A DNA stretch of 64,000 nucleotides, taken from NCBI RefSeq assembly GCF_020552705.1, contig NZ_JAJBZG010000001.1:1-64000 (forward strand), given 5' to 3'. The stretch is from Christiangramia sediminis. Its GTDB lineage: Bacteria; Bacteroidota; Bacteroidia; Flavobacteriales; Flavobacteriaceae. Within the stretch, counting starts at the first letter, position 1. Each line of letters begins with the position of its first letter. Under the pieces are notes generated by a model. The model saw only the letters and a program-made list of their open reading frames with translations. It was not told the origin of the DNA and did no database searches. Positions 1-64,000 of this stretch are shown in pieces. The position numbers were made by a program, and so were the translations under genes.

Positions 1-19
1 GAGAGTATGTCGCCGCCTT
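1..19 (+). rRNA. 5S ribosomal RNA, 3' end only
   Basis: The first bases read GAGAGTATGTCGCCGCC. This matches the usual 3' end of bacterial 5S rRNA, a GAGAGTAGG-type helix followed by the closing strand of the terminal stem, in the form common in Bacteroidota (ending GTCGCCGCC). A strong terminator follows at once. The rest of the gene, and presumably the 16S-23S operon, lies before the window. The exact 3' end is an estimate. Confidence 0.7.
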
Positions 20-28
20 CTTCTTGAA

Positions 29-61
29 AACCCTTTATCTAACTAGATAAAGGGTTTTTTT
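29..61 (+). terminator. Intrinsic terminator of the rRNA operon
   Basis: A perfect 10-bp stem, CCCTTTATCT pairing with AGATAAAGGG, has an AACT loop and is followed by seven T. Flanking AA/TT extends the stem to 12 bp. It sits directly after the 5S rRNA tail, so it most likely ends the rRNA transcript. Confidence 0.88.
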
Positions 62-146
62 ATGCGCTATAGGGAAACTTAAAATAGTAGAGTAAACTTA
101 CCAGGACTACGCAACCTTTCTTCTTATAATGTATCTACTCATTATA

Positions 147-154
147 TACTTTTA
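147..154 (+). promoter_or_regulatory. Candidate -7 promoter element
   Basis: TACTTTTA matches the Bacteroidota -7 consensus TAnnTTTG at 7 of 8 positions counting the free ones. It lies only 6 bases before the first ATG of the lipoprotein gene. The close spacing would give a nearly leaderless message. Confidence 0.35.
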
Positions 155-160
155 AAAATA

Positions 161-622
161 ATGATGAAATCCTTCCTATTATTAGTAATCAGTATTTTTC
201 TATTTTCATGTTCTAATAATGATAATGAAAAACCTGAAATTAAAACATTAGATTTATCAGTTATGGAATATCCTCAAAAATGGCAGTTATTCAAAATGAG
301 CAGTAGCATGCCGGGTTCAGAAATAACCGGCGAGGATATGGAATACCAGGAATACTATTTGTTCAAAAAGAACAATACTTTTATCAAGACTCGAATTGAA
401 GATGGAATAGAAATTAGTTTTGAAGGATCTTTTTCCATAGTTAACCAAAACAATGAGCAGGGATTCCTATTAGAATTTAATGAAGAAAACAGACTGATAG
501 GAAATTGCAGTAATAAACCGGAAGAATATCTTTATCTAGATAAGGATAATGAAATTCTTTTGAATAACTGGTGGGCTTGTGATGGTCCAGGCTTATTTTA
601 TGAGCAGGTCGCTATTGATTAG
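161..622 (+). CDS. Small lipoprotein of unknown function
   Basis: I do not recognise this 153-residue protein. It begins with a short hydrophobic signal (about residues 3-15) ending in a lipobox-like FSC, with the lipidated cysteine near residue 17. It is therefore probably a lipoprotein. The mature part is acidic and mostly polar, with alternating hydrophobic residues (YYLFKKNNTFIKTRI, then EISFEGSFSIV) that look like beta strands. Small flavobacterial lipocalin-like lipoproteins show this pattern, but I see no diagnostic motif. Two ATGs stand in tandem (161 and 164) and either could be used. It is a single gene between the rRNA operon and the convergent DUF6095/DUF4249/TonB cluster. Confidence 0.75.
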   Translation: MMKSFLLLVISIFLFSCSNNDNEKPEIKTLDLSVMEYPQKWQLFKMSSSMPGSEITGEDMEYQEYYLFKKNNTFIKTRIEDGIEISFEGSFSIVNQNNEQGFLLEFNEENRLIGNCSNKPEEYLYLDKDNEILLNNWWACDGPGLFYEQVAID

Positions 623-637
623 TGTTATATATAAAAA

Positions 638-859
638 TTAATCAAAAAGTGCTTTTATGATGGTCATTATACCTTTGAACATTAGAAAGATAGCCGCAAA
701 ACTGGCAACAATGCCTAAAATAAGTACAGCTATATAAAGTGGATGTTCCTGATTGTTAAAGGCACTATATAGTACTGAAGGTCCAATCATTACCAAGGGA
801 AGTGCACCGGCCAAATATTTTATGCCTGTAGACAATACTTTTTTATTGGTATGTTTCAT
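638..859 (-). CDS. DUF6095 family membrane protein
   Basis: This 73-residue protein has a basic N-terminus (MKHTNKKVLSTGIKYL) and two hydrophobic segments, at about residues 14-33 and 42-68, separated by a short polar turn (NNQEHPLY). It matches my memory of DUF6095, a small two-helix inner-membrane family found in Flavobacteriia with no known function. It starts one base after the stop of the upstream DUF4249 gene, so it is probably the last gene of the TonB receptor-DUF4249 operon. No catalytic motif is visible. Confidence 0.75.
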   Translation of the reverse strand: MKHTNKKVLSTGIKYLAGALPLVMIGPSVLYSAFNNQEHPLYIAVLILGIVASFAAIFLMFKGIMTIIKALFD

Positions 860-860
860 T

Positions 861-1670
861 TTAATTTACAATATATGATGTTGAATCTACCTCGGATAAT
901 CTAAAATATCCAAACGGATAATTTTCTGAATTCGATCTATTGATAATATTTCCCTTAACCGTGGCAGGCATAGTTTCAAAAGGTCCACCCTGATTGGTTC
1001 CAACCTGTGAACGCAATATAAAAAGAAATTCATAATAGCTTTCGGAAATGCCCTGTAGCTGAATTCCAATTTCATCTCCACTCTCTATATCTTCAGTAGA
1101 ATAATATCCAAAGATCTGATTTCCATTAGTGAATTCATCTTCATAAAATTCCAGGCTTATATCTTCATTAATAAATTCAAAAAGATAATAATCTTCGGTC
1201 GCGGCGGGATCTGTATAAAAAACCTTTATTTCTATATCCTCTCCCGAAAAACCACCTGCGTCCAGTTGCTCAATATAATCTATTTCAGCCACCGGAATTA
1301 ATGTTTCTGTAGCAGTGTAAATTTCACCGTTCACATCAACCTCCAGCTCATAACTAATATTGAATTCAGGGCGAAAATTGGTATTGCTATAATTTCCTTC
1401 CTGTTGATGTAAGAACTCAAATTCTTCACCGTTCTCCGATGTTATTTTTACACGTGCATTTTCTACACCTTCCGTTTCTTCCTCATAAAATGGAGAGGTT
1501 CTGGTAATTCTTATATTTTGATTTTCTCCAGAAGTTCCTTTAAACCATTCTATAGAAGCATCAATAACCAGGCGTGGTTCACTTTCTTCTAGAGGGATAT
1601 TCACCACTTCTTCGCAAGAAATCAAAGCAAAACAGAAAATTAAGACAAAATAAATTTGATATTTTCTCAT
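861..1670 (-). CDS. DUF4249 outer-membrane-associated lipoprotein
   Basis: The 269-residue protein opens with a lipoprotein signal (about residues 4-19, lipobox ISC with Cys19). It continues with the DUF4249-type start EEVVNIPLEESEPRLVIDA and beta-rich repeats such as VENARVKITSENGEEFEF and YELEVDVNGEIYTATETL. Known DUF4249 proteins are surface or periplasmic lipoproteins encoded beside TonB-dependent receptors, with an unproven role in substrate binding or receptor function. Here the ATG follows the stop codon of the receptor gene with no gap, so the two are almost certainly co-transcribed and translationally coupled. The substrate cannot be read from the sequence. Confidence 0.9.
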   Translation of the reverse strand: MRKYQIYFVLIFCFALISCEEVVNIPLEESEPRLVIDASIEWFKGTSGENQNIRITRTSPFYEEETEGVENARVKITSENGEEFEFLHQQEGNYSNTNFRPEFNISYELEVDVNGEIYTATETLIPVAEIDYIEQLDAGGFSGEDIEIKVFYTDPAATEDYYLFEFINEDISLEFYEDEFTNGNQIFGYYSTEDIESGDEIGIQLQGISESYYEFLFILRSQVGTNQGGPFETMPATVKGNIINRSNSENYPFGYFRLSEVDSTSYIVN

Positions 1671-4058
1671 CTAGAATTTAAAATTATAGGTTACTGACGG
1701 AATTATTCCAAAAAGAGATAATCTTACCGCTTCATTTTGATTGGTATCTGAATTTTCTCGGAAACTAATCGAATAGGCATTCTGCCTGTTGTAAATATTA
1801 TAAATTCCAAAATTCCATGAGGATTCAAAACCTCGGTCTTTTGATGATTTAGGTTTTAAGGTTGCTGAAATATCCAGGCGATGATATTCTGGTAATCTAT
1901 CAGCATTCCTTTCGCCATAAACAGGTACGGTAATTCCCTGGTATTCATAGTGAGCATTTGGAAATGTCGTAGCAAGCCCGGTCTGAAATATAAAGTTGGC
2001 ATTAAACTGCCACTTTTCATTTAGCTTATAACTTCCGGTGATACTGAGATCATGAGTTTTGTCGTAATTGGAATGATACCATTCGCCGTTATTTATACCT
2101 GGTTCCAGGAGAGTTCTTCCCGGTGTCCGTTGCTCAGCCCGGGAAAGGGTATAGGCCAGCCATCCGGTTAATTTTCCTTTGTTTTTTCTTAAAAGCACTT
2201 CAAGTCCGTATGCCCTGGATTCTCCACTTAGAACGATTCTTTCTATGGCATTATTGGCAATTAGATTAGCCCCGTCTATATAATCTATTCTATTATCTAT
2301 TTGTTTATAGAAACTTTCTACTTCCAGTGAATAGACCTTATCTGTAAAGTTTCGAAAATATCCAACGGCGTATTGATCCAAAACCTGGGGCTTTATAAAT
2401 TGCCCACTTGGAGCCCATACATCCAAAGGAGTAGGGGAACTTGTATTTGAAATAAGGTGCAGGTATTGGGCCATTCTATTATAACTGGCCTTTATGGACT
2501 GATCATCTTTTAATAAATATGAAACAGCAATACGAGGTTCAAAATTATTATAGGCTTTTAAAACTTTATTTCTGGAAACAGCATTAGTTTCAACGATCTC
2601 TGCTTCGCTGTAAATATCTCTTTCAGGATCATAAGCTACAGGATGATCATTTTCGTAAACATTAACTTCGTCCTGCCCCAGTCGGAAAAAATTACTTAAG
2701 CGAAGCCCATATTCCGCAGAGAATTTATCACTTAACCTGTGTTCCGCAGAAACATAGATTGCATTCTCTAAGGCATATTTTTTAGTTAATTCGAAATAAT
2801 TAATTCCTGAATCTTCATCTATAGGTTCAATTTCACCGGGGTTGAATTCATAATAGGTGTTCTGAATTCCATATTTCAGCTGGAAATTCTCATTGATATA
2901 ATGGTTGAAATCATATTTCAGGTTGAAATTTCGTATACCACTATTCCAGTTGAAACCTACAAAATTTAAGCTCAGTCCATAGTAATAATCGCTATAGATG
3001 GCTGAAAGATTGGTGAAGATATTATCTGAAAAAATATGGTTCCAACGAAGGTTCAAGACAGTATTTCCGTAGGTATTTTCAAAATTTTGACTGATGTTGA
3101 ATACATCCCTTCCAAAATATCCTGAAAGGAGAAGTTTGTTGCTCTCATCGAGCTTATAGCTCAATTTGGTATTAATATCATAGAAATAAGCAGCGTTTTC
3201 ATTATCGGTGAGCTTCAGAAATAAATGCGCATACGAGCTTCTTGCCCCAATAAGGTAGGAACCTTTATCTTTGACGATGGGACCTTCAGCCAAAAGTCGG
3301 CTTGAAATGGCACCAATTCCGCCCTGCATTTTAAATTCCTTACTATTTCCATCTCTCTGGTAAATATCCAGCACAGAAGAGACCCTGCCTCCGTATTCGG
3401 CGGGAATCCCTCCTTTGTATAATTTCAGATCCTTTATAGCATCCGGATTAAAAACAGAAAATAATCCGAAAAGGTGTGAGGAATTATAGATTGTAGCTTC
3501 ATCTAAAAGGATTAGATTTTGATCTACTGCGCCCCCCCGAACATTAAAACCGGAAGAACCTTCACCAGCATTGGAAACCCCGGGTAAAAGCAGAAGCGAT
3601 CTTACTACATCTACTTCCCCAAAGACCACCGGTAAATTCTGAATAGTGTTGATAGATAACTTGTTGACACTCATTTCAGGTTTTCTGATATTCAAACCTT
3701 CAATATCACTTGTAATGAGAACTTCTTCAAGATTTTCTGAGGCTTCCTGGAGCTGAAAATTCTGCTTTTTGTCTTCATTAAGAATTATCGTCTGCTGAAT
3801 GCTCTGGTATCCTATATAAGTAATCTCAATTTGATATTCTCCTTTGGGTAATTTGATAGAATAGTAGCCATATTCGTTGGTTACTACGCCGGTATTGGCT
3901 TCTGGAAAGATCAAATTAACCCCAATTAGTGTTTCATTGCTGGAAGCATCAGTAATGGTTCCATTAAGAGTGTATAATTCCTGGCCAGTAGATTGAAAGT
4001 GAAAGACCAGTATGGTTAACAGGAGGGTTAAATAGCGGATATTCAATTTTTTATTCAA
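1671..4058 (-). CDS. TonB-dependent outer membrane receptor with carboxypeptidase-like domain
   Basis: This 795-residue outer membrane receptor should import a large ligand using TonB/ExbBD energy. Order of parts: signal peptide (about 1-25), carboxypeptidase-regulatory-like beta-sandwich (about 28-110, GTITDASSNETLIGVNL and GYYSIKLPKGEYQIEITYIGY), plug domain (about 125-235, LLLPGVSNAGEGSSGFNVRG and GGIPAEYGGRVSSVLDI), then a beta-barrel ending in the aromatic strand SVTYNFKF. It lacks the SusC signature and pairs with DUF4249 instead of SusD, so a polysaccharide substrate is not implied. No in-frame ATG is available near the start. TTG codons at 4058 and 4046 are the candidates, and a -7 element overlapping the first makes the second (4046) plausible. 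Confidence 0.92.
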   Translation of the reverse strand: MNKKLNIRYLTLLLTILVFHFQSTGQELYTLNGTITDASSNETLIGVNLIFPEANTGVVTNEYGYYSIKLPKGEYQIEITYIGYQSIQQTIILNEDKKQNFQLQEASENLEEVLITSDIEGLNIRKPEMSVNKLSINTIQNLPVVFGEVDVVRSLLLLPGVSNAGEGSSGFNVRGGAVDQNLILLDEATIYNSSHLFGLFSVFNPDAIKDLKLYKGGIPAEYGGRVSSVLDIYQRDGNSKEFKMQGGIGAISSRLLAEGPIVKDKGSYLIGARSSYAHLFLKLTDNENAAYFYDINTKLSYKLDESNKLLLSGYFGRDVFNISQNFENTYGNTVLNLRWNHIFSDNIFTNLSAIYSDYYYGLSLNFVGFNWNSGIRNFNLKYDFNHYINENFQLKYGIQNTYYEFNPGEIEPIDEDSGINYFELTKKYALENAIYVSAEHRLSDKFSAEYGLRLSNFFRLGQDEVNVYENDHPVAYDPERDIYSEAEIVETNAVSRNKVLKAYNNFEPRIAVSYLLKDDQSIKASYNRMAQYLHLISNTSSPTPLDVWAPSGQFIKPQVLDQYAVGYFRNFTDKVYSLEVESFYKQIDNRIDYIDGANLIANNAIERIVLSGESRAYGLEVLLRKNKGKLTGWLAYTLSRAEQRTPGRTLLEPGINNGEWYHSNYDKTHDLSITGSYKLNEKWQFNANFIFQTGLATTFPNAHYEYQGITVPVYGERNADRLPEYHRLDISATLKPKSSKDRGFESSWNFGIYNIYNRQNAYSISFRENSDTNQNEAVRLSLFGIIPSVTYNFKF

Positions 4059-4063
4059 AAATA
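4056..4063 (-). promoter_or_regulatory. -7 promoter element for the TonB receptor operon
   Basis: The minus strand reads TATTTTTG, a full match to TAnnTTTG. Its last three bases coincide with the TTG codon at 4058. If this promoter is used, transcription begins near 4049 and translation should start at the next TTG (4046). Confidence 0.5.
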
Positions 4064-4099
4064 GAGTTAAGTGTGCTAATAAAAAAGTTTAGGATTGAA

Positions 4100-5314
4100 T
4101 TAGACAGTGACTTTTTTTTCTTTTTTTGAAAAATGAAAGAGGAGTAAAGAGCTTATCAACAGGCAGCTTAGAAGAATTACAGCCAGGGGTAAAGAACTGG
4201 AAGTATGGAACAGGCTTATTATAAAAGAAGTAAATGCACCTAAAATCATTTTTAAACTACCGATCAAGGCAGAAGCACGACCGGCTTTTTTCTCAAATGG
4301 TTCTAAGGAAAGTGCAGTGGTGTTAGGATTTTGAAATCCTAGTAGAAATAAAATTAAGAACAATATTACAACCGTGGGAATAAAGCCGAATTCAAAAATT
4401 GAATTTATCAGGAACAGAGAAGATAATATTACCAGTACTACACTATTAAAGAGGGTGATCTGCAAGGTGGAATATTTTCTTAGGAACAACCTGTTTATCT
4501 GGCTTCCTAAAATAAGACCACCCGCATTTAAGCCAAATAATATTCCAAATTCTTTCTGACTTAGATCATAGTTACCCATAAAGAGTTTTGGGGCATCAGA
4601 TATATAAGCGAACATCGCACCGATGGCAAAACTTCCTGAAAATGCAAAATTTGAGAATTTGGGATGTGTAAGTATTCCAAAATATTTTATTGCTACCTGC
4701 TTTGGTTTTAGATCTACCATTCTATCTGGAACAATGCTTTCAGGTAAAAATTTAGTCACGCTTATGATCATTAAACCTGAGAATATAGCCAGAAATAGAA
4801 AGATCATTTTCCATCCAAAAGATTCAATGATAAAGCTCCCCACAGTTGGGGCGATAATGGGAGCTCCGCCCATAATTAACATTAAAACCGAAATGGCTCC
4901 TGCTACTTCATGTACTGGAAAAATATCGCGAACTATTGCTTTTGCAGCTACCATTCCACCGGCCGCTCCAACAGCCAGAAAGAATCTTGAAACAATAAGC
5001 CATTCCAGATTGGGCGAATACATACAACTTATGGCTGAAAGCAGATAAATTACCAAACCGATTAACAATGGCTTCTTCCTGCCAAATTTGTCCATTATCG
5101 GGCCGTAAGCTAACTGACCTAAAGAGATTCCAATAAAATAACTTGTTAGGGTTAGGCCTATCTGGCTTATCGTGGTATTAAAATCCTGGGCGATACTTTC
5201 AAATCCGGGTAAATATGCATCTATAGAAAACGGACCCAAAGCGATCAGGGTACCCAGCACCAAAAGAATAATATATTCCTGTTTTTTATTTCTTCCTTCG
5301 GAATTTTGAATCAT
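4100..5314 (-). CDS. Bcr/CflA-type multidrug efflux MFS transporter
   Basis: The protein has 404 residues from the chosen start and about 12 hydrophobic helices, as in the major facilitator superfamily. The start of helix 1 (LGTLIALGPFSIDAYLPG) and the loop 2-3 motif GPIMDKFGRKKPLLIGL are typical of the Bcr/CflA subgroup of proton-driven drug exporters, as is GGAPIIAPTVGS. The frame can be extended upstream to 5356. I chose ATG at 5314 because the extension is polar and not conserved in style, while MIQNSEGRNKKQ gives the normal short basic N-terminus. It lies 41 bases upstream of the TonB receptor start on the same strand but is probably a separate unit. Substrate unknown. Confidence 0.88.
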   Translation of the reverse strand: MIQNSEGRNKKQEYIILLVLGTLIALGPFSIDAYLPGFESIAQDFNTTISQIGLTLTSYFIGISLGQLAYGPIMDKFGRKKPLLIGLVIYLLSAISCMYSPNLEWLIVSRFFLAVGAAGGMVAAKAIVRDIFPVHEVAGAISVLMLIMGGAPIIAPTVGSFIIESFGWKMIFLFLAIFSGLMIISVTKFLPESIVPDRMVDLKPKQVAIKYFGILTHPKFSNFAFSGSFAIGAMFAYISDAPKLFMGNYDLSQKEFGILFGLNAGGLILGSQINRLFLRKYSTLQITLFNSVVLVILSSLFLINSIFEFGFIPTVVILFLILFLLGFQNPNTTALSLEPFEKKAGRASALIGSLKMILGAFTSFIISLFHTSSSLPLAVILLSCLLISSLLLFHFSKKEKKVTV

Positions 5315-5468
5315 TATGCAAATTTCAGCAAACAAGGAGTTCCTTTCTAATTTCACAGCCTGTTTAACGAAAGATTAAACTATTTCGATTTAGTTTTTAA
5401 TAGAAGGATTAAAGACTTTCTATCAAATTTTAAAATCCGACCTTTGCCTGATAAATTTCATTTAAAAT

Positions 5469-6086
5469 ATGTCCTTTAAAAAATTGAATCCTCCGCTTAA
5501 AGAAGCTATTGAACGATTGGGATATGAAAGGCCTACATCTTTTCAGAAAAATGTCCTGCCTAAAATTAAAAGCGGCGCAGATCTGTATTTACTGGCTCCA
5601 AAGAATAGTGGTAAAACTACTGCTATGATCATAAGTGTGATCCAGAAATTAAATTCAGAAGCTTTTGAAGATTCGCCCAGGGCGCTTATTTATGTTAAGG
5701 ACAAAGAAGCAGCCTTAGAACTTGAGCAGAAATTCAGGGAGTTCACCCGGGAAATGGATCTGCGTATTTACTGTGCGTATGAAGAGCAGAATATAGACGA
5801 TCAAAAAGATGATATTTATTATGGTGTGGATATCGTTATCGCCACACCAAAAAGACTGGGGAAATTGTTTTCTATGACCGGGATACATCTAGGACAATTA
5901 CAACTTTTTATCCTTGAGGATGCTGAGTTTCTCTCTAAATCCAGCCAGTTTAATGATGTGGTAAGAATTCCTTTGAGTATTGATAAATGTCAGTACCTGG
6001 TATTTGGAGAAAAAATGGAACCAAAAATGGAAAGATTGCAGGATATGTTTATGGAAAGAGCCCGGGTACTTAAATTCGAAAAATAA
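5469..6086 (+). CDS. Single-domain DEAD-box helicase-like protein, degenerate motifs
   Basis: This 205-residue protein resembles only the first RecA domain of a DEAD-box RNA helicase. Visible parts are a Q-motif-like YERPTSFQ (residues 19-26), a P-loop APKNSGKTT (residues 43-51) where the family has AxTGSGKT, and a motif Ib-like TPKRLGKL. In place of DEAD stands EDAE, in place of SAT stands VFG, and the second RecA domain is missing. A terminator begins 2 bases after the stop, so there is no downstream fragment to join. It may bind ATP or RNA without unwinding. I think it is an intact short protein, not a fresh pseudogene, because its own frame is clean. Function unknown. Confidence 0.8.
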   Translation: MSFKKLNPPLKEAIERLGYERPTSFQKNVLPKIKSGADLYLLAPKNSGKTTAMIISVIQKLNSEAFEDSPRALIYVKDKEAALELEQKFREFTREMDLRIYCAYEEQNIDDQKDDIYYGVDIVIATPKRLGKLFSMTGIHLGQLQLFILEDAEFLSKSSQFNDVVRIPLSIDKCQYLVFGEKMEPKMERLQDMFMERARVLKFEK

Positions 6087-6088
6087 AA

Positions 6089-6110
6089 AAGCCCTGTCGA
6101 AACAGGGCTT
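6089..6110. terminator. Bidirectional intrinsic terminator
   Basis: AAGCCCTGT pairs with ACAGGGCTT around a CGAA loop. On the plus strand it is followed by TTTAT and ends the DEAD-box-like gene. On the minus strand it is followed by TTTTTTATTT and ends icd. Confidence 0.85.
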
Positions 6111-6133
6111 TATAATGTATAATCTAAATTCGA

Positions 6134-8443
<2,310 letters not shown>

Positions 8444-8506
8444 TTACGGCTTTTATCCTAAGTTTAAAGGCCTTCTCACTTGTTAAGATATCTTAAATAA
8501 TGAAAT

Positions 8507-8658
8507 AAAAAAGCCATTTCATCTTAATTGCTAAAATGAAATGGCTTCAGGAAACAGCATATTATCAGTTTAATGATAAAAAGCATTTTATGCTTATTGG
8601 GTATGCTGCTTCATTTGATTCGAATTTAAAGGATTTAAAAAGAATCAAATTAGTCTTT
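8507..8658 (-). ncRNA. Candidate structured small RNA of unknown class
   Basis: Read on the minus strand, three folded units follow one another. (1) A hairpin with an 8-bp base (TTTGATTC at 8642-8649 with GAATCAAA at 8614-8621), a small internal loop and a 6-bp TTTAAA/TTTAAA top. (2) A three-way junction closed by CAGCATA/TATGCTG (8602-8608 with 8555-8561) that holds two perfect 6-bp hairpins. (3) A 12-bp terminator stem (8536-8547 with 8511-8522) followed by six T. The 5' end is a guess, based on a weak TGCGTTTG (-7-like) at 8665-8672. No protein gene on this strand could own the terminator. I cannot assign an RNA family. Confidence 0.5.
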
Positions 8659-8880
8659 ATCTTTCAAACGCATTTTGATAGTACAAAATATAAGTTGTTA
8701 TATAGAAGATAAAAACATTAAAATGTAAAGAACTTGCTTTACGGGAAAATCGTCCAGACTAAAAATCCTATTGTCATTTTAATCGCTACGAATTTCTATA
8801 TAAATATAATTAAAAAGCTTTTTTACAAGAAGGTATTTAACAATAAAAAAGGTTTTTTCACAGATTAGAACCCAACAAAA
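8659..8880. other. Gene-free spacer between the candidate RNA and the rplS terminator
   Basis: This is AT-rich sequence with no tRNA, no credible coding frame and no clear repeat. A TATATTTTG stretch on the minus strand (8684-8692) resembles a -7 element with one extra base. It might serve the candidate RNA. Confidence 0.5.
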
Positions 8881-8904
8881 AAAGCCCCAACAATGTGGGG
8901 CTTT
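8881..8904 (-). terminator. Terminator of rplS
   Basis: AAAGCCCCA and TGGGGCTTT form a 9-bp stem around a six-base loop, followed on the minus strand by a run of T. It lies 24 bases after the rplS stop. Confidence 0.88.
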
Positions 8905-8928
8905 ATATTAATTCGGTATAAAGAATTA

Positions 8929-9282
8929 TTATTTTCTAATCGCTTCTTTAATACGTGCTTTCTTACCGGTAAGACCTCTAAAGTAGAAAATTCTCGCTCT
9001 ACGAACATTACCTTTCTTATTGATCTCAATTTTCTGAATAGCAGGAAGGTTGATTGGGAAAATTCTTTCCACTCCTACCGTACCACTCATTTTTCTAATG
9101 GTGAAAGTTTGAGAAGAACCTGTTCCTCTTTTCTGAATAACAACACCTCTAAAGAACTGGGTTCTTGTCTTTTGTCCCTCTTTAATTTCGTAATAAACAG
9201 TGATAGTATCACCTGCTGCAAACTCAGGTAGATCTTTTCTGTCTACGAATTCGTCCTGAACGTATTTTACTAAGGATTCCAT
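8929..9282 (-). CDS. rplS: 50S ribosomal protein L19
   Basis: L19 is a 50S subunit protein at the 30S-50S interface. The 117-residue length is normal. Conserved stretches are present, including FAAGDTITVYYEI, RTQFFRGVVIQKRGTG, TFTIRKMSGTVGVERIFPI and GNVRRARIFYFRGLTGKKAR. In many bacteria rplS follows trmD in the rpsP-rimM-trmD-rplS operon. Here trmD lies upstream on the same strand, 118 bases away, but rpsP and rimM are absent and a full -7 promoter element lies in the gap. So rplS has, at least in part, its own transcript with a leader of roughly 65 bases, where feedback control could act. Confidence 0.98.
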   Translation of the reverse strand: MESLVKYVQDEFVDRKDLPEFAAGDTITVYYEIKEGQKTRTQFFRGVVIQKRGTGSSQTFTIRKMSGTVGVERIFPINLPAIQKIEINKKGNVRRARIFYFRGLTGKKARIKEAIRK

Positions 9283-9352
9283 TTTTAATGTTTTAAAGTA
9301 TGATCTATAACAACATTCACGGTTATCGCCAGAGGTTATTCTAGAATGAGTG

Positions 9353-9360
9353 CAAAATTA
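9353..9360 (-). promoter_or_regulatory. -7 promoter element for rplS
   Basis: The minus strand reads TAATTTTG, a full match to TAnnTTTG, 70 bases before the rplS ATG. It leaves a leader long enough to fold. Confidence 0.55.
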
Positions 9361-9400
9361 ATTCAATTTATATTATTGTACAAGCCTGTTAGAGAAAAAA

Positions 9401-10081
9401 TTAATCTTCTTCTAATAGATCAGGTCTAAGCTTCTTTGTTCTTTCATAAGCCTGATTTTCACGCCATTCTTCAATTTTCGGAAAATTTCCTGAAGTAAGT
9501 ATCGGCGGTACTTCCCAGCCTTTATATTCTGCCGGTCGGGTATAAACCGGTGGAGCAAGTAAATTGTCCTGAAAAGAATCAGTTAATGCAGAAGTTTCAT
9601 TTCCCAGCACTCCCGGGATCAACCTTATAATAGAATCACATAGAACTGCAGCTCCAAGCTCTCCACCAGATAGCACATAATCGCCAATAGAAATTTCTTT
9701 AGTGATAAATTGATCTCTCACCCGCTGATCCACTCCTTTGTAGTGACCACAGAGGATAATAATATTTTCAGCAAGGCTAAGACTGTTAGCAGTTCTTTGA
9801 TTCAGGGTTGCGCCATCTGGGGTCATATAAATGACTTCATCATAATCTCTTTCAGCCTTAAGGCCAGAAATACATTTATCAATGGGCTCTATCATCATTA
9901 CCATTCCAGCGCCACCTCCAAATTGATAATCATCAACCTGTTTATAATTATCGGTAGTATAATCACGTAAATTATGAAGATGGATTTCCACGAGTCCTTT
10001 CTTTATGGCCCTTTGAAGGATGGAAGCTTCAAAAGGGCTTTTTAGGATGTCTGGCACCACCGTAATGATATCAATGCGCAT
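9401..10081 (-). CDS. trmD: tRNA (guanine(37)-N1)-methyltransferase
   Basis: TrmD methylates N1 of G37 next to the anticodon of a subset of tRNAs using S-adenosylmethionine, which prevents +1 frameshifting. The 226-residue length is normal. Trefoil-knot SPOUT motifs are clear: [29 protein letters not shown] and [16 protein letters not shown], followed by the linker and C-terminal domain ([21 protein letters not shown]). It is encoded 32 bases downstream of the coiled-coil membrane protein gene, with which it probably shares a transcript, and upstream of rplS. Confidence 0.97.
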
Positions 10082-10113
10082 TTTTTATAATTGAAAATTT
10101 AAAAAGACCGCTA

Positions 10114-10710
10114 TTATTGAGCAGTTCCGCCCTGCTTGTTTTTTTCGTCCTGAAGCATTCTTCCCAGACGTTGTTCTTTTTCCAGAGCTTTTGTGCGGTA
10201 GGCATCAAATTCCTTTTCGGTTTCGTTCAACTTTTGCTGAGCCTCACGAGTGGCAGAATGAGAACTTTTATACCTGAAAAATATAATAAGTAGCAGCGCT
10301 ATCAATATTCCCACGATTCCCCACATCATAGCTTTGTAACCGCCTTTGGAAAAAGGCATTCCAAGGAACATCAAAGCATCTTTTTCTTCAGAAACCCTGT
10401 CAAAATTTTCCTGAGTAGCGGCGAGATCAGATTTTAATTTCTGGATCTCATCGTTTTGCTGATCAACGGTATTTTTTTGAACAACGATCTCTTCTTTTAA
10501 TTCGGTAATATAATTTCGGGTGGTGTTTCTTAATTCTATCAGCTTATCATAATCTACCACTTTGTAACCCTGGTAGTTGTTGGATTCCTGAATTAAAGCT
10601 GAAAACTCGTCCTGTATAGGGGTTTCGGTTTTAAGGCTGTCTGTCTGGGCATTCATCTGAAATACACTAGCAATAACAAATGCAGCTACAATGTAAAGTT
10701 TGTTACTCAT
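10114..10710 (-). CDS. Signal-peptide, coiled-coil, single-TM protein of unknown function
   Basis: This 198-residue protein has a cleavable-looking signal (about 1-21, ending FQMNAQ), an acidic spacer and a long heptad-rich helix (about 60-110, ELKEEIVVQKNTVDQQNDEI onward). One strong membrane helix follows (about 126-145, MMWGIVGILIALLLIIFF), then a second charged coiled coil to the C-terminus. The likely topology is a periplasmic coil, one crossing and a cytoplasmic coil. I know no function. Because it sits upstream of trmD, such proteins are sometimes wrongly labelled as tRNA methyltransferases, but it has no SPOUT motif. A candidate -7 element lies 143 bases upstream, just past the gap terminator. 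Confidence 0.82.
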   Translation of the reverse strand: MSNKLYIVAAFVIASVFQMNAQTDSLKTETPIQDEFSALIQESNNYQGYKVVDYDKLIELRNTTRNYITELKEEIVVQKNTVDQQNDEIQKLKSDLAATQENFDRVSEEKDALMFLGMPFSKGGYKAMMWGIVGILIALLLIIFFRYKSSHSATREAQQKLNETEKEFDAYRTKALEKEQRLGRMLQDEKNKQGGTAQ

Positions 10711-10853
10711 TTTTTCTGGGGATTGATTTTGTTTGGTTCATTAAAACAACGAGCGAATGTGTGGGTTAGTATATTTCAGATTTTCGGGAAGAAATTCGCT
10801 TTTTGTAAAATTTAATCAGTTTTGAATCAGTTTTTTATAATTTTAAAGTGGTG

Positions 10854-10861
10854 CAAAAATA
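10854..10861 (-). promoter_or_regulatory. Candidate -7 element upstream of the coiled-coil gene and trmD
   Basis: TATTTTTG on the minus strand, a full TAnnTTTG match, lies directly beyond the gap terminator. The implied leader of about 140 bases is long, so this is less certain than the close promoters. Confidence 0.35.
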
Positions 10862-10865
10862 AAAA

Positions 10866-10884
10866 AACCCCACCAATGGCGAGG
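10866..10884 (-). terminator. Terminator of gap
   Basis: On the minus strand ACCTCGCC pairs with GGTGGGGT (two G-T pairs) around an ATT loop and is followed by seven T. It lies 24 bases after the gap stop. Confidence 0.75.
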
Positions 10885-10908
10885 TCTTTTTTTGAAAAAT
10901 ATTAAGTC

Positions 10909-12357
10909 CTAATAATAAGTATATCGTCTAACTTTTGCGATATATTTTGCAAGTCTTATTACCTGGTGGCTGTAGCCGTATTCATTATCGTACCATATAT
11001 ACAGGATAACATTCTTCCCGTCTGCAGAAACGATGGTTGCATTGCTGTCATATATTGCCGGTGCTGAAGAACCAATAATATCAGAGGATACCAGTTCGTT
11101 ATCTACAGAATATTGTATCTGTTCTACCAGTTCTCCTTCAAGTGCATACTTCTTAAGCAATGAGTTTACATCTTCAAGATTTGTTTCTTTTTCAACTTCG
11201 AGGTTCAGAATTGCTAAAGAACCATTCGGTACCGGTACTCTAATAGCATTAGAAGTTAGTTTTCCTTCAAAAACAGGGAGGGCTTTAGAAACAGCTTTTC
11301 CTGCACCTGTTTCGGTAATTACCATATTTAGCCCAGCAGCACGGCCTCTTCTGTATTTGCTATGCATGTTATCTACCAGGTTCTGGTCGTTAGTATACGC
11401 ATGTATGGTTTCCAGGTGGCCGTGAACCACACCTAATGAATCCTGAACTGCTTTTAATACCGGTGTAATGGCATTGGTAGTACAGGAAGCAGCAGAAAAA
11501 ATGTCTATCTCGTCTGGATTATGTTCTTTCTGGTTCACTCCATGCACGATATTTGGAATTCCTTTTCCGGGAGCAGTAAGTAATACCTTGGCAGCTCCTT
11601 TTGAAGTAAGGTGTCGGCTTAAAGCTTCTTTATCACGGAAAGCTCCGGTATTATCAATAATAAGCGCATTATTGATGCCGTATTTGGTATAATCTATATC
11701 TTCAGGCTGGTTCGCAGATATCATGTGTACGGTGGTGCCGTTAATGATCAAAGCTGAATTTTTCTCATCGATATTTACCGTCCCGCTGAATGGTCCATGG
11801 ACCGAATCACTTTTTAGTAGGGAAGCCCTTTTTTCTAAAACACTCTGGTCTACTTTACCTCTCGTAACAACCGCACGTAGTCTTAGCTGATTTCCTTTTC
11901 CGGTTCTCGTCATAAGTTCACGAGCTACCAGCCTTCCAATACGTCCAAAACCATAAAGTACCACATCTTTTGGAGTAACGGTCTCGGTTTGTTTGGCATC
12001 GCTAAGTTTATTAGAAACAAAGGCCATGGCATTGCTGTGAGGCTGCCCGTCTAAATGATATTCATAGGTGAGTTTTCCTATGTCAAGCTTGGCTGGTGGG
12101 AGATTAAGATCTTTGATGGCCGTGGCGATCTCTACAGAATCGAAAATAGAAATAGGCTTTCCAACAAATTCTCCCGCATATTCGTGCAGATCTAAAATAT
12201 CGCTCACATTTCTATTTATCAACTGATTTCTGAAAAGTACCAGCTCAATAGATTTGTCGTACCAAAGGTCGCTAACGATATTAATAAATTCTACCGTGGC
12301 TTTCCGGCGATCTGCCTGAAAAGAAAGTTCTTTTTCGTAAACTTTATTAAAGTCCAT
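10909..12357 (-). CDS. gap: Glyceraldehyde-3-phosphate dehydrogenase, N-terminally extended type
   Basis: This enzyme converts glyceraldehyde-3-phosphate to 1,3-bisphosphoglycerate with NAD(P). The Rossmann motif GFGRIGR begins at residue 136 and the catalytic cysteine is Cys292 in SAASCTTNAITPV. The C-terminal WYDNEYGYSHQVIRLAKYI is typical. At 482 residues it is about 150 longer than ordinary GAPDH. The extra part is an N-terminal, mostly helical domain of about 130 residues (FQADRRKATVEFINIVSDLW). Such long forms exist as a second GAPDH in Bacteroidota and some proteobacteria. Whether it works in glycolysis or gluconeogenesis cannot be read here. It has its own promoter and terminator. Confidence 0.95.
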   Translation of the reverse strand: MDFNKVYEKELSFQADRRKATVEFINIVSDLWYDKSIELVLFRNQLINRNVSDILDLHEYAGEFVGKPISIFDSVEIATAIKDLNLPPAKLDIGKLTYEYHLDGQPHSNAMAFVSNKLSDAKQTETVTPKDVVLYGFGRIGRLVARELMTRTGKGNQLRLRAVVTRGKVDQSVLEKRASLLKSDSVHGPFSGTVNIDEKNSALIINGTTVHMISANQPEDIDYTKYGINNALIIDNTGAFRDKEALSRHLTSKGAAKVLLTAPGKGIPNIVHGVNQKEHNPDEIDIFSAASCTTNAITPVLKAVQDSLGVVHGHLETIHAYTNDQNLVDNMHSKYRRGRAAGLNMVITETGAGKAVSKALPVFEGKLTSNAIRVPVPNGSLAILNLEVEKETNLEDVNSLLKKYALEGELVEQIQYSVDNELVSSDIIGSSAPAIYDSNATIVSADGKNVILYIWYDNEYGYSHQVIRLAKYIAKVRRYTYY

Positions 12358-12385
12358 GTTAAGTTGTGTTGTTATAAATTTTCGG

Positions 12386-12393
12386 CAAAAGTA
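12386..12393 (-). promoter_or_regulatory. -7 promoter element for gap
   Basis: The minus strand reads TACTTTTG, a full match to TAnnTTTG, ending 28 bases before the gap ATG. Confidence 0.6.
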
Positions 12394-12433
12394 TATATTT
12401 CAAACGTTTTCGTAAAAACTTTTATGCATAAAA

Positions 12434-12456
12434 AACCCTTCCAGTAGGGAAGGGTT
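12434..12456 (-). terminator. Terminator of the DegP/HtrA gene
   Basis: AACCCTTCC and GGAAGGGTT form a perfect 9-bp stem with a five-base loop. On the minus strand a T run follows. It lies 24 bases after the protease stop codon. Confidence 0.88.
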
Positions 12457-12480
12457 TAATTTTATTGAGATTTCTATGGA

Positions 12481-13872
12481 TTATCTCCAGATCATTCGCT
12501 GTTTTTCACCTCTTTGATTAAAATAAGTGATGACGATTGGATTGGATTTCGTTCTGCTTTGCATGATCTCTTCTACATCACGAATAGAAGAAACTTTTTG
12601 GTTGTTTATTTCTGCAATAATTCCCCCAACCAGATCAGAGGAAGGTAATTCCTCGCTTAATGTTCTGTTGATACGCACTCCGTTTGGAGCCTTATAAGTT
12701 TTTAATTCTTCTGAAGTAGCATTGGCAACTTCCAGTCCCAATACCGGAATTGCAAGAACATCAAGTTTTGTCAACTTTACGCTGAGTTCTCTCTCTTTCC
12801 CATCACGAACTAATTTTACCTTCACCTCGTCACCGGGTCTTTTAGAGTTTATGTAGCCTGTTAGATCTGAAAACTTATTGATTTCGATATTATCAATTTT
12901 TTTGATGATATCGTTCTGACGGATACCCGATTCTTCTGCACCGCTACCGGGTGTTACCTCGCTTACAAAAACACCTTGTGATTCCTGTAACTTCAATTCA
13001 CGAATCGCCTCTTGAGTGATACTTCCACCGCGTATTCCAAGAATTCCCTTTTGTACATCTCCATACTCCATTATATCCTCAACAATTTTTCGGGCGTTAT
13101 TAGATGGAACCGCAAAAGCATATCCAATATAACTTCCGCTGGGAGAACTTATGGCAGTATTAATTCCTATAAGTTCACCGTTGATATTTACCAGTGCACC
13201 ACCACTGTTTCCAGGATTGATCGCTGCATCTGTCTGAATAAAAGATTGTGGGGAATTATCCCGAACATTCAGGTCTCTGGCCTTGGCACTAATGATCCCT
13301 GCGGTAACTGTAGATTTTAAATTGAAAGGATTTCCAACTGCGAGAACCCATTCTCCTAATTCCAGATTATTGGAATTTCCAAAAGGAATATATTCCAGAT
13401 CTTCATCAGCATCTACTTTTATAAGGGCGATATCAGAAATGGGATCACTTCCAATAACTTCAGCTTTATAAGTTTTATTGTTATTTAAGGTAACTTCAAT
13501 TTCACTGGCGCCGTCTATTACATGGTTGTTAGTAACTATGTAGCCATCTGGTGTGATGATCACTCCTGAACCGGCTCCCTGAAGAGCTCTTCCACCATTA
13601 TTATATTGACCATATTCCCATATACTACGCGGGCCACCCTTGAATACAGCTACATTTTTAACGTGAACCACTGCGTGAACCGTTTTTTCAGCTGCTTCGG
13701 TAAAGTCAGCATTGGTGCCATATGCGGGCGTTTTTGTTACAGGAATAAAAGAATTTTGTGTTTCCTGAGGTAAAAATTGTTCAGCTTCCTCTTCAATGAA
13801 CAGTTTGTAACTTCCTAAAGTTACTGCTCCCCCAAGAATAGAAACAAAGAGTAGGTTTGCTATTTTCTTCAT
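12481..13872 (-). CDS. degP: DegP/HtrA-family periplasmic serine protease (Do-like)
   Basis: This periplasmic protease/chaperone handles misfolded envelope proteins. Its N-terminal hydrophobic segment (residues 5-25) is a signal peptide or anchor. The trypsin-like triad is visible: His117 in TNNHVIDGA, Asp147 in PISDIALIKV, and Ser223 in NPGNSGGALVN. Two PDZ domains follow, roughly residues 275-365 (GILGIRGGSI, then GSGAEESGIRQNDII) and 380-460, the second shorter and more divergent. Length of 463 is usual. It is divergent from dapF with 132 bases between. Envelope-stress control is likely from family knowledge, but no operator is evident. Confidence 0.95.
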   Translation of the reverse strand: MKKIANLLFVSILGGAVTLGSYKLFIEEEAEQFLPQETQNSFIPVTKTPAYGTNADFTEAAEKTVHAVVHVKNVAVFKGGPRSIWEYGQYNNGGRALQGAGSGVIITPDGYIVTNNHVIDGASEIEVTLNNNKTYKAEVIGSDPISDIALIKVDADEDLEYIPFGNSNNLELGEWVLAVGNPFNLKSTVTAGIISAKARDLNVRDNSPQSFIQTDAAINPGNSGGALVNINGELIGINTAISSPSGSYIGYAFAVPSNNARKIVEDIMEYGDVQKGILGIRGGSITQEAIRELKLQESQGVFVSEVTPGSGAEESGIRQNDIIKKIDNIEINKFSDLTGYINSKRPGDEVKVKLVRDGKERELSVKLTKLDVLAIPVLGLEVANATSEELKTYKAPNGVRINRTLSEELPSSDLVGGIIAEINNQKVSSIRDVEEIMQSRTKSNPIVITYFNQRGEKQRMIWR

Positions 13873-13977
13873 TTTCGGATAGTATTTAGTTAATAAACAT
13901 TTGAGATCACCAGATTATTATATGAACCACATAAATTTAACGACCATTTAACAGCCCGGAATTCCTCTTCAAAATTG

Positions 13978-13985
13978 TATATTTG
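13978..13985 (+). promoter_or_regulatory. -7 promoter element for the dapF operon
   Basis: TATATTTG is a full TAnnTTTG match, 19 bases before the dapF ATG. The same spacing recurs at several other genes in this window. Confidence 0.65.
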
Positions 13986-14004
13986 TGCCACTTTAAACTG
14001 ACTT

Positions 14005-14793
14005 ATGAAGCTGACATTTTATAAATATCAGGGTACCGGGAACGATTTCGTGATGATCGATAATCGGACTATGATAATATCCAAAAATGATACCAAAATA
14101 ATTCAAGGTTTATGTGACCGTAGATTTGGTATTGGTGCTGATGGGTTAATTCTCCTGGAAAATTCTAATGATCCTGAAGACGATTTTAAAATGGTCTATT
14201 TTAATGCTGATGGGAACGAAAGCAGTATGTGCGGGAATGGAGGGCGATGTCTAGTTGCCTTCGCTAAATTTCTCGGGATTATTGAAAATTCTGCCAGATT
14301 TACCGCTATAGATGGCGTACATGAAGCTTATATCAAAGAAGGTATTGTCAGCTTAAAAATGCAGGATGTGCAGGAGATATCAGAAAATGATGATTATATA
14401 TATCTGGATACGGGTTCACCACATCATGTGATTTTTACGAAAAATGTAGGTGTCATCGATATTCAGAAGGAAGGTGCTGCAATTCGGTATTCTGAAAGAT
14501 ATAAATTGAACAATGGGACCAATGTGAATTTTGTGGAGCCTGTTTCTGAAGATACTTTTTCCGTAAGAACCTATGAAAGGGGAGTGGAAGATGAAACCCT
14601 TTCCTGCGGAACGGGTGTTACAGCGGTGGCTCTAGCAGCTTTCAGGTCTTCCAGAACTAATTCAGACAAAGTAAAATTAATTACTCCGGGAGGAGAACTT
14701 TCTGTAAGTTTCAAGAGAAATGAAGATGATTTTTCAGATGTATGGTTATCTGGGCCAGCCCAATTGGTTTTTAAAGGCGAAATTGTATGCTGA
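14005..14793 (+). CDS. dapF: Diaminopimelate epimerase
   Basis: DapF interconverts LL- and meso-diaminopimelate, the step that supplies meso-DAP for peptidoglycan and lysine. The 262-residue length is normal. Both catalytic cysteines are present: Cys76 in SSMCGNGGRC and Cys201 in TLSCGTGVTA. The N-terminal FYKYQGTGNDFVMIDNR is a family hallmark. It overlaps the next gene (GNAT) by 7 bases and starts a three-gene run ending in mltG, which suits a role in cell-wall synthesis. Confidence 0.97.
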   Translation: MKLTFYKYQGTGNDFVMIDNRTMIISKNDTKIIQGLCDRRFGIGADGLILLENSNDPEDDFKMVYFNADGNESSMCGNGGRCLVAFAKFLGIIENSARFTAIDGVHEAYIKEGIVSLKMQDVQEISENDDYIYLDTGSPHHVIFTKNVGVIDIQKEGAAIRYSERYKLNNGTNVNFVEPVSEDTFSVRTYERGVEDETLSCGTGVTAVALAAFRSSRTNSDKVKLITPGGELSVSFKRNEDDFSDVWLSGPAQLVFKGEIVC

Positions 14794-15317
14794 CATTAAA
14801 AGGTGAAAAGGTGTATCTAAGAGCACTGGAACCGGAAGATCTTGATTTTGTTCACAAAATTGAAAATAACGAAGACTTCTGGGAAATAAGCACTACGCAA
14901 TCTCCCTATTCAAAATTTCTTATTAGACAATATATTGAAAATGCCCATCGTGATATTTATGATATCCGGCAGTTAAGACTTGTTATTTGTACAAAAAGGG
15001 GCAGGCCGGTAGGTTTAATTGATGTTTTTGATCTTGAGCCAAGGGATAAAAGGGCTGCAATCGGGATATTGATCGCCAATAAAAAAGACAGGAAAAAAGG
15101 TTTCGGTTCTGAAAGTTTATCCTTGCTTTGCGATTATTGTTTTACCCATCTGGGGCTACATCAGGTTTATGCTAATGTTACCGCCAATAACGGGGATAGC
15201 ATGAAGGTTTTTGAAAATAATGGTTTTAGAAAAGTTGGTCTAAAAAAAGACTGGACGCTGTTCAACGGAAAATATAAAGATGAATGGCTTTATCAATTAG
15301 TAAGTAATGTACATTAA
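14787..15317 (+). CDS. GNAT-family N-acetyltransferase (RimJ/RimL-like)
   Basis: This 176-residue cytoplasmic acetyltransferase has the acetyl-CoA-binding pattern in KKDRKKGFGSESLSLLCDYC (about residues 94-113), the motif-B-like LHQVYANVTANNGDSMKVFENNGFRKVG, and an N-terminal MLTLKGEKVYLRALEPEDLD. The last two are typical of the RimJ/RimL branch, which acetylates protein N-termini or small amines. The true substrate is unknown. It overlaps dapF upstream by 7 bases and mltG downstream by 11, so translation is probably coupled. Confidence 0.88.
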   Translation: MLTLKGEKVYLRALEPEDLDFVHKIENNEDFWEISTTQSPYSKFLIRQYIENAHRDIYDIRQLRLVICTKRGRPVGLIDVFDLEPRDKRAAIGILIANKKDRKKGFGSESLSLLCDYCFTHLGLHQVYANVTANNGDSMKVFENNGFRKVGLKKDWTLFNGKYKDEWLYQLVSNVH

Positions 15318-16350
15318 AAAAATACTTGTCGCAGTCGCAATTCTTGGACTGATAGCTTTTGGAATATTTGGGTATTACGTCTATAAAGGCGTATTTCTAT
15401 CCAATACAGATTTTGACTCTAAAGAAGAAATAGTTTATATCCCCACAGAGGCGAACTTTCAAACAGTCTTAGATTCTTTGCGACCGCTGGTCAAAGATCT
15501 GGAATCATTTTCTCTGGTAGCTCAAAAGAAAGGTTATGCTGATAGGGTAAGACCTGGAAGATATTTACTGAATAAAGGAATGAACAATAACGAACTGGTA
15601 GACCGCCTTAGAAGTGGAAACACCCCGGTTAAGGTTATTTTCAATAATCAGGAACGGCTGGAGGATCTGGCGGGCAGAATTGCTACGCAGATCGAAGCCG
15701 ATAGCGCTGAATTATTGTCAGCATTCAATAACGACGAATTTCTCAAGGCTAATGACCTTGATAAACGTAATGCCCTGAACCTTTATATTCCCAATCAATA
15801 TGAGTTTTACTGGAATACTTCTGCGGAAGAATTTCGGGCCAGAATGAAAACTGAATACGACCGATTCTGGAATGAATCGAGACGTGAAAAAGCCAAGGAA
15901 ATTAACCTGACTCCACAAGAGGTAACGGTTATTGCTTCCATCGTTCAGAAGGAAACCGCCAAAGTAGATGAAAGACCAAGAGTTGCAGGGGTTTATATGA
16001 ACCGATATAAAAATGGCTGGAAACTCGATGCCGATCCTACTGTGATCTATGCCATCAAAGAAAAAACAGGTAATTTTGATACCATCATCAAACGGGTGCT
16101 TTATAAAGACCTGGAATTAGATTCTCCATACAATACTTATAAATACAAAACACTTCCTCCGGGTCCAATCTCAATGCCCGATATTTCCTCTATTGATGCG
16201 GTGCTGAATTATGAAGACCATGATTTCTTTTATTTTGTTGCCGATGTGGAGAATTTTGGATATCACAAATTCGCCAAAAACCTGGCGCAGCATAACCGAA
16301 ATAAGCAGGAGTATGTACGTTGGATTAACCGCCAGGGTATAAAAAGATAA
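15307..16350 (+). CDS. mltG: Endolytic murein transglycosylase (YceG-like)
   Basis: MltG cuts nascent glycan strands in the periplasm and sets their length. The protein has 347 residues with one N-terminal membrane helix (about 7-28), a LysM-like region, and the YceG catalytic domain. The catalytic glutamate is Glu216 in ASIVQKETAKVDERPRVAGV, in the position expected from E. coli. LDADPTVIYA and LPPGPISMPDISSIDAVLN are further family hallmarks. It is the last gene of the dapF-GNAT-mltG run. Confidence 0.95.
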   Translation: MYIKKILVAVAILGLIAFGIFGYYVYKGVFLSNTDFDSKEEIVYIPTEANFQTVLDSLRPLVKDLESFSLVAQKKGYADRVRPGRYLLNKGMNNNELVDRLRSGNTPVKVIFNNQERLEDLAGRIATQIEADSAELLSAFNNDEFLKANDLDKRNALNLYIPNQYEFYWNTSAEEFRARMKTEYDRFWNESRREKAKEINLTPQEVTVIASIVQKETAKVDERPRVAGVYMNRYKNGWKLDADPTVIYAIKEKTGNFDTIIKRVLYKDLELDSPYNTYKYKTLPPGPISMPDISSIDAVLNYEDHDFFYFVADVENFGYHKFAKNLAQHNRNKQEYVRWINRQGIKR

Positions 16351-16405
16351 AAGTATTCTTATCTAAAAAGTCTTAAGTTTTTGAATGTCAATGAGTTATT
16401 ATTTA

Positions 16406-16439
16406 GTTAAACCTTCAATAATTTTAAAGAAGGTTTAAC
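16406..16439 (+). repeat. Perfect inverted repeat after mltG
   Basis: GTTAAACCTTC and GAAGGTTTAAC are perfect 11-base arms around a 12-base AT-rich loop. No T run follows on either strand, so it is not a canonical terminator. It could be an RNA 3' hairpin protecting the mltG message or a protein-binding site for the next gene. Confidence 0.55.
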
Positions 16440-16470
16440 ATCCTGTGCTTCAGATTATTAAAATTTGTCA

Positions 16471-16478
16471 TACATTTG
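16471..16478 (+). promoter_or_regulatory. -7 promoter element for the secreted lysozyme-fold gene
   Basis: TACATTTG fully matches TAnnTTTG. It lies 68 bases before the chosen ATG, leaving a leader longer than usual for this window. Confidence 0.55.
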
Positions 16479-16546
16479 CCCGGCGAATATGAAAGGGGCA
16501 CGACTTATGATTTAGGTTGTCCAATAACCTTTCAAAAACGAAAACA

Positions 16547-17215
16547 ATGAGAAAGAAAATTGCAAAATTTTCAATCTTGCCTCTTGTAGCAGGCTCAATT
16601 TTTTTTAGTTTTTCAACTAAGGAAGCTGCAAATTTAGATCTGGAACAATATTCCACTTTTGATCTTGACCTTGATTATACGGTTCCTGATCTAAGGGATG
16701 AGATAGTCCCGGAATACCAAATCTCCCACACCTCTCCATTTTTAGGTAAATCTTATGTAGGTTTTAAAGAAGCTCTGGCTTTCAAGGAATCCCGGGGAGA
16801 CTATAAGAGCATCAACGAATATGGATATCTTGGAAAGTATCAGTTTGGTAAGGGAACTTTAAAGCTTGTTGGAGTTTACGACAGCATCGGGTTTTTGAAT
16901 TCTCCTGCCTTGCAGGAAGCCGCATTTTACGCGAATGCTTCTCGAAACAAATGGATACTTCAAAGGGATATTAAAAGATTTGTAGGTAAAACTATCAATG
17001 GTGTTGAGGTTACCGAATCTGGGATCTTAGCTGCAGCACATCTGGCCGGGCCGGGTAGTGTAAAGAAATATCTTCGTAGCTGGGGCGCGCAGGCATTCAG
17101 TGACGCATTTGGAACCACTGTTAAAAACTATATGAAGCGTTTTGGTGGATACGATGTTTCTTTTGTGAAAACTGAGAAAAATGCGAGAGTAGACTTTGAT
17201 CGTCTTTCTGTTTAA
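16547..17215 (+). CDS. Secreted protein with lysozyme/transglycosylase-like fold
   Basis: The frame can be read from 16517, but the ATG at 16547 gives a clean signal peptide (MRKKIAKFSILPLVAGSIFF) and is preferred. The 222-residue product carries a segment like lytic transglycosylases: FKEALAFKESRGDYKSINEY (catalytic Glu probably in the KESRG part), then YLGKYQFGKGTLK and GILAAAHLAGPGSVKKYL. Flavobacterial relatives are often called peptidoglycan-binding LysM proteins, though I see no LysM repeat here. Likely role: periplasmic wall remodelling (inference), supported by mltG just upstream. Its stop overlaps the convergent methylase stop by 4 bases. Confidence 0.75.
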   Translation: MRKKIAKFSILPLVAGSIFFSFSTKEAANLDLEQYSTFDLDLDYTVPDLRDEIVPEYQISHTSPFLGKSYVGFKEALAFKESRGDYKSINEYGYLGKYQFGKGTLKLVGVYDSIGFLNSPALQEAAFYANASRNKWILQRDIKRFVGKTINGVEVTESGILAAAHLAGPGSVKKYLRSWGAQAFSDAFGTTVKNYMKRFGGYDVSFVKTEKNARVDFDRLSV

Positions 17216-17937
17216 AGATCTTTCTGAATAATAAATATAGCCGGTCTCTTATGCAGATCGGTTTTTATATTTTTCCATTCTGAAGCGGGTGCTGTTTTGA
17301 TGAATTCTGACTCCAGGGTTAGATCACAGGCGACGCAGATTCTAGTAGCGGGATGAAGATTTTGAATGAGATCTTCTAAAAACTTCATATTCCTGTAAGG
17401 CGTTTCAATAAATATTTGCGCCTGATTCTTTTCTGAGGAAATTCTTTCCAGCTGTTTTAATTCATGTTTACGCTCTTTTTTGTCTATAGGCAGATATCCG
17501 TGAAAAGTAAAACTTTGACCATTCATTCCGCTAGCCATCATCGCCAGTAAAATAGAGGAGGGGCCAATTAGCGGTACCACCTGTATATTAAAATTATGGG
17601 CAAGTTTTACAATTTCGGCACCAGGATCTGCAACCCCTGGGCATCCGGCTTCGCTTAAGAGGCCAATATTCCTGCCTTCCTTGGCAGCATCCAGAAATGT
17701 TGGGATTTCAGATGCTTCAGTAAATTTATTTAAGGCTTTTAACTTTAAACTTTGTTGTGATTTTTCCGGAAGTATCTGTTTGATGAATCTACGGGCAGAT
17801 TTTTCATTCTCTACGATAAAATCTTCGATATTCTCAATAATAACAGCATTTAAAGGAGGAAATACCTTTTCTGAATTAGAATCTCCCAGGCCTACAGGAA
17901 TCAGGTAGAGTTTCCCGTAATTTTGCTTTGAACTCAT
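17212..17937 (-). CDS. SAM-dependent methyltransferase, RsmI/tetrapyrrole-methylase fold
   Basis: This 241-residue protein has the RsmI-like fold. GLLSEAGCPGVADPGAEIV (about residues 92-110) matches the AGxPxxxDPG loop, and VVPLIGPSSILLAMMASG matches the GPSA loop of 16S rRNA (cytidine-2'-O)-methyltransferases. The N-terminus differs from true RsmI (KLYLIPVGLGDSNSEKVFP) and the C-terminal domain is absent. Bacteroidota commonly carry this as a second, shorter paralogue. The substrate is therefore unproven. Its start overlaps the end of the phosphatase gene by 4 bases, so it is in one operon with it and probably with dnaA. Confidence 0.85.
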   Translation of the reverse strand: MSSKQNYGKLYLIPVGLGDSNSEKVFPPLNAVIIENIEDFIVENEKSARRFIKQILPEKSQQSLKLKALNKFTEASEIPTFLDAAKEGRNIGLLSEAGCPGVADPGAEIVKLAHNFNIQVVPLIGPSSILLAMMASGMNGQSFTFHGYLPIDKKERKHELKQLERISSEKNQAQIFIETPYRNMKFLEDLIQNLHPATRICVACDLTLESEFIKTAPASEWKNIKTDLHKRPAIFIIQKDL

Positions 17938-18401
17938 AAAGTTCCTTTTTCCAGTTTTTCTGCGATAATTTCACAGGCCTCATTCAGCATCTGATATACA
18001 TTTTCAAATCCCTGTTCCCCGCCGTGATAAGGATCTGGAACATCCACATTTTCTGAAGGAAAGATTTCTTCCAGGATTAAATGAACTTTCTTGCGATCTT
18101 CATCAGTTTCAGCCATAGACATGACATCCTTGAAATTGGAATTATCCATCACGAAGATATAGTCGAAATCTTTAAAATCATGTTTTGAAAATTGTCGCCC
18201 CCGCTGATCGGTAATGTTGAGGTCATATCTTTTAGCGGTGACTATAGATCTTTTGTCTGGTTCAGAACCTATATGCCAGCTGCCGGTACCTGCAGAATCT
18301 ACAAATACTTTGTTGGGATCTACTTTAGATTTAAGAATACCTTCGGCTAGTGGTGATCTGCAAATATTGCCGAGGCACACCATCAATACCCTGGTTTTCA
18401 T
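17934..18401 (-). CDS. Low-molecular-weight protein-tyrosine phosphatase
   Basis: The protein has 155 residues when started at the ATG at 18401. The frame runs to 18476, but the extra 25 residues lie inside dnaA and would displace the P-loop from its usual position near the N-terminus. Catalytic loop: Cys9-LGNIC-Arg15-Ser16 (VCLGNICRSP). The general-acid loop is VPDPYHGG. It should remove phosphate from protein tyrosines, perhaps counteracting a BY-kinase, but no kinase gene is nearby. It starts 11 bases after the dnaA stop and overlaps the methylase gene by 4 bases. Confidence 0.93.
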   Translation of the reverse strand: MKTRVLMVCLGNICRSPLAEGILKSKVDPNKVFVDSAGTGSWHIGSEPDKRSIVTAKRYDLNITDQRGRQFSKHDFKDFDYIFVMDNSNFKDVMSMAETDEDRKKVHLILEEIFPSENVDVPDPYHGGEQGFENVYQMLNEACEIIAEKLEKGTL

Positions 18402-18411
18402 AAATTTTCTT

Positions 18412-19839
18412 TTATAAGGTGAGCTTCTTGTTGAGGTCTTCAACAAATTTTTTGAATTGCTTATCTGTAGAAGCAAGGTTGTCTACCGTTTTACAGGCAT
18501 GCAACACCGTAGCATGATCGCGGCTTCCAATCTGGGTGCCGATACTTGCAAGTGATGCTTTAGTGAACTTCTTCGCAAAGAACATTGCCAGTTGTCTTGC
18601 CTGTACAATATGCCTTTTTCGGGTTTTAGACTGCAATGTGTCTACGTCCATCTGGAAATAGTCGCTTACTACTTTCTGGATATAATCTATAGAAACCTCA
18701 CGTTTGGTATTCTTAACGTAGTTATCAACGATCTTTTTTGCAAGTTCCAGGGTAATGTCTTTTCTATTGAAAGAAGAGTGAGCAATAAGAGAGATAATAG
18801 CTCCTTCCAGTTCCCTGATATTGGTTTTGATATTATTCGCAAGAAATTCTACAATATCCTCAGGCATTTCAACTCCATCACGATAAAGTTTACTTTTTAT
18901 GATAGAAACACGGGTTTCAAAATCAGGGTGCTGTAATTCAGCAGAAAGTCCCCATTTAAATCTTGAAAGCAAGCGTTGTTCAATATCCTGCATATCTACA
19001 GGAGCCTTATCACTGGTAAGGATCACCTGTTTTCCGTTTTGGTGAAGGTGGTTGAAGATGTGGAAAAACACATCCTGTGTTCCGGCCTTACCAGAAAGTA
19101 ATTGAATATCATCTACCACCAGAACATCAATGATCTGATAGAAATGAATGAAATCGTTGCGGTTATTTTTCTTTACAGACTCAATATATTGCTGGGTAAA
19201 TTTTTCAGCAGAAATATATAGAACGGTCTTCTCTGGATATTTATCTTTTATCTCAACCCCAATAGCGTGAGCAAGATGCGTTTTCCCAAGTCCAACGCCG
19301 CCGAATATTAAAAGTGGGTTGAAAGAGGTTCCTCCTGGCTTGTTAGCTACTGCTAAACCTGCAGATCTGGCCAATCTGTTAGATTCACCTTCCAGAAAAT
19401 TATCAAAATTATAATTAGGGTTAAGCTGAGATTCGATCTTTACATTTCTAATTCCTGGAATGATAAAAGGATTCTTCAGCTCAGGACTTTTATTTTTTAT
19501 GGGAACATCTACTTCCTGGGAGCTCATATGCGCTCGTTGTGTACTGGGAATCTTTTCTGTAAATGGTAGTTTGTTACCGTACGTATTCTCCATTTTGATC
19601 ACATATACCAACTTTGCTTTATCACCAAGTTCCCGGGTAAGTGATACTTTTAGTAATTTAACATAATGTTCTTCCAGCCACTCGTAGAAAAACTTAGAGG
19701 GCACCTGTATACTCAAGGCACAATCTGTTAGTTTCACTGCTTGGATAGGTTCAAACCATGTTTTATATGCTTGAGGTGTAATGTTATCCTGAATAAATGA
19801 CAGACAGTTATTCCAAACCGATTGCGCAGTTTTTGACAT
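18412..19839 (-). CDS. dnaA: Chromosomal replication initiator DnaA
   Basis: DnaA binds DnaA boxes and opens oriC. It has 475 residues, all four domains: domain I (about 1-85, WNNCLSFIQDNITPQAYKTW), a linker, AAA+ domain III with Walker A GGVGLGKT (residues 180-187) and Walker B VLVVDDIQLL, and domain IV with the box-recognition signature SRDHATVLHACKTV. It is followed by the phosphatase and the methylase, not by dnaN. The upstream 204 bases hold only one DnaA-box-like 9-mer, so I do not call oriC here. Confidence 0.98.
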   Translation of the reverse strand: MSKTAQSVWNNCLSFIQDNITPQAYKTWFEPIQAVKLTDCALSIQVPSKFFYEWLEEHYVKLLKVSLTRELGDKAKLVYVIKMENTYGNKLPFTEKIPSTQRAHMSSQEVDVPIKNKSPELKNPFIIPGIRNVKIESQLNPNYNFDNFLEGESNRLARSAGLAVANKPGGTSFNPLLIFGGVGLGKTHLAHAIGVEIKDKYPEKTVLYISAEKFTQQYIESVKKNNRNDFIHFYQIIDVLVVDDIQLLSGKAGTQDVFFHIFNHLHQNGKQVILTSDKAPVDMQDIEQRLLSRFKWGLSAELQHPDFETRVSIIKSKLYRDGVEMPEDIVEFLANNIKTNIRELEGAIISLIAHSSFNRKDITLELAKKIVDNYVKNTKREVSIDYIQKVVSDYFQMDVDTLQSKTRKRHIVQARQLAMFFAKKFTKASLASIGTQIGSRDHATVLHACKTVDNLASTDKQFKKFVEDLNKKLTL

Positions 19840-19899
19840 TATTAGTTAAACGTTAATTTAGGTTAGTAGTAAGTTCTAATGGCAGTCGGAAAAACTTGG

Positions 19900-19908
19900 T
19901 TATCCAAC
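19900..19908 (+). promoter_or_regulatory. DnaA-box-like 9-mer upstream of dnaA
   Basis: TTATCCAAC differs from the box TTATCCACA at the last two positions. It sits about 60 bases upstream of dnaA in the divergent region shared with the thioesterase gene. A single site would fit autoregulation better than an origin, and chance is possible. Confidence 0.25.
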
Positions 19909-20043
19909 TTGAGCGGAACAAATATGTGAACAAAAAATGTAAAAAAAAAACCATTTTGGGGTTGAATTTTAAGAAAAATTTACGCATACTTACTTCCGAG
20001 CCTGAATATAAAAAACCTTTCTCAGAAAGGCTATCTTTTTTAA

Positions 20044-20442
20044 ATGAAATCACACGAAACTTTTGTTAAAGTCCGATATGCCGAAACCGACCAGATGGGT
20101 GTGGTGCACCACGGAAATTACCCGCAATACCTTGAAATTGCACGAATTGACTGGCTGGAGTCTTTAGGGGTCTCCTACAAAAGTATGGAAGAGGAAGGGA
20201 TAATGTTGCCGGTATTCGAATTAAATTTGAAATATCACAAACCAGTTACTTTTAACGAAAATCTGAAGATCGAAACGCGATTACGGGAAGCCCCAAATGT
20301 TAAAATTATATTTGACTATACTATCTTCAATGAAGAGGGTGAAAAAGTAACTTCAGCAACTTCCATTTTGGTTTTTATGGATGCAAAAACCCGAAGACCG
20401 GTTCGCTGTCCCCAGTATATTCACGATAAATTGAAAGCTTAA
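20044..20442 (+). CDS. Acyl-CoA thioesterase, YbgC/4HBT hotdog family
   Basis: This is a 132-residue single hotdog domain. The signature VRYAETDQMGVVHHGNYPQYLE contains the catalytic aspartate Asp16 and the helix start typical of the 4-hydroxybenzoyl-CoA thioesterase/YbgC group, which hydrolyses short or medium acyl-CoA. The substrate is unknown. It is transcribed divergently from dnaA, with 204 bases between, and its last 4 bases overlap the end of the convergent YigZ gene. Confidence 0.92.
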   Translation: MKSHETFVKVRYAETDQMGVVHHGNYPQYLEIARIDWLESLGVSYKSMEEEGIMLPVFELNLKYHKPVTFNENLKIETRLREAPNVKIIFDYTIFNEEGEKVTSATSILVFMDAKTRRPVRCPQYIHDKLKA

Positions 20443-21047
20443 TTGGCCAATTTGGTAATCTCTACTTTATAGGTATTATCAAATTTCGAGTAGATGTCCT
20501 GGGCATCCTTTTTTCTTACCGCGATAAAAATTTTGCAATCTATTTCAAGCTTTTGGTCAATCACATTCAGGTTATTCTTTTTGATCACCTGCATTACTTT
20601 ATTCATTTCTGGATAGTCGAATTTCAATATGAAAATTTCGTCTATGGTTCGTTTTAGAATATCAGATTCTTCCAGTGCCATTTGTGCGGCAGTTTTATAG
20701 GCATTAATGAGTCCGCCCACTCCTAACTTTACACCTCCAAAATATCTCACCACCACTATCAGAATATTAGTAACATCAAACGACTGGATCTGCCCATAAA
20801 TAGGCATTCCGGCAGAGTTTGAAGGTTCGCCATCATCATTTACCCGGTATTGAAAATCTTCTTTCCCTATTTGCCAGGCATAACACCAATGCCGCGCTTT
20901 ATGGTGCTTTGCCCGTAATTCCTCGAGATGCCCATTCGCTTCCTCTTCTGTTTTAATGGGAAAAGCATAACCGAAGAATTTGGAATTCCTGTCTTTGAAT
21001 AGAACTTCAGGTGAAGCTTTAGTGATGCTCTGGTAGGTATCTTTCAT
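20439..21047 (-). CDS. YigZ/IMPACT family protein
   Basis: This 202-residue protein has the UPF0029/IMPACT N-terminal domain. Hallmarks are DRNSKFFGYAFPIKTEEEA, HWCYAWQIG, DDGEPSNSAGMPI and VVVRYFGGVKLGVGGLI, followed by a small C-terminal DUF1949-like ferredoxin fold. Its molecular role is uncertain. Relatives interact with translation factors, and the fold resembles EF-G domains. It is the last gene of a run ribD-HAD-DMT-YigZ in which each gene overlaps the next by 4 to 8 bases. Confidence 0.92.
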   Translation of the reverse strand: MKDTYQSITKASPEVLFKDRNSKFFGYAFPIKTEEEANGHLEELRAKHHKARHWCYAWQIGKEDFQYRVNDDGEPSNSAGMPIYGQIQSFDVTNILIVVVRYFGGVKLGVGGLINAYKTAAQMALEESDILKRTIDEIFILKFDYPEMNKVMQVIKKNNLNVIDQKLEIDCKIFIAVRKKDAQDIYSKFDNTYKVEITKLAN

Positions 21048-21916
21048 ATTGCAGAATTTGCCACAAGAATTATACTAATAATTGCCAGAATAAGGCCTAT
21101 CCAGTTCTTTCTGATCAATTTTTCCCTGAACAGTACGATGCCGACCAGTGTAGAAATTGTTACAATGGCCACATGATTCATGGTAAAGATCGTAGAGCTG
21201 TCAAAACCTTTGGTTCTTAAGGCCATAACCAGGAAGTAAATGGAATAATAATTCGGAATTCCCAGAGCGATTCCTCCCAGAATATTTTTATAAGTGATTT
21301 TCAGTTTTCCCTGAAATGCCTGAATAATTAAAATGATAACCCCTAGAGATCCTGCGGTCGCAAAGATGGTAGAAGAGAAAAGACCTACATCGGTTTCAGA
21401 AACATAGCTTGTCTCGAGATATTTTATACTGGTGTCAATAATTCCGCTGCCAAGAAATACCAACAAAGGAAAAATGAGATTCTCTTTTTTTATACTAATA
21501 CCTTCTTCTGACTTTATAGAAGTAAGATAAACGGCTACCAGGGCCAGCAAGATCCCTAAAATCTTCAGTATCCCCGTACTTTCATTATAGAGAAAGATGC
21601 CGCAGAGCACGGGAATAGCGACCGACATTTTGGTGGCTACGGCAACTACTGAGAGTCCACTTTTTTGGGTGGTAATGGCGGCCAGGTTGAAAACCGTTAT
21701 AAATAAGACTCCCAGCATCAGCGCGCCGGGAAACCAGTTTTCAGAAGGAACCTTTGAAAAATCTGAGCCTTCAATATATCCGAAAAATCCTACGGTGCAG
21801 GCTATAAAATAGTTTACGACAATGGCTTGCAGGGTGTTGACGCCGAATTTTTTATAAAGCCTGAAAACAATAAAAATTATTGTTGAGGAGAGAACACTCA
21901 GCAGCAGGTATATCAA
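21044..21916 (-). CDS. EamA/DMT-family membrane transporter
   Basis: This 290-residue protein has about ten hydrophobic helices in two repeats, the plan of drug/metabolite transporters. Conserved-looking bits are AAITTQKSGLSVVAVATKMSV (helix 3 to 4 region), PVLCGIFLYNEST and, in the second half, ILGGIALGIPNYYSIYFLV and GIVLFREKLIRKNWIGLILA. Substrate unknown. It overlaps the YigZ gene by 4 bases and the HAD gene by 4 bases, which indicates an operon. Confidence 0.88.
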   Translation of the reverse strand: MIYLLLSVLSSTIIFIVFRLYKKFGVNTLQAIVVNYFIACTVGFFGYIEGSDFSKVPSENWFPGALMLGVLFITVFNLAAITTQKSGLSVVAVATKMSVAIPVLCGIFLYNESTGILKILGILLALVAVYLTSIKSEEGISIKKENLIFPLLVFLGSGIIDTSIKYLETSYVSETDVGLFSSTIFATAGSLGVIILIIQAFQGKLKITYKNILGGIALGIPNYYSIYFLVMALRTKGFDSSTIFTMNHVAIVTISTLVGIVLFREKLIRKNWIGLILAIISIILVANSAI

Positions 21917-22521
21917 AATAAATCGCTTTTAGTGGTAAAAAGATCTATGACATCTTCATGTGTGGGCTCTATGTTCCAGGTGTGAAAACCAAGCTTTTCA
22001 GCAGCTTCTGTGTTTTCTGAAGTGTCATCTATAAAGAGGCAATTTTCAGCTTTTAGGTCGTGCTGTTTCAGAATATATTCAAAAATTACCGGATCTGGTT
22101 TTCTCATTCCCATTTCATGAGAGAGATAAAAAGCATCAAAACAATTCTTGAAATCCTTAAAAAACGCCACATTATTTTCAATGTATTTTATATGATTCTC
22201 ATTAGTGTTGCTTAAAAGAATGAGTTGAAAATCCTTTTCTTCAGCTAACTTTTGAATAAATCTGAATCTGTATTCCGGGAATTCTAGCAACATAGAATTC
22301 CATGACTCTAGGAATGCATCCTGGTTTAATTGCGGAAAATGAGTTCTGTAATGTTCAGCTATTTCATCTGAAGTGACAAATCCCTGCTCGTATTCCCTGT
22401 TTTTTACAGATATTGATTCCGGGAGGTTTTCAATGTTCATTTCTTTCAACTTCCGGTTGGTACCTTCCTTATCCAGATTTATAAAGACATCGCCAAAATC
22501 AAATATTATCGTCTTAAGCAT
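21913..22521 (-). CDS. HAD-superfamily hydrolase (HAD-IA)
   Basis: This 202-residue protein has HAD motif I in an altered form, FDFGDVFINLDKEG (DFGDV in place of DxDGT/V), motif II in LILLSNTNENH, a lysine in MGMRKPDPVIFEY, and motif III CLFIDDTSENTEAAEKLG. The pattern matches YihX-like sugar-phosphate phosphatases. It overlaps ribD by 8 bases. The dephosphorylation step between RibD and RibH in riboflavin synthesis is done by HAD enzymes in several bacteria, so a riboflavin role is an attractive but unproven inference from position. Confidence 0.9.
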   Translation of the reverse strand: MLKTIIFDFGDVFINLDKEGTNRKLKEMNIENLPESISVKNREYEQGFVTSDEIAEHYRTHFPQLNQDAFLESWNSMLLEFPEYRFRFIQKLAEEKDFQLILLSNTNENHIKYIENNVAFFKDFKNCFDAFYLSHEMGMRKPDPVIFEYILKQHDLKAENCLFIDDTSENTEAAEKLGFHTWNIEPTHEDVIDLFTTKSDLF

Positions 22522-23557
22522 TCCTGTAAATTTTTAAATTGTCTTCAGAGATCCTTTTTTCGCTAAGCGGAAATGCTGAAATTTCCGGAGCTTTTACTCC
22601 ATTTCCAAAATGAGAGTTGCCGGTAAAAACCCGGGCTTCATCCCAAAGATTTGCCTCCAGGAATTGCTGAATGGTTTTACTTCCACCTTCAATAATTACC
22701 GATTGTAATTCATTTTTATATAAAATCCTGCAAATCTCATTGGCTATATTTTCTGAAAAATCGATCTCTTCAAAAATAAGATTATCCTTTACAGAATTTT
22801 CCGGTTTATCCTTGCAGAGAATAATTGTTTTCTGCCCCCCATCTAAAATTGAAGAGTCCTCTGAAATTTTCAGATCTTTATCAACCGTAATTCTAACGGG
22901 ATCATTTCCTGTCCATTTTCTAACATTCAAGGCAGGATTGTCTGCCATGACGGTGCTGGTACCAACAAGGATAGCGGCCTCTTCGCTACGCCATTTATGA
23001 ACCAGTTGTCCGGAATACTTATTAGTGATCCAGACGGGCCTTTTTTTCTCCCTGCTTTCCGGTGCAATAAAACCGTCATTGGTTTGAGCCCATTTTAATA
23101 TTATATATGGGCGTTGTTTTTGATGAAAAGTAAAGAAACGTTTATTTAGTTCCAGGCACTCAGCTTCCAGAATACCTACCTTGACTTCACAGCCGGCGTC
23201 CAGCAATTTCTTAATTCCCCGGCCCGCAATTTTAGCAAAAGGATCCATCGTGCCCATCACGACTCTTTTAATTCCTTTAGCAATAATAAGGTCGCTGCAG
23301 GGAGGAGTTTTCCCAAAATGACTGCAGGGCTCGAGACATACATAGATCGTGGATTCTTTTAAAAGACGCTCATCCTTTACTGAATTGATCGCATTTACTT
23401 CAGCATGAGCTTCTCCGGCTTTTTTATGCCAGCCTTCGCCAATTATCTTATTTTTATGTACGATGACGCTTCCCACCATTGGGTTTGGATAGGTGGTTCC
23501 AAGGCCGTTTTGCGCCAATTCTATACAGCGTTTTATGTATTTTTCGTGTATATTCAC
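22514..23557 (-). CDS. ribD: Bifunctional riboflavin biosynthesis deaminase/reductase
   Basis: RibD carries out two consecutive steps, deamination of the diaminohydroxy-phosphoribosylaminopyrimidine and NADPH reduction of its ribose. It has 347 residues. The N-terminal deaminase shows the zinc ligands His51 and Glu53 (HAEVNAI) with Cys78 and Cys87 (CLEPCSHFGKTPPC). The C-terminal reductase starts near residue 150 (PYIILKWAQTNDGFIAP) and has VIIEGGSKTIQQFLE. It begins the four-gene run ending in YigZ, under a promoter 14 bases upstream of the ATG. Confidence 0.96.
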   Translation of the reverse strand: MNIHEKYIKRCIELAQNGLGTTYPNPMVGSVIVHKNKIIGEGWHKKAGEAHAEVNAINSVKDERLLKESTIYVCLEPCSHFGKTPPCSDLIIAKGIKRVVMGTMDPFAKIAGRGIKKLLDAGCEVKVGILEAECLELNKRFFTFHQKQRPYIILKWAQTNDGFIAPESREKKRPVWITNKYSGQLVHKWRSEEAAILVGTSTVMADNPALNVRKWTGNDPVRITVDKDLKISEDSSILDGGQKTIILCKDKPENSVKDNLIFEEIDFSENIANEICRILYKNELQSVIIEGGSKTIQQFLEANLWDEARVFTGNSHFGNGVKAPEISAFPLSEKRISEDNLKIYRNA

Positions 23558-23571
23558 AGCACAAAAATAGA

Positions 23572-23579
23572 ATTAATTA
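23572..23579 (-). promoter_or_regulatory. -7 promoter element for the ribD operon
   Basis: The minus strand reads TATTTTTG, a full TAnnTTTG match, ending 14 bases before the ribD ATG. No FMN riboswitch fits in the short gap to the divergent GNAT gene. Confidence 0.6.
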
Positions 23580-23585
23580 GGCAGA

Positions 23586-24071
23586 ATGAACACATGGAAA
23601 ATTCGGGAAATTAAACCCGAAGACAATCAGCAGGTTAAAGAATTAATTAGAAATGTACTTGTTGAAATGGGAGTTCCAAAAGTAGGAACCGCTTACGAGG
23701 ATAAAGCGCTGGATGATATGACCCAGACTTATGAAGGCGAAAAAATGGTTTATATGGTAGTCGAGGAAAACTCCAGGATCATCGGGAGTGCCGGGATCGC
23801 TCCGCTTACCGGCGAAGAAGAAAAGATCTGTGAGCTGCAAAAAATGTATTTTCTTCCTGAGGCAAGGGGAAGAGGAATAGGCATGGAAATGATCACAAAA
23901 TGCCTTGATTTTGCAAAGAAACAAGGCTTTGAAAAATGCTATATAGAGACATTGCCTTATATGGAAAATGCCAGAAAACTTTACCACAAGAATGGTTTTG
24001 AAGTAATTGAAAAACCACTAGGAAATACAGGACATTATAATTGTACTGTGTTTATGATCAAAGATTTGTAA
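23586..24071 (+). CDS. GNAT-family N-acetyltransferase
   Basis: This 161-residue protein has the acetyl-CoA loop YFLPEARGRGIGMEMITKCL (about residues 92-111) and the C-terminal YMENARKLYHKNGFEVIEKP typical of GNAT enzymes. The N-terminal TWKIREIKPEDNQQVKELIR is normal for the family. Substrate unknown. It is only 28 bases from the divergent ribD start and ends 15 bases before prmC, so it may head the prmC-LOG-VOC-ligA run. Confidence 0.9.
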   Translation: MNTWKIREIKPEDNQQVKELIRNVLVEMGVPKVGTAYEDKALDDMTQTYEGEKMVYMVVEENSRIIGSAGIAPLTGEEEKICELQKMYFLPEARGRGIGMEMITKCLDFAKKQGFEKCYIETLPYMENARKLYHKNGFEVIEKPLGNTGHYNCTVFMIKDL

Positions 24072-24086
24072 ATCCTACCTTGGCTC

Positions 24087-24935
24087 ATGTTGCTTTCTCA
24101 ATTAAAAAATGAATTTGAAAACGGGTTAAAAGATGAATTTCCTTCAACTGAGATCCTTTCATTTTTCTATATTCTTACGGAAAAATATCTGGGCATGCGT
24201 CGACTGGATATAGCTCTGAATCCTGAACATGAAATTTCGCAAGAAGATCAGCTTAAAATTGAACATGCACTGGAAAGATTAAAAGATCATGAACCCATTC
24301 AGTATATAACCGGAAGTACAGAATTCTTTGGAAGAGAATTTTTAGTTAATAAAGACGTACTTATTCCAAGACGGGAAACCGAGGAGCTGGTAGATTGGAT
24401 CATTTCAGACCACCGGCAGCTGGATAAAAAACTTAAGATCCTGGATATTGGGACCGGTACGGGCTGTATCCCTATAAGTCTGAAAAAAGAATTGAAGAAT
24501 TCAGAAGTTTTTTCTGTGGATATTTCTTCCGAAGCTTTGCTAATAGCGAAAAGTAATGCCAGTTTAAATGTTGCCGAGGTAATATTCGAAAAGATGAATA
24601 TTCTGGAAGTTAACACTCTAACTGATAAGTTTGATATCATAGTTTCCAATCCGCCTTATGTAAGAGAACTTGAGAAAAAGGAAATGCATAGAAATGTGGT
24701 GGAACACGAACCTAAGCTGGCTTTATACGTGGAAGATGAGAATGCCCTCATCTTTTATAAAAAGATAGCTACACTTGCCAGTGAAGCTTTAAATAAAGGT
24801 GGAAGCCTCTATTTTGAGATCAACCAGTATTTATCTGAAGAAACAAAAACTTTGGTGGAGCGATGTGGTTTTGAAGCCGAACTTAAAAAGGATATTTTTG
24901 GAAACTACCGTATGTTGAAAGCGATCAAGAAATAA
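24087..24935 (+). CDS. prmC: Release factor glutamine methyltransferase
   Basis: PrmC methylates the glutamine of the GGQ motif in release factors RF1 and RF2. It has 282 residues. There is an N-terminal helical domain (about 1-85), SAM-binding LDIGTGTGCIPI (about 119-130), an acidic VFSVDISSEAL, and the catalytic NPPY at 188-191 in IIVSNPPYVRELE. The motif and the domain layout separate it from other N5-glutamine methylases such as PrmB. It is followed after 3 bases by the LOG-family gene. Confidence 0.95.
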   Translation: MLLSQLKNEFENGLKDEFPSTEILSFFYILTEKYLGMRRLDIALNPEHEISQEDQLKIEHALERLKDHEPIQYITGSTEFFGREFLVNKDVLIPRRETEELVDWIISDHRQLDKKLKILDIGTGTGCIPISLKKELKNSEVFSVDISSEALLIAKSNASLNVAEVIFEKMNILEVNTLTDKFDIIVSNPPYVRELEKKEMHRNVVEHEPKLALYVEDENALIFYKKIATLASEALNKGGSLYFEINQYLSEETKTLVERCGFEAELKKDIFGNYRMLKAIKK

Positions 24936-24938
24936 ATA

Positions 24939-25541
24939 ATGAGTGAAAAAATGAATAATATTCATAACCTGGCTGTTTTCTGTGCAAGCAGCGATGGAAA
25001 TGATAAGTTAATCTTTGATACGGCTTATGTTGTGGGAAAGAGAATGGCCGAAGAAAATATAAGATTGGTCTATGGAGGGAGTAAACTTGGTTTAATGGGC
25101 CAGGTGGCCAAAGGATTAATGGATCACGGTGGAAAAGCTACTGGCGTGATCCCCGATTTTCTGAAAACAAAGGAGGTGGTACATACAGGGCTGGATAAAC
25201 TCATTACCACTCAGGATATGCATGAGCGAAAACTTAATATGAATGAACTGAGCGACGCTTTTATATCACTGCCCGGTGGCTTTGGAACTTTTGAAGAACT
25301 TTTTGAGATCGTTACCTGGGCACAATTGGGATTGCATAGGAAACCTATTGGACTTTTAAATATCAACGGCTTTTATGATGACCTTATAAATATGTTGAAT
25401 AAAATGACTTCAAAAGGCCTGTTAAAAAAGGATAATCTGGAAATTCTACTGGTTTCAGATGATTTTGATGAACTTTTAGGTAAGATGAGAAATTTTAAGC
25501 CTAAACCTGTTCCGAAATGGATGAATAAAAATCAAACATAG
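24939..25541 (+). CDS. LOG-family (TIGR00730) nucleotide phosphoribohydrolase
   Basis: This 200-residue Rossmann-fold protein has the LOG signature LPGGFGTFEELFEIVTWAQL (PGGxGTxxE at 112-120) and the N-terminal LAVFCASSDGNDK with LVYGGSKLGLMGQVA. Such enzymes cleave cytokinin riboside 5'-monophosphates or other nucleotide monophosphates to base and ribose phosphate. In non-plant bacteria the usual role is probably nucleotide salvage. An ATG four codons downstream (24951) is an alternative start. It lies 2 bases before the VOC gene. Confidence 0.92.
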   Translation: MSEKMNNIHNLAVFCASSDGNDKLIFDTAYVVGKRMAEENIRLVYGGSKLGLMGQVAKGLMDHGGKATGVIPDFLKTKEVVHTGLDKLITTQDMHERKLNMNELSDAFISLPGGFGTFEELFEIVTWAQLGLHRKPIGLLNINGFYDDLINMLNKMTSKGLLKKDNLEILLVSDDFDELLGKMRNFKPKPVPKWMNKNQT

Positions 25542-25543
25542 TC

Positions 25544-26215
25544 ATGAAGATCAAAAAGCTTACTATATATAGCAGCAATATCGGAGCCCAGTTAAAGTTC
25601 TACAGGGATCGCCTGGATTTTTCGGTGAATAATTATTCTGAAGATAGCTTTGAACTGCAAGTGGGTTATTCGGTGCTGAGATTTGAATATAAAGAAGAAG
25701 CCACCCCATATCATATCGCATTTCATATCCCGGACAGGCAGGAAGAAGAAGCAGTGGCGTGGTTAGAGGGGAAAAGAGAAATTCTGGAGTTCAATGATAA
25801 GAAAATAGTAGATTTTAGCAACTGGCAGGCGATGTCTGTCTACTTTCATGATAAAGATAAGAACATCATGGAATTTATTTCCAGGAGGGATTTTAGCAAG
25901 CCGAAATCAGCCATTTTTGACCCCTCTAATATTGTGGGTCTAGCTGAAATAGGCCTGGCTACGAATGATCTTCAGCAGAAATTTGAGAAGATGAAACTGG
26001 AATGTGGTCTGGATAAATTTGATGGCGGCCTGGAGATATTTTGCGCCATTGGAGAAGCTTCCGGACTTATAATTACGATCAATAAGAATGAAAAAGACTG
26101 GTTCCCTACTGGAGACAAAGCTTATTCTTCAGATTTTCAGGTGGAATTTGAACATCAGTCAAAGAATTATCAAATGAACTTCAGCAATGATGAGCTGGAA
26201 ATTTCAGAAATATAA
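25544..26215 (+). CDS. VOC (glyoxalase-like) family protein
   Basis: This 223-residue protein begins like a vicinal-oxygen-chelate fold: MKIKKLTIYSSNIGAQLKFY with LDFSV, then YHIAFHIP and FHDKDKNIMEFISRRDF. His and Glu residues at the expected places could bind a metal. A second module seems to start near residue 125 (IVGLAEIGLATNDLQQKFEK), so the protein may hold two VOC half-domains. Substrate unknown. It sits between the LOG gene and ligA in a tight run. Confidence 0.82.
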   Translation: MKIKKLTIYSSNIGAQLKFYRDRLDFSVNNYSEDSFELQVGYSVLRFEYKEEATPYHIAFHIPDRQEEEAVAWLEGKREILEFNDKKIVDFSNWQAMSVYFHDKDKNIMEFISRRDFSKPKSAIFDPSNIVGLAEIGLATNDLQQKFEKMKLECGLDKFDGGLEIFCAIGEASGLIITINKNEKDWFPTGDKAYSSDFQVEFEHQSKNYQMNFSNDELEISEI

Positions 26216-28225
<2,010 letters not shown>

Positions 28226-28234
28226 ATTCAGGTA

Positions 28235-28906
28235 ATGAAAAATCTTCTGTTATCCCTATTATCGTTTATGATATTTTCTACAGCAAAGGCCCAGGAAATA
28301 CCGGAAGGTTTTGTGTATATCGATGAGGTAATCCCGGATGTGGTCTGCGAAATAAGATACGCTGGAGAAAATAACTTTGTAGGAAAGCCGATAACCGGAT
28401 ACGAAAATCCCCGGGCTATCTTAAGTAAACCTGCTGCTAAAGCGCTCGCGAAAGTTCAAAACGAGCTAATTCAAAAAGATTATATGCTCAAGATTTTCGA
28501 TGCTTACCGACCGCAACGTGCGGTAAACCATTTAATGGAATGGGCCAGAGACGAGGGAGATACCCTAAAAAAAGCGGAATTCTATCCGGAAGTTGCTAAG
28601 AAAGATCTTTTTCAGTTAGGCTATATAGCTACCAGATCTGGGCATTCCCGGGGAAGTACCGTAGATCTTACCATGATAAGGGTTTCAGATTGTAAGAATG
28701 TAGATATGGGAAGTACGTACGATTTTTTTGGAGAGATCTCCCATCATAATACTTCGCAGATTTCAGAAGATCAGAAAGGGAACAGAGAGCTCCTACGTTT
28801 GACAATGCGCAAATATGGTTTCAGATCTTATTCCGAAGAATGGTGGCATTATACTTATAATATGGAGCCTTACCCCAATACTTATTTTGATTTTCCGGTA
28901 AAGTAG
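28235..28906 (+). CDS. VanX-like D-Ala-D-Ala dipeptidase (M15D)
   Basis: This is a 223-residue secreted zinc peptidase. The signal peptide is about residues 1-19 (ending TAKAQ). The zinc and catalytic residues can be placed: His137 and Asp144 in SGHSRGSTVDL, Glu202 and His205 in YSEEWWHYTY, and Arg92 in DAYRPQ. VanX-type enzymes split D-Ala-D-Ala. With a signal peptide and no vanHA genes nearby, wall turnover or dipeptide salvage is more likely than vancomycin resistance. It ends 4 bases before the convergent nucleotidase gene. Confidence 0.92.
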   Translation: MKNLLLSLLSFMIFSTAKAQEIPEGFVYIDEVIPDVVCEIRYAGENNFVGKPITGYENPRAILSKPAAKALAKVQNELIQKDYMLKIFDAYRPQRAVNHLMEWARDEGDTLKKAEFYPEVAKKDLFQLGYIATRSGHSRGSTVDLTMIRVSDCKNVDMGSTYDFFGEISHHNTSQISEDQKGNRELLRLTMRKYGFRSYSEEWWHYTYNMEPYPNTYFDFPVK

Positions 28907-28910
28907 CTGC

Positions 28911-29825
28911 TTAGTTTATAGCGATCTTAACTCCGTCAGCTTCAATATTATTTTCTGAATCCAGGTAGAAATCAATCCGGCCTAAATAGATTCCAAAGCA
29001 GCCAACCTGATTTACCAGTACTTTTTTACCAGCCTTATTCTTTTCAATAGTTGGTTTTTCCAGAAATGTATGGGTGTGTCCACCAATGATAAGATCGATA
29101 TTTTCGGTAGCTCTGGCCAGTTTAATATCTGAAACCTTATTACTGCTGGAATATTCATAACCTAAATGAGAAAGGCAGATCACCAGATCACAATTTTCTT
29201 CTTCTTTTAAGATTCTCGACCTGTCCGTCGCGATCTCAATGGGATCCAAATACCTGGTTTCTTTATATAGGCTATCATTTACGAGTCCGTTCAATTCAAT
29301 TCCCAGACCAAAAATTCCAATCTTAACGCCATCCCGAACAAAGGTCTGATAATCTTTTACATGCCCATCCATGATGGTATTGCTAAAATCATAGTTGGAA
29401 CTTATAAAAGGAAACTTCGCATGCGGTAACTGAGCATAAAGACCGTCTATGCCATTGTCGAAATCATGATTTCCAATGGTAGCCGCATCATATTTAAGCA
29501 TGCTCATCAATTTGAATTCGAGTTCTCCCCCGTAGAAATTGAAATATGGGGTTCCCTGAAAAATGTCCCCGGCATCTAAAAGAAGCGTATGTGGGTTTTC
29601 CTTTCTGATCTTTTCAACCAAAGTCGCTCTTCTGGCTACTCCTCCAAGATTGGCATTTCTCCCTTCATCAGGTCCAAAAGGCTCAATATGACTGTGAACG
29701 TCATTGGTGTGTAATATGGTTATATGCTTTTTTGTTTCAGGCCTGAACGATATAGCCGAAAGGCCTCCGATACCTACAAATGCAGTAGCTGCGGCAGTAT
29801 TATGAATAAATTCTCTTCTTTTCAT
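28911..29825 (-). CDS. 5'-nucleotidase-type metallophosphoesterase (UshA N-terminal half), probable Tat substrate
   Basis: This 304-residue protein is the metal-dependent catalytic half of UshA-like 5'-nucleotidases. Metal-site motifs are HTNDVHSH (Asp42, His44), LLDAGDIFQGTP, TIGNHDFDNG and GGHTHTF. The N-terminus MKRREFIHNTAAATAFVG carries a twin-arginine pattern (RREF), so it is probably exported folded through Tat. The C-terminal substrate domain of UshA is absent. It is supplied by the next gene upstream, 4 bases away. Expected role: periplasmic hydrolysis of nucleotides or sugar nucleotides. Confidence 0.92.
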   Translation of the reverse strand: MKRREFIHNTAAATAFVGIGGLSAISFRPETKKHITILHTNDVHSHIEPFGPDEGRNANLGGVARRATLVEKIRKENPHTLLLDAGDIFQGTPYFNFYGGELEFKLMSMLKYDAATIGNHDFDNGIDGLYAQLPHAKFPFISSNYDFSNTIMDGHVKDYQTFVRDGVKIGIFGLGIELNGLVNDSLYKETRYLDPIEIATDRSRILKEEENCDLVICLSHLGYEYSSSNKVSDIKLARATENIDLIIGGHTHTFLEKPTIEKNKAGKKVLVNQVGCFGIYLGRIDFYLDSENNIEADGVKIAIN

Positions 29826-29829
29826 AAGG

Positions 29830-30585
29830 CTATTCTTTAATATATCGATCGTCTATTTTGGCTTTGATAGTATCTGTTTTTTTGAAGTAATCTATCATCG
29901 CGTTCCTTATCTTATAATCTGCCCCGTAGAGATTTACAGGATCTTTGAAAAAATTCATATTATCTCCGCCATTGACCAGGTAATCTGAAGTAGCGACAAA
30001 ATAGGTCATATCATCCTCTATCTCTTCTTCATTAATAGTGGCTTTTATAGTCTTATAATTTTTATCGGCCAGGATCTTTATTCCGCTAACGGGATGAGCT
30101 GTTTTCGCTTTTTCCAGGTACTTCAGCATTTCTTTGATCTTTTTACCGGTGAGTTCGGCGATCACGATTTCATTTTCAAAAGGCATTATTTGATAAGCTG
30201 TTCTTGAAGTAACTTTTCCTGCCGGGATTACCGCTCGAATTCCACCATGATTGAGCAATACCATATCAATGTTTTTGCCGGTTCTTTTTCTAAATACAGG
30301 ATTGGCCTGGATCAAAACTGCATCGGCCATTAAATTTCCAATTGCTGTATTGAGTTCACCCTCGTTTTTAGATAGTAAACTAGGATTGTAAGCAAGGGCT
30401 GAATCCAGCGTGGCATTGAGATGTTCCTTATAAGGACTTATGAATTCAGATATTTGGGAATCTTCCTGAAAGCTGTTATCAACCGCAATACGCTGGGTAT
30501 CTATTCGGGCAACTTCTGTCTTTTCGGTTTTGCATGAAAGAATAAATACAGTAGAAGCAAGTAAAAGTAATTTGGATAATTTCAT
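29830..30585 (-). CDS. 5'-nucleotidase C-terminal domain lipoprotein (UshA C-terminal half)
   Basis: This 251-residue protein has a lipoprotein signal (lipobox LSC with Cys18) followed only by the 5'-nucleotidase C-terminal domain, which binds the nucleotide base in UshA. Typical pieces are GELNTAIGNLMADAVL, VLLNHGGIRAVIPAGKVT, MPFENEIVIAELTGKKIKEM and ATSDYLVNGGDNM. It contains no metal centre. With the Tat-type metallophosphoesterase gene 4 bases downstream it forms a two-gene split version of UshA. The two products would be joined only by protein contact. Confidence 0.92.
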   Translation of the reverse strand: MKLSKLLLLASTVFILSCKTEKTEVARIDTQRIAVDNSFQEDSQISEFISPYKEHLNATLDSALAYNPSLLSKNEGELNTAIGNLMADAVLIQANPVFRKRTGKNIDMVLLNHGGIRAVIPAGKVTSRTAYQIMPFENEIVIAELTGKKIKEMLKYLEKAKTAHPVSGIKILADKNYKTIKATINEEEIEDDMTYFVATSDYLVNGGDNMNFFKDPVNLYGADYKIRNAMIDYFKKTDTIKAKIDDRYIKE

Positions 30586-30602
30586 AGCCTGAAAATATTC
30601 CG

Positions 30603-30610
30603 CAAATATA
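30603..30610 (-). promoter_or_regulatory. -7 promoter element for the split nucleotidase operon
   Basis: TATATTTG on the minus strand is a full TAnnTTTG match, ending 17 bases before the ATG at 30585. Confidence 0.62.
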
Positions 30611-30791
30611 AAAAACTAATCCTTTTTACCGGTTTAAACCTGAGACGGTGAACAGGGACTAATTCAACTTTTTGATTGAAACTATATTTTAATTATTCTG
30701 AAAATAACCTGTGAAAGTACGGTGAAATTTATTGTTTTTAACGAATTTATTGCCATTGATTAAACAAATCATAATAATTGCCATTTTTTTA

Positions 30792-30799
30792 TATATTTG
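30792..30799 (+). promoter_or_regulatory. -7 promoter element for the unknown membrane protein
   Basis: TATATTTG is a full consensus match, 18 bases before the ATG at 30818. Confidence 0.65.
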
Positions 30800-30817
30800 C
30801 GCCACCATTTCTAAATT

Positions 30818-31516
30818 ATGAAACCTAGACAGCTTGCTATTCTAATCTGCCTGCCTTTAATTTTTCTTAATCATTATGCGGTATATAATCATACCCCCTG
30901 GCTGGCACATTTAGGGGAAATTTTGATATTTATTCCTTTGATCCTGGGTTTTTCAAAAAAACTGGATTTTAAAAATTTAAATTTATCAGCTTTTCTAGGC
31001 CTGAGTATTCTTGCTATCTTGTTGAGCTTCTTTGAAAATGAAGGCTTATTCTATCTGGTCTCGGTTCTCTTAAGAATGGTATCCTACTTCTTTTTGATAA
31101 GGGAAGCATTAAAATATACCGAGAGGCAGACCGCTAATAAATTTATGCTGGTATTCTTTTTTTTACTGATAGGCGTGAATGCGTATTTTGTATTTCAGCA
31201 TTTACAGGAGCTTGAGATATACATGGCCGGAATAATAGAACTTGGATTTTACTCGGCATACTATATAAATCTTTTAGTGCTATCTATAGTAGCCCTCATT
31301 TATTATCTTAATTCCTATTCAAGAAAATCTGTCTTTTTCATAATCGTGGTAATGGGTTTGGTGATTTCCGATATATTAAGAGATATGGCTTTTTTCTATC
31401 TTCCGGATACAAGTGTGCTTCTCGTGAAAAATTTTCTGAGCATGATAGCTATAATTATGGCTTTCCGGTTTTTTTCTACTAAAGAGAGGAAGTTAAGACT
31501 AATAAATCTTGTTTAG
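30818..31516 (+). CDS. Polytopic membrane protein of unknown function
   Basis: I do not recognise this 232-residue protein. It has seven or eight hydrophobic helices and few charged residues between them, with a basic C-terminal tail (STKERKLRLINLV). The general plan of short helices with small loops resembles YhhN-like or 7TM-sensor membrane domains, but I see no signature. It stands alone, with its own close promoter upstream and the DUF6913 promoter downstream, so it gives no operon clue. Base composition is AT-rich, as expected for a membrane protein rich in Phe and Ile. Confidence 0.78.
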   Translation: MKPRQLAILICLPLIFLNHYAVYNHTPWLAHLGEILIFIPLILGFSKKLDFKNLNLSAFLGLSILAILLSFFENEGLFYLVSVLLRMVSYFFLIREALKYTERQTANKFMLVFFFLLIGVNAYFVFQHLQELEIYMAGIIELGFYSAYYINLLVLSIVALIYYLNSYSRKSVFFIIVVMGLVISDILRDMAFFYLPDTSVLLVKNFLSMIAIIMAFRFFSTKERKLRLINLV

Positions 31517-31611
31517 TTCTAAGATTTAACAAAAATAATAAAGCTGTTAAATTCCAATATCTATCAATGTTTAGGAGTATATAAACTTCTTTTTTCCTGA
31601 TAGAAATTATT

Positions 31612-31619
31612 TACATTTG
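31612..31619 (+). promoter_or_regulatory. -7 promoter element for DUF6913-dapA
   Basis: TACATTTG is a full consensus match, 18 bases before the ATG at 31638. It is followed by GCGCCACAAA, almost the same context as at 30799 (GCGCCACCAT). Confidence 0.65.
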
Positions 31620-31637
31620 CGCCACAAAATTTAGAGA

Positions 31638-32150
31638 ATGATCTCTGGAAAGCTGAAAAATATAATCTGTTCGAACAGGATAAAAAGACATTTAAGGAAG
31701 GAAGCTTTTTCATCGAATAGAAATTCAGGAAAAATCGGTTTGATAATTGATGCTGAAAATTTTCAATCTAAGAGGGGACTCACAGATCTTTATAAATTGA
31801 TCGGTATTAAAAAGGAGTCTTTCAAAATCGTGTTTTGTGGCATCCCGGCTGAAATGGCAGATGAGCTGAATGCCGATATTTTGATTCCCAGGGAGGTTTC
31901 AATTTCAGGTAAATTTAAAGCTGAAGCAATACGGAATTTTTTACAGGAAGATTTTAGTTTTCTTATCTGTTATTTTTCTGAAAAAAATAAAATTGGATCC
32001 CTGCTGGCTGCTGAAGCCAATGCTAACGTGAAAATTGGAAATTCTCCAGATGAATATGAGATCTATGACGTTGAGGTTCAAACAAAAGGTATAGATGTTT
32101 TTCAGGAGGAAGTTTTAAAATATATAGAAATCTTAAAAAAGAATAATTGA
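31638..32150 (+). CDS. DUF6913 family protein
   Basis: This is a 170-residue, apparently soluble, cytoplasmic protein with a basic helical N-terminus (about 1-35, [16 protein letters not shown]) and an alpha/beta core that starts [17 protein letters not shown]. It matches my memory of DUF6913, a Flavobacteriia family without known function that usually lies just before dapA. Here its stop TGA shares one base with the dapA ATG, so translation is coupled. No catalytic motif is clear. Confidence 0.78.
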
Positions 32151-33025
32151 TGGAAGCCTTTATAGGTACGGGAGTAGCACTTATTACTCCATTTAAAGAG
32201 GATTTGTCTGTAGATACAGAAGCTTTAAGCAATCTGGTAAAAGATCAGATAGAGAACGGGATAGAATATCTTGTGGTGTTGGGAACCACTGCTGAAAGTG
32301 CCACCCTTACCGGTGACGAAAAGGAATTGATAAAAAAGGTGGTAAAAGAGGCCAATGCTGGAAAATTACCTTTAGTTCTCGGTGTTGGAGGAAATAATAC
32401 CGCCGGATTGGTGGAGGAGCTTAAAACCGCCGATCTTGAGGGATTTGATGCGATACTTTCAGTTTCTCCATATTATAATAAGCCCACCCAGGAGGGCATC
32501 TATCGTCATTTTGAAGCGGTTTCAAAAGCATCTCCACTTCCCATAATCATTTATAATGTTCCGGGAAGAACTGCGTCGAATATTTTACCTGAAACGGTAA
32601 ACAGAATTGCCAGAAATCTGGATAACGTGATTGGCATTAAAGAAGCTGCCGGGGATATTGTCCAGGCTATGAAACTCATAAGCCTGGTTCCAGAAAACTT
32701 CATGGTGATCTCGGGTGATGATATGATCACTTTACCCATGACACTTGCGGGGGGAAGAGGCGTGATCTCTGTAATTGGTCAGGGTCTTCCCAAAGAATTT
32801 TCAGATATGGTTAGAGCCGGACTTAATGCAGAGGTTTCAAAAGCTTATAAACTGCATTATAGAATTGCTCCTTCCATAGACCTTATTTTTGCCGAAGGAA
32901 ATCCTGCCGGGATTAAAGCCTTGCTTGCAAAAAAAGGAATGATAAGCAACACATTGAGACTTCCTCTGGTAGAAGCAAGTGAAAATTTACAAAGCAGGAT
33001 CAACCACTTTGTAGATAATTTCTAG
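32150..33025 (+). CDS. dapA: 4-hydroxy-tetrahydrodipicolinate synthase
   Basis: DapA condenses pyruvate with aspartate semialdehyde, the first committed step to DAP and lysine. I start it at the ATG at 32150, which overlaps the DUF6913 stop (ATGA type). A TTG one codon earlier is not needed. The 291-residue product has the Schiff-base lysine Lys164 in IGIKEAAGD, Tyr135 in IIIYNVPGR and the GTTAES loop with Thr47. It works in the same pathway as dapF at 14.0 kb. Confidence 0.97.
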
Positions 33026-33125
33026 ATTATATTTTCATTAAAAGAACTTTCCAGTTACAATAAACTCTTGATTACAGGGTTATTTGAGTAGTTTAGGAAA
33101 GTTTTTTTTATAGTAACAAAAAATG

Positions 33126-33133
33126 TATTTTTG
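33126..33133 (+). promoter_or_regulatory. -7 promoter element for bamD
   Basis: TATTTTTG is a full consensus match, 19 bases before the ATG at 33153. It lies inside the longer open frame that begins at 33123, which supports the later start for bamD. Confidence 0.62.
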
Positions 33134-33152
33134 CCAGATGTTTTTACGTATC

Positions 33153-33962
33153 ATGAAAAAAGGAATTCTTGTTATAGGTCTGCTTATGCTAACCATATCC
33201 TGTGGTGAATATCAAAAGCTGCTTAAAAGCGAAGAAACTGCTCCCAAATATACGGCAGCAGAAAAATTATATAATGAAGGCAAAAAAGAAGATAGTAATA
33301 AAAAGCTTAGAAAAGCTTTAAGGTTACTGGAGCAAATTGAGCCTGAATTTCGTGGTAAACCACAGGGAGAAAGACTTGTTTTTTTACTTGGAGATACGTA
33401 TTACCAGTTAGGAGATTATTATAATGCTCCTTTTCAGTTTGAAAGATTTTTACAATTGTATCCAACCAGTCAAAAAGCAGAAGAAGCTTCTTACAAATCG
33501 GCTGCTTCATACTTTTATCGTTCTCCGCGATACAATCTTGACCAAACAGATACGCGAAAAGCTATTGAGGAACTGCAGGTTTATTTAAATAAATATCCTG
33601 AAGGCGAATTCAATGAAGATGCGAATAAAATGGCGACAGAATTACTTATAAAGCTAGAAAAGAAAGCTTACGAGATCGCCAAGCAATATCATCATACAGA
33701 ATTTTATAAAGCGGCTATCGCTTCTTTTAATAATTTTATTGCAGATTATCCAGGTTCTCCTTTTAGAGAAGCTGCTTATTATTACAGGTTTGATTCAGCA
33801 TATAAGCTTGCCATTAACAGTTTTGAAGTTTTGATGGAAGAGCGATTGCTGGAATCGAAGGAGTTTTACGAATCTTACAAAAAATACTATCCTGAAGGGG
33901 AATACATTCCGCAATTGGAAGATTCTTTATTAGAGATAGATAAACGCTTACAGAATTTTTAA
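33153..33962 (+). CDS. bamD: Outer membrane protein assembly factor BamD
   Basis: BamD is the essential lipoprotein partner of BamA in outer membrane protein insertion. From the ATG at 33153 the protein has 269 residues with a lipoprotein signal (MKKGILVIGLLMLTISCGEY, lipobox cysteine at 17). It then has TPR-like helical pairs: YNEGKKEDSNKKLRKAL, YYQLGDYYNAPFQFERFLQL, AIEELQVYLNKYPEGEFNED and FYKAAIASFNNFIADYPGS. The frame is open for 10 more codons upstream, but these cover the promoter. It heads the run bamD-rpoZ-coaBC-DUF4835-recN, a gene order I know from Flavobacteriia. Confidence 0.93.
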   Translation: MKKGILVIGLLMLTISCGEYQKLLKSEETAPKYTAAEKLYNEGKKEDSNKKLRKALRLLEQIEPEFRGKPQGERLVFLLGDTYYQLGDYYNAPFQFERFLQLYPTSQKAEEASYKSAASYFYRSPRYNLDQTDTRKAIEELQVYLNKYPEGEFNEDANKMATELLIKLEKKAYEIAKQYHHTEFYKAAIASFNNFIADYPGSPFREAAYYYRFDSAYKLAINSFEVLMEERLLESKEFYESYKKYYPEGEYIPQLEDSLLEIDKRLQNF

Positions 33963-33970
33963 TTTTAGGA

Positions 33971-34303
33971 ATGATGGATTTTAAGAAAATTGATGCACCG
34001 GTAAACACTACTACTATTAACAGGAATAAAGTAGATGCTCCAACCGGAAATATTTATGAAGCGATCTCAATAGTTGCTAAAAGAGCAGGGCAGATCAATG
34101 GTGAAATAAAGAAAGAATTATTGGAGAAGCTTGATGAATTTGCTACTTATAACGATTCTCTGGACGAGATCTTTGAAAATAAGGAGCAGATCGAAGTTTC
34201 AAAATTCTACGAAAGATTGCCTAAGCCACAGTCTCTGGCAATTCAGGAATGGTTAGACGACAAGATCTACTACCGTAACACTAAAGAAGATATCCAAGAA
34301 TAG
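33971..34303 (+). CDS. rpoZ: RNA polymerase omega subunit, Bacteroidota type
   Basis: This is a 110-residue RpoZ/Rpb6-like protein. The conserved core is NIYEAISIVAKRAGQINGEI (about residues 27-46), equivalent to the omega helix that clamps the beta-prime tail. It is preceded by a longer N-terminal arm and followed by an acidic C-terminus (LDEIFENKEQIEVSKFYERL), so it looks unlike E. coli omega. Identification rests on that core and on its place between bamD and coaBC. Two ATGs in tandem (33971 and 33974) are possible starts. Confidence 0.85.
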   Translation: MMDFKKIDAPVNTTTINRNKVDAPTGNIYEAISIVAKRAGQINGEIKKELLEKLDEFATYNDSLDEIFENKEQIEVSKFYERLPKPQSLAIQEWLDDKIYYRNTKEDIQE

Positions 34304-34318
34304 AATCTGGACTCAAAT

Positions 34319-35527
34319 ATGTCTGTACTTAAAGGCAAGAAAGTTTTATTGGGTATTACCGGTGGTATTGCCGCTTTTAAAACAGCCGCGTTAGTACGTT
34401 TATTTGTAAAGGCAGGTGTAGATGTTAAAGTAGTAATGACACCTGCTGCTAAAGAATTTATCACTCCGCTTACACTTTCCACGCTTTCTAAGAATGAAGT
34501 TTTCTCTTCATTTACAGATGAGGAAGATGAAAACGCAAAATGGAATAATCACGTTGAACTCGGCCTTTGGGCCGATTTCATGCTTATAGCCCCTGCTACA
34601 GCCAGTACACTTTCCAAAATGGCTTCGGGCAACAGTGATAATTTTCTACTGGCTACCTATCTCTCAGCTAAATGTCCTGTCTTTTTTGCTCCGGCAATGG
34701 ATCTGGATATGTACAAACATCCTTCTACCAAAAACAGCTTTCAGAAACTGCAGGAATATGGAAATATCATGATCCCGGCAGGAGATGGAGAACTTGCCAG
34801 TGGATTACACGGTGAAGGCAGAATGGCTGAACCTGAAGAGATCATTCGATTTATTGAAAATTATTATTCAGAAGCTCTGCCTTTAAAAGGTAAAAAAATA
34901 CTCATTACCGCCGGCCCAACATACGAAGCTATAGATCCCGTGCGTTTTATAGGAAATCATTCCAGCGGGAAAATGGGTTATGAAATAGCTGAAGCCGCCA
35001 TGAAACTTGGTGCAGAAGTTACTTTGATCTCCGGGCCTACGCATTTAAGTATAGATGAAAAAAACATCAATTTGATCAGGGTTACCAGTACCAGGGAAAT
35101 GTACGAGGCGGCGCATTCAAATTTTGATAATACAGATGTTTTTGTTTCTGCAGCTGCGGTAGCAGACTATAAGCCGAAATTGGTAGCAGATCAAAAAATC
35201 AAAAAGAATGAGGAGTCGCTCACTCTGGAATTGACCAAAACTGAAGATATCCTGGCAAGTCTGGGAGAGAAAAAAAGTCATCAGAAGCTTATCGGTTTTG
35301 CTTTGGAGACCAATAACGAACTTGAGAATGCAAGAAAAAAGCTCAAAAAGAAGAATCTTGATTTTATTGTTTTAAATTCACTTAACGATAAAGGTGCAGG
35401 ATTTAAAAGCGATACTAATAAAATAAGTATTATTTACCCGGACAGGAAAAAAGATTTTGACCTTAAAACCAAAAAAGAAGTTGCCGGCGATATTTTAAAG
35501 GAGATCATAGAATTATTTGATGCGTAA
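34319..35527 (+). CDS. coaBC: Bifunctional phosphopantothenoylcysteine decarboxylase / phosphopantothenate-cysteine ligase
   Basis: CoaBC carries out two steps of coenzyme A synthesis. It has 402 residues. The N-terminal flavoprotein domain (CoaC, about 1-185) has VLLGITGGIAAFKTAALVR, the His in NNHVELGLWADFMLIAPATA, and CPVFFAPAMD with the cysteine. The C-terminal ligase domain (CoaB) starts GKKILITAGPTYEAIDPVRF and includes NHSSGKMGYEIAEAA and VSAAAVADYKP. It overlaps the DUF4835 gene by 8 bases. CoaE, the last enzyme of the pathway, is encoded at 41.2 kb. Confidence 0.97.
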   Translation: MSVLKGKKVLLGITGGIAAFKTAALVRLFVKAGVDVKVVMTPAAKEFITPLTLSTLSKNEVFSSFTDEEDENAKWNNHVELGLWADFMLIAPATASTLSKMASGNSDNFLLATYLSAKCPVFFAPAMDLDMYKHPSTKNSFQKLQEYGNIMIPAGDGELASGLHGEGRMAEPEEIIRFIENYYSEALPLKGKKILITAGPTYEAIDPVRFIGNHSSGKMGYEIAEAAMKLGAEVTLISGPTHLSIDEKNINLIRVTSTREMYEAAHSNFDNTDVFVSAAAVADYKPKLVADQKIKKNEESLTLELTKTEDILASLGEKKSHQKLIGFALETNNELENARKKLKKKNLDFIVLNSLNDKGAGFKSDTNKISIIYPDRKKDFDLKTKKEVAGDILKEIIELFDA

Positions 35528-36410
35528 GATATTTACATTCATACTATTTTTTGTTGGCCTGCAGCTGAGCACTGCGCAGCAACTTAGTTGTGAGGTCATT
35601 GTAAATGCTGAACAAACCGGGCAAACCAATCTTTCTGTTTTTAAGACCCTGGAGCGTGCTTTAAATGAATTTGTAAATCAAACCACCTGGACCGACAGGA
35701 ACTTTCAGAATCACGAACGTATTAACTGTAGTATGTTCATTACCATCAATAATTTTGATGGAGAAAGTTTTAACGGCACTATTCAAGTGCAATCCTCAAG
35801 ACCTGTATACGGCACTTCGCTTATCACACCTGTTTTTAACTTCAATGACGAACAGTTTGGATTTAGCTACCGGGAGTATCAACCGCTTAATTATAGCCAG
35901 AATAATTATACTTCCAATCTAATATCAGTCATTTCCTTTTATGTATACACCATTTTAGGAATGGATGCAGATACTTTTGCTCCTGAAGGCGGAACGGAAT
36001 ACTACGAAGAAGCAAATAGAATTGTAACCAACGCCCAGCAGGGTAATTCCCGGGGATGGAGGGGAGCAGATGGTCAAAGTTCACGATTCAGGTTGAATGC
36101 CGATCTACTTGCGAATACCTATATTGAATACAGAACGGCGCTGTACAAATATCATCGTTTAGGCCTGGACGTGATGCATGAAGACGTGCTTGCAGGAAAA
36201 GATGCGGTGGCCGAAGCTATAAATGATCTGGAGGTTATGAATAATCGCCGAAACAACTCCTTATTATTAAGAACATTTCTGGATGCAAAAGCAGATGAGA
36301 TTTCTTCCATTTATTCCGGAGGTCCGGCTTTTGATGAGAGCGCAGCGCTTATAGAATCCCTTAATAATATCGCTCCCAGGTATGCCAGGAACTGGAGAAA
36401 TATTCAGTAG
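35520..36410 (+). CDS. DUF4835 family secreted protein
   Basis: This 296-residue protein has a signal peptide (MRKIFTFILFFVGLQLSTAQ) and a DUF4835 body: VIVNAEQTGQTNLSVFKTLE, an FVNQTTWTDRNFQNHERINC segment, and FYVYTILGMDADTF. The start is ATG at 35520, inside the last codons of coaBC. A TTG one codon earlier is less likely. The family is restricted to Bacteroidota and nearly always lies between coaBC and recN. Its function is unknown and probably concerns the periplasm or outer membrane. Confidence 0.9.
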   Translation: MRKIFTFILFFVGLQLSTAQQLSCEVIVNAEQTGQTNLSVFKTLERALNEFVNQTTWTDRNFQNHERINCSMFITINNFDGESFNGTIQVQSSRPVYGTSLITPVFNFNDEQFGFSYREYQPLNYSQNNYTSNLISVISFYVYTILGMDADTFAPEGGTEYYEEANRIVTNAQQGNSRGWRGADGQSSRFRLNADLLANTYIEYRTALYKYHRLGLDVMHEDVLAGKDAVAEAINDLEVMNNRRNNSLLLRTFLDAKADEISSIYSGGPAFDESAALIESLNNIAPRYARNWRNIQ

Positions 36411-36442
36411 GTATTTAGGTTGATTTCAATTTTTTTCTCCCG

Positions 36443-36450
36443 TATATTTA
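36443..36450 (+). promoter_or_regulatory. Candidate -7 element for recN
   Basis: TATATTTA matches all but the last base of TAnnTTTG and lies 18 bases before the TTG start of recN. This is the same spacing as at dapF, DUF6913 and bamD. Confidence 0.45.
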
Positions 36451-36468
36451 GCACAAATTTTAACCGAT

Positions 36469-38121
36469 TTGCTTACATCTCTTTCTATAAAAAATTACGC
36501 CCTCATTGAAGATATCAATATTGGTCTTCTGCCGGGATTTACTATAATAACCGGTGAAACCGGAGCAGGTAAGTCTATCATGCTGGGTGCTTTAGGTCTT
36601 CTACTTGGTGACCGGGCTGATTTTGGCTCTATTCGCGATACAGAAAAAAAGTGCGTGATAGAAGGCAGCTTCAGTATTTCAAATTATAAACTTGAAAATT
36701 TCTTTAAAAAGGAAGATCTGGATTATGAGCAGCAAAGCAGCATTAGGAGAGAGATCCTTCCTTCTGGAAAATCAAGGGCTTTTATAAATGATACTCCGGT
36801 TAAAATTACCGCCCTTCAAAAACTGGGAACATACCTTATAGATATTCATAGTCAGCATGAGACATTAAGTCTTGGAAATGCAGATTATCAATTCAATGTA
36901 ATTGATACTATCGCTAAGAATGAATCGGTCATCTTGCAGTATAAGAAAGAATTAAAGGATTATAAAGTGCTGCTGAATCGTTTTGAAGAACTTAAAGAAC
37001 AACAAAGTCAGGCAGCTAAAGAATATGATTATAATTTATTTCTGCTGAATGAGCTTGAGGAAGCCAATTTAAAGGGGGGAATGCTGGAGGAGCTGGAAGA
37101 GCGTTATGAAGAGCTGAACAATGTGGAAGAACTTACCGAAAACCTGAGTTCGGCGATAAATTTATTGCAGCAGGAAGAAGTAGGGAGCCTGGAGAGTTTG
37201 AAAGCGGTAAGGTTAAATCTTTCGAAAATCGCCAAATTTTCGGCGAATTACGAGAATTTTCATGAGCGTATTCAAAGTGCAATTATAGAATTGGACGATC
37301 TTGAAGCTGAAATGACTGATGCCCTGGATAGGGTGGAAGCGAACCCGGAAGAGCTGGAAACAGTGAACCAGAAACTTCAGCTTATCTATAACCTTCAGAA
37401 AAAGCACAATGCTGAAAATGTGGAAGAACTTCTGGAAATTATAAGTTCACTTCAGGAAAAAGTTTCAGTAACAGAGAATGCTGAATCTGCTCTAACTGAA
37501 ATTCAGGCCGCGATCAAAGAACAGGAAAACCTCATAGGCCGAACAGCCAATAAACTTCATCATAACAGGGAGAAGATCATCCCTGCGTTTATAGAACAGA
37601 GCGAACAGATATTGAAAGATCTGGGTATGCCCAATGCCCGGTTGAATATTGAACTGGAGCAGGGAACAGAATTCCTGGCCAATGGCCGGGATAAACTGGA
37701 ATGGTATCTGGCAGCGAATAAGGGCGGCAGTTTTAAGGAGATCAAAAAGGCGGCTTCAGGAGGGGAATTATCCAGAATCATGCTTGCGGTAAAGAGTATC
37801 CTGGCGGCACAAAGCAATTTGCCTACCATCATTTTTGACGAGATAGATACAGGGGTTTCCGGGGAGATCGCTAAAAAGATGGGCGAGATCCTTCAAAAAA
37901 TGGGAGTTAATATGCAGGTGATCGCTATAACACACCTGCCCCAAATTGCCGGAAAAGGGGCGACCCATTTTAAGATCTTTAAAGAAGATAATGAGGTCGC
38001 CACCCAAACCAAGATCGTGAAATTGGAGGAAAATGAGCGTATAGAAGAACTGGCACTTATGCTGGGAGGGAATACCAAAAGCGATTCAGCCAGGGCTCAT
38101 GCAAAAGCATTACTGAATTAA
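36469..38121 (+). CDS. recN: DNA repair protein RecN
   Basis: RecN is an SMC-like ATPase that helps in double-strand break repair. It has 550 residues. Walker A is ITGETGAGKSIMLGAL (about 23-38). A long coiled-coil middle part spans about residues 150-370 (EELEERYEELNNVEELTENL). The signature KAASGGELSRIMLAVK and Walker B PTIIFDEIDTGVSGE follow, with a C-terminal AITHLPQIA. The start codon is TTG: the first residues MLTSLSIKNYALIEDINI align with the usual RecN beginning, and no ATG is available near it. Confidence 0.96.
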   Translation: MLTSLSIKNYALIEDINIGLLPGFTIITGETGAGKSIMLGALGLLLGDRADFGSIRDTEKKCVIEGSFSISNYKLENFFKKEDLDYEQQSSIRREILPSGKSRAFINDTPVKITALQKLGTYLIDIHSQHETLSLGNADYQFNVIDTIAKNESVILQYKKELKDYKVLLNRFEELKEQQSQAAKEYDYNLFLLNELEEANLKGGMLEELEERYEELNNVEELTENLSSAINLLQQEEVGSLESLKAVRLNLSKIAKFSANYENFHERIQSAIIELDDLEAEMTDALDRVEANPEELETVNQKLQLIYNLQKKHNAENVEELLEIISSLQEKVSVTENAESALTEIQAAIKEQENLIGRTANKLHHNREKIIPAFIEQSEQILKDLGMPNARLNIELEQGTEFLANGRDKLEWYLAANKGGSFKEIKKAASGGELSRIMLAVKSILAAQSNLPTIIFDEIDTGVSGEIAKKMGEILQKMGVNMQVIAITHLPQIAGKGATHFKIFKEDNEVATQTKIVKLEENERIEELALMLGGNTKSDSARAHAKALLN

Positions 38122-38122
38122 A

Positions 38123-38163
38123 AGGGGTGAAAAGTGAAAGGTGAAGAGTGAAGAGTGAAAAGT
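38123..38163 (+). repeat. Degenerate GTGAA-rich simple repeat
   Basis: Directly after the recN stop the purine-rich units GTGAAAA, GTGAAAG, GTGAAGA and GTGAAGA follow one another. This type of slippage-prone spacer sequence is of no evident function. Confidence 0.6.
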
Positions 38164-38204
38164 TATAAAGAAAACTTTCTACTGTACGATGAAATTTTTA
38201 TTTT

Positions 38205-38239
38205 CTGATAACTGATAACTGATAACTGATAACTGATAA
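38205..38239 (+). repeat. Tandem heptamer repeat, five CTGATAA units
   Basis: Five perfect head-to-tail copies of CTGATAA run without interruption and end in CTGG. They lie 66 bases before the fabI ATG. Each unit contains the stop codon TGA or TAA in some frame. Copy number could vary by slippage and so alter the fabI upstream region. Confidence 0.85.
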
Positions 38240-38266
38240 CTGGCGGGTCAATTCCAACAACTTTGC

Positions 38267-38274
38267 TATATTTA
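38267..38274 (+). promoter_or_regulatory. Candidate -7 element for fabI
   Basis: TATATTTA matches TAnnTTTG except for the last base. It lies 30 bases before the fabI ATG and 27 bases after the CTGATAA repeat, so the repeat would overlap the -33 region. Confidence 0.42.
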
Positions 38275-38304
38275 CAGGCTTAACAACCACAAAATAAAAA
38301 TCAC

Positions 38305-39126
38305 ATGTCATATAACCTGCTTAAAGGTAAAAGAGGAATCATTTTTGGAGCTTTAGATGAGAATTCTATTGCCTGGAAAACAGCTGAAAAAGTTAAAGAA
38401 GAAGGTGGAACATTTGTTCTGACAAATGCACCTATTGCCATGAGAATGGGAAGTATTAAGGATCTTGCTGAAAAAACCGGATCAGAGATCATTCCTGCCG
38501 ATGCCACTAAAGTTGAAGACCTTGAGAATCTTGTAGAAAAGGCTGTGGAGATCCTGGGAGGAAAGATAGATTTCGTGCTTCATTCCATCGGGATGTCTGT
38601 TAACGTGAGAAAAGGGAATCACTATACAGATATGAACTATGATTATACTACTAAAGGCTGGGATGTTTCAGCCGTTTCTTTCCACAAGACCATGCAGGTT
38701 CTTTACAAAAAGGATGCGATGAATGAGTGGGGAAGTATAGTAGCCCTTAGTTATATGGCGGCTCAGAGAGTATTTCCAGATTATAACGATATGGCAGATA
38801 ACAAAGCTTATCTGGAATCTATTGCACGTAGTTTTGGATATTTCTTCGGAAAAGACAAAAAAGTAAGAGTGAACACTATTTCTCAGTCACCAACTCCAAC
38901 TACTGCCGGACAGGGAGTTAAAGGTTTTGACGGTTTTATCGCTTTTGCTGAAAAAATGTCTCCGCTAGGAAATGCTACGGCTGAAGAATGTGCAAACTAT
39001 ACGTTGACCTTATTCTCAGATCTTACCAAAAAAGTGACTTTGCAAAACTTATTCCATGATGGTGGATTCTCCAATACAGGAGTTAGCCAGGAGGTGATGG
39101 AAAAGTTTACCGAGGACGAAGACTAG
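38305..39126 (+). CDS. fabI: Enoyl-[acyl-carrier-protein] reductase (NADH)
   Basis: FabI reduces the trans-2-enoyl-ACP bond in the last step of each fatty acid elongation round. It has 273 residues and an SDR fold with the modified nucleotide motif GIIFGALDENSIAWKTA. The catalytic residues lie in VALSYMAAQRVFPDYNDMAD: Tyr150, Tyr160 and Lys167, with the FabI spacing Y-x6-K. It is a single-gene unit with a slippage-type repeat in its upstream region. Confidence 0.96.
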   Translation: MSYNLLKGKRGIIFGALDENSIAWKTAEKVKEEGGTFVLTNAPIAMRMGSIKDLAEKTGSEIIPADATKVEDLENLVEKAVEILGGKIDFVLHSIGMSVNVRKGNHYTDMNYDYTTKGWDVSAVSFHKTMQVLYKKDAMNEWGSIVALSYMAAQRVFPDYNDMADNKAYLESIARSFGYFFGKDKKVRVNTISQSPTPTTAGQGVKGFDGFIAFAEKMSPLGNATAEECANYTLTLFSDLTKKVTLQNLFHDGGFSNTGVSQEVMEKFTEDED

Positions 39127-39205
39127 AAATTATTTATATTTTACTGCCGGAAAACTGTATCTTAATAGATCAGATTTCGGCAGTTTTCTTTTTTAATCCC
39201 TTTAC

Positions 39206-40222
39206 ATGCAACCAGAATATTCCTTTGTAATTCCGGTATATAACCGTCCTGATGAGATCAGGGAGCTGCTGGAAAGTATGAGGAAACTTATTTCAAAGGT
39301 TTCTTTTGAGGTTGTAATTGTAGAAGATGGCTCCAGTATAAGAGCTGATGAGGTCGTGAGAAACTTTTCAGAAGATCTCAATATTAGTTATTACTACAAG
39401 TCTAATTCCGGTCCCGGGGATTCCAGGAATTACGGTATGAAAAAAGCGAAAGCCAATTATTACCTGATCCTGGATTCAGATGTTATCCTTCCGGAAAATT
39501 ACCTAATGGAGGTAAATAATTTTCTTTCCACGAGCTATTGCGACTGTTTTGGTGGTCCAGATGCCGCGCATGCTTCTTTTAGCGATGTACAAAAAGCTAT
39601 AGATTATACCATGACCTCTTTTTTTACCACCGGTGGAATTCGAGGAGGCAAGAAAGCCGTGAACGAATTTCAGCCGCGTAGCTTTAATATGGGAATTAGT
39701 AAAAAGGCATTTGAGGCGAGTAATGGATTTGGTCAAATTCATCCCGGTGAAGATCCTGATCTTAGCCTGAGATTAAAAAAAGCCGGCTTTAAGATCTGCC
39801 TTATACCCGAAGCAAAAGTTTTTCATAAGCGAAGAATAGACTGGGATAAATTCTATACCCAGGTTAAGAAATTTGGGCTGGTAAGGCCTGTTTTAAATAA
39901 ATGGCATCCCGGTTCTGCAAAGATCACCTATTGGTTCCCGACACTTTTTATACTGGGTTTCCTGTTTTCAGTCCTGGTCGCTTTACTTGGTGGGTGGTTC
40001 TTTATGGGCTGTTATTTAATTTATTTTTTAATTATTGGCATAGATGCTGCGATAAAAAATAAAAGTATTTATATTGGGTTACTCGCAATAAGGGCGGTAT
40101 GTGTTCAGTTTTCAGGATATGGGATCGGATTTTTAATTTCCACCTTTAAAATATTCCTTCTGAAGCGACAGCCGGAAAAAGAGTTTCCGCAGTTATTTTT
40201 TAAAAAAGAGAGCAGTGCTTAG
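39206..40222 (+). CDS. Family 2 glycosyltransferase, membrane-associated
   Basis: This 338-residue protein has a GT-A domain: YSFVIPVYNRPDEIRELLES, VVIVEDGSS, NYGMKKAKANYYLILDSDVI (DxD-like DSD), then HPGEDPDLSLRLKKAGFK (acceptor-site ED motif). Two hydrophobic helices occupy about 250-315. GT2 enzymes with this layout add sugars to lipid-linked acceptors at the inner membrane. Donor and acceptor are unknown. Its end overlaps the GTG start of the YbbR gene by 8 bases. Confidence 0.92.
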   Translation: MQPEYSFVIPVYNRPDEIRELLESMRKLISKVSFEVVIVEDGSSIRADEVVRNFSEDLNISYYYKSNSGPGDSRNYGMKKAKANYYLILDSDVILPENYLMEVNNFLSTSYCDCFGGPDAAHASFSDVQKAIDYTMTSFFTTGGIRGGKKAVNEFQPRSFNMGISKKAFEASNGFGQIHPGEDPDLSLRLKKAGFKICLIPEAKVFHKRRIDWDKFYTQVKKFGLVRPVLNKWHPGSAKITYWFPTLFILGFLFSVLVALLGGWFFMGCYLIYFLIIGIDAAIKNKSIYIGLLAIRAVCVQFSGYGIGFLISTFKIFLLKRQPEKEFPQLFFKKESSA

Positions 40223-41156
40223 AAAACCAAGATTTAAAAGGACCAGCGTAAAAACATTTAGTTTTTTTCTGATTTTCTCTGCCATAGTCTGGGTGCTGGT
40301 ACAGTTCTCCAAAACCTATACACAGCTTATCGAGATTCCTGTAAATTATGTAAATACTCCCCTGGATAAAAGTATTTCAGATGAACGTCCAGATCATGTG
40401 GACCTTCAGTTACAGGATAACGGATTCAATATTTATTATTATAAGTTCTTTAATCCGCAACTTAAAATAGATCTTTCCAAAGCCAGGGAAACAGAGAATG
40501 AACTCGTTTACAGTCTTCAGAATCATCTCACCGAGATCGAGCAACAGCTAAAGATAGATTTTGAAAATTCCCGAATCATTCAAAATGAGATCGTGGTTCC
40601 TTTTCAGTTCAAAAAAGAGAAGATGCTCAAGGTGATCCCTAATATCGAGGTGAATTATGCGGTGGGTTATTCTTCAGATGATCCTGTAAAATTAACTCCA
40701 GATTCGGTTAAGGTGAGCGGGCCAGAGAAGATAATAGACAGTATGTTAAGCGTGCCTACCAAAACTATCAAATTAAATAAGGTGAATACAGACCTGGATG
40801 GGAATGTGGCTATAGATACCTCTGGACTTGGAGCTTTGAGTTTCTATGATAACAGCGTTAAGTATACTCAGAAAGTAGAGAAATTTACCGAGGGAAGCGT
40901 GGAGATAGCAGTGGAGGTAATAAATGTGCCGGAAGATCTAAACCTGGCCTATTTTCCGAAGACCATAGTGGTATATTATCAGGTGAACCTGAAAAATTTT
41001 GAGAACGTAAGTCCGGCAGATTTCAGACTAGTTTGTGATTATAAAAATATAAATGAAGGGGATGACTATATGATCGCCCAGCTGGTGGAGAAACCTGGCT
41101 TTATTCATAATATCAGATTAAATGAACGCAGGATCCAATTTGTTATAAAACGATGA
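40215..41156 (+). CDS. YbbR-like domain protein
   Basis: This 313-residue protein starts with GTG (40215), followed by a basic stretch and one membrane helix (FSFFLIFSAIVWVLVQF, about residues 14-31). The rest is extracytoplasmic and holds YbbR-like repeats, for example IPVNYVNTPLDKSIS and VKLTPDSVKVSGPEKIIDSM. YbbR (CdaR) in Firmicutes regulates the c-di-AMP cyclase CdaA, but no cdaA is in this window. It overlaps coaE by 4 bases (ATGA). Confidence 0.88.
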   Translation: MLRKPRFKRTSVKTFSFFLIFSAIVWVLVQFSKTYTQLIEIPVNYVNTPLDKSISDERPDHVDLQLQDNGFNIYYYKFFNPQLKIDLSKARETENELVYSLQNHLTEIEQQLKIDFENSRIIQNEIVVPFQFKKEKMLKVIPNIEVNYAVGYSSDDPVKLTPDSVKVSGPEKIIDSMLSVPTKTIKLNKVNTDLDGNVAIDTSGLGALSFYDNSVKYTQKVEKFTEGSVEIAVEVINVPEDLNLAYFPKTIVVYYQVNLKNFENVSPADFRLVCDYKNINEGDDYMIAQLVEKPGFIHNIRLNERRIQFVIKR

Positions 41157-41746
41157 AAGTTGTAGGCTTAACCGGGGGGATTGGAAGTGGAAAGACTACC
41201 GTAGCTGGTTTCTTCAAGGAGCTGAATATTCCCATTTATATTGCTGATGAAGCGGGAAAAAGACTGATGAATACTTCTTCTGAAATTCGTCAGGAAATTA
41301 TTGCTCTTTTTGGGGAAGAGGCATACCAGGATACTTTGCCTGATCGAAAATTTATTGCCTCAAAAGTTTTTAATGACAAGGATCTTCTTTCCAAACTCAA
41401 TAAAATTATACACCCCGCCGTGGAAAAGGATTTTAAAACCTGGCTTAAAGATCAATCTTCAGAATATGTGATTTATGAAGCCGCTATCCTCTTCGAGACC
41501 GGGGGCTACAAGAAGTGTGACTTCAGTATTCTGGTAACTGCTCCACAAAAGTTAAGAATTGATCGACTTCAAAAAAGAGATAACAGCTCTGTAGAAGAAA
41601 TTAAGGAGCGAATGAACAACCAATGGAATGATGTGAAAAAATCCCAGATGGCCGATTTCCTAATAAATAACAAGGAATTAGCCCAAACAAAACTACAGGT
41701 TGAACATATACATCACCAAATCTTAAAAGCAGGTAAAAATTCTTAG
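41153..41746 (+). CDS. coaE: Dephospho-CoA kinase
   Basis: CoaE phosphorylates dephospho-CoA, the final step to coenzyme A. It has 197 residues with the P-loop GLTGGIGSGKTTV (residues 5-17), IYIADEAGKRLM, IIHPAVEKDF, and lid-region RIDRLQKRDNSS. It overlaps the YbbR gene by 4 bases and ends 64 bases before the histidine kinase gene. Confidence 0.97.
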   Translation: MKVVGLTGGIGSGKTTVAGFFKELNIPIYIADEAGKRLMNTSSEIRQEIIALFGEEAYQDTLPDRKFIASKVFNDKDLLSKLNKIIHPAVEKDFKTWLKDQSSEYVIYEAAILFETGGYKKCDFSILVTAPQKLRIDRLQKRDNSSVEEIKERMNNQWNDVKKSQMADFLINNKELAQTKLQVEHIHHQILKAGKNS

Positions 41747-41797
41747 AAGTTCTGTTAACATTTGGTTAAACACTTTAATGTCTAAATGTTAAAATCT

Positions 41798-41805
41798 TAC
41801 TTTTG
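41798..41805 (+). promoter_or_regulatory. -7 promoter element for the two-component system, leaderless spacing
   Basis: TACTTTTG is a full TAnnTTTG match that ends only 5 bases before the kinase ATG. A transcript from here would begin at or next to the start codon. Confidence 0.55.
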
Positions 41806-41810
41806 ACCGC

Positions 41811-43388
41811 ATGAATAAGAAGCTTTTTGTACTTCTGGTTGCTCTTATGAGTTTGTCCCTAATCGGCATTATTTTCGTGCAGGGCTACTGGATCAAAAGC
41901 ACTATAGATGATAGAGAACAGCAGTTTTCTTACAATGCCAAGCAGTTATTATTAAATGTTTCTGAAGAAATTCAGAACAGGGAATTCGAGCAATATTATT
42001 TTCAGTTTAAAAATCCTGACAGTCTAAATAGTAAGCTTAGTGACAGGACTTTAACCGAGTATTTTTACACGAATAGGAATGAAAAAAGGAATGAAACCTA
42101 TTTTAATTCTGAAATAATTCTTGAAGAGGATTATAAGGTTTCGTCAGGCTTTTTACAATTCGCCAAGGATAGTATTCAGTTTACCAAAATGATCAATAAA
42201 CGGGTAACTGATATTGTAAAGAATAACCAGCTTGACGGAAATAATTTAAGTGCCCGGCAGCGAATAGAACATATAGAACGCATCTCCCGTATGGAAGAGG
42301 TGGAAAAGGATATTTTACGTTCAGCTATCTCAGAATTAGTAGTAAGAATGCCGGTTCATAGGAGAGTTACAAAAGAGGATATCAATGAACTGGTAAGTGA
42401 GGAACTGAAAGAAAGAAATCTTGAGACAGGATTTGAGTTTGGAATTTACAGTAATTCTATAGCTACAGGAATTCATTCTGAAAATTTTAGTCTGGATCAT
42501 CCTGCTACCTATGCGGTGCCTTTGTTTATGGATAGTGCCGGAAATAGCGAGTATCAATTACTGGTGAATTTTACCAATAAGAAAGAAGCGGTGCTATCTT
42601 CAGTGATCCTTATGGCATCACTGTCTATTATCTTTACCCTGATCATCGTGATCGCATATTCAAGTGCACTTTCACAGCTGATCAAGCAAAGACAGATATC
42701 ACAGATAAAGACCGATTTTATTAATAATATGACCCATGAGTTCAAAACACCTATCGCCACCATTAACCTGGCTTTAGATGCTATTAAGAATCCTAAGGTG
42801 ATAGAAGACCAGTCTAAGGTTTCCCGCTATCTGCAAATGATAAGGGATGAAAATAAGAGAATGCATGCCCAGGTAGAGAATGTATTGCGAATCTCAAAAC
42901 TGGAGAAAAATGAACTCGACCTTAAAAAGGAAAGACATCAGCTGCACGATATTATTAATGATGCCGTGTCGCATGTTGAATTGATAGTTGAAGATCGGGG
43001 CGGGTATATTCAGACGCATTTTGGAGCTTTACGCTCTTCAATTTTAGCGAATCAGGATCATTTTACGAATGTGATCGTAAATATTCTGGATAACGGGATT
43101 AAGTACTCAGAAGATGCACCTAAAATAGATATTTACACCACGAATGTAAAGAACTATATCTGTTGTGAAATAAGGGACCAGGGAGTGGGAATGACCAAAC
43201 TGGTTCAGAAAAAAATATTTGAAAAATTTTACCGCGAACATACAGGAGATATTCATAATGTAAAAGGTCACGGATTAGGTCTGGCTTATGCCCGGCAGAT
43301 CGTGGAAGACCATCATGGAGAGATCACTGTAAGAAGCGAAAAAGGAAAAGGAAGTACCTTTAGTATTAAACTACCACTAATATCTTAA
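41811..43388 (+). CDS. Sensor histidine kinase
   Basis: This 525-residue inner-membrane sensor has one helix near the N-terminus (about 5-27), a periplasmic domain (about 30-260), and a second helix (about 262-285). HisKA follows, with the phosphorylated His309 in NNMTHEFKTPIATINLALDA, then the HATPase domain with the N box VNILDNGIKYSE, the G1 box IRDQGVGM and the G2 box GHGLGLAYARQIVEDHHG. There is no recognisable ligand motif in the sensor part. It resembles the Bacteroides RprX type. The response regulator gene starts 4 bases later. Confidence 0.95.
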   Translation: MNKKLFVLLVALMSLSLIGIIFVQGYWIKSTIDDREQQFSYNAKQLLLNVSEEIQNREFEQYYFQFKNPDSLNSKLSDRTLTEYFYTNRNEKRNETYFNSEIILEEDYKVSSGFLQFAKDSIQFTKMINKRVTDIVKNNQLDGNNLSARQRIEHIERISRMEEVEKDILRSAISELVVRMPVHRRVTKEDINELVSEELKERNLETGFEFGIYSNSIATGIHSENFSLDHPATYAVPLFMDSAGNSEYQLLVNFTNKKEAVLSSVILMASLSIIFTLIIVIAYSSALSQLIKQRQISQIKTDFINNMTHEFKTPIATINLALDAIKNPKVIEDQSKVSRYLQMIRDENKRMHAQVENVLRISKLEKNELDLKKERHQLHDIINDAVSHVELIVEDRGGYIQTHFGALRSSILANQDHFTNVIVNILDNGIKYSEDAPKIDIYTTNVKNYICCEIRDQGVGMTKLVQKKIFEKFYREHTGDIHNVKGHGLGLAYARQIVEDHHGEITVRSEKGKGSTFSIKLPLIS

Positions 43389-43392
43389 ACAT

Positions 43393-44115
43393 ATGGAAAC
43401 TGAAAACAAAAAAATTTTATTAGTAGAGGATGATCCGAATTTCGGAACTGTCCTTAAAGATTACCTCGCGATGAACGATTACGAGGTAACCCACGCAAAG
43501 AACGGAATGGAAGGATTCGAAAAGTTCAAAAAAGACGATTTCGATCTTTGTATCCTGGATGTCATGATGCCTTATAAGGACGGGTTTACCTTGGCTAAGG
43601 AAATACGTGATAAGAACGAGGAAGTGCCAATTATCTTTTTAACGGCAAAAGCCATGAAAGAAGATGTTCTTAAGGGATATAAAGTTGGGGCAGATGATTA
43701 CCTGAACAAACCTTTTGATTCTGAAGTTCTTTTAATGAAGATCAAGGCTATCATGCAGCGTAAGGCTACAGATAGCGTGGCAGACTCTAAGCAGTTTGAA
43801 TTCGAGATCGGTGATTTTCACCTGAATTCCAAGCTTAGATTCCTTACTTTCAGAGATGAGGAACCACAAAAACTGTCTCCAAAAGAGAACGAATTACTTA
43901 GGTTACTTGCTTTACACGAGAACGATTTGATGCCAAGAGAACTGGCATTAACCAAGATCTGGAGAGACGACAATTACTTCACTTCAAGAAGTATGGACGT
44001 GTATATCGCCAAACTTAGAAAATACCTGAAAAAAGACGAGAACGTGGAGATCCTGAATATCCACGGTGAAGGCTTTAGACTTGTAGTTAAGAACAAGGAA
44101 GAGACCGAAGCTTAA
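43393..44115 (+). CDS. OmpR/PhoB-family response regulator
   Basis: This 240-residue regulator has a receiver domain (about 5-120) with the acidic pair VEDD, the phospho-acceptor Asp56 in CILDVMMPYKDGF, and Lys106 in DDYLNKPF. A winged-helix output domain follows (about 135-232) with FRDEEPQKLSPKENELLRLL and SRSMDVYIAKLRKYL. It is the partner of the kinase 4 bases upstream and resembles Bacteroides RprY. Target genes are unknown, though the large secreted protein gene lies next to it. Confidence 0.95.
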   Translation: METENKKILLVEDDPNFGTVLKDYLAMNDYEVTHAKNGMEGFEKFKKDDFDLCILDVMMPYKDGFTLAKEIRDKNEEVPIIFLTAKAMKEDVLKGYKVGADDYLNKPFDSEVLLMKIKAIMQRKATDSVADSKQFEFEIGDFHLNSKLRFLTFRDEEPQKLSPKENELLRLLALHENDLMPRELALTKIWRDDNYFTSRSMDVYIAKLRKYLKKDENVEILNIHGEGFRLVVKNKEETEA

Positions 44116-44150
44116 AAAGTTAGATATTTTTCAGTTTCCGGGAGGGTGCT

Positions 44151-44174
44151 GCATCATGGGTTTGCCCATGATGC
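44151..44174 (+). repeat. Perfect 10-bp hairpin between the response regulator and the large secreted protein
   Basis: GCATCATGGG and CCCATGATGC pair perfectly around a TTTG loop, with GCT/AGC just outside. No T run follows, so it is not a clear terminator. It lies 36 bases after the regulator stop. Confidence 0.6.
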
Positions 44175-44280
44175 GGTAGCTTATCCTGAATTTTATCCCG
44201 GAATTTTTTCTTACCCCGACTCATTTTGAGTCTGTACTCCAATCTTAGCATAATTTTAAGATCGGTTTTCCTACAATACT

Positions 44281-44288
44281 TATCTTTA
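44281..44288 (+). promoter_or_regulatory. Candidate -7 element for the large secreted protein
   Basis: TATCTTTA matches TAnnTTTG except for the last base and lies 25 bases before the TTG start at 44314. Confidence 0.35.
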
Positions 44289-44313
44289 TGGCGTTCATCC
44301 AATACGCCCAAAT

Positions 44314-47300
44314 TTGATAAGTGCAGCCGATATATATGATTTAAAGGGCTCTTCTCTACGGAAGAACTGCACTTTTATTTTTCTTTTCTTCGCTTTTTTA
44401 AGCAATGTTTTGGGGCAGGATCCTGCTACTCAGGTGCCTTCTTATGAACATTTAAATGGAGTTGATCTTGGTACAGCCAGTAGCAATTCGCCCGAAAATA
44501 TAATAATCTCTACTGCCGTAGATTCTCAAGGATTTATTTATACACTTTCTTTTGGTAATGGGGTTGACAAGCTAAATCCAAATGGAACTATCAATGAATC
44601 TCAATTAATTAGTGCCGCTGATTTAGAAAGTCCTTTAGATATAGAAGTAGATAGTTCAGGTAAAATTTACATTGCTGATTATTTTGAAAGTGGTAGTTGT
44701 TTGGATAATGGTAAAGTAAAAATTTTTAGTTCTAATGGTAATTTAGAAAATGAGATTGCTAAATCATATTTTAGACCATTAGGATTGGCAATAGATAGAG
44801 ATGATAAAATATATATTGCTGAATACTATGATGGTTCAACTTGTGAAAATGGTGAAGAAAGTAGAATAAGAGTTTTTAATCAGGATGGGAATTTTATTGA
44901 TGGAACAAATAATGTAGAAATACCTTATCGTCTCGCAGTGAATTCAAATTATAAATTATTTGTTAGCCAAGCTGGTAATGATAATCCTCAGGTTTTAATA
45001 TTTGATGAAAATTTAAATCAAAACGGTACTCTTTCTAATGTTATATCTCCTGGAAGTATTTTTATAGATGAATTTGATTTCATACACATTATAGAATATG
45101 CCGGAAGAGTAGATTTTGAAAAATTTTTAAATTACGATCAATTAGGATTTTTTGAATTACTTGTCTTAGCCAGTAACATACAACAAGGAATTAATAATAA
45201 TGAATTTGGTTTTAAAATTTTTAATCCTACTCAGGGATTTGAATATTATTATCAAGATGGTGAAATCAGGTTTCCGGTAGATATTGCAATTAATAATTTA
45301 GTTTGTGATAGTAAATTGTATTTAAATAATGCGAATATTAGCGGAACTTCTCTACAATTTGACTTAGAAATATACGAAAGAACTCCCTCTTTTGATTTAA
45401 TCGATCCTATTGCAGAATGTGTAGGGGACTTTGATTTACCACTCGTAAATGGTTCAGCATCTATAAGTGTTGAAGATATAAATAACGGTTCTACAGATAA
45501 TTGTGGTATAGAAAGTATTACTCTTTCCCAAACTACCTTTACAGCAGCAGATGTTTATGATGTAGTAATGATCGTTACAGATAATGCCGGTAACAAAGAT
45601 ACATGTACAGTAAAAGTTACCGTGACAGGAGATGAAGAACCCAGTTTAGAAATAACCTGCGTGGGAACTAAAGAGGTACAGCTTTTAGATGATCAGCCAG
45701 TCACTGTCCTTGCTGAGGATATTGTTAGTAGTGACACTTCAGGTTTATCTTTTAGTCCGGCAAGTTTTGAATTTGATTGTTCAGATATTGGAACCCAGGA
45801 TATAGAGATCACCGCGACAGATGAGGAAACCGGAGCAACCGATTTTTGTGTAGTAGCTATAACGGTGAAAGATGAAAAGGATCCTGTAGTAAATTGTGTT
45901 GCTGCAGGTAAGGAATTTCAATTAGAAAATGGTAGCGTAACTATTGCAGTTTCAGATATAGAATTAAGTTCCTCAGATAACTGTGGGATTTCCACGAAAA
46001 CACTTTCTGAAACTACCTTTACTACCTCCGGAACAAAAAATATTACCTTATTTGTAGAAGATGAAGCTGGAAATATTTCAGATTGCACAACGTCAATTGA
46101 GATTTTACCTGAAGAGGTACCATACGAATTTAAATGTATAGGAGACTTAACGGTAAACCTTGGAGAAGAAGCTCAAAATTCTTCAGTTACTGAAATTCCT
46201 ACTTCAGATTTTATAACCAGTGATATTTCAAATTTAGATTTAGAATTAAGCCTACAGCAATTTACCTGTGAAGATATCGGAACCAATCCCTTAACCATTA
46301 GAGCTACAGATAAGGAAACAGGTGATGAATATTCCTGTACCGTAAATGTAACCGTAAAGGATGTGGGAGCGCCATTAATTATTTGTCCTGCGGAAGCACA
46401 AACCAGGGAAATACCTGCCAATGGTATTTACGTTCTCCCGGAAGTAGTAGATATGTTTGGAATTTCTGATAATTGCGCTGCAGACGAAGAGCTTGTGATC
46501 GTCCAGGATCCTCCCCCTGGAACTGAATTTACCGAAGAAGGAGATTACGAGATCATTTTAACCGCTACAGATCCTTATGATAATACGGAAACTTGTGAGG
46601 TCACCTATAGACTTACTAAATCTTCAGATACCGTAGCTCCAGAGATTAGCTGCCCCGAAAATATTAGCTTTGAAAATGACACCGGGGTTTGTGGAGCCGT
46701 AATAAACTTTCAGGATGCCATGGCTACCGATGACAGTGGAGGAGAGGTGACTATCCAGCGTACAGATAATATTGACCTAATAAGCGGAAATGTATTTCCC
46801 GTTGGAACTTATACGATCTCCTATACTGCCACCGACGAATCAAATAATGTTTCTGATTGTAGTTTTGAAATTGAAGTTATTGATAGCCAGGCTCCGGTAT
46901 TGGAATGTAAATCCAGTTATGAGCTTAGTTTTCCGCGAGGTGAGACAAGAATATTAGAACCCGAAGAACTCTTAAACTCATTCCGGGATAATTGTGAGGG
47001 GCAGGACATTTCTCTCAGCCTGGACAGATCTCAATTTACTGAAGAAGATGATGGTCAAACTATAAATGTGACGGTTACAGCTTTTGATTCTAAAAATAAT
47101 TCTACAAGCTGTGTAGTCCCTGTTAATATTGTAGTTGTCGAAGAGGACGAACTGGTTCTTTCCTGTATCGATGAATATTTGATCATGGCAGATGAAAATT
47201 GTAATTATAGAGTACCGGATTTTTCTGAGATCTTAAACTATAATCCGGCCACAGCAAGTATTACACAATCTATAGAAGCAGGATCAATTATTCGAGCTGA

Positions 47301-48375
47301 AACAAGTATAGAGGTTACGGCCAGTTTTGAAGACCAAATCCAGAGCTGTACGATCGCTCTTAATTTTGAGGACGATATTTCACCTACAATTAGTTGTCCG
47401 GGAGATCAGGTATTAAATATTACGGAAGGTGGTGTTGCCAGGGTTCCAGATTTCAGTGATCAGATAGATGCGGATGATAATTGTGGTATTGTTGAAGTTA
47501 TCCAGGATCCTTTGCCTGGTACTGAAATTACCACAGATACCAATATTTCAATTAGTGTGCTAGATGCCGCCGGAAATAGGGTCTCCTGTGATTTTGAACT
47601 TCAGCTAATGACTGGAGATGAACTTATGATCTCATGCCCGGCAGATAAAATACTGGAATGGGATGAAAATTGTTCTTTTACGCTCCCGGATTATACCGGG
47701 GAAGCCGAAGTTTTTAATGGAAATGGACTTGAGGTAATCCAGGATCCGTTACCGGGAACTGTGGTTACTGATTCAGAATTTGAAGTGAGTCTAAGAGTTG
47801 AAAACGGTTCAGATTCTGACTCCTGTAGCTTTAAAATATCACTGGAAGATAATACACCGCCTGTACTTCAACTTAATAATGTTAGCCGCAATCTTAATGG
47901 GGAAGGAATAGCTTTTATCAGCTTTGAAGATATCGATAATGGATCTTTTGATTCTTGTGACCCCGATGTAACTTATACGCTGAGCAAGTCTGTTTTTTCC
48001 TGTAAGGAATTGGGGACGAATCTGGTGCAGGTAACTGCAGAAGACAGCAGCGGAAATACTTCTTCAGGTTCCGTTACTGTTAGCATAACAGATGAGTTTG
48101 ATTTTTGTGAGGCTCCGCCTACCCAGGGATCGGAATATATTTTTATCTATCCTAACCCCAATACCGGAAGCTTTAAAGTGGCGACGCCAGCAGATGTCAC
48201 TATTCAACGTCTGGAGGTCTTTGATCATCGCGGCAGATTTATAGCCGCTAAAGATTATGAGGAGAATGTTTCGGAATATGCCCTGGAGCTGGGCCCTTTA
48301 CAGGAAGCGGTATATGTGGTGAAAATCATTACCAATAAAGAGATGCTACATAAAAGATTTATTTTTAAGTATTGA
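44314..48375 (+). CDS. Large secreted multidomain protein with NHL-like region, HYR-type repeats and type IX secretion tail
   Basis: This 1353-residue protein starts with a signal region (hydrophobic core TFIFLFFAFLSNVLG, about 21-35). Residues about 45-350 hold NHL/SMP-30-like strands with repeated phrases of the form DSSGKIYIADYFESG and DRDDKIYIAEYYDGS. From about 365 to 1270 follow HYR-like immunoglobulin-type repeats with paired cysteines and DNCGI or TDxxGN motifs. The last 80 residues (FIYPNPNTGSFKVATPADVT through HKRFIFKY) are a type-A T9SS sorting domain. It should be secreted or held on the surface. The start is TTG, since no in-frame ATG precedes the signal. The first 1 kb is visibly more AT-rich than the rest. 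Function unknown. Confidence 0.88.
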   Translation: MISAADIYDLKGSSLRKNCTFIFLFFAFLSNVLGQDPATQVPSYEHLNGVDLGTASSNSPENIIISTAVDSQGFIYTLSFGNGVDKLNPNGTINESQLISAADLESPLDIEVDSSGKIYIADYFESGSCLDNGKVKIFSSNGNLENEIAKSYFRPLGLAIDRDDKIYIAEYYDGSTCENGEESRIRVFNQDGNFIDGTNNVEIPYRLAVNSNYKLFVSQAGNDNPQVLIFDENLNQNGTLSNVISPGSIFIDEFDFIHIIEYAGRVDFEKFLNYDQLGFFELLVLASNIQQGINNNEFGFKIFNPTQGFEYYYQDGEIRFPVDIAINNLVCDSKLYLNNANISGTSLQFDLEIYERTPSFDLIDPIAECVGDFDLPLVNGSASISVEDINNGSTDNCGIESITLSQTTFTAADVYDVVMIVTDNAGNKDTCTVKVTVTGDEEPSLEITCVGTKEVQLLDDQPVTVLAEDIVSSDTSGLSFSPASFEFDCSDIGTQDIEITATDEETGATDFCVVAITVKDEKDPVVNCVAAGKEFQLENGSVTIAVSDIELSSSDNCGISTKTLSETTFTTSGTKNITLFVEDEAGNISDCTTSIEILPEEVPYEFKCIGDLTVNLGEEAQNSSVTEIPTSDFITSDISNLDLELSLQQFTCEDIGTNPLTIRATDKETGDEYSCTVNVTVKDVGAPLIICPAEAQTREIPANGIYVLPEVVDMFGISDNCAADEELVIVQDPPPGTEFTEEGDYEIILTATDPYDNTETCEVTYRLTKSSDTVAPEISCPENISFENDTGVCGAVINFQDAMATDDSGGEVTIQRTDNIDLISGNVFPVGTYTISYTATDESNNVSDCSFEIEVIDSQAPVLECKSSYELSFPRGETRILEPEELLNSFRDNCEGQDISLSLDRSQFTEEDDGQTINVTVTAFDSKNNSTSCVVPVNIVVVEEDELVLSCIDEYLIMADENCNYRVPDFSEILNYNPATASITQSIEAGSIIRAETSIEVTASFEDQIQSCTIALNFEDDISPTISCPGDQVLNITEGGVARVPDFSDQIDADDNCGIVEVIQDPLPGTEITTDTNISISVLDAAGNRVSCDFELQLMTGDELMISCPADKILEWDENCSFTLPDYTGEAEVFNGNGLEVIQDPLPGTVVTDSEFEVSLRVENGSDSDSCSFKISLEDNTPPVLQLNNVSRNLNGEGIAFISFEDIDNGSFDSCDPDVTYTLSKSVFSCKELGTNLVQVTAEDSSGNTSSGSVTVSITDEFDFCEAPPTQGSEYIFIYPNPNTGSFKVATPADVTIQRLEVFDHRGRFIAAKDYEENVSEYALELGPLQEAVYVVKIITNKEMLHKRFIFKY

Positions 48376-49273
48376 TCCGGGATTCAATATAATCGAAGAT
48401 CTTTTCAGGCTCTTCATCAAATTCGAACCACTTTATTTCAGGATCTTTTCTAAACCAGGTGAGTTGTCTTTTAGCAAACCTGCGGGTATTCTTTTTAATT
48501 TCTGAAATGGCCGTTTCCAGGTCTGTTTCTTCATCGAAATATTGAAAAAGCTCTTTATATCCCACGGTATTCAAGGCATTCAGATCTTTCCTGGAATAAA
48601 GGCTTTTGGCTTCCTGCACCAGGCCATTTTCGATCATAAGATCTACCCGTTTGTTAATGCGATCGTAGATCATTTCCCTATTGGCGGTAAGTCCAATTTT
48701 GATGCTTTCAAATTCACGTTTGGCTTTGTTCTGTTTTAGAAATGAGGAGAAAGGTTTCCCGGTTTCTATACATATTTCCAGGGCTCTTATCAGTCTATGC
48801 GGATTCTGAACATCAGCGGTTTTATAATAATCTGGATCCAGCACAAAAAGCTGTTTCTGTAACCAGTCAATACCATCTTTCTGCAGGTGCTGGTTAAGGT
48901 TTTTCCGAATTTCAGGATCCACTTCAGGAAATTCATCAAGACCTTCAGTGACTGCTTTCACGTATAATCCGCTTCCGCCCACCATAACTGCTACGGAATG
49001 CTTCTTAAAAAGCATTTCCAGTTTTTTGATGGCCTCTCTTTCAAAATCTCCTACAGAATAATCTTCTTCTATTGAAATATGCTGAATAAAATGATGTGTA
49101 ACAGCTTCCAGTTCCTCTGCTTCAGGTACCGCGGTTCCAATGCTCATTTCTTTAAAAAACTGTCTTGAATCTGCGGAAATGATCTCGGTATTCAAATGCT
49201 TTGCAACTTCAATGGAAAGTGAAGTTTTTCCGATAGCTGTGGGACCCAGGATGTTAATAAGAAAATTAGGCAT
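48365..49273 (-). CDS. miaA: tRNA dimethylallyltransferase
   Basis: MiaA adds a dimethylallyl group to A37 of tRNAs reading codons that start with U. It has 302 residues when started at the ATG at 49273. The frame runs to 49330, but the extra 19 residues precede the P-loop ILGPTAIGKTSLSIEVAK, which should be close to the N-terminus. Other hallmarks are ISADSRQFFKEMSIGTAVP, VMVGGSGLYVKAVTEGLD and FAKRQLTWFRKDPEIKWF. Its start overlaps the channel gene end by 8 bases. Its 3' end overlaps the convergent large secreted protein gene by 11 bases. Confidence 0.95.
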   Translation of the reverse strand: MPNFLINILGPTAIGKTSLSIEVAKHLNTEIISADSRQFFKEMSIGTAVPEAEELEAVTHHFIQHISIEEDYSVGDFEREAIKKLEMLFKKHSVAVMVGGSGLYVKAVTEGLDEFPEVDPEIRKNLNQHLQKDGIDWLQKQLFVLDPDYYKTADVQNPHRLIRALEICIETGKPFSSFLKQNKAKREFESIKIGLTANREMIYDRINKRVDLMIENGLVQEAKSLYSRKDLNALNTVGYKELFQYFDEETDLETAISEIKKNTRRFAKRQLTWFRKDPEIKWFEFDEEPEKIFDYIESRINT

Positions 49274-50093
49274 TGAGTTTGTATCCACAATTATGGCAGA
49301 ATTCGGCATCATCCAAATGTTTGCTCTCATTACAGTTAGGACATACCTGGGTATTGTTCAGCGACTTTTCTGCAGACTTACTGAATTCGGCGCTAACAAT
49401 TCCGGTAGGCACGGCGATGATCCCATAACCCGTGATCATGATTACCGAAGCGATAAAACGGCCTAAAGGCGTGATTGGGGCGATATCCCCAAAACCTACG
49501 GTAGTGAGGGTTACAATACACCAGTAGATGCTTAGCGGGATGTTCTCAAAACCAGATTCCTGCCCTTCTACCAGATACATTAAGGTTCCGGCAATGATAC
49601 AGATGATAAGTACGGCAAAAAGAAAAACGAGAATTTTGGCTTTACTGTTTCTCAGGGCAAGCATAAGTTTCCGGGATTCGCCAATATATCTGGTAACTTT
49701 AAGTATCCGGAATATCCTTAGAAGTCTTAGCGCTCTTATGGCAAAAAGAAGGTTGGCACCCCCAAAAATAAAACCTATATAACTGGGAAGGGTAGAGAGG
49801 AGATCTACGATCCCGTAAAAACTAAAAATATATCGCTTGGGTTTATTGATCACCACAATGCGCAGGATATATTCAATAGTGAAAATAGCGGTGATGATCC
49901 ATTCAGCGATATAGAATTCCCAGGCATATTTTACTAACAGGGGGGTAACACTTTCCATCATCACCAGGGCCACGCTTATAATGATCACTATAAGAATGGC
50001 AATATCGAAGATCTTTCCCGCAGGAGTATCAGCCTCATAAATTATTTCATGAAGTTTATGTTTCCAGGGAGGCATTGGTTTATTTTCTTCCAC
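49266..50093 (-). CDS. Voltage-sensor-type potassium channel with C-terminal zinc ribbon
   Basis: This 275-residue protein has the six-helix Kv plan. S1 is about 30-46, S4 carries the repeated arginines ALRLLRIFRILKVTRY (about 121-136), and the pore loop has the filter TTVGFGD (TVGFGD at 198-203), followed by S6. After S6 a short tail ends in two CxxC pairs, VCPNCNESKHLDDAEFCHNC, a small zinc-ribbon fold. The filter predicts K+ selectivity. Many bacterial relatives are annotated only as ion transporters. The tail could sense metal, redox or a partner (inference). The end overlaps miaA. Confidence 0.93.
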   Translation of the reverse strand: MEENKPMPPWKHKLHEIIYEADTPAGKIFDIAILIVIIISVALVMMESVTPLLVKYAWEFYIAEWIITAIFTIEYILRIVVINKPKRYIFSFYGIVDLLSTLPSYIGFIFGGANLLFAIRALRLLRIFRILKVTRYIGESRKLMLALRNSKAKILVFLFAVLIICIIAGTLMYLVEGQESGFENIPLSIYWCIVTLTTVGFGDIAPITPLGRFIASVIMITGYGIIAVPTGIVSAEFSKSAEKSLNNTQVCPNCNESKHLDDAEFCHNCGYKLNA

Positions 50094-50127
50094 AGTGACC
50101 TAAAAGTATAAAAAATTAGCGAAGACT

Positions 50128-51501
50128 CTACTCCTGAATAGAAAGTTGAATGATCTTAAAATTATGCTTCTTGCGTAAAAAGCTTTGAATAATATGTTGT
50201 GCGTCCCTATTGTCATTCATAGGGGTAATGATAGAACGAATAATATCCAGGTTGTTTATCTGGTGATTGAGGTTGAAATAGCCAATGCCTTTGAACTCTC
50301 CATCTTCAATAAGTAAGGCACTTTTTTCGTCTACTTCTCGGCCTCGCCCAATCAAAAGCATATTCTGGTTGTCATATGAGTGTTTGTCTATAAGCCCAAG
50401 AACCCTGTCGTTGTAAACTTCCGGGCTTTCCTCTTCTATACATGCCCCGTGACAGCTTTTGATGGTATAGGCGAAGCAATTTCCGTTACCTCCGTGTAAG
50501 CCGGCCAGGCGTTCACATAGCTCATACTCGGTCACCCATTTTTGGAGGGAGTTATTTCCCGATCTCAGGGAGCTGAAAGTGGTGATATTCTTTTTAGTTT
50601 TATTTGCACGTCCAATCTTGAGATTTACATAGCCATTCTCATCGGTAAACTGGTAAAGTGCATGGCTGAAAATGTCTCTTTTCAGAGCACGGTTGTAGCG
50701 GGGTTTTAATTCTTTGATCTCCTGGTTCTCTTTCAGTAATGCAATAAGTTCATTCCCGGTAAGCTCATAAGAGACTGAAGCTACCTTACGTTGCATTTCC
50801 TGTGACTTGGGATTGTCGTTGGTAAAATGCTGATTCACCCTTTTACGGATATTTCTCGATTTCCCTACATAAATGATCTCGCTGTTCTCGTCATGGAAAT
50901 AATAGATCCCGGTTTCTGAAGGTAATTCTTCAAGGATAAAGACCAGTTTTGTGTCTATATTCCTTTTAGGTTCCTTGCGTACATGCTGTTTCAAGATATC
51001 TTTTTCAACATCCTTAGCCAGCAACATTTTAAAGAGCTTGATGGTCGCCTGGGCATCTCCGGCGGCACGGTGACGGTCACTTAAAGGGATACCCAAAGAT
51101 CTAACCAGTTTTCCCAGGCTATAAGAGGGAAGATCTGGAATCAATTTCTTGGAAAGTTCAACTGTACAAAGGCTTTTTCTCTCAAATTCAAAGCCCAGAC
51201 GACGAAATTCGGTTCGCAGGATCCTGTAATCAAACTTAGCATTATGCGCTACTAGAATACAATCGCTGGTGATCTCCACAATTCTTTTGGCAACCTCATA
51301 GAATTTTGGCGCATTGCGAAGCATCTCATTGTTAATGCCGGTAAGATTTACCACGAATGGCTGAATATCCTGTTCAGGATTTACCAGGCTAATGAACTGG
51401 TCTACTACTTTTTGACCGTCAAACTTATATATGGCTATTTCGGTGATCCCTTCTTCATTATACTTACCACCAGTAGTCTCTATGTCTAATATCGCGTACA
51501 A
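50128..51501 (-). CDS. DEDDh exonuclease fused to a UvrC-type GIY-YIG nuclease
   Basis: This 457-residue protein has an N-terminal DnaQ-like 3'-5' exonuclease (about 1-165): YAILDIETTGGKYNEEGITE with Asp6 and Glu8, HNAKFDYRIL, and SDRHRAAGDAQAT. A GIY-YIG domain follows (about 198-275, TGIYYFHDENSEIIYVGKSR), as in UvrC and Cho. After this comes NGNCFAYTIKSCHGAC, a cysteine cluster like that in UvrC. The arrangement is the DnaQ-Cho-like fusion known in several bacteria, expected to act in repair. It lacks the UvrC C-terminal nuclease. The gene ends 34 bases before the channel start and probably shares its transcript. Confidence 0.92.
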   Translation of the reverse strand: MYAILDIETTGGKYNEEGITEIAIYKFDGQKVVDQFISLVNPEQDIQPFVVNLTGINNEMLRNAPKFYEVAKRIVEITSDCILVAHNAKFDYRILRTEFRRLGFEFERKSLCTVELSKKLIPDLPSYSLGKLVRSLGIPLSDRHRAAGDAQATIKLFKMLLAKDVEKDILKQHVRKEPKRNIDTKLVFILEELPSETGIYYFHDENSEIIYVGKSRNIRKRVNQHFTNDNPKSQEMQRKVASVSYELTGNELIALLKENQEIKELKPRYNRALKRDIFSHALYQFTDENGYVNLKIGRANKTKKNITTFSSLRSGNNSLQKWVTEYELCERLAGLHGGNGNCFAYTIKSCHGACIEEESPEVYNDRVLGLIDKHSYDNQNMLLIGRGREVDEKSALLIEDGEFKGIGYFNLNHQINNLDIIRSIITPMNDNRDAQHIIQSFLRKKHNFKIIQLSIQE

Positions 51502-51516
51502 ATTCGCTCTCCTTCG

Positions 51517-52176
51517 TTAATTATAATTTCTCTCGCCAAATATACTACTTCCAATTCTCACCATGGTAGAACCGCATTCCACAGCAATCTGATAATCACC
51601 GCTCATACCCATGGAAAGTTCTTTGAGTTGAGGATGCTGTTCTCTGAACTTATCAAAAACTGACTTTAGATATTTGAATTCAGACCTTACCTGTTCTTTA
51701 TCATCGGTGAAAGTTGCCATTCCCATAAGGCCGGTGATATTCACATGCTTCATTTTAGAGTAGGCTTCAGAGTTCAGGATTTCTTCTGCTTCTGCAGCAT
51801 CTATACCAAACTTGGAATCTTCTTCCGCAATTTTTATCTGAAGCAGGCAGTCTATCGTTCGTTCATTTTGTTTAGCCCTCTTATTGATCTCTTTAAGAAG
51901 TTTTAAACTGTCTACAGCGTGAATAAGCGAAACATAAGGCGCCATGTATTTTACCTTGTTTCGCTGTACGTGACCTACCATATGCCACTCGATATCTTTA
52001 GGAAGAGATTCCCATTTATCGGTCATTTCCTGGATCTTGTTCTCACCTAAAATACGCTGACTGGCATTATAAGCTTCCATTAGATCTTCGTTAGGTTTGG
52101 TTTTGGAAATGGCTACGAGCTTCACATTTTCAGGAAGTTCGCTTTTATATTTTTTGATATTTTCAGAAATGTCCAT
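51517..52176 (-). CDS. YggS/PROSC-family pyridoxal phosphate-binding protein
   Basis: This 219-residue protein has the PLP lysine Lys25 in KLVAISKTKPNEDL, a phosphate loop region MGMSGDYQIAVECGSTMVRIGSSIFG at the C-terminus and EWHMVGHVQRNKVKYM in the middle. YggS proteins carry PLP without catalysing a known reaction and keep B6 and amino acid levels in balance. It starts 70 bases after the DUF1015 gene and ends 15 bases before the exonuclease gene, on the same strand. Confidence 0.95.
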   Translation of the reverse strand: MDISENIKKYKSELPENVKLVAISKTKPNEDLMEAYNASQRILGENKIQEMTDKWESLPKDIEWHMVGHVQRNKVKYMAPYVSLIHAVDSLKLLKEINKRAKQNERTIDCLLQIKIAEEDSKFGIDAAEAEEILNSEAYSKMKHVNITGLMGMATFTDDKEQVRSEFKYLKSVFDKFREQHPQLKELSMGMSGDYQIAVECGSTMVRIGSSIFGERNYN

Positions 52177-52245
52177 CCTTTATTTCGTCTTTTAAATTAA
52201 GGATTAAATAAGCCCTGTAGGGAGGTGTGCTTAATTAATACGTGC

Positions 52246-53481
52246 TTAGAATTCGTAAATTGTAAGACCGTTTCGCAACTTAGGTTCAATATAAGTACTT
52301 TTTGGCGGCATGGTTAAATTTTCATCTGCAATTTGCTTTATTTCTGCAATTTCTGCAGGAAGCATTCCAAATCCCACGGCGAATTCACCCTTATCTACCC
52401 GTGTTTTCAATTCAATAATATCATTTCGGCCATGGATGTAGGCGATACGTTTATCGTTGCGCAGGTCTTCGATCCCAAGTATCGGTTTCAGGATATTTTC
52501 ATATAAGATATAAGAATCCAGCTCACTCAGGGAATCGGTAAAAGTATAATTGGTCTTTCTAAGATAAAGTGAATAGAATTCGCCATCCAGGTACATATTA
52601 AAATGATGTTTTTTGGAGGGTTTATAAACTTCATGGCCACGATTCTCTATTCTGAACCACTCATCAAGCAGAATCAGGAATTCTTCTTTGGAATGGCCGT
52701 TGAGGTCTTTTATGAGTCGGCTAAACTCGAAAATTCTCAGGTTGCTTTCAGAAATGAGGTAGCTCATAAAAAAATTATAGGCTTCTTTCCCGGTATGATC
52801 AGGGTTATTTTCTTTGCTTTCTTTGGCCAGTAAATAGGAAGAAGCACTGCGATGGTGCCCATCTGCAATATAAAGTTTCTCCATTGCCCCGAATTGTTCT
52901 TTTATCTGCTGGATATTTTCAGGATCGTCTATAAGCCAAAGTGAATGAGTTTCCTTATTGTAGGTCGCAAATTCATATTCAGGCCTGGATTTCATCCTTT
53001 TATCCAGAAGATCGTTGATCACTGTATTATCGGGATAAGTAAGCAATACAGGCTCGGTGTTAAAACCGACCACTTTCAGGTAATCCTTGAATAATTCTTC
53101 CCGGTGCGCAATGGTATCTTCATGCCGTCTTATTACCTCCTGTTTATAATCTTCGGCACTTGCCGCGGCAATTATTCCGCAGCAGGAGGTTTCCCTGGTT
53201 TTGATCTTATAGATATAATAGCAGGCTTGCTCATCCTGTTCAAAAATATGTTCTTCCTTGAACTCCAGGTAACGATTCTTTACCATGCCGAAGCGTTTCT
53301 CCCCGGCGATCTCATGCTGAAATTTATACCCGGGATTTATGATGTGCAGAAAGGAATAAGGATTGTACTCTAATTGTGCTTTTAATTCCTCTTCACTATA
53401 ATCTTCATAGGAGCGGGAAGCAACCAGCCCGGCATAGGCACGGGTAGGTCTAACTGCTTTAAATGGAAGGATCTTTGTCAA
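52246..53481 (-). CDS. DUF1015 family protein
   Basis: This 411-residue cytoplasmic protein matches DUF1015 (HTH-like serine kinase family in some databases). Hallmarks are LPFKAVRPTRAYAGLVASRS at the N-terminus, YNPYSFLHIINPGY, and the strongly conserved LYIADGHHRSASSYLLA (about residues 205-221). Archaeal relatives phosphorylate free serine, but whether this one does is unknown. It lies upstream of YggS and downstream of the 3-hydroxyacyl-CoA dehydrogenase gene, with a palindromic repeat between. Confidence 0.9.
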   Translation of the reverse strand: MTKILPFKAVRPTRAYAGLVASRSYEDYSEEELKAQLEYNPYSFLHIINPGYKFQHEIAGEKRFGMVKNRYLEFKEEHIFEQDEQACYYIYKIKTRETSCCGIIAAASAEDYKQEVIRRHEDTIAHREELFKDYLKVVGFNTEPVLLTYPDNTVINDLLDKRMKSRPEYEFATYNKETHSLWLIDDPENIQQIKEQFGAMEKLYIADGHHRSASSYLLAKESKENNPDHTGKEAYNFFMSYLISESNLRIFEFSRLIKDLNGHSKEEFLILLDEWFRIENRGHEVYKPSKKHHFNMYLDGEFYSLYLRKTNYTFTDSLSELDSYILYENILKPILGIEDLRNDKRIAYIHGRNDIIELKTRVDKGEFAVGFGMLPAEIAEIKQIADENLTMPPKSTYIEPKLRNGLTIYEF

Positions 53482-53502
53482 ATTAATGCTTTTGTTTACT
53501 AA

Positions 53503-53577
53503 GAGATTTCTCAGTCGTGTTTATGCACTCCTTCGAAATGACAGATATTTGTCATTTCGACCGAAGGGAGAAATCTC
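53503..53577. repeat. Nested palindromic intergenic repeat, copy 1
   Basis: GAGATTTCTC (53503-53512) pairs with GAGAAATCTC (53568-53577). Inside, TCGAAATGACA (53533-53543) pairs perfectly with TGTCATTTCGA (53550-53560). The half TGTCATTTCGA...GAGAAATCT recurs twice at 56.4-56.6 kb. It is a REP/MITE-like element common in flavobacterial intergenic DNA. The cruciform folds on either strand and may also stop transcription. Confidence 0.8.
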
Positions 53578-53595
53578 AATACTAACTACTCAATA

Positions 53596-54489
53596 CTATT
53601 TACTCTTAAACTGAGCGGAAACTTTTTCTGCCTTTCTGCTTTCCGAATAATCATAGAAGCCTTCCCCAGATTTTACCCCGATCTTTCCTGCTCTAACCAT
53701 ATTGGTCAATAGCGGACTTGGGGCGTATTTTGGATTTTTAAATCCGTCGTACATAACTTCAAGGATCGAGTGACATACGTCCAGCCCAATAAAATCGGCT
53801 AGCTGTAGCGGTCCCATAGGATGAGCCATTCCCAGTTTCATTACCGTATCTATTTCGTATACTCCGGCCACGCCGTTGTATAGGGTTTCAATTGCTTCAT
53901 TGATCATTGGCATTAAGATCCTGTTTGCAACAAAACCAGGATAGTCATTTACTTCTACCGGTACTTTATTCAGTTTTTCCGAAAGGTCCATGATCTTACT
54001 GGTCACTTCATCGGTAGTATTATAACCGCGGATGATCTCTACCAGCTTCATTACCGGCACCGGGTTCATAAAGTGCATCCCGATCACTCTTTCCGGATTT
54101 GAAACCACAGAAGCGATCTGGGTGATGGAAATGGAGGAGGTATTGGAAGCAAGAATCGTATCTGCTGAGGTCTGCTGATCCAGATGTCTGAAGATCTTTA
54201 GCTTTAATTCAGTATTTTCTGTAGCTGCTTCCACTACAAGATCGGCATCTTTTACTCCTTCAGAAATATCTGTATGAGTCGTGATATTTCCCAGGGTAGA
54301 TTTTTTCTGACCTTCCGTGATCTTTTCTTTGGAAAGCATCCGGTCAAGGTTTTTAGAAATGGTGTCCATTCCTTTTTTCAGGCTTTCTTCAGAAATATCT
54401 ATAAGTTCAACTTTGTAACCGCTTTGGGCAAAAGTATGTGCAATACCATTCCCCATGGTTCCGGCTCCTATAACTGCGATGTTTTTCAT
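53596..54489 (-). CDS. 3-hydroxybutyryl-CoA dehydrogenase family protein
   Basis: This 297-residue enzyme starts at the ATG at 54489, so that the NAD loop VIGAGTMGNGIAHTFAQSGY is near the N-terminus. An upstream extension of 12 codons is possible but reads into repeat DNA. The catalytic His-Asn region is in ERVIGMHFMNPVPVMKLVEI, and the C-terminal helical domain has PGFVANRILMPMINEA and MGPLQLADFIGLDVC. It should oxidise 3-hydroxybutyryl-CoA or a similar short 3-hydroxyacyl-CoA with NAD(P). Other genes of the pathway are not in this window. Confidence 0.94.
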   Translation of the reverse strand: MKNIAVIGAGTMGNGIAHTFAQSGYKVELIDISEESLKKGMDTISKNLDRMLSKEKITEGQKKSTLGNITTHTDISEGVKDADLVVEAATENTELKLKIFRHLDQQTSADTILASNTSSISITQIASVVSNPERVIGMHFMNPVPVMKLVEIIRGYNTTDEVTSKIMDLSEKLNKVPVEVNDYPGFVANRILMPMINEAIETLYNGVAGVYEIDTVMKLGMAHPMGPLQLADFIGLDVCHSILEVMYDGFKNPKYAPSPLLTNMVRAGKIGVKSGEGFYDYSESRKAEKVSAQFKSK

Positions 54490-54519
54490 TTTATTAATTT
54501 TTATAAGACTTTCTTGAAT

Positions 54520-54577
54520 CGTCATCCTGAACTTGATTCAGGATCTATTGAGAAGATGAATTAAGTTCAGCTTGACG
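54520..54577. repeat. Palindromic intergenic repeat of a second family
   Basis: CGTCA at 54520-54524 pairs with TGACG at 54573-54577, and TGAACTT pairs with AAGTTCA, leaving a TCC/GCT internal loop. It contains CATCCTGAACTTGATTCAGG, which includes a small hairpin of its own. This is a widespread kind of flavobacterial intergenic repeat, distinct from the TGTCATTTCGA family. Confidence 0.75.
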
Positions 54578-54606
54578 AATTATTATAGAAAATCTATTTT
54601 ATTAAA

Positions 54607-55572
54607 TTATACATTAAAATTTGCGATCACCTGGTTGGCCACCTGAAGTGCTTTCGCAGCCTGCTCCATGGTTACCACAGGTTCTTTATCATTATTTATA
54701 GCATCGGCAAAACTTTCCAGCTCCTCCAGGATTGCGTTATTTGGAGAAACATCAGGATTGTCGAAATAGATCTGTTTTTTAATTCCTTCCGCATTCTGAA
54801 GGATCATGGCAAAATCATCGGGATCTTCCGGGGCATCTTTCATTTTCACCACCTCACATTTTTTCTCCAGGAAATCCACAGAAATATAAGCATCCCGCTG
54901 AAAGAATCTCGATTTTCTCATGTTTTTCATCGAGATACGGCTGGCGGTAAGATTGGCCACACAACCATTTTCGAATTCAATTCGCGCATTGGCAATATCG
55001 GGAGTGTCGCTGATTACTGAAACGCCGCTGGCATTGATCTTTTTCACATCAGATTTTACCACGCTCATTACGGCGTCTATATCGTGGATCATAAGATCGA
55101 GCACCACCGGTACATCTGTTCCTCTCGGATTGAATTCCGCTAAACGGTGAGCTTCGATAAACATTGGATTTTCTATGCGATCTGCCACAGCCTGGAAGGC
55201 GGGGTTGAATCTTTCAACGTGACCAACCTGGCCTTTTACGTTATGTTTTTTGGCAAGTTTTATCAATTCTTCAGCCTCCTCGTAGGTATTGGTGATAGGC
55301 TTTTCAATAAAAAGATGTTTGCCTGCAGAAATGACTTTTTTGGCGACATCAAAATGTGCCAGGGTAGGAGTGACCACATCTATCATGTCGGCGTCGGCGA
55401 TGAGTTCATCAAGATCTTCATACATTTTGTAGCCGAATTCCTTAGCTACTTTTTCAGCATTTTCCTTATTCGCATCATAAAAACCTATCAGTTCATATTC
55501 TTCAGATTGATTCAGTAATTTAAGATGAATTTTTCCCAGATGGCCTGCGCCCAGGACTCCTGCTTTCAGCAT
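54607..55572 (-). CDS. Gfo/Idh/MocA-family NAD(P) oxidoreductase
   Basis: This 321-residue protein has a Rossmann N-terminal domain (VLGAGHLGKIHLKLLNQS, ELIGFYDANKENAEKVA) and the family's EKPITNTYEEAEELI (about residues 94-108, with the conserved Glu-Lys-Pro). The C-terminal domain carries GHVERFNPAFQ, the histidine in DLMIHDIDAVM and the sheet that binds a sugar or cyclitol. Substrate unknown. It has its own promoter 16 bases upstream. Confidence 0.93.
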   Translation of the reverse strand: MLKAGVLGAGHLGKIHLKLLNQSEEYELIGFYDANKENAEKVAKEFGYKMYEDLDELIADADMIDVVTPTLAHFDVAKKVISAGKHLFIEKPITNTYEEAEELIKLAKKHNVKGQVGHVERFNPAFQAVADRIENPMFIEAHRLAEFNPRGTDVPVVLDLMIHDIDAVMSVVKSDVKKINASGVSVISDTPDIANARIEFENGCVANLTASRISMKNMRKSRFFQRDAYISVDFLEKKCEVVKMKDAPEDPDDFAMILQNAEGIKKQIYFDNPDVSPNNAILEELESFADAINNDKEPVVTMEQAAKALQVANQVIANFNV

Positions 55573-55588
55573 ATTTTTGCAATTTTCA

Positions 55589-55596
55589 CAAAAATA
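55589..55596 (-). promoter_or_regulatory. -7 promoter element for the Gfo/Idh/MocA gene
   Basis: The minus strand reads TATTTTTG, a full match to TAnnTTTG, ending 16 bases before the ATG at 55572. Confidence 0.6.
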
Positions 55597-55707
55597 GCAT
55601 TTTGATATTAAATACTTTATAAAATTAGGCCAAATCCCGGGAGCTATTTGCTTGGGATAAATCAGCTGCTTTACCTAATTTTATAGCCTGACAAAAGCAC
55701 AGATAAC

Positions 55708-56349
55708 TTGAAGGATACTTACAGACATCAGGGAAAAAGACAGCAACTGGTAAGAACCGTAAAAAAGAAGGGGATCATCGATGAGAAGGTGCTTGCGGCA
55801 ATTGGAAAGATTCCGCGACATCTTTTTATGGACAGCAGTTTTGAGGATCACGCCTACCAGGATAAAGCTTTTCCTATTGCCGCCGATCAAACAATCTCTC
55901 AACCCTATACGGTCGCTTTTCAGTCAGAACTTTTAGGGATCAAAAAAGGGGATAAGGTACTGGAAGTGGGGACAGGCAGCGGGTATCAAACCGCAGTGCT
56001 TTGTGAACTGGGCGCGAAAGTCTATAGTATAGAACGGCAGCGTGAACTTTATAAAAAAACCAAAACCTTTCTTTCTAAACTGGGCTACCGGCCGAAATAT
56101 TTAAGTTTTGGCGACGGGTATAAAGGCATTCCGGAATATGCTCCTTATGAGAAGATCATCGTTACAGCGGGAGCACCTGAGGTTCCTAAAGATCTTTTAA
56201 GTCAGTTAAAAGTTGGGGGCAGGATGGTGATCCCGGTAGGTAGTGATGTACAGACGATGACTCTTTTCGTGCGAAAATCCAATAAGGAATTTGATAAAAA
56301 GGAATTTGGAGCTTTCAGGTTTGTACCCTTACTGGAAGACAAAAATTAA
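55708..56349 (+). CDS. pcm: Protein-L-isoaspartate O-methyltransferase
   Basis: Pcm methylates isoaspartyl residues in aged proteins so that they can return to normal aspartate. It has 213 residues. Hallmarks are IPRHLFMDSSFEDHAYQDKA, PIAADQTISQPYTVAFQSEL, the SAM loop VLEVGTGSGYQTAVLCELGA, and VTAGAPEVPKDLLSQLKVGG with MVIPVG. The start is TTG at 55708, since no ATG is present before the conserved N-terminal region. It is a single gene. Confidence 0.94.
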   Translation: MKDTYRHQGKRQQLVRTVKKKGIIDEKVLAAIGKIPRHLFMDSSFEDHAYQDKAFPIAADQTISQPYTVAFQSELLGIKKGDKVLEVGTGSGYQTAVLCELGAKVYSIERQRELYKKTKTFLSKLGYRPKYLSFGDGYKGIPEYAPYEKIIVTAGAPEVPKDLLSQLKVGGRMVIPVGSDVQTMTLFVRKSNKEFDKKEFGAFRFVPLLEDKN

Positions 56350-56447
56350 AAAAGAATTTAGTATTGAGATATGAGAGCTTTTTAAGTTTGAATGATTTCA
56401 AATTTAAGTAAGAATCTAATCTCTCATTTCACGCGAAGTTTTAATAT

Positions 56448-56482
56448 TGTCATTTCGAAGGAGCGACCGACTGAGAAATCTC
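56448..56482. repeat. Intergenic repeat, copy 2 of the TGTCATTTCGA family
   Basis: TGTCATTTCGA (56448-56458) is followed by AGGAGCGACCGACT and then GAGAAATCTC (56473-56482). It is one half of the nested palindrome at 53.5 kb, in the same order and spacing class. Confidence 0.75.
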
Positions 56483-56606
56483 GTTCGAGTGACGAACGAC
56501 GAATTACGAAATATGATGACGTACATTATTTTCGTTTTACTATTTATTTCAGATATCTGCCTACATTTAGATCTCTCTTTACGTTCAAGATGACTTATAG
56601 TTCATG

Positions 56607-56641
56607 TGTCATTTCGAAGAAGCTTAGCGACTGAGAAATCT
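56607..56641. repeat. Intergenic repeat, copy 3 of the TGTCATTTCGA family
   Basis: TGTCATTTCGA (56607-56617) is followed by AGAAGCTTAGCGACT and GAGAAATCT (56633-56641). It differs from copy 2 at only a few spacer bases. Confidence 0.75.
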
Positions 56642-56683
56642 GAACCAAGAACCAAGAACGACGAACTCCGAACTAAAAACAAA

Positions 56684-56710
56684 AAAGCCCCGTTAAAAAA
56701 ACGAGGCTTT
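56684..56710 (-). terminator. Terminator of the M28 peptidase gene
   Basis: AAAGCCCCGTT pairs with AACGAGGCTTT (one mismatch). On the minus strand the stem is followed by a T run. It lies 24 bases after the peptidase stop. Confidence 0.8.
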
Positions 56711-56733
56711 GTCTTATTTTAAAAAGAAAATCT

Positions 56734-57756
56734 TTAGTTACCGGCAACGGTGTCTTCAGCTTTATCTACAACCAGTCGGGCGTCACGGTTAGCGATCTCC
56801 CAGGCAGTTAAAAATGCCAGCTTAGTTCTCTTTTCTAAAGCAGAATAGCTTATTTTCTCAGCAGTATCGGTCGGTTTGTGATAATCTGCATGTACTCCGT
56901 TGAAATAAAATATAACAGGAATGTTATTTTTCGCGAAATTATAGTGGTCACTTCTGTAATAGAATCTGTTTGGGTCATTTTCGTCATTATACTTATAATC
57001 CAGATCCATATTCATATACTTGTTATTTACCTCTTCACTTAATTCGTGAAGTTCTGTACTTAGCATATCACTTCCAATTAAATATATATAATTGTCATTC
57101 CCCTCGTGCGCTGGATCTATACGACCAATCATATCCATATTAAGGTTTGCAACCGTATTCTCCAATGGCATCACCGGATTTTCAGTGTAATATTTAGATC
57201 CTAAAAGGCCTTTCTCTTCACCCGTTATATGGAAAAATAATATAGAGCGTTTAGGTGTGTAACCATCTTTTTTAGCCTGGGCAAAAGCTTCTGCAATCTC
57301 TAAAAGTCCCACTGGACCAGAACCACCATCATCTGCACCATTATAGATATTCCCTTTATCATCTACTCCAACATGGTCGTAATGCGAGGAGATCACCAGT
57401 ACTTCCTCAGGCTTTTCGCTACCTTCAATAAAACCAAGAACATTTTCAGAAGCTTTCAGTTTTCCTTTAAAATATTCTGTAGGGATTACCTGGTAGTAAT
57501 TACTCATCCCCTTAGGAGATTTTATGTTCTGGCTTTTATATTCGTTAACGATATATTCCGCAGCTTTTTTCTGACCAGGTTCACCTGTGTTTCTTCCTTC
57601 AAACTCATCACTGGCAAAAGTGTATAAATGTTCTTTTAATTCATCTGCAGTAATGGTATTGGCATAATCCATGGGATCTGCATTTTCGATGTTTTTATTT
57701 TGTGCGCCACATGCAGCCAGGAGGGCAGGAAGGGCCAGAAACAATATTTTTTTCAT
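56734..57756 (-). CDS. M28-family zinc aminopeptidase, lipoprotein
   Basis: This 340-residue protein starts with a lipoprotein signal (MKKILFLALPALLAACGAQ, lipobox cysteine 16). The two-zinc site is visible: His125 and Asp127 in SSHYDHVG, Asp142 in NGADDGGSG, Glu180/Glu181 in HITGEEKGLLGS, Asp in ANLNMDMIGR, and a late His in GVHADYHKPTDTAEKI. M28 peptidases remove N-terminal amino acids from peptides, here probably in the periplasm. It is a single gene with a terminator. Confidence 0.94.
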   Translation of the reverse strand: MKKILFLALPALLAACGAQNKNIENADPMDYANTITADELKEHLYTFASDEFEGRNTGEPGQKKAAEYIVNEYKSQNIKSPKGMSNYYQVIPTEYFKGKLKASENVLGFIEGSEKPEEVLVISSHYDHVGVDDKGNIYNGADDGGSGPVGLLEIAEAFAQAKKDGYTPKRSILFFHITGEEKGLLGSKYYTENPVMPLENTVANLNMDMIGRIDPAHEGNDNYIYLIGSDMLSTELHELSEEVNNKYMNMDLDYKYNDENDPNRFYYRSDHYNFAKNNIPVIFYFNGVHADYHKPTDTAEKISYSALEKRTKLAFLTAWEIANRDARLVVDKAEDTVAGN

Positions 57757-57992
57757 AATAATATTAAGTTTTTAAGTAATTGCCGCCAATATAGCGGTTT
57801 TGATATTAATTAATTATAAGGGACTCATAAATATAGACTATGATGATGTGGAAAGGTTTAAAACTGCTCTGAACTAATTTAAGAAAGCTTTGCGACACAA
57901 TTTTTTTGAGCTGAAAGTGGTTGATTTTGAAAGCGATAAAAATTACTTTAAAAAAGATAAGATTTTAGTTGTATTAAATTGAAAAAGCTTGT

Positions 57993-58000
57993 TATATTTG
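57993..58000 (+). promoter_or_regulatory. Promoter of the tRNA-Ser gene
   Basis: TATATTTG is a full -7 match. A TTG at 57969-57971, 21 bases upstream, fits the -33 element. The tRNA begins 35 bases downstream. It is the most complete promoter in the window. Confidence 0.7.
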
Positions 58001-58035
58001 CACCCGCATTCAGCAAATAGCTGATGAGGCACTCA

Positions 58036-58120
58036 GGAGAAATGGCAGAGTGGTCGAATGCGGCAGTCTTGAAAACTGTTGAGGGTCACACCTCCGGGGG
58101 TTCGAATCCCTCTTTCTCCG
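58036..58120 (+). tRNA. tRNA-Ser (anticodon UGA)
   Basis: The acceptor stem GGAGAAA (58036-58042) pairs with TTTCTCC (58113-58119), followed by the discriminator G. The anticodon loop CTTGAAA holds TGA, which reads UCA/UCG-type serine codons. A long variable arm (GAGGGTCACACCTC) is typical of serine tRNAs, and the T arm GGGGGTTCGAATCCCTC-like segment is intact. CCA is not encoded. It is a single tRNA with its own promoter and terminator. Serine tRNA genes are common integration sites. Confidence 0.96.
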
Positions 58121-58130
58121 CTTAAATTAA

Positions 58131-58163
58131 ATGCTTCACCATAAGGTGGAGCATTTTTGTTTT
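58131..58163 (+). terminator. Terminator of tRNA-Ser
   Basis: ATGCTTCACC pairs with GGTGGAGCAT (one G-T pair) around an ATAA loop, followed by TTTTTGTTTT. It begins 11 bases after the tRNA. Confidence 0.85.
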
Positions 58164-58252
58164 ATGAAGGTTTGTTTGAGCTGGTTCAATGACCTGAAAT
58201 AAAAGAAATGATCCAGGTCGCGCAGCGCCCTGAAGTATTTAATTTAAGTATT

Positions 58253-58282
58253 GGATCCCCCTCCGGGATCAACGCAGTTAAT
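58253..58282 (+). repeat. Imperfect direct repeat near tRNA-Ser, copy 1
   Basis: GGATCCCCCTCCGGGATCAA followed by CGCAGTTAAT. It resembles the segment at 58362-58390, with one extra base and three substitutions. GATCCCcctccGGGATC inside it is also a small palindrome. Confidence 0.6.
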
Positions 58283-58361
58283 CCCTCGTTGACAAAGCTG
58301 GCTTTGCAGCATGAGCACGAATAGAAATCACGGCTGCAGGCAGTGATGATTTTTCTTTGCT

Positions 58362-58390
58362 GGTTCCCCTCTGGGATCAACGGAGTTAAT
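58362..58390 (+). repeat. Imperfect direct repeat near tRNA-Ser, copy 2
   Basis: GGTTCCCCTCTGGGATCAAC followed by GGAGTTAAT. It lies 79 bases after copy 1 in the same orientation and ends 14 bases before the DnaE-type stop codon. Confidence 0.6.
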
Positions 58391-58404
58391 TCTTTGAAGC
58401 TTTA

Positions 58405-61380
58405 TTAATTCAGTCTTACTTTATACTCACTCTCATATCTTGGATCAGGTTTTAAAGACTGTTTTTTAACCCATATTATCTCGAGGGAAAAGAATCCATA
58501 TTCTTCGGTTACTTTACCAAAGCAGGCATAAATGCCTTTTCCAAATACCTGTGATTTTTTATAAGCCTGGGGAAAGTGTACGCAATCAAAAAAATCACCT
58601 TGTTGGTCAAAGAAGGTAGTGAACCTCATTATTTCTCCTTTAGAAGTCTTATTTAACCGGGTATGAACGAGTGCTCCAAATATTAATATTGTTTGACCTT
58701 TTAAATGGGGAAAGTCTGTTGCTCTTATCCTACTTGATATATCCCCATCCATTAGATTAAAATAACCCGAAAGCGGAAAACCAATAAGTTCTATCTGATC
58801 ATAGGCATTTTCAATTTCATTAGAGGGCAGGTTGGGGATACTAAATTTTTTATGTTCAGGTTTGAATAATTGATCTTGATGCGTAGAAACTTTACTTGAT
58901 CTAGTTTTAAAAACTGCCTGCCACATCAATTCCTTTTTTGAAATAACTGTAAACCTAAAAGCTTCAATTCTTATTAGAATGGTTAACTGCTCCAGGGAGA
59001 TAGCCACTCTATCTATAAAATCATCAAAAGAAGTATAAGGGCCATGGAGTTGTCTTTCATTAAGAATTCTCTGTATCACCAGGCTTTCTAAACTTTTAAG
59101 GTATCCCAGTCCCAGATAGATGGTTTTGCCGATAATAAGATTTGGATGGTCACTATTATTAATACACGGGGGTTCTATTTTAGCTCCGAACATTCTGGCT
59201 TCATGAACATAAGTTTCGGTGTCATAAAATCCACCTCCATTATTTAGAACGGCCACCATAAATTCTAAGGGAAAGTAACATTTGAGATAAAGACTCTGAT
59301 AGCTTTCTACGGCATAAGATGCCGAATGCCCTTTTGCAAAAGCATAGCCGGCAAAACTTCTTATCTGCTCCCATATTTCCCGGGCCAGGTGGTCACTATA
59401 TCCCCGTTCTTTACAATTCTGAAAATACTTATCTTCTACTGCCTGGAATTCTGCTCTGGATCTAAACTTTCCACTCATTCCCCTTCTTAATACATCTGCC
59501 TCCCCCAGGTCTAGCCCCGCAAATAAATGGGCAACTTTCAAAACATCTTCCTGATACACCATTATACCATAAGTTTCCGGCATGATCTTCCATAAAGCAG
59601 GATTAGCTTTTTTTCTTTCCCGGGGATCGCGGGTGCGTTTAATAAATTCATTTTTCATTCCAGAGCTGGAGACGCCGGGTCTTATTACGGAACTGGCTGC
59701 TACCAGTTCCAGGTAACTACTGGTCTTAAGCTTGGTCATAAGCCCCCTCATGGCCGGGGATTCTACATAATAAACTCCAGTTGCTTTTCCCTCTCTAAGC
59801 AGCCGGTTTAATTTGGCATCCTTTTTCATGGCCTCTACATCCCGAATATCTAACAGTGATGCATGGGGCTGATTTGATCTTATAATTTGAATGGCCTCCT
59901 TAATTTTTGCCAGGCCTCTTTGGCCCAGGATATCAAACTTGAAAATACCCACATCTTCAGCAATTATCATATCAAATTGTACAGTAGGAAATCCCTTAGG
60001 GGGAAAAAATGTAGCAGAATAATAATGTATCGGTTTTTCGAGAATAAGCACCCCGGCCGAATGCACACTTAAATGATTTGGGAAATCTTTTATCCACCCG
60101 GCATATTTCAGCACCAGGCTGGCTATACTATCGAGATTTGAAAGATGACCCTGGGTTAGTTTATCAATTTCTTCTTTAGGCATTCCGAAGACTTTTCCCA
60201 GTTCCCGAAGGGCAGATTTGTACTTAAAAGTATTGTAGGTAGCCAGTAGGGCAACATTATCATACTTTTTAAAAATATACGCTGTTACATCATCCCGTTC
60301 CCAGGTTGAAAAATCAATATCAAAATCGGGAGGGGAGACCCGGTAAGGATTAATAAACCGCTCAAAATACAAATCAAGTTCAATGGGATCTACATCGGTG
60401 ATTCCAATGATATAAGCAACAATACTATTTGCCCCACTTCCTCTACCTACATGAGGATAATTATTTCTCCGGGCGTACTCCACAATATCATGGTTGATAA
60501 GAAAATAAGCCACAAAATTCATTTCCTTTATCACCTTTAATTCTTTTTCCAGACGCTGGTGGATTTCAGGAGTCAGCTCGGTATACCTTTTTGGTAGTCC
60601 TTTTTTACAAAGTTGCTGGAGCAACTCGAAATCCTCTTCCGCATTTTTTAGAAATCCCTGCTTATTCTGTGAGCTACGTTCATTTCCAAAATCAAATTCA
60701 ATACTACATTGGTCAAGTAACTTCTTTGTGTTTTCAAGAATGAATTCGAAACCTTCAAAGGCTTTCCATAAATCGGCTAGGGGAGACATCATATCTTTTA
60801 TGCTTGCTTCTTCTGATGCAGGAAGTTTACTTAGCAGGGTATTCAATCCAATAGCCCTTAACAGACGATGTGTGTTATAGTCTCGTTTATTCCGTAGACT
60901 TACCGGTTGGAGCAGGACGATCTTTTCTTTTTCATCTATATATTTTGTGAAGCGGATTTTTCTGAGCTCTTCAATGGAAATGCCTATAAACTCGTTTTCT
61001 TTAAAGCTGGTTTTTTCAAGCTGGAGTACTTTTTCAAAAGGATAAATAATAAATACTTCAGAAAGGGCAGGAGCACAGGAAGGTATCGGCTTTTGTTCAT
61101 GTAAAAAATGACTAAGAAATTCATTGAGTTGCTGAAAACCCTCGTTGTTTTTGGCCAGTCCTACATATTGCTGGTCAGCTCCATTTCTAAAATCAATTCC
61201 CAGGACAGGTTTAATTTTATAATCCCGGGCTTTACGTACAAAATTTAAGCAAGCGGAAGTATTATTGATATCTGTCAGCGCCAAAGCATCCAGGCCAAGG
61301 GAATGAGCGAGCTCCAATAGGTTTATTTCGGAAAATGTTCCGTAATTAAGAGAGTAATATGTATGGCAATTAAGATACAT
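58405..61380 (-). CDS. DnaE-type DNA polymerase III alpha subunit, short error-prone-type paralogue
   Basis: This is a 991-residue C-family polymerase. The N-terminal PHP domain (about 1-70) begins MYLNCHTYYSLNYGTFSEI, and its metal residues look degraded (TDINN where active PHP domains have TDH). The polymerase core has VGRGSGANSIVAYIIG (about 311-326), the catalytic PDFDIDF (351-357, Asp354 and Asp356) and FAKGHSASYAVESY. It is shorter than replicative DnaE (about 1160 or more) and close to DnaE2/ImuC, usually error-prone. The ATG overlaps the Y-family polymerase stop by one base (TAATG), so the two are made together. No imuA gene is present. Confidence 0.93.
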   Translation of the reverse strand: MYLNCHTYYSLNYGTFSEINLLELAHSLGLDALALTDINNTSACLNFVRKARDYKIKPVLGIDFRNGADQQYVGLAKNNEGFQQLNEFLSHFLHEQKPIPSCAPALSEVFIIYPFEKVLQLEKTSFKENEFIGISIEELRKIRFTKYIDEKEKIVLLQPVSLRNKRDYNTHRLLRAIGLNTLLSKLPASEEASIKDMMSPLADLWKAFEGFEFILENTKKLLDQCSIEFDFGNERSSQNKQGFLKNAEEDFELLQQLCKKGLPKRYTELTPEIHQRLEKELKVIKEMNFVAYFLINHDIVEYARRNNYPHVGRGSGANSIVAYIIGITDVDPIELDLYFERFINPYRVSPPDFDIDFSTWERDDVTAYIFKKYDNVALLATYNTFKYKSALRELGKVFGMPKEEIDKLTQGHLSNLDSIASLVLKYAGWIKDFPNHLSVHSAGVLILEKPIHYYSATFFPPKGFPTVQFDMIIAEDVGIFKFDILGQRGLAKIKEAIQIIRSNQPHASLLDIRDVEAMKKDAKLNRLLREGKATGVYYVESPAMRGLMTKLKTSSYLELVAASSVIRPGVSSSGMKNEFIKRTRDPRERKKANPALWKIMPETYGIMVYQEDVLKVAHLFAGLDLGEADVLRRGMSGKFRSRAEFQAVEDKYFQNCKERGYSDHLAREIWEQIRSFAGYAFAKGHSASYAVESYQSLYLKCYFPLEFMVAVLNNGGGFYDTETYVHEARMFGAKIEPPCINNSDHPNLIIGKTIYLGLGYLKSLESLVIQRILNERQLHGPYTSFDDFIDRVAISLEQLTILIRIEAFRFTVISKKELMWQAVFKTRSSKVSTHQDQLFKPEHKKFSIPNLPSNEIENAYDQIELIGFPLSGYFNLMDGDISSRIRATDFPHLKGQTILIFGALVHTRLNKTSKGEIMRFTTFFDQQGDFFDCVHFPQAYKKSQVFGKGIYACFGKVTEEYGFFSLEIIWVKKQSLKPDPRYESEYKVRLN

Positions 61381-62594
61381 TATTGTTTACGGTGAGCCAG
61401 TACAACTGGAGGTTCTCCTGAAAAAGGATTCATACCACGCCCGATAGTTCTTGCGCCCATCGCCGAGGCTCGCATTACTTTATTCTCTCCATATTTATGG
61501 CGTATAGTATCCATAGCATTGTATAGACTTATCATTTCTTCAGTATCATCAAAAAGGTTGATCTGATAATTACCCTGAACCAGGTGGCTGAATTTTACAC
61601 CGACCAGGCGTATGAGCATCCTGCGATCATAGAGTTTCTTAAACAGTTCCATGACAATGGGAACCAGAATATGGTCTGCACTGGAAAAAGGAATACTTTT
61701 CTGTTTAGAATAGGTGCTGAAATCTGCATAGCGTATTTTGATACTTACACAGCAGGTAAGTTTTTCTCCTCTTCGAAGTTGATAAGCCAGATTTTCAGTC
61801 ATTGCAATAATGGTGGTGGTAAGTTTGTGCATATCGATGGTATCTTTCTGATAGGTGCGTTCCGTAGAAATAGATTTTCTTTCATGAAAGGGGATAAGCG
61901 GGGGATTGTCAATGCCATGAGCTCGTTTCCATAAGGTCTTTCCATGAATGCCAAATGCACTAATAAGGAGTTCTACCGACATGTTTTGTAATAGCCTTAT
62001 ACGATCTATTCCCATATTGATAAGAAGCTGATAGGTCTTGCTGCCAACAGAAGGTATTTTTCTTACAGAGAGTGGTGCCAGGAAAGGTTTTTCATATCCC
62101 AGATCAATACGTATCTGATTATTAGGTTTAGCTTCCCCGGTGGCGATCTTGGACACAATTTTATTCTGAGAGAGTCCAAAAGAGATGGGAAGACCGGTTT
62201 CTTTAATAATGGTATTTCGAATTTCAGAGGCATACTTATAACAGCCGAAGAATTTATCCATTCCACTGAGATCGGCATAAAATTCATCAATACTGGCTTT
62301 TTCAAATACGGGAACCTTCTCTTTTATAATTTCAGAAACCTGATGGGAATATTTTGTATAAATACTGGAATCTCCTCTAATAATAGTAGCCTCGGGACAT
62401 AGATGCCGGGCAATTTTCATGGACATTCCAGATCTTACTCCGAAATTTCGTGTCTCATAACTACAGGCTGCAACTACCCCACGATCTCCTAGCCCACCGA
62501 CAAGTAGAGGCTTTTTTTGAAGACTGGAATCCAGTAAACGTTCGCAGGAAACGAAAAAGGTATCTAAATCAAGATGTAAAATTGATGCTTTCAT
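61380..62594 (-). CDS. dinB: Y-family DNA polymerase (DinB/Pol IV-like)
   Basis: This 404-residue translesion polymerase starts at the ATG at 62594. An upstream extension to 62657 would cover the candidate operator. Catalytic residues are Asp9 in LHLDLDTFFVSCE and Asp103-Glu104 in KASIDEFYADLSGM. The finger, thumb (IPSVGSKTYQLLINMGI) and little-finger domains follow. A beta-clamp-binding motif QINLF is at 344-348, with about 56 residues after it, which is unusual for Pol IV, where the motif is at the extreme end. It is coupled to the DnaE-type gene. Whether it works as Pol IV or as an ImuB-like adaptor is open, but intact catalytic residues favour an active polymerase. Confidence 0.94.
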   Translation of the reverse strand: MKASILHLDLDTFFVSCERLLDSSLQKKPLLVGGLGDRGVVAACSYETRNFGVRSGMSMKIARHLCPEATIIRGDSSIYTKYSHQVSEIIKEKVPVFEKASIDEFYADLSGMDKFFGCYKYASEIRNTIIKETGLPISFGLSQNKIVSKIATGEAKPNNQIRIDLGYEKPFLAPLSVRKIPSVGSKTYQLLINMGIDRIRLLQNMSVELLISAFGIHGKTLWKRAHGIDNPPLIPFHERKSISTERTYQKDTIDMHKLTTTIIAMTENLAYQLRRGEKLTCCVSIKIRYADFSTYSKQKSIPFSSADHILVPIVMELFKKLYDRRMLIRLVGVKFSHLVQGNYQINLFDDTEEMISLYNAMDTIRHKYGENKVMRASAMGARTIGRGMNPFSGEPPVVLAHRKQ

Positions 62595-62596
62595 AA

Positions 62597-62630
62597 TTGG
62601 AATAAATCCATTAAATAAGAAATATTCCAA
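62597..62630. promoter_or_regulatory. Candidate operator: 8-bp inverted repeat before dinB
   Basis: TTGGAATA (62597-62604) and TATTCCAA (62623-62630) are perfect inverted arms 18 bases apart. They lie 2 bases upstream of the dinB ATG, in its 5' untranslated region. The site suits a dimeric repressor. LexA boxes of Bacteroidota are poorly defined, so no regulator can be named. Confidence 0.4.
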
Positions 62631-62660
62631 AATTAGGTCAATCTTTGCAAATATCAAATG

Positions 62661-62676
62661 AGTTTAGAAATAAACT
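62661..62676. promoter_or_regulatory. Candidate operator: AGTTTA-GAAA-TAAACT palindrome
   Basis: A perfect 6-bp inverted repeat with a four-base centre lies midway in the 122-base region between dinB and SRAP. It is placed to control both divergent promoters. Confidence 0.4.
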
Positions 62677-62693
62677 TTGAAAAGAAACTTTTG

Positions 62694-62701
62694 TAACTTT
62701 A
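62694..62701 (+). promoter_or_regulatory. Candidate -7 element for the SRAP gene
   Basis: TAACTTTA matches TAnnTTTG except for the last base and lies 15 bases before the SRAP ATG. Confidence 0.42.
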
Positions 62702-62716
62702 AAAGAAAAGGAAATT

Positions 62717-63448
62717 ATGTGTTATCAGGCTTCTTTAAACCAATCTGAAAAAAATATTGAAAATTATCTCAATAGACCTTCTGTAGCCTCAGATATTCTA
62801 GAACCCTATTTTTTAAACGATGGTTTTACTCATAACCAGGTCTACATTATTCCTATGGATGAACCAAAACATTGGTATCCGGCAAGCTGGGGCTTGGTGC
62901 CAGATTATGCTGAACCTAAGGAATTCTATAAAAGTGGAAAATATAATACCCTGAATGCCCGGGATGACAAAGTTTTCGATTCCAGATTATATGGTAAACC
63001 AATACGTGAGGCAAGGTGTTTAATATTTGCAGATGGTTTTTTTGAACCCCATCATGTGGGAAAGGAAAGCCAGCCATATTTTTGTTACCTGGAAGAAAGT
63101 AAGACCTATAAAGAAAGGCAGCTTTTCACCTTTGCAGGAATTTATACCAGTGACGGTGAAGGAAGTTATTATACCAGTTTAATAACCGTAGATGCCAATC
63201 CTTTATTTGAAAAGGTGCATAATAAAGCGAAGCGAATGCCCCTGGTATTAGACAGGAAATATGAAGAGGATTGGATAGCGGAAGGCCAGAGTGAGCAAAT
63301 TATAAAAGATATTATGCAGGAAGGTTTTACAGCTAAATCTTTTACCGCTCATCCTGTAATTAACTATAGACTAAAAAAAAACTGGGAAATTAAGAATACC
63401 GAAAAGGTTATTGAACCGGTGGAAGCTATAGATACAAATTTACCGTAA
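62717..63448 (+). CDS. SOS response-associated peptidase (SRAP; YedK/HMCES family)
   Basis: This 243-residue protein has the SRAP hallmarks: catalytic Cys2 exposed after removal of Met1 (MCYQASLN), WYPASWGLVPDY, TLNARDDKVFDS, EARCLIFADGFFEPHHV and VHNKAKRMPLVL with the conserved histidine. HMCES/YedK makes a covalent bond with abasic sites in single-stranded DNA and protects them. It is divergent from dinB-dnaE, so the three genes may form one damage-inducible locus. Confidence 0.95.
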   Translation: MCYQASLNQSEKNIENYLNRPSVASDILEPYFLNDGFTHNQVYIIPMDEPKHWYPASWGLVPDYAEPKEFYKSGKYNTLNARDDKVFDSRLYGKPIREARCLIFADGFFEPHHVGKESQPYFCYLEESKTYKERQLFTFAGIYTSDGEGSYYTSLITVDANPLFEKVHNKAKRMPLVLDRKYEEDWIAEGQSEQIIKDIMQEGFTAKSFTAHPVINYRLKKNWEIKNTEKVIEPVEAIDTNLP

Positions 63449-63489
63449 TCCTTTTAAAATTAGAGTTATAGGGGGTTGTGTGCTTTTTT

Positions 63490-63858
63490 TTACTTCGACA
63501 ACTGGTAATTAGTGACCAATACAGAAGCAGAAATATGTAGAATTCCTTCCAATTCTCTAATCATATCTACTGTCAATCTTTTCTTTTTGTTCAAAATTTC
63601 TGAAACTCTACTTTTTCCACCCATTACTCCAACTAAATCTTTTTGTTTAAGATTCATTTCTTCCATTCTGATTTTTATTGCTTCAATTGGATCTGGAGCT
63701 TCTATTGGATAATGTTCATTTTCATAATTATCGATTAACATTGAAAGAATTTCTGCCTCGTCTCCTTCTTGTGAATTAGCTGGAGCATCAAATATTACCT
63801 CAAGCCTTTCTAAAGCTTTCTCGTAATCTTGTTCGTTTTTTAAAGGTTTAATATTCAT
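63490..63858 (-). CDS. higA: HigA-type antitoxin (XRE helix-turn-helix)
   Basis: This 122-residue protein has an N-terminal acidic helical part (about 1-60, with the HigA-like YPIEAPDPIEAIKIRMEEMN) and a helix-turn-helix (about 65-105): KQKDLVGVMGGKSRVSEILN, where SRVSEILNKKK is the recognition helix typical of HigA. It neutralises the toxin and represses its own operon in known systems. It starts 11 bases after the end of the toxin gene, the HigB-first order. Confidence 0.9.
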   Translation of the reverse strand: MNIKPLKNEQDYEKALERLEVIFDAPANSQEGDEAEILSMLIDNYENEHYPIEAPDPIEAIKIRMEEMNLKQKDLVGVMGGKSRVSEILNKKKRLTVDMIRELEGILHISASVLVTNYQLSK

Positions 63859-63869
63859 AACTTTAGTTT

Positions 63870-64000
63870 TTAAATTGTGTCAGCATCTATTTTATCATAT
63901 TCTGCATGTGTTCCGACAAATCTTACAAAAGCCCATTGTCTGTGGTAATTAAATTTTACGATTAATCTATATGAGTTTCCTTTTATGTTGAAAACGACTC
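63870..64000 (-). CDS. higB: HigB-type mRNA interferase toxin, C-terminal part (cut by window end)
   Basis: The minus strand reads in frame to the stop at 63870. The visible residues are [20 protein letters not shown] then [20 protein letters not shown] and TI. The FNIKGNxYRLIVxxNY and [14 protein letters not shown] segments are hallmarks of the RelE-fold HigB toxin, which cleaves mRNA on the ribosome. The 5' part lies beyond the window, so completeness cannot be judged. It precedes higA on the same strand. Confidence 0.88.

Follow-up and report, generated by a model that had tools for sequence, protein, structure and literature searches.

A candidate independent structured RNA gene between rplS and icd in Christiangramia sediminis and other Flavobacteriaceae

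The region between rplS and icd of Christiangramia sediminis very probably holds an independent gene for a structured RNA. We analysed a window of 64,000 nucleotides (positions 1 to 64,000 of contig NZ_JAJBZG010000001.1), in which the minus strand carries, in order, trmD, rplS with its stop near 8929 and its terminator at 8904-8881, the RNA, and icd with its start at 8362. The structure of the RNA, its covariation, strand, promoter box, terminator, address, distribution and absence from Rfam 15 were all established by sequence comparison. It covers 8507-8796 on the minus strand, is predicted to be transcribed as one RNA of approximately 290 nt, and is present as one copy in its own genome. The 5' end near 8796 was predicted by placing the promoter box at -12 to -5, the sigma-A spacing given in the main text of a Flavobacterium psychrophilum study (PMC9723704). 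A previous sequence-only reading had proposed an independent minus-strand RNA of about 150 bases at 8507..8658, which it could not place in a known family. These positions make up the 3' half of a larger predicted non-coding RNA gene. Independence and the lack of a catalogued family were borne out, the former by covariation and a G-U bias between the strands, by a terminator and a conserved promoter box, and by conservation across the family; the length was too short, as conservation and structure run upstream to about 8796.

The RNA occurs in four sequence types, here labelled 1 (Christiangramia and near genera), 2, 3 (~400 nt) and 4 (~500 nt), the labels being our own. Its parts and its surroundings in C. 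sediminis are as follows.

8825..8831, minus strand: possible -33 element, proposed from sequence, containing TTG at 8829-8827, 18 nt ahead of the -7 box; conservation of this TTG does not extend across the genus.
8801..8808, minus strand: -7 promoter box TATATTTA (TAnnTTTG-like); TAnnTT[TA][AG] stands at the same alignment column in 23/23 genus genomes.
8507..8796, minus strand: the RNA, ~290 nt with a predicted 5' end, delimited by fold z-score, covariation and the box position taken from the main text of PMC9723704.
8745..8796, minus strand: P1, the 5' hairpin, with a loop region ATGACAAaAGGAT that is well conserved within the genus (alignment, covariation).
8723..8744, minus strand: P2, hairpin GTAAAG-CAAGTT-CTTTAC, whose 3' side GTTCTTTA recurs in types 2-4 (alignments, covariation).
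8652..8717, minus strand: P3, a long-range helix of 8717-8705 with 8665-8652; inside it lie TATATAACA, a further hairpin at 8689-8672 and GTTT.
8616..8647, minus strand: P4, the first hairpin of the sequence-only reading, with double changes in 12/14 pairs.
8550..8614, minus strand: P5, a three-way junction that includes the hairpins P5a (8596-8580) and P5b (8578-8563); double changes in 9/12 pairs of the outer helix.
8507..8549, minus strand: P6, intrinsic terminator AAGCCATTTCA..TGAAATGGCTTTTTT, placed from the covariation alignment and from a sequence pattern described below.
8881..8904, minus strand: rplS terminator, a boundary outside the RNA.
8430..8437, minus strand: TATATTGC, the promoter box of icd, which lies downstream of P6 and is likewise a boundary outside the RNA.

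The earlier claim that this DNA folds was upheld. The 176-nt stretch 8495-8670 folded with -49.7 kcal/mol, compared to -24.4 +/- 3.6 kcal/mol for dinucleotide shuffles (z = -7.0; 0/200 shuffles), and the plus strand of the same stretch gave z = -5.1. For the entire RNA the values were z = -7.9 (0/200 shuffles) on the minus strand and z = -3.7 on the plus strand. The hairpin (8647-8616), three-way junction (8614-8550) and terminator hairpin (8549-8509) were all present on the minus strand where they had been placed, with six T at 8512-8507 following the terminator hairpin. The terminator itself had been described as a 12-bp helix, which understated it; 17-18 pairs were found. The separate rplS terminator at 8881-8904 (minus strand) was confirmed as well.

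Upstream regions of 23 Christiangramia genomes were aligned, and conservation extended from a TAnnTTTA box through the T-run. RNAalifold recovered neither P3 nor P4 from whole alignments, and consensus structures were therefore obtained from summed single-sequence pair probabilities. Over the 23 genus sequences these gave hairpins P1 and P2, the P3 long-range helix with its inner domain, P4, the P5 junction and P6. In this genus alignment 85.7% of cells paired (95.8% in the main helix of P3), 57 of the 106 pairs were changed on both sides compared to a shuffled mean of 31.9, and cells changed on both sides numbered 150 against a shuffled mean of 64.1 (0/500 shuffles). The covariation score was 0.217, versus 0.132 for shuffles and 0.056-0.088 when partners were slid by 1-3 columns. 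P6 is almost invariant in the genus; it therefore contributes no covariation there, and the genus alignment says little about its structure.

P5 and P6 were assessed in two further alignments. Among 25 type-3 sequences, 15/45 pairs covaried, with 60 double-changed cells versus a shuffled mean of 17.5 and a score of 0.243; among 21 type-2 and Gillisia-like sequences, 22/47 pairs covaried, with 77 double-changed cells versus 20.9 in shuffles and a score of 0.300. None of 500 shuffles equalled the cell counts or scores in either set, and 3/500 did so for pair types in the type-3 set. When partners were slid by 1-3 columns, the covariation score dropped to 0.092 or less in all three alignments. 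Covariation scoring of column pairs in a type-3 alignment placed many of the top pairs in the P4/P5 region, with unrelated pairs (e.g. columns 30/394) also scoring high, and we therefore draw no support for additional contacts from it. The sequence-only reading had staked its proposal beforehand on related genomes conserving the paired arms, and the outcome favours an RNA. An ordinary terminator alone was ruled out by the covariation of P1-P5.

G-U cells outnumbered A-C cells in the three alignments (235:50, 114:12 and 61:8), which points to the minus strand as the RNA strand, with part of the excess built in since the structures were predicted by minus-strand folding, which favours G-U. The scarcity of A-C cells also bears on whether the locus encodes a protein. 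A coding or dual-function transcript would carry a short peptide in P1 (ATG ACA AAA GGA ...) or face an opposite-strand protein (ORF 8536-8712, plus strand), and we regard either as hardly credible. By eye, an ATG lies at the P1 loop in 17/23 genus genomes, but the P1 frames stop at differing places and 3/23 genomes have no NTG start of any kind. The opposite-strand ORF, 21-64 codons in length, begins in P6 in 18/23 genus genomes, yet in most genomes its frame is broken by stops and shifts of frame, and it lacks third-position bias (variability 0.220, 0.222 and 0.195 by codon position). ORFs of at least 20 codons on the RNA strand were found in 11/23 genus genomes, at scattered positions. Coding was thus rejected for both strands on scattered or disrupted frames and the absence of codon-position bias. 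Separately, the P1 loop ATGACAAaAGGAT (8764-8785, minus strand) was seen to resemble a Bacteroidetes start region (M-T-K-G-F), with varying frame lengths.

Covarying structure on one strand, together with a predicted promoter and terminator of its own, is part of what is generally looked for in an independent structured non-coding RNA, and these features were found here by sequence. Over 129 loci, a regular expression for the -33/-7 regions, which is poorly anchored, matched 66, versus 12.5% of shuffles. The terminator had been said to point the wrong way to serve icd. This is correct in that it cannot end icd's own transcript; it does, however, point towards icd, which lies downstream on the minus strand. 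As icd is thus downstream on the same strand as the RNA, a leader or attenuator role, which the sequence-only reading had not weighed, needed testing.

In such a role the RNA would be a cis-acting 5' leader of icd, with an aptamer-like fold and a terminator controlling read-through into the gene, an arrangement that we consider improbable. It would account for the P6 terminator sitting ahead of icd and for icd being directly downstream on the same strand in most loci, at a distance from P6 of mostly 50-350 nt, but a separate icd promoter box was found beyond the P6 terminator in 23/23 genus genomes. Such a box was present in 155 of 163 distinct icd upstream regions from all loci (27.5% in shuffles), and six loci that lack the RNA (L225, L230, L233, L234, L235, L250) keep a TAnnTTTG box before icd. 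Moreover, icd was not the next gene in 12 of 180 distinct loci with P6, a set defined by the P6 pattern in which one member (L218) is doubtful. A same-strand ORF of 182-235 codons separated the RNA from icd in eight loci (L048, L089, L128, L129, L132, L192, L210, L219), and no icd was found within 1.1-1.5 kb of the RNA in four others (L059, L063, L077, L260). The gene following the RNA, named by eye, was an ABC-transporter ATPase gene in L077 and a TonB-receptor-like gene in L059 (read in the longer L079 stretch). No conserved antiterminator pairing was seen by eye in the genus alignment. With an icd leader or riboswitch, the regulated gene would lie directly downstream and have no separate promoter; by sequence, neither expectation was borne out, and judged on these features the RNA is probably not an icd leader.

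Several observations were made on the icd side of the RNA. The 190-codon ORF between P6 and icd in L089, L128, L129, L192, L210 and L219 has repeated N-C-x-F-like motifs that appeared pentapeptide-like by eye. The icd promoter box reads TATATTGC or TATATTTG; the former (8430-8437, minus strand) fits the SM5 motif (TAnnTTGY) as given in the main text of PMC9723704, while distant genera have TAnnTTTG, and the promoter class of icd may have changed in Christiangramia. At 8399-8416 (minus strand) the icd 5' UTR also contains CCCTGG..CCGGGG, a small G+C hairpin with TTTTC after it; by eye, its two arms covary in a number of genus genomes (for example CCCTG/CAGGG), and it could be an icd attenuator.

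The distribution of the RNA was examined by several routes. With 8960-8350 as the query, it was found in 23/24 Christiangramia genomes, the sole miss (G020) being a genome that is 67% complete. Covariance models matched 46/395 family genomes and 29/203 genera (R1, built on the whole RNA), 118/395 family genomes at E <= 1e-5 (R2) and 2/296 class genomes, each of them a family member (R3), and these counts are lower bounds since large model searches filter strictly and miss divergent types. All 46 R1 match places were inspected: 42 adjoin rplS and/or icd, and four (L064, L066, L073, L078) were left out as ordinary terminators that have the same GCCATTTCA..TGAAATGGC arms but lack the RNA. As these arms also occur in ordinary terminators elsewhere in the family, the arms alone are not diagnostic; the loop-spaced pattern was. 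Sequence was retrieved for twenty R2 matches and one R3 match; 21/21 adjoin rplS and/or icd, and 18 have the P6 pattern. Two weak R2 matches, L244 (E 3e-4) and L249 (E 3e-3), were opposite-strand or low-scoring and were left uncounted.

When the named genomes of 84,980 species were scanned with the loop-spaced P6 pattern, at least 117 stretches matched. Among the matches listed, all 117 lay at the rplS/icd locus on the coding strand, next to both genes (86), icd (25) or rplS (6). Genera among these listed matches include Christiangramia, Salegentibacter, Gillisia, Maribacter, Arenibacter and Zobellia, as well as Cellulophaga, Aquimarina, Psychroserpens, Kordia and Leeuwenhoekiella. Despite altered sequence, types 1-4 retain the order P2, long-range P3, P5 and P6; the P3 domain is larger in types 3 and 4, and the architecture of P5 is the same in types 2 and 3.

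A sample that did not depend on any model was taken by looking for rplS in one genome from each of 31 genera of the family, which returned 30 loci. The RNA followed rplS in 25/30 sampled genera, own genome included: 24 with the P6 pattern and one (L215) with a worn pattern that was also matched by model R2 (E 6e-6), with L218 not counted. Four of the 30 loci (L222, L224, L225, L226) had no RNA after rplS, so that with at least 4/30 sampled genera lacking it there, the RNA is dispensable for some lineages. Across the order, a further 29 loci were read. One of the eight from the family (L232) has the RNA; of the 21 from other families, 19 had a readable flank and all of these lacked it. A large genus (g112), presumed to be Flavobacterium, was represented by five genomes, and in each of them rplS was followed by no such RNA. 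Genus g116 was mixed, with the RNA present in L232 and absent in L230, which suggests loss. In L082 and L116 the RNA is separated from rplS by ORFs of 472 and 466 codons, respectively.

Taken as a trans-acting RNA whose fold does the work, which we think is the probable reading, the gene would operate as follows. The minus strand would be transcribed from its own sigma-A-type promoter just past the rplS terminator, and the transcript would end at its own intrinsic terminator P6, ahead of the separate icd promoter. The stable folded RNA would then work in trans through its shape, namely the P3 domain and the P5 junction, which would probably be protein-bound or self-assembled, with neither a short antisense seed nor a switch on icd. 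Preference for the fold over a seed rests on architecture. The chief rival is antisense action, in which a conserved single-stranded seed pairs with mRNAs in trans, as in the model presented for Rfp18 of F. psychrophilum in the main text of PMC9723704; we rate it as unlikely. An independent gene with a terminator would also suit an antisense sRNA, and the genus conserves unpaired stretches, namely TATATAACA and GTTT within P3 and GACAAAAGGA within the P1 loop, but these are altered or missing in types 2-4. As the stretches differ across types, no seed common to the family can be seen; the one possible exception, GTTCTTTA of P2, is for the most part paired. The large size and heavy structure of the RNA also count against an antisense seed.

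The P2 loop often has a self-complementary core in three of the types: AACGTT in 15/16 type-4 rows, ACGT in 11/12 type-3 rows and TAACGTT in 13/14 type-2 rows. AACGTT was found in the P2 loop of 0/23 Christiangramia genomes. The self-complementary P2 loops of types 2-4 could possibly form a kissing loop. More speculatively, and with rather less confidence than in trans action as such, we suggest that the RNA may represent an uncatalogued class of 290-500 nt characteristic of Flavobacteriaceae, which would date back to the ancestor of most of the family and have disappeared from some genera. It would form either a specific particle with protein or a self-assembled complex of RNA joined by kissing loops, and would serve in housekeeping or in a growth state, much as OLE RNA is comparable in kind.

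If transcribed as predicted, this RNA gene, so far uncatalogued, would be carried by most of the genera sampled in a major family of marine bacteria, and few large structured RNAs are kept over such distances. Its function is testable by deletion, since it has a single copy at a constant address, occurs in genera that can be cultured (Christiangramia, Maribacter, Zobellia, Cellulophaga) and shows natural loss in sister lineages.

Known RNA families were searched with the 4227 models of Rfam 15, a library that includes models of OLE, GOLLD and ROOL. In the window and 16 relatives, no family matched the RNA at the gathering threshold, and only tRNA and the L19 leader were detected there. With relaxed E-values over 8300-9000 of the window, the best match on the RNA was PyrR (E = 0.27, 25.8 bits versus 54); L046 and L058 likewise had no Rfam match on the RNA at relaxed E-values, and in 14 relatives at E <= 0.01 only the L19 leader and one Flavo-1 appeared, both outside the RNA. 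Taken together, the relatives searched represent all four types. The search covered 6S-type models and, like the sequence-only reading, assigned the locus to no family. Three housekeeping RNAs were each rejected for lack of a match at the locus and have their copies elsewhere in the genome: 6S RNA (RF01685 6S-Flavo; C2:931181-931298, 96 bits), RNase P RNA (RF00010; C2:874383-874695, 220 bits) and tmRNA (RF00023; C3:596656-597055, 125 bits). The L19-Flavobacteria ribosomal leader (RF03130) was observed ahead of rplS at 9311-9338 on the minus strand (41.6 bits). We found no description of the RNA in the open-access main-text literature searched, nor in the text consulted from PMC9723704, PMC2864571, PMC7247131 or PMC12286853.

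Among RNAs of the same neighbourhood or phylum, the L19-Flavobacteria leader shares the locus but is a 29-nt motif before rplS (9338-9311) rather than after it. Flavo-1 (RF01705) is, like our RNA, independent and found in Bacteroidetes, with one copy near rplS in L208; it differs in being a 76-position model that matches upstream of rplS (L208:1257-1346, 54.8 bits). 6S-Flavo is likewise structured, independent and from the same phylum, but resides at a separate genome locus. Rfp18 and the other Rfp sRNAs of F. psychrophilum are structured, conserved and intergenic RNAs of the same family, a likeness drawn from their description in the main text of PMC9723704 and not from sequence or position. 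Parallels in kind are the large 'ornate' bacterial RNAs OLE, GOLLD and ROOL, which are also independent, long, multi-helix and lineage-restricted, and whose biochemical function is open according to PMC12286853. They belong to other lineages and have no Rfam match with our RNA, which at about half the size of OLE (~600 nt) is the smaller molecule. As an RNA family it is new, with no relative found, and belongs to a known kind, that of independent structured RNAs of unknown function.
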